A stretch of DNA of 34,695 nt from Candidatus Bipolaricaulota bacterium (GCA_025061735.1 JANXAU010000068.1:1-34695); one strand, 5' to 3'. Numbered from the stretch's first letter, positions 1 through 34,695 are shown. The notes: generated from the letters alone by a model not told the origin. Translations and numbers: made by a program.

Positions 1-318
1 AACGCCGTCAATCGCGGGCGCATTCTGAGCGTGCGCGCGTTGCTCCCTGAGCGCGACAGGCCCCTCCGAATCGTGACCGAGTACGAGAACACGGGTACGA
101 CGTTCCAACAGCTCAAAGTCGAGCTGCGCGTGATCAACACCAAGGGAGAAGTGGTGCGCCAGCGCCAGCTAAGCGATGTCGTCTTGCTTCCCGGAGGCAA
201 GCAGCGCATTGAGATCCCGGTGACGCCGGCGCTCAGCCCGGGGACGTATCTCGCTTTGGTGATCATTGACTTCGGAGGAGATGTGCTCTTAGCTGGACAG
301 GTGCGTGTCCAGCTGTAA
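1..318 (+). CDS. C-terminal part of a PapD-like / Ig-fold periplasmic or surface protein (5' end outside window)
   Basis: The frame is open from base 1 and ends at TAA 316-318, so about 105 residues of a longer protein are present. The pattern is that of a terminal immunoglobulin-like β-sandwich: a 'YENTGTT' strand, alternating hydrophobic strands, a 'LLPGGKQRIEIP' turn, then 'LSPGTYLALVIIDFGG' and a short last strand. Similar ends occur in PapD-like chaperones and in CARDB-like adhesion domains. It sits 80 bases upstream of a large secreted protein on the same strand, which would suit a chaperone and its client or usher. I cannot decide the exact family because the N-terminus is missing. No catalytic residues are visible. 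Confidence 0.7.
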   Translation, partial: NAVNRGRILSVRALLPERDRPLRIVTEYENTGTTFQQLKVELRVINTKGEVVRQRQLSDVVLLPGGKQRIEIPVTPALSPGTYLALVIIDFGGDVLLAGQVRVQL

Positions 319-322
319 AAAA

Positions 323-381
323 CACCCTCACCCCATCCCTCTCCCTAAAAGGGAGAGGGGGCCGTAGGCCGGCTGAGGGTG
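323..381. repeat. Intergenic compound hairpin (nested inverted repeats)
   Basis: CACCCTCA (323-330) is the exact reverse complement of TGAGGGTG (374-381). Inside it, CCCTCTCCC (337-345) pairs with GGGAGAGGG (351-359) around a short A-rich loop, and a small GGCC-GTA-GGCC palindrome follows. It lies between two same-strand genes and ends two bases before the ribosome binding site of the next one. It could be an attenuator, an mRNA-stabilising element or one copy of a dispersed palindromic repeat. Only one copy is seen in this window, and there is no T tract after it, so it is not a clear terminator. Confidence 0.6.
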
Positions 382-398
382 CAAGGAGGTTGGTGCGC

Positions 399-3290
399 GT
401 GCGCGTAGCGCTTATAGTCATTCTAGCTCTGTTAGGGGGCGTATGGGGAGCGGTAGCACAACAATATGCAGCAGAGATCCTCGCGCCCCCGCCGCGCACC
501 GCTTCGCCCAACGACTTCGTCACGCTCGTCTTTGTCGTCTCCAATCGCGGTTCGGTCTCAGATACGTACGAGATTCGCGTCGAGACCCCGGAGCGCTTGC
601 AAATCGTCGGCGCACCCAGCACGACGCTGACGCTCGCCCCCGGCGCTCAAGAGCCGCTCTTCGTCACGCTCTTCATCCCGAACGACGCGCCCGCTGGCGA
701 TTACTTTATCTCTGTAGAAGCGCGCTCGCAGAACGATCCCAGAGTCCAGGCCCGCGCCCGTGCCCAGCTTACCGTCGTTGCTACTACGGGGATCGCCATT
801 CGCGCTCCCGATCCCAAAGAAGTCGAACCCGGCACCGAAGTCTTCTTGAGCTTCACCGTCATCAATCGGGGCAACGTCCTCGAGAGCGTGCGGGTGGAAG
901 CCACGACTCGTAGCGGCTATCCCACCAGCGTAGACCCCGCGCTCTTGGAGCTTCTGCCTGGTGCGTCCAAGTCTGTCTTGGTGAGCGTGAGAGTCCCCGC
1001 CGATGCGGCGCCGGGCTTTGAACCCGTCACGCTCACGGCCAGCTCGCTCGCGCGCGAGGGCGTCGGCGGCAGCGCAACGGCGACGCTCACGGTCTTGCCC
1101 CCGCTGCCCAAGAACGTCCCCACCGAACTCTTCTTGCGAGCGCCTGCCGAGCTGAGCGTCGGCGCTAATTTAGACCTGCCCAGCGCCAGCCTCACGCCGT
1201 TCATCTCGCTCTATACTGCAGCCACGCTCCCCGACGACCAGCGCTTCGCGCTCACGCTGCGCCTCAGCGAAGGGATTTATTGGCAGATTCTCGACTTCTT
1301 GCCCGTGTCGGTCACGGACTTTCTCTTTGAAAGCGAAGTTCGTGGCTTCTTTGTGCGTCTGGGCGACCTGCGCGAGCTGCCCTTGCAGATGCTCTCGCTG
1401 CCGCGACGTGGCGTCGAGCTAGGCGCGCGCGACGGCTTCTCGCTCTTGGTGACGTTCAACAGTCAAACCCCGTCACAGCGCTTGGTCTCACTAAACTTCT
1501 TGGGGCCGTTCCGCGCCGGCGTCTTGGGCTTGCAATCACCGGGGAGCACCCCGTACAGCCTCATGGGCGCGTACTTTCGCGGATCGTTTCTCATCGTCGA
1601 GAGCGGCATCTCCCAGAGCGCTCTGGGCACGCGCCGCATGGTCTTTATCCGAGCGATCCCCAGCTTCTATGGGATCATCGCGGGCTTTGAGTTTCTGCGC
1701 GTTGAGCCGGGCTTCCCCACCCTAACTGTTCCACCGGCTACTTTTACCGATGCCCAATCTCTTAGTATCTTTGGGGGAGGCGGGCTGGGGCCGCTCTCCG
1801 TCGCCTCGGTGATCACCAGCAGCTTCAACGATCTCTTTAACGATCCCAACATTCAAGAGATCGTCAAAGTGAGCGCCCAAGCGCGCGCTACGCTCTCCCC
1901 CCTCTTCCCCGGATTGCCCTATATGACTTACGATGCCCGCTTCTATTACGATCGCTCTAACGATCCGCCCTTCCCGCCCCTGAGCACCGACAGAATCTTT
2001 CATATGGTCTCGCTCTCAGAACTGTCCGGGCGCATCGGCTATATTCTCAACTTCATAGACAGCACGTTCATAGATAATCTGCTAAACGTGCAGACGAAGA
2101 CTCTGGAAGTCCGCAAGCTTGTCTTCGTCCGGCGCTTCTTGACCGATGGAGGCAGCGCCAGCTTGAGCATCAGATGGTCACGCTCCTTCGATCCCAATAC
2201 GAACATCACGTTTACAGAAGAACGCGATATACTCCTGAGAATCGTGTTCGCCACCCGACAGTTCTCCGTCTCGATGGTCGCGGGGCTTTCGGACAACAGC
2301 GGGCTGTATGGCTCTTTAGATTTTACTCTGCACGGCCCGATGACCGTCTCGTTCTTGATGACGTTCGCCGAGCCGACGTCGCTGGGCGTCAGCGTGCAGG
2401 TTACGACGCGCTTCGCGCTGCCCTTTGAGTCGGTCTTCGTCAAGGGCCGCATTGAGGGCTATCTCTTTATTGATCTGAATAATAACAGCAAGCGCGACCC
2501 CGGCGAACCCGGCATCGCTCAAGCGCTGCTCACGCTCGACGGCCAGTTGGCCCGCACCGACGAGACAGGCTACTTCCGATTCCCGCCCGTCGCTCCGGGA
2601 AGCTATAAGATCGAGATCAGCCGAATGCCCGTGGGGTATTCGCCCACGGTGACGCTGCCGATTGCCGTAACGCTGGGGGTCAATCAGATCGTGACGGTAG
2701 AGATCCCCGTGCGCCCCGTAGCGACGGTGCGCGGGCGCGTCTTTGACGACAAGAACCGCAACGGCCGACTCGACCCCGACGAGCCGGGCCTGCGCGGCGT
2801 GCGCCTCTTGGCCGTCGGCCCCAAGAGCTTCGAAGCGCGCACCGCCGAGGACGGCCAGTACCTGCTCCAGCTCGACCCCGGAACTTATACGATCAGTATG
2901 GATCGCACGACCCTGCCCAGACGCTACGAGCCGACGACCCCCCAGAGCGTCCCCGTGACGCTGCAGACGGGCCAGGTCGTGACGATAGACTTCGGCGCGG
3001 CCGAAGCCCCCAGACCCATTCTCTTCGCGCCCAACGCCGAGTTCTCTTACAGTCCGGCCCAGCCGCGCGCCGGCGAGAGGGTGACGTTTGACGCTTCGGC
3101 CTCCAGCGACAGCGACGGCCAGATCGTGCTCTACGAGTGGGACTTCGACGGCGACGGCAAGACAGACGCCACGGGCAAGATCGTCGAACATATCTTCAAG
3201 AGCGCCGGGACCTACTCGGTCACGCTGACGGTCACCGACAACGACGGACTGAAAGACACCGAGACGAAGACGATCTCCGTGCGACCATGA
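399..3290 (+). CDS. Large secreted surface protein: two NEW3 domains, β-rich middle, two SdrD-B-like domains, C-terminal PKD
   Basis: A signal peptide (about residues 1-20, ending near 'VAQQ') is followed by two NEW3-type β-sandwich domains (roughly 30-230). A long β-rich, barrel- or usher-like middle comes next (about 235-680). Two SdrD-B-like domains follow (about 685-775 and 780-865), each with an Asp/Asn calcium-type loop ('DLNNNSKRDPGEPG' and 'DDKNRNGRLDPDEPG'). A PKD domain ends the protein (last 85 residues, 'YEWDFDGDGKTD'). The start is a choice: AAGGAGG at 383-389 abuts TTG 390, leaves 3 bases to GTG 393 and 9 to GTG 399; I prefer 399. The stop overlaps the next start (ATGA at 3287). 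It probably acts at the cell surface or outer membrane. Usher-like function is inference only. Confidence 0.85.
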   Translation: MRVALIVILALLGGVWGAVAQQYAAEILAPPPRTASPNDFVTLVFVVSNRGSVSDTYEIRVETPERLQIVGAPSTTLTLAPGAQEPLFVTLFIPNDAPAGDYFISVEARSQNDPRVQARARAQLTVVATTGIAIRAPDPKEVEPGTEVFLSFTVINRGNVLESVRVEATTRSGYPTSVDPALLELLPGASKSVLVSVRVPADAAPGFEPVTLTASSLAREGVGGSATATLTVLPPLPKNVPTELFLRAPAELSVGANLDLPSASLTPFISLYTAATLPDDQRFALTLRLSEGIYWQILDFLPVSVTDFLFESEVRGFFVRLGDLRELPLQMLSLPRRGVELGARDGFSLLVTFNSQTPSQRLVSLNFLGPFRAGVLGLQSPGSTPYSLMGAYFRGSFLIVESGISQSALGTRRMVFIRAIPSFYGIIAGFEFLRVEPGFPTLTVPPATFTDAQSLSIFGGGGLGPLSVASVITSSFNDLFNDPNIQEIVKVSAQARATLSPLFPGLPYMTYDARFYYDRSNDPPFPPLSTDRIFHMVSLSELSGRIGYILNFIDSTFIDNLLNVQTKTLEVRKLVFVRRFLTDGGSASLSIRWSRSFDPNTNITFTEERDILLRIVFATRQFSVSMVAGLSDNSGLYGSLDFTLHGPMTVSFLMTFAEPTSLGVSVQVTTRFALPFESVFVKGRIEGYLFIDLNNNSKRDPGEPGIAQALLTLDGQLARTDETGYFRFPPVAPGSYKIEISRMPVGYSPTVTLPIAVTLGVNQIVTVEIPVRPVATVRGRVFDDKNRNGRLDPDEPGLRGVRLLAVGPKSFEARTAEDGQYLLQLDPGTYTISMDRTTLPRRYEPTTPQSVPVTLQTGQVVTIDFGAAEAPRPILFAPNAEFSYSPAQPRAGERVTFDASASSDSDGQIVLYEWDFDGDGKTDATGKIVEHIFKSAGTYSVTLTVTDNDGLKDTETKTISVRP

Positions 3291-4024
3291 AGCGTCGGGC
3301 GCTCGTGCTCGTAGCTGCAATCGTGCTAGTGACCGGGGGCTTGGCGCTCTGGTGGGGCGTGTGGCGCGGCGAGTTCGTCAGCGAAGAGCGCACAGGGGCG
3401 CTGCGCGTCCAACCTCAAGCAAGAGCGATCGCGGCCCAGCCCGATGACTTCGTCACGCTCGTCTTCGTCGTGCAGAACGAGAGCACGGTGTTACGAGCGC
3501 TCTCGCTGCAAGCCGAAGCGCCGGCGGGGTGGGCGCTGCTAGAATTTCCCAACGAGATCGCGCTCGATGCGGAGCAATCCCAAGAGATCTTTCTCACGGT
3601 GCAGATCCCGCCGGGGACGCCGCCGGGACGCTATCTGCTCGCGCTCAAAGCCCAAGACGCCTCGGGGAGCGCTCTGGGGCGAACGCAGATCGCGATTCCC
3701 GCCGTAGAAAGGCTGAAGCTGACACTTCCCAGAGAGCAGCCGATGCTCCGCCCCGGTGAGGAGCGCGCGCTTGCGGTGACGGTGACCAATCGAGGGAACG
3801 TGAGGCTGAACGTTCAGATAAGCGTGACGGCGGCGCCGGCGGGCTGGCGCTTCTCGCTCTCTCGAGCTTCTGTGAGTCTAGAGCCGGGGCGAGCCGAGTC
3901 GGTCGAGTTGCGCCTCCGAGCGCCGGAGCGTGGGCTTGCGGCCCCGGCGGTCTTCTCGATAGAAGCCGTTGGCGGGCGAGCTAGTGAGAGAGCGACCGTT
4001 ACGGTAGTCTTGGCCGCGCCGTAA
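3287..4024 (+). CDS. Membrane-anchored or secreted protein with two NEW3-type domains
   Basis: The 245-residue product begins at the ATG of an ATGA overlap with the preceding gene, so the two are translationally coupled. A hydrophobic segment (about residues 5-25, ending 'LALWWGVW') is an anchor or uncleaved signal. Two β-sandwich repeats follow, each with the NEW3 pattern ('FVVQNES...APAGW...IPPGTPPGRY' and 'VTNRGN...APAGWRF...L.APE'). The first repeat is closely related to the first NEW3 domain of the upstream protein, even at DNA level. No enzymatic motif is visible. It is likely an accessory of the upstream surface protein. Confidence 0.8.
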   Translation: MKRRALVLVAAIVLVTGGLALWWGVWRGEFVSEERTGALRVQPQARAIAAQPDDFVTLVFVVQNESTVLRALSLQAEAPAGWALLEFPNEIALDAEQSQEIFLTVQIPPGTPPGRYLLALKAQDASGSALGRTQIAIPAVERLKLTLPREQPMLRPGEERALAVTVTNRGNVRLNVQISVTAAPAGWRFSLSRASVSLEPGRAESVELRLRAPERGLAAPAVFSIEAVGGRASERATVTVVLAAP

Positions 4025-4035
4025 TGAGCCGACGG

Positions 4036-4065
4036 TTGACGGGCGTACGATGAGAAGAGTATACT
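4036..4065 (+). promoter_or_regulatory. σ70-type promoter, TTGACG-18-TATACT
   Basis: TTGACG at 4036-4041 and TATACT at 4060-4065 are separated by 18 bases. The site lies in the only gap between the surface-protein operon and the 4087 gene. Transcription would start near 4072, leaving a leader of about 15 bases with no clear ribosome binding site before ATG 4087. Confidence 0.6.
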
Positions 4066-4086
4066 CAATCGGTAGCATCGTAGAAT

Positions 4087-4617
4087 ATGGCTCTCTTTGG
4101 TCGCTCAAAGAAATACTATCAGTTCTATGCCCAAGTGCACTTTCTCACGTGCGAGACGTGCCTGAGCCATCACGGGGAGATCTCTGAAGCCCCCCATCCC
4201 CAGCCCCCGCTCCACCCCGACTGTCGCTGCCATCTCCTAGAATTTCCAGCGACGGAGCTAGAGTACTATCAAGAGCAATCAGAGCGCATGAAGCTGCGCG
4301 CCCAAAACGAGCTGCTGCGCCGCAAGCTCTGGCGCCAAGCCGTCGAGAACCTCAACGGTTCTGATTTCTCTAAAGCCGAAGAACTCTTTCGTCAAGCCGC
4401 CCAAGTCGAATTTTATCTAGAAGAAGTCGAACAGCTCTGCGCCGAAAAAAAAGAACTTTTGGCGCAAAACCCTCACTTGCGCGCCCGGTTGCAGAAGCTT
4501 TTCGTCAAATTCTATAGAATGAAATTCAGTTTAGACAAATATCGCCCGATCCCACCCCGGCTGATCTTGCTCTGGGAGACGCAGGGATTAGAGCGAATCA
4601 AAGAACTGCTAGGATGA
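4087..4617 (+). CDS. Cys/His-motif protein resembling the C-terminal motif of phage MuF / SPP1 gp7-type head proteins
   Basis: The 176-residue protein has a compact probable metal site near its N-terminus: C22-x2-C25-x2-HHGE, then PPLHPDCRC (H43, C46, C48). The same order (CxxC, HG, PPxHPxCRC) is familiar from the end of MuF/SPP1 gp7-type minor head proteins, but here it stands alone, without the head-protein body. The rest (55-176) is charged, Leu/Glu/Gln-rich and probably helical or coiled coil. No signal peptide is seen. The stop overlaps the next gene (ATGA at 4614), coupling it to a ComEA-like protein. No strong Shine-Dalgarno precedes ATG 4087. The function is unknown; a link to DNA uptake is only suggested by the neighbour. 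Confidence 0.8.
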   Translation: MALFGRSKKYYQFYAQVHFLTCETCLSHHGEISEAPHPQPPLHPDCRCHLLEFPATELEYYQEQSERMKLRAQNELLRRKLWRQAVENLNGSDFSKAEELFRQAAQVEFYLEEVEQLCAEKKELLAQNPHLRARLQKLFVKFYRMKFSLDKYRPIPPRLILLWETQGLERIKELLG

Positions 4618-4964
4618 GCTGGAAGCGTTCCGACCAATGGATATTGTGGGCCGTGATGGCGCTGGCGCTGGCCATCGCGCTGGGAGCGCGCGTCGCTACG
4701 GCTCCGGAGCGCCAGAGCGAAGCGTTTGTCGCGCGCGTGAGCGAGCCGCTCGATCTCAATCGCGCTACGTCCGAAGAGCTGATGGCCCTGCCGGGGATCG
4801 GCCCGGTCTTGGCCCAGCGCATCATTGAGTATCGAGAAGCTCACGGGGGCTTTCAGACCGTCGAAGAGCTGCTGAACGTTCGCGGGATCGGGCCGAAGCG
4901 CTTGCAACAGATAAGAGAGCGCGTGCGCGTGGGGTCGCTTGAAAAGCGCGACGTTTCTCGTTAG
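4614..4964 (+). CDS. comEA: ComEA-like helix-hairpin-helix DNA-binding protein
   Basis: A single N-terminal membrane anchor (about residues 8-26) is followed by a typical ComEA tandem helix-hairpin-helix: 'LDLNRATSEELMALPGIGP', then 'GGFQTVEELLNVRGIGPKR'. In the ComEA family this unit binds double-stranded DNA outside the inner membrane during natural transformation; the same fold occurs in other competence-like and repair proteins. Length (116 residues) suits a short ComEA lacking the SLBB domain found in some Gram-positive versions. It overlaps the upstream gene by four bases and is followed after 10 bases by rnpA. No other competence genes are in the window, so the transformation role is inferred from family alone. 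Confidence 0.85.
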   Translation: MSWKRSDQWILWAVMALALAIALGARVATAPERQSEAFVARVSEPLDLNRATSEELMALPGIGPVLAQRIIEYREAHGGFQTVEELLNVRGIGPKRLQQIRERVRVGSLEKRDVSR

Positions 4965-4974
4965 GCATGACGCT

Positions 4975-5325
4975 ATGCGCTATCGGTTTGGTCGCGCGCG
5001 CCGCTTGCGGACGCACGCAGACTTCCAGAAGATCTACCAACAGGGCCAGCTCTACCGAGACGACTATTGGCGCGTCTTTTATCTGAGAAAAGACCCTTCA
5101 AAGCCGGGCCGGCTGGGCCTCAGCCTCAGCAAGAAGCTCGGCAAGGCCCACGAACGCAATCGGGTCAAGCGAGTGCTCCGAGAAGCCTTTCGGCTGCACC
5201 CGGAACTCACCCTTGGGGTAGATGTGATCGTCCAGCCCAAGGCCGACGCTATGCAGCTAGAGAACGCTCAACTCCGTGAGAGATTTCTCCAAGCCCTCCG
5301 GGCGCTGGCTTGCAAACAGCCCTGA
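4975..5325 (+). CDS. rnpA: Ribonuclease P protein component
   Basis: The 116-residue basic protein carries the RnpA signature 'KLGKAHERNRVKRVLREAFR' after an N-terminal 'RLRTHADFQKIYQQG'. It assists the RNase P RNA in removing 5' leaders from pre-tRNAs in the cytoplasm. I chose ATG 4975, giving 'MRYRFGRARRLR', rather than the upstream in-frame TTG at 4939, because RnpA proteins start just before this basic stretch and the later start avoids overlapping comEA by 26 bases. The usual neighbours rpmH, yidD and yidC are not here; instead the gene lies between a comEA-like gene and greA. The 3' end contains the promoter for greA. Confidence 0.95.
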   Translation: MRYRFGRARRLRTHADFQKIYQQGQLYRDDYWRVFYLRKDPSKPGRLGLSLSKKLGKAHERNRVKRVLREAFRLHPELTLGVDVIVQPKADAMQLENAQLRERFLQALRALACKQP

Positions 5326-5338
5326 TTTTTGCTATATT
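5310..5338 (+). promoter_or_regulatory. σ70-type promoter with extended -10 (TTGCAA-17-TATATT)
   Basis: TTGCAA (5310-5315) and TATATT (5333-5338) are 17 bases apart, and TGC stands directly before the -10 hexamer (extended -10). The -35 lies inside the last codons of rnpA. It would give greA-lysS-PAP2-dehydrogenase their own transcript with a leader of about 70 bases. Confidence 0.6.
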
Positions 5339-5413
5339 GAACCCGACAGCTAAGCCCATCGGATTCTCCCAAAGCCCCCTGCCCAACGAGAGCGTGAGAA
5401 GGGGAGTGAAGCT

Positions 5414-5896
5414 ATGGCAGAGACGGAAGAGATCGTCCTGACCCCAGAGGGCTACGAGCAGAAGAAGAAGAAGCTCGAAGAGTATCGCAAGATCCTCTAC
5501 GAGGAGCTGCCCAAGAAGCTGAAACTCGCTAAAGAACACGGCGCCGAGCTGCGCGAGAATAAAGAGTATCTGGACCTGCGCAGCGAGCAAGATTACTATG
5601 AGGCCGAGGTGCGCCGGCTGGAAGAGCTGTTGGAGAAGGCTGTCATTCTCGATGAGAGCCAAGTAGACACCAAGGTCGTGGGGCTGGGCTTGCGCGTGAC
5701 GCTCAAAGATCTCAAGACGAATAAGACCGAGACGTTCGAGATGGTCAGCCCCGCCGAGGCCGATCCCGAACAGAACAAGATCTCGACCGAGTCTCCCGTG
5801 GGGCGGGCCTTGATGGGCCAGCGCAAGGGCGCCGAGATCCAAGTAGAAACCCCCGCGGGCGTCTTGCGCTACAAGATCATCAACATCGAACGTTGA
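5414..5896 (+). CDS. greA: Transcription elongation factor GreA
   Basis: The 160-residue protein has the two-part GreA/GreB layout: an N-terminal coiled coil (1-75) with 'LTPEGYEQ' and 'EHGAELRENKEY', and a C-terminal FKBP-like domain (80-160) with 'ISTESPVGRALMGQRKG'. GreA enters the RNA polymerase secondary channel and stimulates cleavage of backtracked transcripts. The tip motif 'ELRENKEYLD' keeps the acidic residues expected for metal binding. A GGAG about eight bases upstream supports ATG 5414. lysS follows after six bases, an order seen in several bacterial groups. Confidence 0.95.
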   Translation: MAETEEIVLTPEGYEQKKKKLEEYRKILYEELPKKLKLAKEHGAELRENKEYLDLRSEQDYYEAEVRRLEELLEKAVILDESQVDTKVVGLGLRVTLKDLKTNKTETFEMVSPAEADPEQNKISTESPVGRALMGQRKGAEIQVETPAGVLRYKIINIER

Positions 5897-5902
5897 GGAC
5901 GC

Positions 5903-7387
5903 ATGGACGAGAGCAACCCCCTCCGAGCCGAGCGCCTGCGCAAGCTCGAAGCGTGGCGGCAACGCGGCATCGACCCCTATCCCACGCGCTTTGCGCGCAC
6001 CCATCTGGCCCAACAATTGCACGAACTCTTTCGCGACCTGCCCGCCGGCGCCGACAGCCAGACCCGCGCGGCCCTCGCGGGACGGATCACCGCCCGCCGC
6101 CTCATGGGCGGCGCAACTTTTTTAGACCTGCGCGACGGCTCCGGCCGCATCCAACTCTACGCCACCGCCGATCTCTTAAAACCAGAAGAGTACGAACTCT
6201 TCACCCAAGTAGACATCGGCGATTTTCTCGGCGTGGAGGGTCTGGTCTTTCGCACCAGGAGGGGCGAACTGTCTATCAAGACCGAAAAATTCACGATTCT
6301 GGCCAAGGCCCTGCGCCCCTTGCCCGAAAAATGGCACGGCCTCCAAGACGTCGAGATCCGCTATCGCCAGCGCTATCTAGATCTGATCGCCAACGAATCA
6401 GCCCGACGGATCGCTGTGATGCGCAGCCGGATCGTCAGCGCCATGCGCCGATTCCTAGACAGCGAGGGCTTTCTCGAGGTCGAGACGCCGATTCTACAAC
6501 CCCTCTACGGCGGCGCCGCGGCCAAGCCCTTCACGACCTATCACAACGCCCTCGAGATGACCCTCTACTTGAGAATCTCCGACGAACTCTACCTCAAGCG
6601 CCTGATCGTTGGGGGCTTGGAGAAGGTCTACGAGATCGGTAAAGACTTCCGCAACGAGGGGATCAGCACCAAGCACAACCCCGAATTCACCCAGATGGAG
6701 TGCTACTGGGCCTATGCAGACTATAACGATATGATGGCGCTCACCGAGCGGATGATCGCGCAGATCGCCAGAGAAGTCCTAGGCTCGACGCGCATTCTCT
6801 ACCAGGGGCACGAGATCGACCTCTCCCCCCCGTGGCGACGCCTGACGCTGCGCGAGGCGATCTTAGCAGAGTCGGGCCTAGATATTGAAAAACACTCTAC
6901 GCTGGAAGAGCTGAGGGCCGAGATTCTCAGGAGAAAGTTACAGATAGACCTGCAGCCGACGTGGGGCAAGCAGGTGGACGAACTGCTGAAAGTCTTTGTC
7001 GAGCCGAAGCTGATTCAGCCCACGTTCATTCTCGACTATCCCGTAGAGCTGTCGCCCTTGGCCAAGAAGAAGCCCGGCAACCCCAAAGTCGTCGAGCGGT
7101 TTGAGCCGTTTATCGGGGGCATGGAGTTTGGGAATGCTTTCTCGGAGCTGAACGATCCCATCGACCAGCGCGAGCGGTTTCTCGCGCAGGAGGCGCTGCG
7201 CCGCGCCGGCGACGAAGAGGCCCAAGTCCTCGACGAAGACTTTTTAATCGCCCTAGAATACGGAATGCCCCCCACCGGAGGGTTAGGAATCGGCATTGAT
7301 CGTCTGACGATGATCCTCACCGATGCTCCGTCTATCCGCGAAGTCATCTTGTTCCCGACGCTACGACCCAGGGGGGAGACTCTGTGA
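5903..7387 (+). CDS. lysS: Lysyl-tRNA synthetase, class II
   Basis: The 494-residue protein charges tRNA-Lys. It has an N-terminal OB-fold anticodon-binding domain (about 50-150, 'GRITARRLMGGATFLDLRDG') and a class II catalytic core with motif 1 around 'MRRFLDSEGFLEVETPIL', motif 2 'FRNEGISTKHNPEFTQME' and motif 3 'GLGIGIDRLTMIL'. The length matches the bacterial family. It lies six bases after greA, and its stop overlaps the next start (GTGA at 7384). A class II enzyme makes an archaeal-type class I LysRS unnecessary. Confidence 0.97.
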   Translation: MDESNPLRAERLRKLEAWRQRGIDPYPTRFARTHLAQQLHELFRDLPAGADSQTRAALAGRITARRLMGGATFLDLRDGSGRIQLYATADLLKPEEYELFTQVDIGDFLGVEGLVFRTRRGELSIKTEKFTILAKALRPLPEKWHGLQDVEIRYRQRYLDLIANESARRIAVMRSRIVSAMRRFLDSEGFLEVETPILQPLYGGAAAKPFTTYHNALEMTLYLRISDELYLKRLIVGGLEKVYEIGKDFRNEGISTKHNPEFTQMECYWAYADYNDMMALTERMIAQIAREVLGSTRILYQGHEIDLSPPWRRLTLREAILAESGLDIEKHSTLEELRAEILRRKLQIDLQPTWGKQVDELLKVFVEPKLIQPTFILDYPVELSPLAKKKPGNPKVVERFEPFIGGMEFGNAFSELNDPIDQRERFLAQEALRRAGDEEAQVLDEDFLIALEYGMPPTGGLGIGIDRLTMILTDAPSIREVILFPTLRPRGETL

Positions 7388-7992
7388 TCGCCCGCGCTCA
7401 AGCGCTCTTACAGCGCAGATTCTTAGCGCTCTATCACTATTTAGCCGACATCTTGCCCTATCTCGTCATCCGCTGGGACGAGCGCTATCTGCACTTCGTC
7501 AGCGCCCATCGCACGATGAGAAAGATCTCTCCCGTGATGATCGTGGCGACCTACTTTGGCGATGGGTACTTATGGGGAGTGATCGGGCTCTTGATCTTGA
7601 TCCTAGGCTCGTCTCTGGATCGCAAGTACGTCATGGTCGGCTTCGCCATCACGATGATCAATATCGCGCTCTTTCGCTTGCTCAAAGCGATCTTCAAGCG
7701 CGAGCGCCCGCTCTACGTCGCTCCGCTTTACGACCTGCGCTATCGCTTCTTAGATAGCTATTCGTTTCCGTCTGGGCACGCCACGACGTCGTTTGGCATC
7801 GCGTACGTGCTGGGGCATTTCTATCCGGAGTGGTGGGTCTATCTGGGAGCTTATGGGGCCGCGAGCCTGATCGCCGTCTCCCGGATTCACGTGGCCGAGC
7901 ACTATCCCTCGGATGTGATCGCCGGGGCGTTGCTGGGCACGCTCTCGGCAAGTTTCTTAATCCCTATCTTTGAAAGGATCTTTCGCCTATGA
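7384..7992 (+). CDS. PAP2-family membrane phosphatase
   Basis: The 202-residue integral membrane protein carries all three PAP2 motifs: K101-x6-R108-P109 ('KAIFKRERP'), 'PSGH' ending at H132, and S-R167-x5-H173-x3-D177. These form the phosphohydrolase site used for undecaprenyl diphosphate, phosphatidate or related lipid phosphates. Several hydrophobic segments span 55-200, with an amphipathic N-terminus. Its GTG start lies in a GTGA overlap with lysS and its stop overlaps the next ATG. The exact lipid substrate cannot be told from sequence alone. Confidence 0.9.
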   Translation: MIARAQALLQRRFLALYHYLADILPYLVIRWDERYLHFVSAHRTMRKISPVMIVATYFGDGYLWGVIGLLILILGSSLDRKYVMVGFAITMINIALFRLLKAIFKRERPLYVAPLYDLRYRFLDSYSFPSGHATTSFGIAYVLGHFYPEWWVYLGAYGAASLIAVSRIHVAEHYPSDVIAGALLGTLSASFLIPIFERIFRL

Positions 7993-9041
7993 ACACCCAT
8001 AGACTCCACGCACACGAGCTCATCGAGCAGTACAACCCCGAGGAAGTCCACTATTTTTATGACCCGACGACAAGACTGAAAGCGATCGTCGTGATCCACA
8101 GCACGGCGCTAGGGCCAGCGACGGGGGGAACGCGTTTCTTCCCCTATACTCACTGGGAACTCGCGCTGGAAGACGCGTTGCGCCTGGCGCAAGCGATGAG
8201 TTACAAAAACGCGCTAGCCGAGTTGCCGTTTGGCGGCGGCAAGGCGGTCATTCTGGGCGACCCCAAGCGCGATAAGACCCCAGAATTACTTCGGGCCTAC
8301 GCACGGTTGGTTCATCAATTCAACGGGCGCTTCACAACGGGCGAGGACGTGGGCATCGGCCCAGAGGATCTGCGCGAGATGATGCAAGAGACGCACTTCT
8401 TGGCCGGAGCGCGGGGCATCTCTACCGATCTCTCGTACGTGACGGCGCACGGGGTCTTGCACGGCCTGCGGGCGGCGTTTCGCTTCACGATGGGCGATGA
8501 CAACCTGCGCGGGCGTAGGATCGCCGTCCAAGGGGCGGGAAAGGTCGGGTATCATCTGATCCGTCTGCTGACCGAGGCCGGAGCGCAAGTCTTTGTGAGC
8601 GACGTGGACGCGCGCGCGCTGGAGCGCGTCCAGAGGGAGTTCGGCGCTAAGGCCGTCGAGCCGAACGCGATCTATGCGCTCGAATGCGATGCGTTCTCCC
8701 CTTGTGCCTTAGGAGGGATCATCAACGATCAGACGATTCCGCTCTTAAACTGCAAGATCGTCGCCGGCTCGGCGAATAATCAGCTCAAAGAGCCGCGACA
8801 CGGAGATAGACTTCACGAATTTGACATTCTCTATGCGCCCGATTATGTGATCAACGCGGGGGGCTTGATCGCCGGCGTGCAAGATCTTCTGGGGGGATCG
8901 TTGGAGAAAGCGCTCAAAGAAGCAGAGAAGATATACGATCGCTTGCTCACGATCTTTGAGATCTCGCAACGCGAGCGGCTGGCACCTCATCGGGTAGCCG
9001 ACCGCATGGCCGAGGAGCGCCTGCGCGCGAGACGTCCGTGA
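7989..9041 (+). CDS. Glu/Leu/Phe/Val dehydrogenase family; probably leucine dehydrogenase
   Basis: The 350-residue protein has the amino-acid dehydrogenase active-site loop 'PFGGGKAVILGDP' with catalytic K85, close to K80 of Bacillus leucine dehydrogenase. The second half is a Rossmann domain ('AVQGAGKVGYHLIRLL', then the acidic 'VSDVD' that favours NAD). 'TTGEDVGIGPEDL' and 'TAHGVLHGLRAAF' are typical of the leucine/valine/phenylalanine branch, which is shorter than glutamate dehydrogenase. It would reversibly deaminate branched-chain amino acids to 2-oxoacids. It starts in an ATGA overlap with the PAP2 gene and ends the greA-lysS operon. Leucine over valine or phenylalanine preference is inferred. 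Confidence 0.88.
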   Translation: MNTHRLHAHELIEQYNPEEVHYFYDPTTRLKAIVVIHSTALGPATGGTRFFPYTHWELALEDALRLAQAMSYKNALAELPFGGGKAVILGDPKRDKTPELLRAYARLVHQFNGRFTTGEDVGIGPEDLREMMQETHFLAGARGISTDLSYVTAHGVLHGLRAAFRFTMGDDNLRGRRIAVQGAGKVGYHLIRLLTEAGAQVFVSDVDARALERVQREFGAKAVEPNAIYALECDAFSPCALGGIINDQTIPLLNCKIVAGSANNQLKEPRHGDRLHEFDILYAPDYVINAGGLIAGVQDLLGGSLEKALKEAEKIYDRLLTIFEISQRERLAPHRVADRMAEERLRARRP

Positions 9042-9085
9042 GCCTTATAGAACCCAACATATCAGCAACGGGAGGCTGAGTGTCT

Positions 9086-9961
9086 ATGAAGCATCGGTGG
9101 TGGCTGTTCGTCGGGTTGGTTGTGGCGCTGTCGGTCGGATTGGGCTATGGGCCGTTAGCCCAGCAGACGATCTCTGCGACAGCCGTGATCAGCAATCTGA
9201 GCTGTCGCGGCGGCGTGCAGATCGTGCAGCTCAACTGGCTGCAAGGCCAGACGCTCTTGGCGTCACAGATCTTCACGCCCCCGGTCGTGATCGCGATTGA
9301 GACCAAGCGCGAGTTTCCCTTTAGCTTGCGGGCTGTGCCCTCGAATCTTCAGGTGCGGGGGGTCTTTGTCGGAGCTGCCGGGCAAGCGATCTCTTTCGAT
9401 CTGACCGTCCCCGTCGGTCAAGAGACCAGATACGAGTGCGGCACGATCTTAGCGAGCGTTGCGGGTCAGCAGCCGCCTCAGCCCCCGACGACGGGGCAGC
9501 CGACGCTGCCGCCGGGGTTGCCGCCGCTCACGCCGGGGATGAACCCGCAACAGCTGATCGCGGCTCTGCGGGCCGCCGGCGTAACCGTAGAAGAGCAAGG
9601 CACCCAAGACAAGCCCAAGATCGGCAACGCCGACGATCCGTTGGTGTTGGGGGCTTTGGGGCCGGGGTTGCAAGCCGTCGCGTACTGGGTCAGCTCTGGG
9701 ACGGGACAACTGCGCGCTGCTGTGACCTATGATCGTCCGTTGGTGCCGGTCGTCCTGTGGGTGGTGGGTCTTCCCACGTTGGCGACGTGCTTCTCGGTGC
9801 CGCCGCCGGGGGGCGGGCTGACGGTCTTCTGCGATCGTCCCGCGCTCTTTGCGCCGTTCACGACGTTTAATGGCGGGCCGGTGCCGGGGATCGTCTTCTT
9901 TGTGTTGGTCATCAAAGTCGGCGGGCCGACGATGCCCTTTGTGCTCTCATTAGCCGGCTAA
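9086..9961 (+). CDS. Secreted protein of unknown function with proline-rich linker
   Basis: I do not recognise a family. The 291-residue product has a signal peptide (about 1-27, ending near 'GPLAQQ'), a first β-rich domain with two cysteines (about 30-128), a Pro/Gly/Gln-rich linker ('QQPPQPPTTGQPTLPPG'), and a second, hydrophobic β-rich domain with another Cys pair (about 190-291). It is probably exported. GGGAGG at 9070-9075 could serve ATG 9086 (10-base spacing) or the in-frame GTG 9080 (4-base spacing); I chose ATG. A hairpin terminator follows. The next gene encodes another secreted two-domain protein with a proline linker, so they may act together. Confidence 0.7.
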   Translation: MKHRWWLFVGLVVALSVGLGYGPLAQQTISATAVISNLSCRGGVQIVQLNWLQGQTLLASQIFTPPVVIAIETKREFPFSLRAVPSNLQVRGVFVGAAGQAISFDLTVPVGQETRYECGTILASVAGQQPPQPPTTGQPTLPPGLPPLTPGMNPQQLIAALRAAGVTVEEQGTQDKPKIGNADDPLVLGALGPGLQAVAYWVSSGTGQLRAAVTYDRPLVPVVLWVVGLPTLATCFSVPPPGGGLTVFCDRPALFAPFTTFNGGPVPGIVFFVLVIKVGGPTMPFVLSLAG

Positions 9962-9982
9962 TAGACCTTCGAGTGAAACTCG

Positions 9983-10032
9983 GCCCCCGCAGGACGAGTA
10001 TATATATTAAGCTCTCACTGCGGGGGCGATTC
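9983..10032 (+). terminator. Rho-independent terminator
   Basis: GCCCCCGCAG (9983-9992) pairs exactly with CTGCGGGGGC (10018-10027). The loop is long and AT-rich (25 bases, with possible inner GAG/CTC pairing), and ATTCTTTT follows. It separates the two secreted-protein genes. Confidence 0.75.
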
Positions 10033-10059
10033 TTTTAAAACTCAAGAGGTGATCTCCGT

Positions 10060-11067
10060 ATGCGCTATTGGTTCTGGAGCGCGTGGAAGCGCGCGGGCGT
10101 TGTTGCGTTGGGAGTGGCGTTATTGGCCGTATCGGGCGTTGCGCAAGTCAGCACGACGATCAATATCATCCCTGGGCTGATCGTGCCTTACGGGACTCCC
10201 GTTTTCATTCAGATCTCAGGGGTCTATAAGAACGGCTGCGTTCCCCAGAATCCTACGGGCAGTCTCTTCGGCACGACGATCACCATTAACACATCTAATC
10301 CCGGCACGATGTGCACGCAAGCGCTGACCCCGTGGGGGCCGTACACCCTTGGGGCGGGGATCCTCCCGCCGGGGACCTATCTCGTCCGCGTGATCCATAA
10401 TCCCGCCGGAGGTCCGCCGGAGCTTCTGGGGACGCGCACATTTGTTGTGGTTGCCCCGCAGCCGCCTCCGCCGCCTCCTCAACCGCCGACTCCTCCCACG
10501 CCCCCGACGCCACCGGCTCCTGCGGCGATCGTCTGCGATCCGGGGATGCCGGCCGAGGGGCTCTTCTTGCGCGACGGCGCACGCTACTTGGCGACCGGGG
10601 GAGCTAGTGCATTCGCCGATAGGCGCGGGGTCGATCATTGGGCCGATCTGGCGACGATAGACGCGTCGTTCTTCGCCAAATGGCAAGCGTGGGGCAAGAG
10701 CGAAAGACCCTTCGAGGCAGGGATGAACGACGACGGAGATTGGGTGATCTATCGAGTGGTGGCGCGCAATCAGCCGTTAACAGAGTTGCAGTTCTGTTTG
10801 AAAGCGACGGGCAACAGAACTGCTCAAGTAGAAGTCTTTGTCCAGACCGATCCGACCGATCCGACCAAGCTGCCCGAGGGGGATATTCGCGGGCTAGCGG
10901 GCTGGACAAGAGTGGGGACGCTGACGGTCGCGTTGGGGAGCTATCAGCTCTATTCGGTGGCCGTGAGCGGCGTGGCCGCTTCGCTGTTCTATAACATTGC
11001 GTTGCGGCTGGTTGAGGAGACGCCCGACGGCAATCTGATCATCGCGTGGCTGAAGCTGCGCGCGTAA
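10060..11067 (+). CDS. Secreted two-domain protein of unknown function
   Basis: No family is recognised. The 335-residue protein starts with a signal peptide (about 1-29, ending near 'SGVAQ'). Then come a β-rich domain with two cysteines (30-135), a Pro/Thr linker ('PPPPPPQPPTPPTPPTPP'), and a C-terminal β-sandwich-like domain (158-335) with 'NDDGDWVIYRVVARN' and two cysteines. The last domain looks like a ligand- or carbohydrate-binding fold, but I see no diagnostic motif. A strong Shine-Dalgarno (GAGGTGATC, 10045-10053) supports ATG 10060. It has its own terminator downstream, so it is probably a single-gene transcript. Confidence 0.75.
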   Translation: MRYWFWSAWKRAGVVALGVALLAVSGVAQVSTTINIIPGLIVPYGTPVFIQISGVYKNGCVPQNPTGSLFGTTITINTSNPGTMCTQALTPWGPYTLGAGILPPGTYLVRVIHNPAGGPPELLGTRTFVVVAPQPPPPPPQPPTPPTPPTPPAPAAIVCDPGMPAEGLFLRDGARYLATGGASAFADRRGVDHWADLATIDASFFAKWQAWGKSERPFEAGMNDDGDWVIYRVVARNQPLTELQFCLKATGNRTAQVEVFVQTDPTDPTKLPEGDIRGLAGWTRVGTLTVALGSYQLYSVAVSGVAASLFYNIALRLVEETPDGNLIIAWLKLRA

Positions 11068-11089
11068 CTCTCTAGGTGCTTCTAGCTTG

Positions 11090-11133
11090 AGCGAGGGGCA
11101 GAGCAGACGCTCGGCCCCTTGCTTTATAATTTT
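11090..11133 (+). terminator. Rho-independent terminator; its tail also contains a TATAAT
   Basis: AGCGAGGGGC (11090-11099) pairs with GCCCCTTGCT (11114-11123, one G-T pair). An inner GAGC-AGAC-GCTC hairpin (11101-11112) extends it, and TTTATAATTTT follows. The tail includes TATAAT (11125-11130), which could also serve as a -10 for the antitoxin gene at 11156, though I see no matching -35. Confidence 0.75.
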
Positions 11134-11155
11134 GTGTACATAGCTTAGAGAGAAT

Positions 11156-11356
11156 ATGTCTATCCAACAAAGGATTCGAGACAAGCATCTCAAGCTCGAT
11201 CAAGAAAAGCTCGACCGGGTGCGGCGCCTCTTAGGAGCGAAGACCGAGCGTGCGGCTATTGAGCAATCCCTGGAGCTTGTCCTCTCTGAGGAGGAACTCA
11301 ATCAGCTTCTTCGAGAGTTGAAGGGCCAAGGCTCGATCAAAAAAATCTTCCGTTAA
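11156..11356 (+). CDS. VapB-like antitoxin (type II)
   Basis: The 66-residue protein has the shape of VapB antitoxins: an N-terminal ribbon-helix-helix-like DNA-binding part ('HLKLDQEKLDRVRRLLGAKTERAAIEQSLE') and a charged C-terminal tail ending 'GSIKKIFR' that would wrap the toxin. Such proteins bind and repress their own promoter and neutralise a PIN-domain RNase. The partner starts seven bases downstream but is truncated, so the antitoxin is an orphan here. A weak GAGAG lies before ATG 11156. Confidence 0.75.
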   Translation: MSIQQRIRDKHLKLDQEKLDRVRRLLGAKTERAAIEQSLELVLSEEELNQLLRELKGQGSIKKIFR

Positions 11357-11363
11357 ACAAGCC

Positions 11364-11526
11364 ATGCTGAAGATTCTGCCAGACCCCAATGTGCTTATTG
11401 ATTGGTTAAATGAAGGGCGATATGAGGAGATCCTGCTTGCTCGCGGGATGGTAAAGTATCTCAGCGCGGTGGTACTCCTGGAGCTTGAGAGTGGAGCATT
11501 TAGCCGTCGGGATCAGCGATCGTGGT
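11364..11526 (+). pseudogene. Truncated PIN-domain toxin (VapC-like)
   Basis: About 53 residues match the start of a PIN-domain RNase: 'ILPDPNVLIDWL' carries the first conserved Asp (D7) and 'VVLLELESGA' the conserved Glu (E40). The similarity then stops at the stop codon of the convergent dehydrogenase gene (11527). The frame stays open to 11684 only by reading antisense through that gene, giving a Arg/Pro-rich tail unlike any PIN domain. The second half of the domain, including the later acidic residues, is missing, so RNase activity is unlikely. The loss probably came with a deletion or rearrangement at about 11520-11526. Confidence 0.75.
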
Positions 11527-12441
11527 CTAAAGGTCTTGATGATCAAGGAGCGCTTGCCAGACCCTTTCGACGATCTCCATGCCGGCGCGGCGTTGGGCCT
11601 CTTCGGTGGACGCCCCAATATGCGGCAACACCAACACGCGAGGATGCCCCAAAAGCGCAGAGTTTTCTGAGATCACATCGGTAGCGTAGCCTCTTAGTCG
11701 GCCCTGCTGGAGCGCCTCTAGGACGGCTTCTTCGTCTACGATCTCGGCACGCGCGGTGTTGATCAGAAATGCCCCGACTTTGAACTGCTCTAAAAGCCGC
11801 GCGCTGACAAAGTGCCGCGTCTCCGGCGTCAACGGAATGTGCAGGCTGACCCAGTCTGAACGGGAACACAGCTCGGCGAGAGAGACCAACTCAACCCCCG
11901 GCTCTAGCGGCTCAGGCTTGAGGATGTCATAGGCGAGCACGCGCATATCCAGAGCGAGCGCAACATGGGCTACCCGCCGCCCGATCCGCCCGTAGCCGAT
12001 CACCCCCAGCGTCTTGCCCATCAGCTCGCTGCCGTAGCCCTTGATCTTCGTGCCCGCCTTCGCGGCTTGCATCGCTTGAGGCAGATCGCGGGCCAGCGCG
12101 ATCATCAGCCCCAGCGTCAGCTCGGCCACCGCGTTGGCGTTCGCTCCGGGGGCGTTCAGCACCGTAATCCGCGCGCGCTGCGCCGCCTCTAGATCGATGT
12201 TATCCAACCCCGTCCCCGCACGCCCAATCACCTTGAGCCGCCGGCCCGCCGCGATCACGCCCGCGGTGACCTTGGTGCGGCTGCGCACGATCAGCGCGTC
12301 GTAGTCCGCTATCGTCTGGAGCAGATCTTCCGGAGAAATCTCAGATCGAACGACCACGCTCGCGCCGGGCTGCCGCTGCAACCACGCAACCGCCTCCGGA
12401 TGCAAAGGATCGCTGATGAGAATCTTCCAAGCGCCAGACAC
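11527..12441 (-). CDS. serA: D-3-phosphoglycerate dehydrogenase-like 2-hydroxyacid dehydrogenase (short form, no ACT domain)
   Basis: The 304-residue protein belongs to the D-isomer-specific 2-hydroxyacid dehydrogenases. It has the NAD site 'GVIGYGRIG' (G149, G151, G154), and the catalytic set R231 ('LINTAR'), E259 and H274 ('LPHIGAST'). 'IGRAGTGLDNID' is typical of the phosphoglycerate dehydrogenase branch. It would oxidise 3-phosphoglycerate in serine synthesis. The length fits the short form lacking the regulatory ACT domain. The start is GTG with no strong ribosome binding site. It faces the truncated PIN gene and is divergent from the 12567 gene. Other 2-hydroxyacid substrates remain possible. 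Confidence 0.85.
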   Translation of the reverse strand: MSGAWKILISDPLHPEAVAWLQRQPGASVVVRSEISPEDLLQTIADYDALIVRSRTKVTAGVIAAGRRLKVIGRAGTGLDNIDLEAAQRARITVLNAPGANANAVAELTLGLMIALARDLPQAMQAAKAGTKIKGYGSELMGKTLGVIGYGRIGRRVAHVALALDMRVLAYDILKPEPLEPGVELVSLAELCSRSDWVSLHIPLTPETRHFVSARLLEQFKVGAFLINTARAEIVDEEAVLEALQQGRLRGYATDVISENSALLGHPRVLVLPHIGASTEEAQRRAGMEIVERVWQALLDHQDL

Positions 12442-12528
12442 GCTCTATCACCAATTCTTTGCTCGCTTTGTAAATTCTACCAAAAATGGCTCTCCATTGC
12501 AGGACTAGCACGTCCATTTTCGGACTCT

Positions 12529-12534
12529 TATAAT
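12529..12534 (+). promoter_or_regulatory. Candidate -10 box (TATAAT) for the fusion-acnA transcript
   Basis: A perfect TATAAT lies 33 bases before ATG 12567 in the 125-base divergent gap. No good -35 stands at the right distance (TTGCAG at 12497 is too far), so this is a partial promoter call. On the minus strand, TAGAAT (12479-12474) is a weak candidate -10 for the dehydrogenase gene. Confidence 0.4.
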
Positions 12535-12566
12535 TAATTGCTAATGAGGCACAAAGGGGGATTTTC

Positions 12567-15500
12567 ATGCCTTCATGGACAATATGGGTGCTTGCGGGAT
12601 TGGCGGCGTTGGGGATCTTTCTGGCTTGGCCTGCCTTTGTTGAGCCAGGGGCATTGGTCGTCGAGAGCGAGAGGATCTCTCAAAAAGAGTTTCAGGAGGC
12701 CTACGACAGGCTGATCGCCCAGTTGGGACGCACCTACGCCCAGGTTGGCCAAGACTTCGGCAAGCTCTTGGTGGGCGTGGGAGGGCTGGAGCGGCGCTTG
12801 GAACTGCAAGCGCGCGTCTTGGACGATCTCATCAGAAAGAGACTGATCGCGCGCGAGCTGCGCCTTCGTCAGATCGTCGTCCCCGAGGGGGATATTAACG
12901 ACCGCACCGAGATCGAGTTGGAGCGCATTCTCAGGCAGAATCGCTTGACAGAGGCCCAAGCCGACGAGATCTTGAAGTCACAAGGCAGCAGCCTTGCTCA
13001 GTTCAAGCGAGAGCTGCGCGACGTTGTGGCAATCTATATGCAGACCGAGAAGCTGCGCGATCACGTCGTTGGGACTCTCCAACCGAGCGATTCGGAACTC
13101 TCGGCTTATTTGGAGAAGAACCGTGACAAGTACGACGAACCCGAGCAAGTACGCGCGCGGCATATTCTCATTCGGGTGCCCGAAGGGGCCTCCGAAGCCG
13201 AGGTAGCCAAGGCCAAACAACAGATCGAGCAGATTCGCCAAGAGCTAGAGAAGGGCGCAGACTTTGCAGAGCTGGCGCAAAAATACTCCCAAGATCCCGG
13301 CAGCGCCAGGAACGGCGGCGATCTGGGCTTTTTCCAGCGCGGCCAGATGGTCCCCGAGTTTGAAGAGAGCGCGTTCACGCTAGAGATCGGCGCGATCAGC
13401 GAACCCGTGCGCACGCAGTTTGGGTTTCACTTGATCAAAGTCGAAGAGAAAAAACCCGCAAGACAGCCCGCGCTGGCCGAGATCCGCGACCGCGTCTTGC
13501 AAGATTACATCGAAGACGAGCGCCAAGAGCGCTTCGAGGCCTGGTACAAGACCACCAAAGCCCAAGCGAAGATCACCATCCGTGAGCCGTTGCTGAGCAT
13601 CTATTATCTTCTGGAACGCGAGCAGAAGCTCGAGGAAGCGCTCAACGCTTATGAAAAGCTGAGAGATGCTTATCAAAAAGCGCATCTGGCCCGCGTCAAG
13701 ACCAAGCAACTGCTCCGAGAAGAAGAGAGCACACAAGCGCAGCAGCGCAAGATCGAGATCGTCGAGCTATGGCTGGCGCAGATGGTCGCGCTCAAAGACT
13801 CCGAAGAGCGCGCCCAAGTCGTGCAACAGATCATCCAGATCAAGCCAGAGACGATTCCGGGGCGTCTCTTCTTTCATCTGAGCGTGCGCGCCGACGCGCA
13901 AGAGCTGGCCAACACGATCCTAGCGCTGCAACAGCGCTTGCACCGCTACGGGATCCCTCAGAGCACGATCGTGCCCGCGGGCCCAGCACAGCTGGCCGTC
14001 TGGCTCGCACTCCCCAACGAGATCTCAGCTGAAGCCGTGCGACGACTGCTCCAGACGCGTGGCCTCATCGAGCTGAAGCGCGTGCTGCGCCTGGGGCAAC
14101 CCGGCGAAGACCTCCAAGCGACGGGTCTGGGACAGCAAGTGCTCAAGGACCGCAGCGCGAGCGAGCAGCCGGGCCAAGGACGGCACTTGATCGTCGTAGA
14201 GAAGCCGATTGTAGAGAGAGTCCTGCTGAAAGAAGCTCGCGCTCAGACAAACCCTACGGGAGAGTCAGCGGGGCCCATCGTGCGCCTGCGCGTCGCCGAG
14301 CGCACCGTCGAAGCCCTCGCCCAAGCGACGGCTACCTTCGCAGAGAACGAGCTGATCGCGATTGTGATCGACGGAGTCGTCTACTCGACGCTCCCGGTCA
14401 CCTCAAGCCTCAAGCAATTGCTCGCGGCCAAGGGCAGCACCCTCGATGTGCAAATCGAAGAGGCTCCCTCCGTCTCGCTAGACGAAGCCAACGCCTTGGC
14501 GTTCGCGCTCTCCAGCGAGCCACTGCCAACGGCCATACAGATTCTCTATCCCCTTCAAAAACCCGAAGAGAGGAGCTCGAAAGATATGATCAAAAGAACA
14601 GAGCTGATCCCCCGCAAAGCGCTCTTTTCCAATCCCGATAAGGCAATGCCGCGCCTCAGTCCCGATGGCCATCGCTTGGCGTTTCTCGCGCCGGTCAACG
14701 GCGTGCTCAACGTCTGGGTCGGCCCAGCCGACACCCCCGACCAAGCCCGGCCCGTCACCCAAGACACCAAGCGTGGCATCCGGGTCTTCTTCTGGGCCTA
14801 TACGAACAAGCATATTCTCTATCTCCAAGACAAAGACGGCGACGAGAACTGGCGCGTCTACAGCGTCAATCTAGAGACCAACGAGACGAAAGACCTTACG
14901 CCCTTGGAGAACGCGCGCGCCGAGATCCAAGAGGTCAGCCGCAAGTACCCGCATGAGATTTTGATTCTGCTCAACGACCGCGACCCGCAAGCGCACGATC
15001 TCTATAGAGTGAACATCGAGAGCGGGGAGCGCGAGCTGTTGCTCAAAAACGAAGAGGGCTTTATAGGGTTCACTACGGATGAAGAGTATCGTGTTCGTCT
15101 AGCGATGCGCTTTGCCCCCGACGGCGGCAGCGAACTGCTACGGCGCGCCTCCGATGACTCGTGGGAGAGCTTCATCCGAATTCCCTACGAAGACTCGCTC
15201 ACGACGTGGCCGATTCAGTTTGATCTCTCGGGGAACTATCTGTACATGGTAGATAGCCGCGGGCGCAACACCTCGGCATTGGTTTCGGTGCACGTAGGAA
15301 CGGGCGAGCAGCGCGTGCTGGCCGAAGACCCGCAAGCCGACATCAGCGACGTGATGATCCATCCCACGCAGAAGCGCGTCCAAGCCGTCGCCACGACCTA
15401 TGAGCGCAAGCGCTGGCAGCTCTTAGATAGCGACCTGCAACAGGATTTTGAGTATTTACGCACGCTCGCCGACGGGGATATAGAAATCGTCAGTCGTTCT

Positions 15501-16538
15501 CTGGACGACCGGCGCTGGATCGTCGCGTATCTGTTGGACAACGGCCCGGTGCGCTACTATCTCTATGAGCGCGAGACGCGCACGGCACGCTTTCTCTTCA
15601 CGAACAGAAAAGCGCTGGAGGGTTTGGTGTTGGCCAAGATGTACCCCGTCGTGATCGAAGCGCGCGACGGATTGAAGCTCGTGAGCTACTTAACGTTGCC
15701 GGTGGAGTCCGATCCCCAGCAAAGCGGGCGGCCTCAGCAGCCGCTGCCGATGGTCTTGTTCGTGCACGGTGGCCCGTGGGCGCGCGATCATTGGGGGTAT
15801 CATCCGTATCACCAATGGTTGGCCAATCGCGGATACGCCGTGCTCAGCGTCAACTTTCGCGGCTCGACCGGATTTGGCAAAGAGTTCGTGAACGCGGGCA
15901 ACCGCGAGTGGGGCGGCAAGATGCACGACGATCTCGTGGATGCCGTCCAGTGGGCCGTGAAGAATAAAATTGCTGATCCTAACAGAATCGCGATCATGGG
16001 GGGCAGCTACGGCGGCTATGCGACGCTGGTGGGCTTGACGTTCACGCCCGATCTTTTTGCGTGCGGCGTGGATATCGTTGGACCGTCCAATCTGGTCACG
16101 TTCTTGAACACGCTGCCGCCCTACTGGGCGCCCGCGATCGAGCTGTTCGCCACGCGCGTCGGCGATCACCGCACCGAAGAGGGGCGCAAGTTCTTAGAAT
16201 CGCGCTCGCCCTTGACGTACGTAGATCGCATTCGCAAGCCGCTTCTGATCGCGCAAGGGGCCAACGATCCGCGCGTCAAGAAATCCGAATCCGATCAGAT
16301 CGTCCAGGCGATGCAGGCCAAGAAGATCCCCGTGACGTATGTGCTCTTCCCCGACGAGGGGCACGGCTTCGCACGCCCTGAGAACAACTTGGCGTTCAAC
16401 GCTATCGCCGAAGCGTTTCTCTACCGCTGTCTGGGCGGGGAGCGCTACGAGCCGATCGGAGATGACTTCAACGGTTCGAGCGCCACCGTTCCTGTAGGGG
16501 CCGACGAAATCCCCGGACTTCAAGAGAAATTAAGATAG
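12567..16538 (+). CDS. Fusion: membrane-anchored parvulin foldase + SecD P1-like domain + S9 (prolyl oligopeptidase-type) peptidase
   Basis: A 1323-residue frame contains three units. A membrane anchor (5-25) and SurA-type N-domain lead into a PpiC/parvulin domain (about 193-293; H199 in 'RARHIL', 'GGDLGFF', 'FGFHLIKV'), a prolyl isomerase. Residues 433-660 resemble the SecD periplasmic P1 region, ending '[18 protein letters not shown]', but without SecD membrane segments. Residues 674-1323 are a complete S9 peptidase: β-propeller ('[16 protein letters not shown]'), then α/β hydrolase with S1147 ('GGSYGGY'), D1234 and H1266 ('DEGHGF'). GGGGG before ATG 12567 serves as ribosome binding site. 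An internal ribosome site and ATG at 14586 match the usual start of free-standing S9 peptidases. Whether this is one protein or two is open. acnA follows after 20 bases. Confidence 0.85.
14571..14588 (+). promoter_or_regulatory. Internal ribosome binding site and start codon for the S9 peptidase part
   Basis: AGGAG (14571-14575) stands 10 bases before an in-frame ATG (14586-14588). The residues that follow ('[20 protein letters not shown]') look like the natural N-terminus of S9 peptidases. The ATG is part of ATGA: a TGA in the +1 frame lies at 14587-14589, the same overlap style used by other gene pairs here. Confidence 0.55.
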
Positions 16539-16558
16539 ATAACTGCAAAGGAGCTACT

Positions 16559-19231
<2,673 letters not shown>

Positions 19232-19279
19232 TGATTAGTTTATCATTAAAGAAAGTTATTAAAAGATGGGAGCAATGAA

Positions 19280-20425
19280 GTGGACATAACCCTCAAGCAA
19301 ATTTTAGACCTTGTAGGTAAGCTTGATGATACTCCAGGAGATGAAACTCCTCGAGAGAGATTTCGTCATTTCTTAAGAACAAATGTGCGAGAGGTCGGTC
19401 AACTTCAAGATTATGTGCAGGAGTGCTTAACGAACTCAGGTGATCAGTATAGCCGAGCCTTACAAGACTTAGTCAATCATCTTGGGCACTTCTTGGGATT
19501 TGAGGTAACATTTGGACGCTACAAGGGAATGCAAGATGAGATAGGCTTTGACGGGCATTGGGAATCATCAAAGGGATTTCATGTTGTTGTTGAAGTCAAG
19601 ACAACAGAAGTATATCCCATTAAAGTAACAATATTAATTGGATACGTGGATCGTCTTATCGAACAAGGAGAGATCCCAGATTGGAATCATGCTCTCGGAC
19701 TCTACGTGGTAGGACGCCCTGATCCTGAGATTAAACAACTGGAAAATAATATTGTAGCACACATGGCACGAGAAGGAAATACTCGACCGCTCAGGATCAT
19801 CTCAGTTGAGTCTTTGCTCTCTTTAGCTGAGATGATGAACGAATATGATGTAAGTCATGAAGACATCTTAACCATCCTGCGCCCTTCAGGTCCCCGAATT
19901 GATTTTATCATCGATTTGATGGTACGTTTAATGTCTCGACGAGAGCCAGAACCTTCTATCCCTGAAGAGACGCAAGCTAGCAAAGAAGTATCAGAGGTAG
20001 CAGCATACTGGCTCGCTCCAGTACAGTCAAGCAGTGAGCAAACAGCGGAAGAGGCAATCCAAGCTCTTGTTGGAGAAGAAAAGATTTATGCGTTTGGTGA
20101 GCGAACTCCTGGACGTAAACAACTAAAACCAGGGGATTGGATATGCTTTTATGCATCTACAAAAGGCGTAGTAGCTCACGCGAGAGTTAAAACGCACCCT
20201 GAGAAAAAGTTCCATCCCCGATTGAGGGAACCTGAAAAGTACCCGTGGGTGTTTTCATTGCATGAAATCAAACTTTATTTAGACAAACCTGTGGTGATTA
20301 ACTCGGATTTGAGAAATCAGCTTGACGCCTTCCGAGGGCGTGATCCCTCAAAGTCTTGGGCATGGTTTGTCCAAGCTACACGTAGAATAACAGAACATGA
20401 TTTTAAACTCCTTACAAGAGCTTGA
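19280..20425 (+). CDS. PD-(D/E)XK nuclease-like domain fused to an EVE/PUA-like domain; candidate modification-dependent endonuclease
   Basis: The 381-residue protein is encoded by clearly AT-richer DNA than its neighbours, suggesting transfer. Residues 65-145 fit a PD-(D/E)XK nuclease core: D91 ('GFDGHW') followed by 'VVVEVKTT' with E105-x-K107. A middle helical part (150-235) leads to a C-terminal EVE/PUA-like domain (about 240-365: 'AYWLAPV', 'LKPGDWICFYAS', 'YPWVFSLHEIKL'). EVE domains bind modified bases and are often joined to nuclease domains in modification-dependent restriction. The role is therefore likely defence against modified phage DNA, but this is inference. The start is GTG 19280, eight bases after GGAG. 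No methyltransferase is nearby. Confidence 0.75.
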   Translation: MDITLKQILDLVGKLDDTPGDETPRERFRHFLRTNVREVGQLQDYVQECLTNSGDQYSRALQDLVNHLGHFLGFEVTFGRYKGMQDEIGFDGHWESSKGFHVVVEVKTTEVYPIKVTILIGYVDRLIEQGEIPDWNHALGLYVVGRPDPEIKQLENNIVAHMAREGNTRPLRIISVESLLSLAEMMNEYDVSHEDILTILRPSGPRIDFIIDLMVRLMSRREPEPSIPEETQASKEVSEVAAYWLAPVQSSSEQTAEEAIQALVGEEKIYAFGERTPGRKQLKPGDWICFYASTKGVVAHARVKTHPEKKFHPRLREPEKYPWVFSLHEIKLYLDKPVVINSDLRNQLDAFRGRDPSKSWAWFVQATRRITEHDFKLLTRA

Positions 20426-20511
20426 GCCCCCAAGAGAATCGAGAAGCAACACCAGCTAAGCTAAGATGAGCACGGCGCATATGATAGACTGTGCAGCAAG
20501 GGTGAGATGAA

Positions 20512-20856
20512 ATGGCGATAGCGCGCCCAACACGACGCAAAATGAAGCATCCCTACATCACACGTAAGAAAGGGATCTGTGGGGGGAAGCCGATCATCGT
20601 CGGGACACGGATCAAGGTGTCTCAAATCGCCATTGAGTACGAACGCCTTGGGTGGACACCTGATCAAATCATTCAGGCGCACCCGCACTTGACACTGGCT
20701 CACGTCCACGACGCGCTCTCGTACTACTACGAAAACGCTGAAGAGATCAACGCCGACATCCGAGCCGGAGAGCAGCTTGCCGAAGAATTGCGGAAGCTCT
20801 ACCCGCGTTCCGCTCTTGAGGAAAAGCGCCGTGGCTCTCAAAATCTACACGAATGA
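20512..20856 (+). CDS. DUF433-family antitoxin
   Basis: The 114-residue protein has the DUF433 core: 'PYITRKKGICGGKPIIVGTR' then 'RLGWTPDQIIQAHPHLTLAHVHDAL', a small winged/HTH-like fold. DUF433 proteins commonly precede DUF5615 PIN-like toxins and act as antitoxins. The ORF overlaps the next gene by 26 bases, so the pair is translationally coupled. A GGTGA lies about six bases before ATG 20512. An in-frame alternative start is ATG 20542 ('MKHPYI'), which matches the usual DUF433 N-terminus. Confidence 0.8.
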   Translation: MAIARPTRRKMKHPYITRKKGICGGKPIIVGTRIKVSQIAIEYERLGWTPDQIIQAHPHLTLAHVHDALSYYYENAEEINADIRAGEQLAEELRKLYPRSALEEKRRGSQNLHE

Positions 20857-21172
20857 AAGCGTCCCCGTGGCGGTCGCTGTAGGACTGAAGCAACGAGGGG
20901 TGGAGGCGTGGTCAGCACGTGATGTAGGCAATCTGGGCTTGGGCGACGAGGAGCAATTGAGATACGCCAGCCGCCAGCGAGCTGTCGTCTTCACCCATGA
21001 TGAAGATTTTCTACGCCTCGCTCATGAGTGGACGCAGCAGGGAAGAGAGCATTGGGGTGTTATCTACGTCCATGAGCAGAAACTCGGTATTGGTGAGTGC
21101 ATTCGCCGCCTCATGGACTACGCGCTGATCTTGGAACCTGAGGATATGAAGAATCGCGTGGAGTTTTTGTGA
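20831..21172 (+). CDS. DUF5615 PIN-like toxin with Asp-to-Asn change at the first acidic position
   Basis: The 113-residue product fits the DUF5615 family of PIN-like (Mut7-C-type) proteins: 'ALKIYTNESVPVAVAVGLKQRG', 'ARDVGNLGLGDEEQL', and 'VVFTHDEDFLRLA' with the second acidic cluster. I chose GTG 20831 because it begins exactly at the family's N-terminus; the open frame extends further upstream to 20777 but only inside the antitoxin gene. Members usually have Asp in '(A/T)DESVP'; here the codon is AAT (N8), which may weaken metal binding and RNase activity. The pair with DUF433 is otherwise intact. Confidence 0.8.
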   Translation: MALKIYTNESVPVAVAVGLKQRGVEAWSARDVGNLGLGDEEQLRYASRQRAVVFTHDEDFLRLAHEWTQQGREHWGVIYVHEQKLGIGECIRRLMDYALILEPEDMKNRVEFL

Positions 21173-21178
21173 TCAAAG

Positions 21179-21262
21179 TGGACAGCAGACGAACGCGAAG
21201 CAGCCTCTGAAGCCGTCATTGCGCTGGTGCGCGCGCGGCTGGAGAGGGCACGGAGCGTGTGA
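21179..21262 (+). pseudogene. Short orphan reading-frame end (27 codons) of unknown origin
   Basis: Starting near TGG 21179, a frame encodes 27 residues beginning 'WTADEREAASEAVIALV' and ending 'RARSV' at TGA 21260-21262. It has protein-like codon use (Ala/Glu/Arg-rich helix) but no start codon, and it directly precedes the hicA remnant. It is probably the tail of a deleted gene. I cannot name the family. Confidence 0.35.
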
Positions 21263-21268
21263 TAGACT

Positions 21269-21319
21269 TTGAAAGTACGCGATGCGCTCAAGCGCCTTAG
21301 AGAAGACGGCTGGTTGTGA
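21269..21319 (+). pseudogene. hicA toxin remnant (first 15-16 codons)
   Basis: TTG 21269 opens a frame reading 'MKVRDALKRLREDGWL' before TGA 21317-21319. This is the usual N-terminus of HicA, an mRNA interferase; the following strand with the catalytic His ('GSH') is missing. hicB begins 10 bases later, so about 45 codons of hicA were lost. It is not a functional toxin. Confidence 0.6.
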
Positions 21320-21328
21320 GAATACGTC

Positions 21329-21439
21329 ATGAAGAAATATCTCGTTATCTACGAGTGGACGGGCCAGAACTACTCAGCTTATGTGACTGATCTACCCGGC
21401 TACATCGCTTGCGAGGATACGCTTGAAGATGAGCTTTGA
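21329..21439 (+). pseudogene. hicB antitoxin remnant (36 codons)
   Basis: ATG 21329 opens a 36-residue frame: 'MKKYLVIYEWTGQNYSAYV', then 'TDLPGYIACEDTLEDEL' and TGA 21437-21439. This matches the N-terminal half of HicB antitoxins, which pair with HicA. The C-terminal DNA-binding domain is absent. The break falls where an unrelated AT-rich frame begins, consistent with a deletion junction at about 21425-21440. Confidence 0.65.
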
Positions 21440-21448
21440 TCACGATGA

Positions 21449-21814
21449 AAGCTGGGTTTTGATATCCAGACCGAGCTACGAATCGCGCATGGAGCACGGG
21501 CGGATGTCGTTTGGCGTGCTAAGATTGGCAACTTAGGTCTTGTCACCTACGTGTTTGAGGTTCATAAAAGCGGCTCGATAGATGGATTGCTTTTGAATCT
21601 GCAAAAAGCGAGAAGCAATCCTACCGTCCAAAAGGTCATTACAGTGTCTGATGAGAAACAATTAGATCAAATCAGACAAGAGACTTCAGGTCTCCCAGAG
21701 GAATTCCGCAAAGCTATGGCGTTTTGGAAGGTCAACGAAGTGCAGGAGGTTGCTGAGAAATTGCAATCTGTAAGCGAAATTATTAGTTCCTTAGCCCCTG
21801 AGGACCTCTTTTAA
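21449..21814 (+). pseudogene. 5'-truncated endonuclease-like frame (C-terminal about 115 residues)
   Basis: The frame is open from a TGA at 21446 to TAA 21812-21814. It reads 'DIQTELRIAHGARADVVW', then 'VTYVFEVHKSGSIDGLL', 'QKVITVSDEKQL' and a helical tail ending 'LAPEDLF'. Homology-like sequence begins well before the first possible start (GTG 21551), so the 5' part has probably been lost. The spacing of the Asp in 'ADVVW' and the Glu in 'FEVHK' recalls restriction-endonuclease folds, but this is tentative. A shorter product from GTG 21551 could be made. It is convergent with the large minus-strand gene, 18 bases away. Confidence 0.5.
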
Positions 21815-21832
21815 TGTGCTCAAGCGGCTGCT

Positions 21833-24800
21833 CTAGAAATTAATCCCCATCTGCGCTTGGAGGAAGAGGCTGTGGCTCCACGGCGCACGCGCCGCCGGCT
21901 CCCATCTCCCGCTGTACCCCAGCGTCGCCGACAGATTGCACGTGCTCTCAACCAAGCCCGGCGCACACGCTACCCCCAAATCGTAGTCGCCCTTGAGCAC
22001 CAACTCCCAATCAGCCGTTTGCACCGGCTTTTGATCCCGCACCCCCAGATTGAACGCCACGCGCGCATCGAGCGTCAATCCCAACTCTTCGAGAGGATTC
22101 CAAGCGCTCTGACTCCCTAGCTCATAAGTCTGCGTGCGCTCGCGCTCGCTAAGGGTCATCTGCCAGAAGAGATCGCCCCCCGTGCGCCACGCCCCCGGCG
22201 GATCCCACGAGAGCAAGAGCCGCACCCGCGACCGAAGCGTCTCTTTGCGCCCCAGCGTCGGATGCACGAGCGTATCCAACGAAAGCCCCAGATCGGCTCT
22301 GGGCTTGAGTTCTGGACTGAGCGCCCACTCGATATTGGCGTTTAAGTCTTGCCGAATGAGATCGCGCGCCGAGCGCACATCCGTGGAGAAGCTCTGCTTC
22401 AGCACGAGCGACCCGGAGAACGGTTGCCACAGCGCCGTCACGCGCCCTTCGGCAGAGAGCGAGAGAGCACCACCCTTCTCTTGGGTTCCCAAGGGCAGAT
22501 TGCGCCGCGCCGAGAGAACCAGAGTCGGCGTCAGCTTGGCCGTCGCGATCACAACATCGCTAAATCGTAAGTCGGCACTAGCGTTCTCGTCGAGGGAGCC
22601 GCGCCCACCGGGGAGGCGCTGGCGCATCGCCCGCGTGTACGACGTGCTGAGCTTGGAAAAGCCCAGATCGTACTGCCAATCGCCCCCAAGACTCCACGAG
22701 AGATCGCCGTCGCGGCGCGCCGGCGCGTTACGCACCCCCGGACTGACGCGCTCGCTAAACCCCAACGTTCCTTTGAGTTTTAAGCTCGGTGTCAGCGCGA
22801 GCGTCGCGTTCAGAGTGAACTTAGAATCAAAGAGCGCGCGTGCCAATGCTCCGCCGGTGATCGCGCCGTCGTAGGCCGCGCTGACCGCCAGATCTTGCGC
22901 CAACGGCATCAGATGCGCGATGTTCAGCTTGTGCTCAGCTTTGAGGCCATAGGCCCATTTGCTCGTGTCAAAGCCCGTTGTGCGATCAAAGCGATTCTGA
23001 TCTAAAAGCTCTAGAGAGAGCGTGCCGGTGAGCATGGGGCCGGCTCCCCACGGTTGCCATTGGGCACGCAGGGTATCGCTCATCGAGAAGGTTCGAAATC
23101 TCTGAGAGAAGCCCATCGCGTGTTCTCCAGAGAGCGTGAGATTGCTGAACAGAGGGAGGCTCGCGCTCAGTTTGAGACGATGGGCGTCTTGGCGCTCTTC
23201 GCGCCCGATCGCCGAGAACTCCGGGACGACGCTCTCTACAGACGCTCGGAGATCGAGCGTGCCCAGCTTATACTCGGCGCTGAGCTGGGCCAGCCAGCCC
23301 CGATCGGTGTTCTGGTCGGCCGAGATATCCGCAAACCGAAACTCATCTCGCCCGTTCAGACGCGTCTGCGCCTGAGAGTACTCCGTGACAGTGTTGTCTA
23401 TCTGCCACAGGGGCATCTGATAGGTCTCTTGGGCTTTGGGGCCGACCCACATCGAAACCGTTGCTGGCGCGTTCTTTTCTAACGCCGTGATCGCATACTC
23501 TTGCACGACGGGCGTGTCCGACGTCACGCGAAAGAGCCCGATCTCCGCGCCGTACCAGAGTTCGTCTCGCCATACAGAGAGGCTCAACACCGGCAGATCC
23601 TCGACGACCCAATCCACCCCCTGACCGGCGAAGAGCCGATAGACGCCGCGCTGGGTAGCCGCATAGACCGTCGCGCCCGCAGCCACCAGATCGTTGATAG
23701 ACTCGCCCTGTAGCTCTGAAACAGCTTCAAAGCGCTCCGTAGCGGGATCGAAGACGAACAGCCCCTTGTCGGTGCCCACGTAAAGCTTTGTGCCATCGTG
23801 AGCCAATCTCACCACGCGATCGCTGACGAGCCCGGGGGCGTTCGCTCGCTTATAGCTCTTCCATGCGCTCTTCTCTTCGATCTGCGCGAGAGAGACGCGC
23901 GCCAGGCCCTCGTGCGTAGCAACCCAAAGCACGCCGCTCTCGTCGAGCAGCACGTCGTTGACGGTGTTGTGAGGCAGCCCATCTAGTCTATAGAAGCGTT
24001 TCCAATTGACGGGTTTGGCTAGGCTGTCCAGCAGCGGGCGTCCCGGCTCCAGCCGCACCAGCGATAGCCCAGAGTCTGTCGCTAGGAGCAGGGCGTTTCG
24101 CGCGACGGCGATCCCGCGCACGCCGCGGCCCGACAACCCGTGCGCCGTCGTGAAGTCTTGCCAACGGGTACCGTCGAAGACGAGCAGCCCGTTCTGATGG
24201 CCAAACAGAACAACGCGCCGGCGCTCTTGCGCCAGCGAAGCGATCACGTTGATTTGATTGACTTGGTTGCGCCGCTGGTTCTTCCCCGACGGAAAGATAT
24301 TATTAGCGTAGCCGAGCTTGAGCTGAGACTGTAGATCCCCCAAGTCAAGATGGGCTTTGACGCCGAAGACCGTGTGGGCGTTGGGCATGGTGCGCAGGCG
24401 CTCTTTGTTCTCTGCGGGAGGAGCGCTATCGGCGGCGCGCAGGGCATCGAGCGTGACGGTCAGAAACGGCCACGGCGACCAGTCGAGCGAGATCCCCATA
24501 AACGTCCGCTGGTGCTCGGTGAAGCCCCCCAGCCCGCCGCGCATGAGTTCATACTCGATCTTCAGCTCGTCCTGCTCGGTGAGCGCGTCGTGCGGCGGCA
24601 GAAGCAAGAGCGCTCCGGTCTCGTAGTCTATCTGATAGTCCACGTCGCGCTTGAGCAGCCTGTTGTTGAGATAGACGCGCTCGCTGTTTTGCAAGACAGA
24701 TAAGCCCAGAACGTAGAGTCCGCCGGAGACGGCGTAATCGAACGTCACGCGCACTTCGCTGCGCGGATCGCGAAAGTACTCCTCGGGGAAGTCAAGAGCC

Positions 24801-25969
24801 AGCACCCCCTGCTCGGCGAAGAGCGCGAAGTTATACTCGGGAAGCTCCAGATCGGGAAGCGTGACGAACGCCTCTTGGCGCTTGATCTCTAGTTTGAGAG
24901 TCTCTTCTTTAACTTTCTCTCGGCCGAGCGAGAAGAACCGTCCGCGCTGAGCGCTCCCCAACGGATAGCCCTCTGTTCCCACTTTGAGTTGGACTAACTT
25001 GACCAGACGATTGAAGAAAGCTCGCTCGTAGTCGGTCTCTTCGGCCAAGGGGTACTCTTTGGCGTCATCGCCGAAGAGATCGTGCTCGTCGTTGTACTCG
25101 TCAATATACGCGCGCAGTTGATCGCGCAGCAGTTCTAGGGTAGCGCGGCGGAGCAGCAAGAAGTTCTTGCCGTTCTCGCTCAGCACGTCATACAGACCCT
25201 CTTCGAGTTCGGGCTCGGGGTCTTGCTCGATCATTTCATAGAGATAGCTCAGGCCGTAGTCGTCCAAGAGGGCTCGCAGCTCTGAGCCGAGCTGGAAGCG
25301 CAGCGCGACGACCGTGAACCCCGGCACGTAATTCTGCAGCGAGAAGTACTCTAGCCCTTTCAGGCTTCTCAGATAGCTAGCCTCGGTCCAGGGGCGCTCC
25401 GGATCGTTGAGGGTGAAGCGCACCGTCTCGCGCGCGGTGTTCCCCCTAAAAACGCGGCTCTCGGCGATCCCCTCCACGCGCGCCAGCTTCCCCGTCAACG
25501 CCAAAGATTCTGAGATCTTCCACGTGACGATCAGCCCTTTTAAGAGTCTATCAGCGACGACGAACTCCGAGCTGCCCTGCGCCATCGAGAAATCTTTGAA
25601 CGACGCTTCGAGAGACTCGTTCTTGAAGCCAAAGGCAAAGCTTTGAAGATTGCCGCTCTTGCGGTTATCTAATTGCGCGCTGACGCGCAGCGTCCCCTTC
25701 AACGGCCAGGCGACTTCGACGCCCGCGTCGAGCGTGAGCGCGACATACTGCTCAAAGAGCAACTGATTGGCGTAGCCGCGACGCGACAGCTCACGCGAGT
25801 CCCCCAGCCCGTACTTGACGATCCAACCCAGCTCCCCAAAATAGCTAATATCCAAGGGCGTCTCTTCGGGCGGGCTTGGGGCTTTCGCAGGAGGCTCTTG
25901 CGCCAATCCCACCCCGCATCCAAAGATCAACAGAAGAGTCAGAGCGAGAAGATCTCTTGAGATCCTCAT
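21833..25969 (-). CDS. Very large outer-membrane β-barrel protein with SprA-like strand motif and internal regulator-type β-propeller
   Basis: The 1378-residue protein has a signal peptide (1-23, 'GVGLAQ'). The N-terminal half is β-rich; about 400-475 carries 'RVYLNNRLLKRDVDYQID' and 'YETGALLLLPPHDAL', a repeat typical of SprA/Sov-like surface proteins. Residues 575-835 form a two-component-regulator-type β-propeller ('DGLPHNTVNDVLLDESGVLW', 'YVGTDKGLFVFD'). The remainder (about 880-1378) is amphipathic β-strands ending in Phe ('QMGINF'), the usual outer-membrane insertion signal. Regulator-type propellers also occur in PorZ of the type 9 secretion system. AAGGAGG precedes ATG 25969. It is the last gene of a three-gene minus-strand operon. 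A secretion or attachment role is inference. Confidence 0.8.
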   Translation of the reverse strand: MRISRDLLALTLLLIFGCGVGLAQEPPAKAPSPPEETPLDISYFGELGWIVKYGLGDSRELSRRGYANQLLFEQYVALTLDAGVEVAWPLKGTLRVSAQLDNRKSGNLQSFAFGFKNESLEASFKDFSMAQGSSEFVVADRLLKGLIVTWKISESLALTGKLARVEGIAESRVFRGNTARETVRFTLNDPERPWTEASYLRSLKGLEYFSLQNYVPGFTVVALRFQLGSELRALLDDYGLSYLYEMIEQDPEPELEEGLYDVLSENGKNFLLLRRATLELLRDQLRAYIDEYNDEHDLFGDDAKEYPLAEETDYERAFFNRLVKLVQLKVGTEGYPLGSAQRGRFFSLGREKVKEETLKLEIKRQEAFVTLPDLELPEYNFALFAEQGVLALDFPEEYFRDPRSEVRVTFDYAVSGGLYVLGLSVLQNSERVYLNNRLLKRDVDYQIDYETGALLLLPPHDALTEQDELKIEYELMRGGLGGFTEHQRTFMGISLDWSPWPFLTVTLDALRAADSAPPAENKERLRTMPNAHTVFGVKAHLDLGDLQSQLKLGYANNIFPSGKNQRRNQVNQINVIASLAQERRRVVLFGHQNGLLVFDGTRWQDFTTAHGLSGRGVRGIAVARNALLLATDSGLSLVRLEPGRPLLDSLAKPVNWKRFYRLDGLPHNTVNDVLLDESGVLWVATHEGLARVSLAQIEEKSAWKSYKRANAPGLVSDRVVRLAHDGTKLYVGTDKGLFVFDPATERFEAVSELQGESINDLVAAGATVYAATQRGVYRLFAGQGVDWVVEDLPVLSLSVWRDELWYGAEIGLFRVTSDTPVVQEYAITALEKNAPATVSMWVGPKAQETYQMPLWQIDNTVTEYSQAQTRLNGRDEFRFADISADQNTDRGWLAQLSAEYKLGTLDLRASVESVVPEFSAIGREERQDAHRLKLSASLPLFSNLTLSGEHAMGFSQRFRTFSMSDTLRAQWQPWGAGPMLTGTLSLELLDQNRFDRTTGFDTSKWAYGLKAEHKLNIAHLMPLAQDLAVSAAYDGAITGGALARALFDSKFTLNATLALTPSLKLKGTLGFSERVSPGVRNAPARRDGDLSWSLGGDWQYDLGFSKLSTSYTRAMRQRLPGGRGSLDENASADLRFSDVVIATAKLTPTLVLSARRNLPLGTQEKGGALSLSAEGRVTALWQPFSGSLVLKQSFSTDVRSARDLIRQDLNANIEWALSPELKPRADLGLSLDTLVHPTLGRKETLRSRVRLLLSWDPPGAWRTGGDLFWQMTLSERERTQTYELGSQSAWNPLEELGLTLDARVAFNLGVRDQKPVQTADWELVLKGDYDLGVACAPGLVESTCNLSATLGYSGRWEPAARAPWSHSLFLQAQMGINF

Positions 25970-25992
25970 ACTTCCTCCTTCTTAAAGGCGCT

Positions 25993-26802
25993 CTAGAAGA
26001 GATAAGTCACGGTCACGATGGTCGAAGCCGGCAGAAAGGGGTGCACCCGGTAGGCCCAATCTAGCTGTAAGCGCCCCCAGCGCACGCCCGCGCCACTCGC
26101 CACCGCGACCCCGTCGTAACCTACACGCATCCTCAAGCTGTTCACAGAGACCTCTACGCCCACGTGCAACTCCGGTCCTGTGAGCAGCCTCCAGATGTCC
26201 AGCCCTAAAGAGAGAGTCCATTGGGGGTGGATCGCCCAGATCAGCCCCGTCCCCACGCGCAGATCGAGAGAGCTTTCTGTGCTGAAGAGATCGTGCACGA
26301 ACGCACCCACGCGCACAACCCCTAGCGCGACACGAGCCGCGACGTCTATCGCAAAGCGCGTCTGCGCTGGGGTCTGATAGAACTGCACGCGCCCCCCTAT
26401 AGCGAACAGCTCGCTGCCCAGCGCCAGTCCGAACAAGCCTAAGCGCTCAAAGAACCCCGTCGCCATCCCCGTGGGATTGCCAAATTCGTTGGTCGCTTCG
26501 GCAGACCCCGTGTCAATCTGTAGAATCTGCAGGCCAACGCTGCGCATCGCGCCGCCGACCCCAACGTGATGGACGACCTCAAAGACGCGCTGATAGAAGA
26601 GCGAGAGCCGAGGGCGCTCTAGAATAGCTAAAGCCGCGGGATTGTAGAAGAGCGCGTTCTCGTCGTCGGCGAGCGCCACGAGCGCCCCGCCCAGCGCAAC
26701 CGCCCGCGCGCTCGACCCGATCTCCAAGAGCGGGGTCGCCCCAGAAGCGCCGACCCCGAGCATCAAGACCATCACAACAATAGCTGTGCCCAGTCTGCGC
26801 AC
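25993..26802 (-). CDS. PorV/PorQ-like (UPF0164-type) outer-membrane β-barrel protein
   Basis: The 269-residue protein starts at GTG 26802, with AGGAG eight bases upstream overlapping the protease stop codon; the longer upstream frame would only be shadow sequence. After a signal peptide (ending near 'GASGATP') comes the family hallmark 'SARAVALGGALVALADDENA' with 'LFYNPAAL', followed by repeated amphipathic β-strands to a terminal Phe ('VTVTYLF'). PorV and PorQ belong to the FadL-like barrels that shuttle or attach type 9 secretion cargo in Bacteroidetes; homologues occur in other diderm phyla. It sits between a protease with a sorting-type C-terminal domain and the giant barrel protein. Confidence 0.85.
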   Translation of the reverse strand: MRRLGTAIVVMVLMLGVGASGATPLLEIGSSARAVALGGALVALADDENALFYNPAALAILERPRLSLFYQRVFEVVHHVGVGGAMRSVGLQILQIDTGSAEATNEFGNPTGMATGFFERLGLFGLALGSELFAIGGRVQFYQTPAQTRFAIDVAARVALGVVRVGAFVHDLFSTESSLDLRVGTGLIWAIHPQWTLSLGLDIWRLLTGPELHVGVEVSVNSLRMRVGYDGVAVASGAGVRWGRLQLDWAYRVHPFLPASTIVTVTYLF

Positions 26803-26813
26803 GAATCTCTCTC

Positions 26814-29099
26814 CTAGCGTTGGATGATAAGCCGTTGGGGGAGGCTGGAGCGCCCGTCGGCACGAAGAAGCGCGATGTACAGCCCCGGCGGAAGCCGCCG
26901 GCCCTCTTCGTCGAGCAGGCGCCACTCGAAGCGCTGGCCCTGGGGCAAGAGCGCCTGACGAAAGACCCTTCGGCCTACCAGATCGAAGACCAAGAGTTCG
27001 ACGCTCTGCGCGGGTTTGGGGCCTACAGCATAGAAAAAGACCGTCTTGTCCAGGGCGGGATTGGGGCCGATCTTGAGGGCCGGACGCCCCTGCTGCAGTT
27101 GCTCGACCAACCCCAGCCCGTCGAAGCCGCGCGCGATCTGGAGCTTGCCCGCTCCCCAGCCCATCAGCGGCCCCTTCTGGGTGAACGCGTCTTGGAGGGC
27201 CGTCTGGGTCAATTGCCGGCGAATCTCAGCAACGGTCAAGCGCGGGTTGGCCTGAAGGAGCAACGCGACGGCCCCGGCGACATGAGGAGCGGCCATCGAA
27301 GTCCCCTGCATGGCGACGTACTCGCGTCCGGGCAAGACCAATTTATCGTTAGAGGCAAGCTCAGACTCTTTAGCCAGAGCAGAGACGATGGCCGTGCCGG
27401 GGGCGACAAGATCGGGCTTGAGCCGCCCGTCGCGCGTCGGCCCGCGCGCGGAGAAGCGCGCCAGATCGCCTTCGCTCTGCAGATCCAAAAACCGATGGGG
27501 CAATCCATCGGCCCCTGTCCAGTAGATCTTCGTCGTGTACGCGCCCACGGCAATAATCTTCTCCGCTGTGGCCGGCTCGGTCACGGTCTTGTCAGAGTCC
27601 CCTTCGACAAAATAGCCCATCGTAGATAACCCCGGCCAAGCGTCGAACCTTGCGCCCATGCCCTGGTCGTTGAGCGTGATCTTCCAAGGGGTGCCGGGCT
27701 GCACGCTCTCTAGCGAAATGGAGATCGCGCGATCTCTGTTGCGCGGGTCGGGGCCACCGCTGGAGTTGTCCACGTAGATGCGCCCGTCGGGGGTCTGCGC
27801 CGAGGCGCTCGAGCCGCGCACCGCCAGCGCCGCTTGAGAGGGGCCGCGCAGCCCCGGCGACGCGACCGAGACCAGCAGATTCGCCTCTCCAGAGTACCAG
27901 ATCGTCAACAGTGCCGTCTCTTCGTTGGGCACAAACGTGAACGTGAACGATTCTCGCGGCGCCAGACGGCCTCCGATGTGCACGGGGCGATCTCCGTCGT
28001 TGCCCGCCGACGCGACGATCACGCGACCGGGACGATCTAAGAAAGACTCCAAGCCACGCTCCAACAGACTCGTCCCGTCGTGCGGGCCAAAGTGCCCCCC
28101 TAGACTGAGATTGACCACGGCGGGCCGCCCCAGCCATTGGGCTTTTTCAAAGATATAGCGCGTCCCTTCGATGATATCTTGGCTAAAATAGCTCGTCTTG
28201 ACGGCGATCATCTCGGCTTGGGGGGCCATGCCGACGTACAGCCCTCCCGACGCCGAGCCGTCACCAATAGCCGTTCCCGCGACGTGCGTGCCGTGCCCCT
28301 GCTCGTCGCGCTGGGGCACGCTGCCGAGAGCGCCTCTGAGAGCGCGCTCCAAATCTTCACGGGTGTACTCCGTGCCGAAGGGCACCCTCTGCGGGCTTCC
28401 AAAATAGCCCGTCTCGGTCTGATCCCAAAGCCAGACGATCCGCGAAGACTCTTCGACGCCATCGCCGTCGCGGTCGTAACGAAAGTCTCGGTGAGTGAAA
28501 TCGAAGCCCGTATCTACGATCCCAACGATGACACCGGCGCCGGTGGCTGCGGGCGCGGTCTCGTGCAAGAAGCGTCCGCCCACGGCGGGGACGCTCACGT
28601 CGGTCTGAGGGGCCAAGCGATAGTTCGCTTCAACGAAGACGACGTGCGGGAGCGCCGCCAGCTCGCGCAACTGTTGAGGAGCGACGCGCGCGCTGTAGAG
28701 GTCTTCGGTCAAGCGCTCGAGCGTGTGAAGCCCGGGCAGATCGTGCGGGTGTAACGGCCGGGAAGTCTGGACGAGAACGCCGATCTGTTGGGGATCTGTT
28801 TGGCGCGCGGCGGTGGGGCTTAAGGGGCGGGCCGACGCGAGCGCGGTGCTCTCGTAAACGGCGATCACATGGGCGAAGGGCGCCAGATGCAGAGCGCGGG
28901 CAGACTCGGCCGCGCGCTGAGCTAAGATCTTCAAGAAGGGGTCAAGCTTCGCCGAATAATGATAGCCTTCTGAATAATTTTGAAGAGAAGAAGACGACGA
29001 AAGAGAATCTCGCGGGGGCAGAGAAGAGGCGCTGCCGAGCAGAAGCAGCAAGACGAGCGCAAAGAGCACGAACCCGTCGGCGCGCAACCGGCCACTCAC
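26814..29099 (-). CDS. Secreted subtilisin-like serine protease (S8) with T9SS type A-like C-terminal domain
   Basis: With the start at GTG 29099 the protein has 761 residues. A signal peptide ('FVLFALVLLLLLGSASS') leads into a propeptide, then the S8 triad: D196 ('GIVDTGFDFTH'), H269 ('GHGTHVAGT') and S601 ('GTSMAAPHVAG'). A long insertion separates His and Ser. The last 85 residues ('IGPNPALDKTVFFY', 'VFDLVGRRVFRQ', 'RLPPGLYIALL') match FlgD-like/T9SS type A sorting domains. The frame extends to 29162, but that part contains the promoter -10, so it is untranslated. GGAGG lies 11 bases before the GTG. It is first in an operon with a PorV-like gene, and may be its cargo. Confidence 0.9.
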   Translation of the reverse strand: MSGRLRADGFVLFALVLLLLLGSASSLPPRDSLSSSSSLQNYSEGYHYSAKLDPFLKILAQRAAESARALHLAPFAHVIAVYESTALASARPLSPTAARQTDPQQIGVLVQTSRPLHPHDLPGLHTLERLTEDLYSARVAPQQLRELAALPHVVFVEANYRLAPQTDVSVPAVGGRFLHETAPAATGAGVIVGIVDTGFDFTHRDFRYDRDGDGVEESSRIVWLWDQTETGYFGSPQRVPFGTEYTREDLERALRGALGSVPQRDEQGHGTHVAGTAIGDGSASGGLYVGMAPQAEMIAVKTSYFSQDIIEGTRYIFEKAQWLGRPAVVNLSLGGHFGPHDGTSLLERGLESFLDRPGRVIVASAGNDGDRPVHIGGRLAPRESFTFTFVPNEETALLTIWYSGEANLLVSVASPGLRGPSQAALAVRGSSASAQTPDGRIYVDNSSGGPDPRNRDRAISISLESVQPGTPWKITLNDQGMGARFDAWPGLSTMGYFVEGDSDKTVTEPATAEKIIAVGAYTTKIYWTGADGLPHRFLDLQSEGDLARFSARGPTRDGRLKPDLVAPGTAIVSALAKESELASNDKLVLPGREYVAMQGTSMAAPHVAGAVALLLQANPRLTVAEIRRQLTQTALQDAFTQKGPLMGWGAGKLQIARGFDGLGLVEQLQQGRPALKIGPNPALDKTVFFYAVGPKPAQSVELLVFDLVGRRVFRQALLPQGQRFEWRLLDEEGRRLPPGLYIALLRADGRSSLPQRLIIQR

Positions 29100-29133
29100 T
29101 CGTTCTCGATCCTCCACCTCGGCAAGATGCGCT

Positions 29134-29162
29134 ATTATATACCCCCCAGACACGAGGGGCAA
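29134..29162 (-). promoter_or_regulatory. σ70-type promoter (TTGCCC-17-TATAAT) for the protease-PorV-barrel operon
   Basis: On the minus strand TTGCCC (29162-29157) and a perfect TATAAT (29139-29134) are 17 bases apart. Transcription would start near 29127, leaving a leader of about 27 bases before GTG 29099. This is the reason for rejecting the longer protease start. Confidence 0.65.
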
Positions 29163-29227
29163 GTTGCCGAGGGCCTTAGAGATTTGGTAGAGTATTTTTT
29201 GATATAAACTTAGTAGGAGGTTAGACC

Positions 29228-30385
29228 GTGAAGCCTGACTTTCTTTTTGTCCCCGGCCCGGTGAACGTCCCTCGACGGGTCGCGCTGGCCGAGGCGCGCG
29301 AGGTCATCTACCATCGAGGGGAAGAATTCGCAGAGCTGCTCAAGAGCGTAGACGCCAAGCTCAAGAGGGTCTTTCGCACCCAGAATACGATTTTGTATTT
29401 CACGTCTTCGGGAACCGGCGCGATGGAGGCGTGCGTAACGAATCTGTTAAACAGCAACGACGAGGTGTTGGTGATTGAGGGGGGCAAGTTTGGGCAGCGC
29501 TGGCGCGAGATCTGTCAAGCCTTTCGCGTGAAGCATCACGTGATTGCGCTGGAGTGGGGTCGGGCCGTGCGCCCAGAGCAGATTGAAGAAGCGCTGAGCG
29601 CGCATCCTAAGATCTCTGCGGTCTTCGTTCAGCTCTCGGAGACCTCTACGGGCACGGTCTACGACATAGAGTCTATCGCCAAGATCACGAACAAGCGCGA
29701 TATTCTCTTGGTCGTAGATGCGATCAGCGGGTTGGGCGTGGTGCCGTTGGAGCCGGACGAGTGGGGGGTAGACTGCGTGGTGGCTGCTTCTCAGAAGGCG
29801 CTGATGGTGCCGCCGGGGTTGGCGTTTGTGAGCGTGAGCGAGCGCGCGTGGGCCCGTGTAGAGAAGTCGGATCTGCCCAAGTACTATTGGGATTTCAAGA
29901 GCGCAAGAAAGAATCTCTATTTTACGCCCTTCACGCCGGCGATCTCGCTGGTTATGGCGCTCGACGAAGCGCTGAATGTGATTTTAGAAGAGGGGGTAGA
30001 CCATCTGTTGGCGCGCACGGAGCTGTACGCGCGTGCGACGCGGGCCGCGGTGACGGCGATGGGCCTAAGGCTCTTCAGCGAGCGACCAGGGGCGGTCTGC
30101 ACGGCGATCTGGGTGCCTGCAGGCCTCAACGGCAAAGAGATCTTGGAGAGCCTCAGACAAGAGTTTGGGATCAAGATCTCTGGTGGGCAGGACCATCTGA
30201 AGGGGAAGATCTTACGGATTGGGCACATTGGGGATCTGGGTCCCAAGGACGTGTTGGGGGTAATCGCGGCGCTGGAGCTGACGCTGCACAAGTTGGGGTA
30301 TAAATTCGAGTTGGGCGCGGGCGTGCGGGCGGCGATGGAGGTCTTTGCCGAATCGCGCTCTCTGGCCGTGGTTGGTGGGCGCTAG
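29228..30385 (+). CDS. Class V aminotransferase (serine-pyruvate / alanine-glyoxylate type)
   Basis: The 385-residue protein is a pyridoxal-phosphate enzyme of the alanine-glyoxylate/serine-pyruvate aminotransferase family. 'FVPGPVNVPRRV' is the typical start, 'SSGTGAMEA' contacts the cofactor phosphate, 'VVDAISGLG' holds the cofactor Asp, and 'ASQKALMVPPG' contains the Schiff-base Lys. Such enzymes interconvert alanine or serine with glyoxylate or pyruvate, and related ones replace SerC in serine synthesis in some archaea and bacteria. AGGAGG seven bases upstream supports GTG 29228. The 3' end overlaps the convergent tRNA-Val by 13 bases. The exact substrates are not settled. Confidence 0.9.
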   Translation: MKPDFLFVPGPVNVPRRVALAEAREVIYHRGEEFAELLKSVDAKLKRVFRTQNTILYFTSSGTGAMEACVTNLLNSNDEVLVIEGGKFGQRWREICQAFRVKHHVIALEWGRAVRPEQIEEALSAHPKISAVFVQLSETSTGTVYDIESIAKITNKRDILLVVDAISGLGVVPLEPDEWGVDCVVAASQKALMVPPGLAFVSVSERAWARVEKSDLPKYYWDFKSARKNLYFTPFTPAISLVMALDEALNVILEEGVDHLLARTELYARATRAAVTAMGLRLFSERPGAVCTAIWVPAGLNGKEILESLRQEFGIKISGGQDHLKGKILRIGHIGDLGPKDVLGVIAALELTLHKLGYKFELGAGVRAAMEVFAESRSLAVVGGR

Positions 30386-30447
30386 AGGATTCGAACCTCT
30401 GACCTTCCGCGTGTAAGGCGGACGCTCTCCCGCTGAGCTAAGCGCCC
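30373..30447 (-). tRNA. tRNA-Val (anticodon TAC)
   Basis: The minus strand folds into a full cloverleaf of 75 bases including an encoded CCA: acceptor GGGCGCT/AGCGCCC, D-arm GCTC/GAGC, anticodon arm TCCGC-CTTACAC-GCGGA, a five-base variable loop, and T-arm AGAGG-TTCGAAT-CCTCT. The anticodon TAC reads GTA and, by wobble, other valine codons. Its 3' end overlaps the end of the aminotransferase gene, and its 5' end is 10 bases after the usp stop codon. Confidence 0.97.
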
Positions 30448-30457
30448 CGATCACTTA

Positions 30458-30895
30458 TTACTGCCCCATCCGCACCGTCATCACGGGCACCTTCGACAAC
30501 CGAACGACCTCCTCCGTGACGCTCCCCAGCAGTATCCGATCTAACCCCCGTCGCCCATGCGTCCCCATCACGATCAGGTCGATCTTCGCTTCGTCCACAA
30601 AGTCCAAGATCACCTTGGCCGGCGTTCCCGCCCTGAGGACCGTCTCGACCTGCTCCACCCCCGCCTCGCGAATCTGCTGGGCCGTCTTCTCCAAGATGTG
30701 CTTGCCCTCTTTGTTGATAGCCTCTAGAATGCTCTGCTCGGCAACGTTGGCGTATTCAAACAGCAGCGCCGGCGGCTCGGTCACAAAGAGCAGATAGATC
30801 TTGGAGTCAAACGCCAGCGCGATCGTCGTGGCGCAGTTGACCGCCTTCTCCACACCTCTAGAGCCATCGGTAGGAACTAAGATTCTTTTGAACAT
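30458..30895 (-). CDS. Universal stress protein, UspA family
   Basis: The 145-residue protein is a single-domain Usp. It begins 'MFKRILVPTDGS' and has the ATP-binding loop G-x2-G-x9-G-S ('GTHGRRGLDRILLGS') near 110-125, so it belongs to the nucleotide-binding branch. Such proteins dimerise in the cytoplasm and help survival under stress; the precise action is unclear. It starts 10 bases after the crp/fnr-type gene, with its ribosome site (AAGGAG) overlapping that gene's stop codon, so the two form an operon. The tRNA-Val gene follows after 10 bases. Confidence 0.93.
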   Translation of the reverse strand: MFKRILVPTDGSRGVEKAVNCATTIALAFDSKIYLLFVTEPPALLFEYANVAEQSILEAINKEGKHILEKTAQQIREAGVEQVETVLRAGTPAKVILDFVDEAKIDLIVMGTHGRRGLDRILLGSVTEEVVRLSKVPVMTVRMGQ

Positions 30896-30905
30896 AGATC
30901 TCTCC

Positions 30906-31673
30906 TTAGAGCACGTTCTCAGTGGGGGCGCTGGGCAAGGCCGAAGCCATCTCAGCCAACCCCTCTGGATCGAGAATATAGATCTTACGGCGCTCCAGTC
31001 TAATCAAGCGTCGCTCCTCCAGCTCGGTCAGGGTGCGAATCGCCGTTTCGGTAGAGATCCCGGCCATCTCGGCTAGGTCATTGCGGGTCAGCTTCGCGGT
31101 GATCTGCAGCCCTTCTTCAACCTCTTCCCCGTATTCGTGGGCCAACGCCAACAGCAGGCGAGCCAACCGCGCGCGACAGCCCTCATACGCCACCTCGATC
31201 AGCTTCGCCTGAAACCCTTGCAGCTCGCGCGCGATCTTCTCAGCCAACTGGAGCGCCACCTGAGGATGGCGCTTGAGGAAATCTAAAAACTCTTCGCGCT
31301 TGATGAAGCGCGCTGAGGTCGGCTCCAGCGTGCGCGCCGAGGCCCCGTGGGTCTTGCCGTCAAAGATATTCTCTTCCCCCAGCAACTCCCCTGGGCCGAC
31401 GATCTTAAGGATCTGGCGCTTGGCCCCGCTGCCCTGCTTGACCAGCTTCACCTGACCATGACAGATGATAAAAAACCCAAACGCCGGCGCCCCTTCGTGA
31501 AAGATCGTCTCGTCGGCTTCGTAGCGCACCGGGCGCATGAGCTTCTGTAGCTCTTTCTGATCGCTTTCGCTCAGCCCCCGAAAGATCCACGAGCACCCGG
31601 CACATCCTTGATCGCCGCAGATGAGCGGGCCTTTAGGGCGTTTGGTCTGTAAGAGCACTCGCTTTATGGCCAC
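30906..31673 (-). CDS. Crp/Fnr-family transcription regulator with N-terminal cysteine cluster
   Basis: The 255-residue protein has a cyclic-nucleotide-binding-like β-roll (about 35-140, 'GPGELLGEENIFDG'), a dimerisation helix (140-165) and a winged helix-turn-helix (195-226, 'LTRNDLAEMAGISTETAIRT'). Before the β-roll there are C19, C24 and C27 ('CGDQGCAGC'), with further Cys at 71 and 166. FNR uses a similar N-terminal Cys group plus one internal Cys for an oxygen-sensing Fe-S cluster, though with a different spacing. It probably controls respiration or redox genes, and perhaps the coupled usp. The start is GTG 31673. Confidence 0.9.
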   Translation of the reverse strand: MAIKRVLLQTKRPKGPLICGDQGCAGCSWIFRGLSESDQKELQKLMRPVRYEADETIFHEGAPAFGFFIICHGQVKLVKQGSGAKRQILKIVGPGELLGEENIFDGKTHGASARTLEPTSARFIKREEFLDFLKRHPQVALQLAEKIARELQGFQAKLIEVAYEGCRARLARLLLALAHEYGEEVEEGLQITAKLTRNDLAEMAGISTETAIRTLTELEERRLIRLERRKIYILDPEGLAEMASALPSAPTENVL

Positions 31674-31679
31674 GACTCT

Positions 31680-31709
31680 ATTTTAGTTCATAAGACGAAT
31701 CGCGTGCAA
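31680..31709 (-). promoter_or_regulatory. Candidate promoter of the crp/fnr-usp operon (possibly leaderless)
   Basis: On the minus strand TTGCAC (31709-31704) and TAAAAT (31685-31680) are 18 bases apart. Transcription would begin about 7 bases on, at or next to the GTG start at 31673, and no ribosome binding site precedes that codon. The -35 match is weak. Confidence 0.35.
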
Positions 31710-31723
31710 ATCGCCCCAAAAGT

Positions 31724-34138
31724 CTATTTTACTGCCCGCCGCGCGCGGCGCGGCTTCCTAGAGTCTTCGGAGATCTCTCTCAAGCACTCAGCAAACTCGC
31801 GCAGTCTCTTGTCTACGAGATAGTTGATCGTCCCCTCGGGGAACTTCCCGTCGCGCCCGCGCTCCCCCGCTGGCACCCCCGTCAAGATCTCGATCCCCTC
31901 GTCTATCGTGCTCACCGCCCAGATGTGAAATCTTTTCGCCCGTACCGCTTCGACCACGTCTTCACGAAGCATTAAGTTCTGCACGTTGCTCTTGGGGATG
32001 AGCACCCCCTGCTCGCCCGTCAGGCCCTTCGCTTTACACACATCGAAAAAACCCTCGATCTTCTCGTTGACCCCGCCAATCGCCTGGACTTGCCCGTGTT
32101 GGTTCACCGACCCCGTCACGGCGATCCCCTGCTTGATCGGCACCCCAGAGAGCGCCGAGAGCAGCGCATACAGCTCGGTCGACGAAGCGCTGTCGCCCTC
32201 AACTCCTTCGTAGCTCTGCTCGAAGACCAATTTCGCCGAGAGCGTCAAGGGCTTGTCTTGCGCGTATCTTTGCGCCAAGTAGCCGCTTAGAATCAAGACG
32301 CCCTTGGAGTGAATGGGGCCACCCAGCTCGACCTCTCTTTCGATGTCTATAATGCCCTCGCGCCCCGGCGCGACGCTCGCCGTGATCCGACTGGGCTTGC
32401 CAAACGTATAATCCCCCAGATGAAGAATAGAAAGCCCGTTCACCTGTCCAACGGCCGCCCCTTCGGTGTCGATGAGCAACGTCCCTTGCGCGATCATCTC
32501 TTGGATGCGCTCTTGAATGAGATTGGAGCGATAGACCTTCTCGTCGAGAGCCCTCTTCACGTGGCGCGCGCTGATGTGCGCGGCCTTCTCTTGCAGCGCC
32601 CAGTAGTTCGCTTCGCGAATGACGTCGGCGATGGCGCCAAAGTGCGTCGAGAGTTTTTTCTGGTCTTCGGCCAAGCGCGCCGCGTGCTCTAAGAGCTTGG
32701 CGACCGCTGAGCTGTCTAGGTGCTTTAAGCGCTCTTTCTGGCAGAACGTACAGAGAAACTTCAGAAAATCTCGAATGCTCTCTGGTGAACTGTCCATGCG
32801 GGTATCGAAGTCGGCTTTGACTTTGAAGAGTTCAGGGAACTCTTCGTCGTAGGCGTGCAGCAGATAGTAATAGATAGGCGGGCCGACGAGCACAACCTTG
32901 ACATCGAGAGGGATGGGCTGGGGGCGCAAGCTCTTCGTTGCGATAAACCCTAAGCGCTCACCCAGCTCTTCGATGAAGATCTCGCGGCTGCGCAAGGCGC
33001 GCTTCAGCCCGTCCCAACTGAGAAGATTTCTCAAGACGTCTTCGATGGGGAGCACCAAGTAGCCTCCATTAGCGCGATGGAGCGAGCCGGCTTTGATCAT
33101 CGTAAAATCTGTATACAGGGCGCCGAACTGCGTCTCCTTCTCGATGCGCCCGAAGAGATGATGATAAACAGGGTTCAGCTCGACGACGACTGGCGCGCCC
33201 TGCTGCTTGCTGTTGTCCACCAAGACGTTCACCAAGTATTTTCTGAAGGGCAGCTCTCTGGCCCACGCAGGAACGTCGCCCTCGGATTTCTGCTCTCCCT
33301 TGAACGGCTCGATGTTTTCTAGAATATCTTTCTGCACGGCATTCAGATAGTCCAGCACGTCGGGAAGCTCTCGGTACTTTTCGCGCAGATCGTCCATCAA
33401 GCCGCCGACCATGTAGAGCGCGACTTGTCTATCGAGTTCGTGGAGCCTCTCTTGTGCTGTCTTTTCCAAAGTACGGATCTCTTTCATCGCGATTTTGAGG
33501 TCTTCTTGGAGGGCGTCGCGGCGGCGCTGGATGTCTTCTTTGGCGGCTTGGGGGAGGGCTTGGAACTCAGCATCGCTCAAAGGGCGCCCGCCCAAGACGG
33601 GGAGAATCAGTATTCCAAAGGGTGCGGCTTGCAGCATAAAGCCCGCTTGGGCTGCGCGCTCCTGCACGCGATTAATAACAGCTTCGCGCTGCTTGTTAAA
33701 GCTCTTGATGATCTCGTCGCGCTGAGCGCTGTACTCCTCGCTCTCAAAGACTTTGGGCAGCTCGCGCCGCACGTGATCAATGAGGCTCTTCATATCTTGG
33801 GCAAACTGAGACCCCCAGCCGGTGGGCAGGCGCAACGCCTTGGGCTGATAGGGATCGTCAAAATTATTCACATAGCACCAATCTGAGGGCGTCTCTTTCT
33901 GTCGCGCGAGTTCTTCGAGAAACGATTTGACGGCAGTCATCTTGCCGATGCCCGGCGGGCCGGCTACGTAGATATTAAACCCCAGCTCTTGAATCCCCAA
34001 GCCAAATTGCAACGCCGACACGGCGCGCTTCTGCCCGATGATCCCCTCCAACGGCGCGATCTTTTCGGTAGATTCGATCCCAAGCTCTTTAGGATCGAAG
34101 GTGCGGCGCAACTGCTCTGGAGCCAGTTCGTGAGTCAT
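31724..34138 (-). CDS. Lon-type AAA+ ATP-dependent protease (Lon-related / LonB-like, AAA_32)
   Basis: The 804-residue protein has Walker A 'GPPGIGKMT' (60-68), a long coiled-coil insertion (about 130-270), Walker B and sensor parts, and a C-terminal Lon protease domain with catalytic S650 ('GDSAS') and K693 ('GGVNEK'), 43 residues apart as in classical Lon. It lacks the Lon N-terminal substrate domain, as usual for this Lon-related family. I chose ATG 34138: the frame runs up to GTG 34207, but that would overlap the upstream gene by 62 bases, whereas 34138 lies seven bases after its stop, with AAGGAG 12 bases upstream. It degrades unknown cytosolic or membrane-associated substrates. Confidence 0.92.
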   Translation of the reverse strand: MTHELAPEQLRRTFDPKELGIESTEKIAPLEGIIGQKRAVSALQFGLGIQELGFNIYVAGPPGIGKMTAVKSFLEELARQKETPSDWCYVNNFDDPYQPKALRLPTGWGSQFAQDMKSLIDHVRRELPKVFESEEYSAQRDEIIKSFNKQREAVINRVQERAAQAGFMLQAAPFGILILPVLGGRPLSDAEFQALPQAAKEDIQRRRDALQEDLKIAMKEIRTLEKTAQERLHELDRQVALYMVGGLMDDLREKYRELPDVLDYLNAVQKDILENIEPFKGEQKSEGDVPAWARELPFRKYLVNVLVDNSKQQGAPVVVELNPVYHHLFGRIEKETQFGALYTDFTMIKAGSLHRANGGYLVLPIEDVLRNLLSWDGLKRALRSREIFIEELGERLGFIATKSLRPQPIPLDVKVVLVGPPIYYYLLHAYDEEFPELFKVKADFDTRMDSSPESIRDFLKFLCTFCQKERLKHLDSSAVAKLLEHAARLAEDQKKLSTHFGAIADVIREANYWALQEKAAHISARHVKRALDEKVYRSNLIQERIQEMIAQGTLLIDTEGAAVGQVNGLSILHLGDYTFGKPSRITASVAPGREGIIDIEREVELGGPIHSKGVLILSGYLAQRYAQDKPLTLSAKLVFEQSYEGVEGDSASSTELYALLSALSGVPIKQGIAVTGSVNQHGQVQAIGGVNEKIEGFFDVCKAKGLTGEQGVLIPKSNVQNLMLREDVVEAVRAKRFHIWAVSTIDEGIEILTGVPAGERGRDGKFPEGTINYLVDKRLREFAECLREISEDSRKPRRARRAVK

Positions 34139-34145
34139 GCTGGGG

Positions 34146-34695
34146 TCACTCTCCTTCACGGCGCGAGCCTCTCTCCCTATAGCGCGGAATGGGAAGATAT
34201 TCGACACCGACTTGATGGCGCACCGGTTGGGGATAGAGCGCCATCAGGTGCAAGAACTCTTTAGGAATGTCACAACTCACCCGCAACCCGAGCTCCCTGG
34301 CCTTCTCATACGTGATCGGGTAGTCGTGAGTCCAATAGCCCTCCGAGAGTTTCTGGGCCAACCCACGCGCTTGTTCTTCTGGATAGCGCCCTGCAAGCAG
34401 TTCATAGACGGCATCTTGAAGCTGTTGGACGGCCTTACGCGCAACGTCAGCTAAGATCAGCGTTTGATCGTCTACTTCGCTCAGAGGTTTCTTCTCAAGG
34501 ACAGCTAGCAGCGACGCAGCCGGATATTGTCCAATTTGGGGATCAACCGGCCCCAAGACGGCGTGAGGGCTCATGATGATCTCGTCGGCTGCGAGCGCGA
34601 TGAGCGTCCCGCCGGACATGGCATAGTGCGGCACGATGACGCGCGTGCCACCGGGGTGACGTCGCAACGCCCGCGCGATCTGCAATGACGCTAAA
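34146..34695 (-). CDS. Serine dehydrogenase proteinase-family protein (ClpP/SppA-like fold), N-terminus outside window
   Basis: The frame is open to the window edge, so the gene is incomplete; about 183 residues are seen. 'VIVPHYAMSGGTLIALAADE' carries the nucleophile Ser of the SDH/SppA-like clan (AMSGG), and 'HAVLGPVDPQIG' is a typical active-site follow-up strand. The family contains ATP-independent serine proteases related to ClpP and signal-peptide peptidase. It lies seven bases upstream of the Lon-type gene on the same strand, so the two proteases probably share a transcript. The tail ends in a charged stretch 'YRERGSRREGE'. Confidence 0.85.
   Translation of the reverse strand, partial: LASLQIARALRRHPGGTRVIVPHYAMSGGTLIALAADEIIMSPHAVLGPVDPQIGQYPAASLLAVLEKKPLSEVDDQTLILADVARKAVQQLQDAVYELLAGRYPEEQARGLAQKLSEGYWTHDYPITYEKARELGLRVSCDIPKEFLHLMALYPQPVRHQVGVEYLPIPRYRERGSRREGE

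Follow-up and report, generated by a model that had tools for sequence, protein, structure and literature searches.

Three tightly spaced genes in a 34,695-nt stretch (the window; contig C26) of a Candidatus Bipolaricaulota genome (1.64 Mb, 93% complete) very probably encode the outer-membrane core of a reduced type 9-like secretion system. They specify a subtilase with a C-terminal sorting domain (CTD), a PorV-family carrier and a barrel of the SprA/Sov family (Table 1). The identities of pore, carrier and sorting signal, their genetic linkage and their conservation are established at the level of sequence comparison and predicted structure; export, docking, the order of events and a PorU-like role of the protease are inferred. 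This supports the interpretation of the locus given in an earlier note, with corrections concerning its self-containment and the genes that are missing, and the guess made there that the host lies outside Bacteroidota was right.

Table 1. Operon features, numbered from the first letter of the window
Feature	Position	Strand	Basis
Sigma-70-type promoter, TTGCCC-17-TATAAT	29134..29162	-	Consensus scan, 10/12 matches; direct sequence reading
Secreted S8 subtilase, Asp/His/Ser triad, C-terminal sorting domain	26814..29099	-	Peptidase_S8 E 2.2e-48; triad motifs; start inferred
Protease CTD, T9SS-type sandwich of seven strands	26817..27080	-	Model pLDDT 92; PorU/PorZ CTDs nearest folds; PorU CTD profile E 1.1e-9
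PorV-family outer-membrane carrier, 269 aa, signal peptide	25993..26802	-	NF033709 E 1.3e-15; PorV 6h3i_F profile E 1.6e-13
SprA/Sov-family outer-membrane barrel, 1378 aa, inserted propeller	21833..25969	-	TIGR04189 E 6e-9; hhalign SprA E 5e-18; ortholog model
SprA-homologous N-terminal part of barrel, residues 44-578	24236..25840	-	hhalign 459 columns, E 2.7e-18
Reg_prop/PorZ-like beta-propeller inside barrel, residues ~579-850	23420..24235	-	Reg_prop E 3.5e-4 (over cut-off); PorZ_N_b_propeller E 0.008; PDB propeller chains E 1e-24
C-terminal barrel strands ending in Phe, residues 858-1378	21836..23395	-	~24 strands in ortholog model; terminal Phe in nearly all full-length orthologs

The closely spaced minus-strand genes lie where they had originally been placed and form a tight operon, with 11 nt between the protease stop codon and the carrier start and 23 nt between the carrier stop codon and the ATG of the barrel gene. 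Two start codons required revision: the TTG at 29162 first assigned to the protease falls within the -35 box, the GTG at 29099, preceded by GGAGG, being the likelier choice, and the carrier start is moved from 26925 to the GTG at 26802. The promoter reported upstream is located at 29162-29134 and its position fits; its mere presence is not above chance (three TTGCCC-17-TATAAT-type sites in the scan vs 1.9 +/- 1.5 in shuffled sequences).

The barrel contains the only match in the genome to the NCBIfam SprA model (residues 414-537), with a score of 33.6 that lies under the cut-off of 200. For profile-profile comparison, an alignment of 16 orthologs was split into parts and run with hhalign against SprA sequences from Bacteroidota, Calditrichota, Latescibacterota, Gemmatimonadota, WOR-3 and Firestonebacteria; an 8-row alignment was used for the collection scan. 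The N-terminal part matched the SprA set at 99% probability and the whole barrel matched over 498 columns. The barrel profile also retrieves SprA proteins of the several phyla in this set, together with intermediates from Aerophobetes (1573 aa) and Firestonebacteria (~1770 aa). No sequence match to SprA was obtained by hhalign for the C-terminal half alone, and the profile found only propellers among PDB sequences, not SprA. The gap between the barrel and SprA is bridged by profile-profile comparison together with fold, not by sequence alone.

The fold was predicted with AlphaFold2 for an ortholog that is 29% identical to the window protein and from which the last 35 residues were removed (1200 residues, 31-row alignment; pLDDT 85, pTM 0.66). 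In this model a mixed domain interrupts a first set of ~12 strands; the propeller follows, and then ~24 more strands, for a total of ~36 when the removed end is included (counted from the DSSP string, plus or minus two). When compared with 350,542 PDB chains using Foldseek, the SprA chains 8gl6_A, 8gl8_A, 6h3i_A and 6h3j_A occupied ranks 1-4 (E 1.2e-18 to 1.2e-9; query-normalised TM-score 0.48), and the next barrel, LptD (E 7e-7), reached one third of the SprA TM-score. Outer-membrane barrels typically terminate in Phe, and this residue is found at or beside the C-terminus in the full-length barrel orthologs. SprA itself has 36 strands and a lateral opening on which PorV docks (PMC10994853).

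Both tests for membership of the SprA family, sequence homology to SprA and a giant barrel of SprA fold (the latter in the ortholog model), were met, and the window barrel is, on profile and modelling evidence, a diverged member of the SprA/Sov family, as its description as a 1378-residue barrel with SprA-like strand motifs had anticipated. Like the SprA/Sov translocon (6h3i, 8gl6, 8gl8), it has the homologous N-terminal part, a predicted giant barrel of ~36 strands and a PorV partner, and is encoded in single copy. It differs in its length (1378 vs ~2500 residues), in the propeller inserted into it, in falling under the equivalog cut-off and in a C-terminal half without sequence similarity. 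The propeller had been described as regulator-type, as in PorZ, and indeed matches both Reg_prop and PorZ_N_b_propeller (Pfam/NCBIfam, residues 660-780).

For the second gene, a PorV/PorQ-like barrel had been proposed, and matches to PorV were obtained with both the PorV/PorQ family model NF033709 and the solved structure of the SprA complex. The NF033709 score of 57.8 is under the NCBIfam cut-off of 90, a value that carrier orthologs from Bacillota exceed. A profile of the carrier family aligns with the PorV chain 6h3i_F in two collinear stretches that cover most of its length, so that our test for a PorV carrier, PorV homology along the entire barrel, is passed. The genome contains four PorV-family genes, three of them directly downstream of a CTD gene (in the window and twice on contig C59). 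In its profile match and near full-length alignment the window protein resembles the PorV/PorQ carriers. Unlike them, the family has several members in each genome, and the genes of some immediately follow that of a particular CTD protein, an arrangement also seen for PorP/SprF carriers of type B cargo. In Flavobacterium, dedicated carriers for such cargo are encoded directly downstream of the cargo genes (PMC12618676).

The operon protease, correctly described before as subtilisin-like, is an S8 subtilase with a complete Asp/His/Ser catalytic triad. Some relatives (L070, L073) lack the usual Ser and His motifs while the S8 domain is still recognised, and the enzyme may be inactive there. Its last 88 residues form the CTD, which by itself stays under the Pfam and NCBIfam thresholds and was established through family alignment and fold. 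A 39-row CTD profile retrieved the PorU CTD first and then FlgD (E 2.2e-4), as well as PorZ and two T9SS substrate CTDs. The predicted structure has seven strands, and its nearest solved folds are those of PorU (TM 0.73) and PorZ, in line with the T9SS type A-like domain postulated at the outset. The glycine between beta3 and beta4 that is conserved in T9SS CTDs is invariant here. T9SS CTDs are seven-stranded sandwiches (PMC10994853), and those of PorU and PorZ are uncleaved (PMC11285876). The system resembles that of P. gingivalis in that the CTDs of PorU and PorZ are the nearest to that of the protease and in its PorZ-like propeller; it differs in having an S8 subtilase in place of a C25 cysteine peptidase, and in carrying the propeller within the pore protein.

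A search for further proteins with this domain, suggested in the earlier note, yielded ten in addition to the window protease. In all 11 the CTD runs up to the stop codon or ends immediately beside it, which fulfils the expectation that a T9SS exports more than one secreted protein with a CTD as its very last domain. Matches of single proteins among them to the PorU CTD, TIGR04183 and CHU_C are under cut-off. They include three subtilases, cohesin-PKD proteins, and DUF11, FG-GAP and beta-helix proteins. The operon is not the self-contained unit that had been envisaged, as these further CTD proteins and PorV paralogues sit elsewhere in the genome. Two candidates within the window were rejected: a 966-aa protein (390-3290), whose BLAST match to CTD proteins is to a PKD domain, and, along with it, the ORF at 3137-4024 as a PorV.

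Could these be surface proteins that have merely borrowed their domains and take no part in export, that is, a FadL-type pore, a protease with a FlgD-like Ig tail, and a SprA-domain barrel serving, for example, as a receptor or sensor? PorV and FadL do share a fold (the carrier matches the FadL-type Toluene_X model at E 5e-4), the CTD has FlgD as its next-closest relative, and the propeller is of the type found in two-component sensors. However, PorV outscores FadL, PorU CTD outscores FlgD, and the ortholog model matches SprA before any other fold over the full extent of the barrel. Given also the strictly C-terminal placement of every CTD and the conserved operon linkage, we regard this explanation as improbable.

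Orthologs of the barrel occur in Candidatus Bipolaricaulota, Acetothermia and Fraserbacteria, the nearest being 84% identical. The barrel was found in 73 of 80 related genomes, including all 36 of high quality, and nearly always in single copy. Among 40 relatives, 37 have the PorV family and 38 have CTD proteins (2 to 102 matches per genome); both are present in all 23 high-quality genomes. The order protease-PorV-barrel is retained at 28 of 39 loci according to a strict script and at ~30 of the 39 on inspection. Among these loci are those of the Bacillota (Limnochordia-type) MAGs L084 and L093; the order is rearranged in L083. For one of these Bacillota MAGs contamination is unlikely because nine of 17 genomes of its class have the barrel; our tree does not separate vertical descent from transfer for the Bacillota copies.

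Three further occurrences were observed. A contig filed under Neomarinimicrobiota (L078) carries the whole operon, groups with Bipolaricaulota in the tree and is probably misbinned. A Thermotogae MAG (L096) shows a full N-terminal barrel match on a very long branch. Saganbacteria/Margulisbacteria (L109, L113, L121, L124) encode a barrel of 1330-1390 aa in which the SprA-type DYTIDY motif occurs up to four times, its gene convergent with that of an S8 subtilase bearing a CTD-like tail; no PorV adjoins the Saganbacteria barrel loci.

By analogy with the characterised systems, proteins with a Sec signal peptide and a C-terminal sorting domain would reach the periplasm, from where the SprA-type barrel would serve as their pore. 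The PorV-family carrier would then dock on the pore, take over the sorting domain and bring the protein to the surface. The PorZ-like propeller, part of a separate attachment protein in P. gingivalis, would here be built into the pore. The operon protease may be a resident surface enzyme in the place of PorU and might trim other cargo. Whether it is instead merely cargo, its place in the operon reflecting co-expression and not a PorU-like role, is a close call on which we lean slightly towards the resident enzyme: two other CTD subtilases are encoded at distant sites where no carrier gene accompanies them, and the catalytic motifs are changed in some relatives, but the same type of protease stands beside the barrel in nearly all relatives and in the Bacillota MAGs, with a divergent version in Saganbacteria, and its CTD is nearest to the uncleaved ones of PorU and PorZ.

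Beyond SprA, PorV and CTD cargo, none of the core T9SS genes that a complete system would add was found in searches for C25, GldM and MotA/ExbB (PorK, PorN, PorL, PorT, PorP and PorW/SprE lay outside them). The C25 peptidase of the PorU sortase was found in none of 14 Bipolaricaulota genomes, with Bacteroidota, Calditrichota and Latescibacterota as positive controls. The GldM model was silent in the same 14, as it also was in SprA-bearing Calditrichota, Gemmatimonadota and Latescibacterota; this model does not reach past Bacteroidota, and its silence says little. Members of the MotA/ExbB/TolQ family were detected in eight of 14 control genomes and in none of the 14 Bipolaricaulota genomes, two of which are single-contig. 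With that family missing, the sample has no recognisable TonB, Tol or flagellar motor.

As the sortase test is not met and a motor is unproven, we do not class the operon as a T9SS; we read it as a reduced, possibly motor-less, T9SS-like system. A complete T9SS, with an energy chain and sortase so strongly diverged that current models miss them, seems unlikely to us. It gains some credence from the failure of the GldM model in other SprA-bearing phyla outside Bacteroidota and from the components outside our searches, yet C25 is recognised in Calditrichota and Latescibacterota and in none of the 14 Bipolaricaulota genomes, and the absence of MotA/ExbB/TolQ extends to single-contig genomes. The stronger form of the reduced-system reading, in which SprA-PorV-CTD secretion operates phylum-wide without a proton-driven envelope motor or C25 sortase, in bacteria that lack recognised LPS genes and are distant from Bacteroidota, can be put forward only tentatively. 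If it is true, the core would be older than Bacteroidota, and motor and sortase would be later additions. In Flavobacterium, energy is required at the step in which the pore lets go of the carrier-cargo complex (PMC10994853). The power source of T9SS becomes testable by comparison, since here that complex would have to leave the pore without a known motor.

The T9SS has been stated to be restricted to Bacteroidota (PMC4793230; PMC7463736) or confined to FCB phyla and absent elsewhere (PMC11285876). A SprA-PorV-CTD core in Bipolaricaulota and some Bacillota MAGs changes this published restriction and shows which parts may be essential. In the literature searched, which excluded subscription papers and preprints, T9SS was mentioned together with Bipolaricaulota or Acetothermia only incidentally. 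For a closed genome of Bipolaricaulota type, the envelope has been described as being of unclear type, with no LPS genes, and the passages on surface properties retrieved by a term search mention no such secretion system (PMC6092417). The phylum, whose envelope type that account leaves open, gains a candidate secretion route.

Two further observations concern the same genome. A 1323-aa ORF in the window (12567-16538) combines a prolyl isomerase of SurA/PPIC type with a SecDF P1-like segment and a prolyl oligopeptidase of family S9; in L057 only a 672-aa ORF matches it. Two CTD proteins with cohesin-like domains come with PorV-type carriers of their own, and dockerin-like repeats are present in two further CTD proteins (loci L039:447-3894, L189:4984-7176 and L186:1072-5094); it is possible that cohesin-dockerin pairs assemble a surface scaffold.
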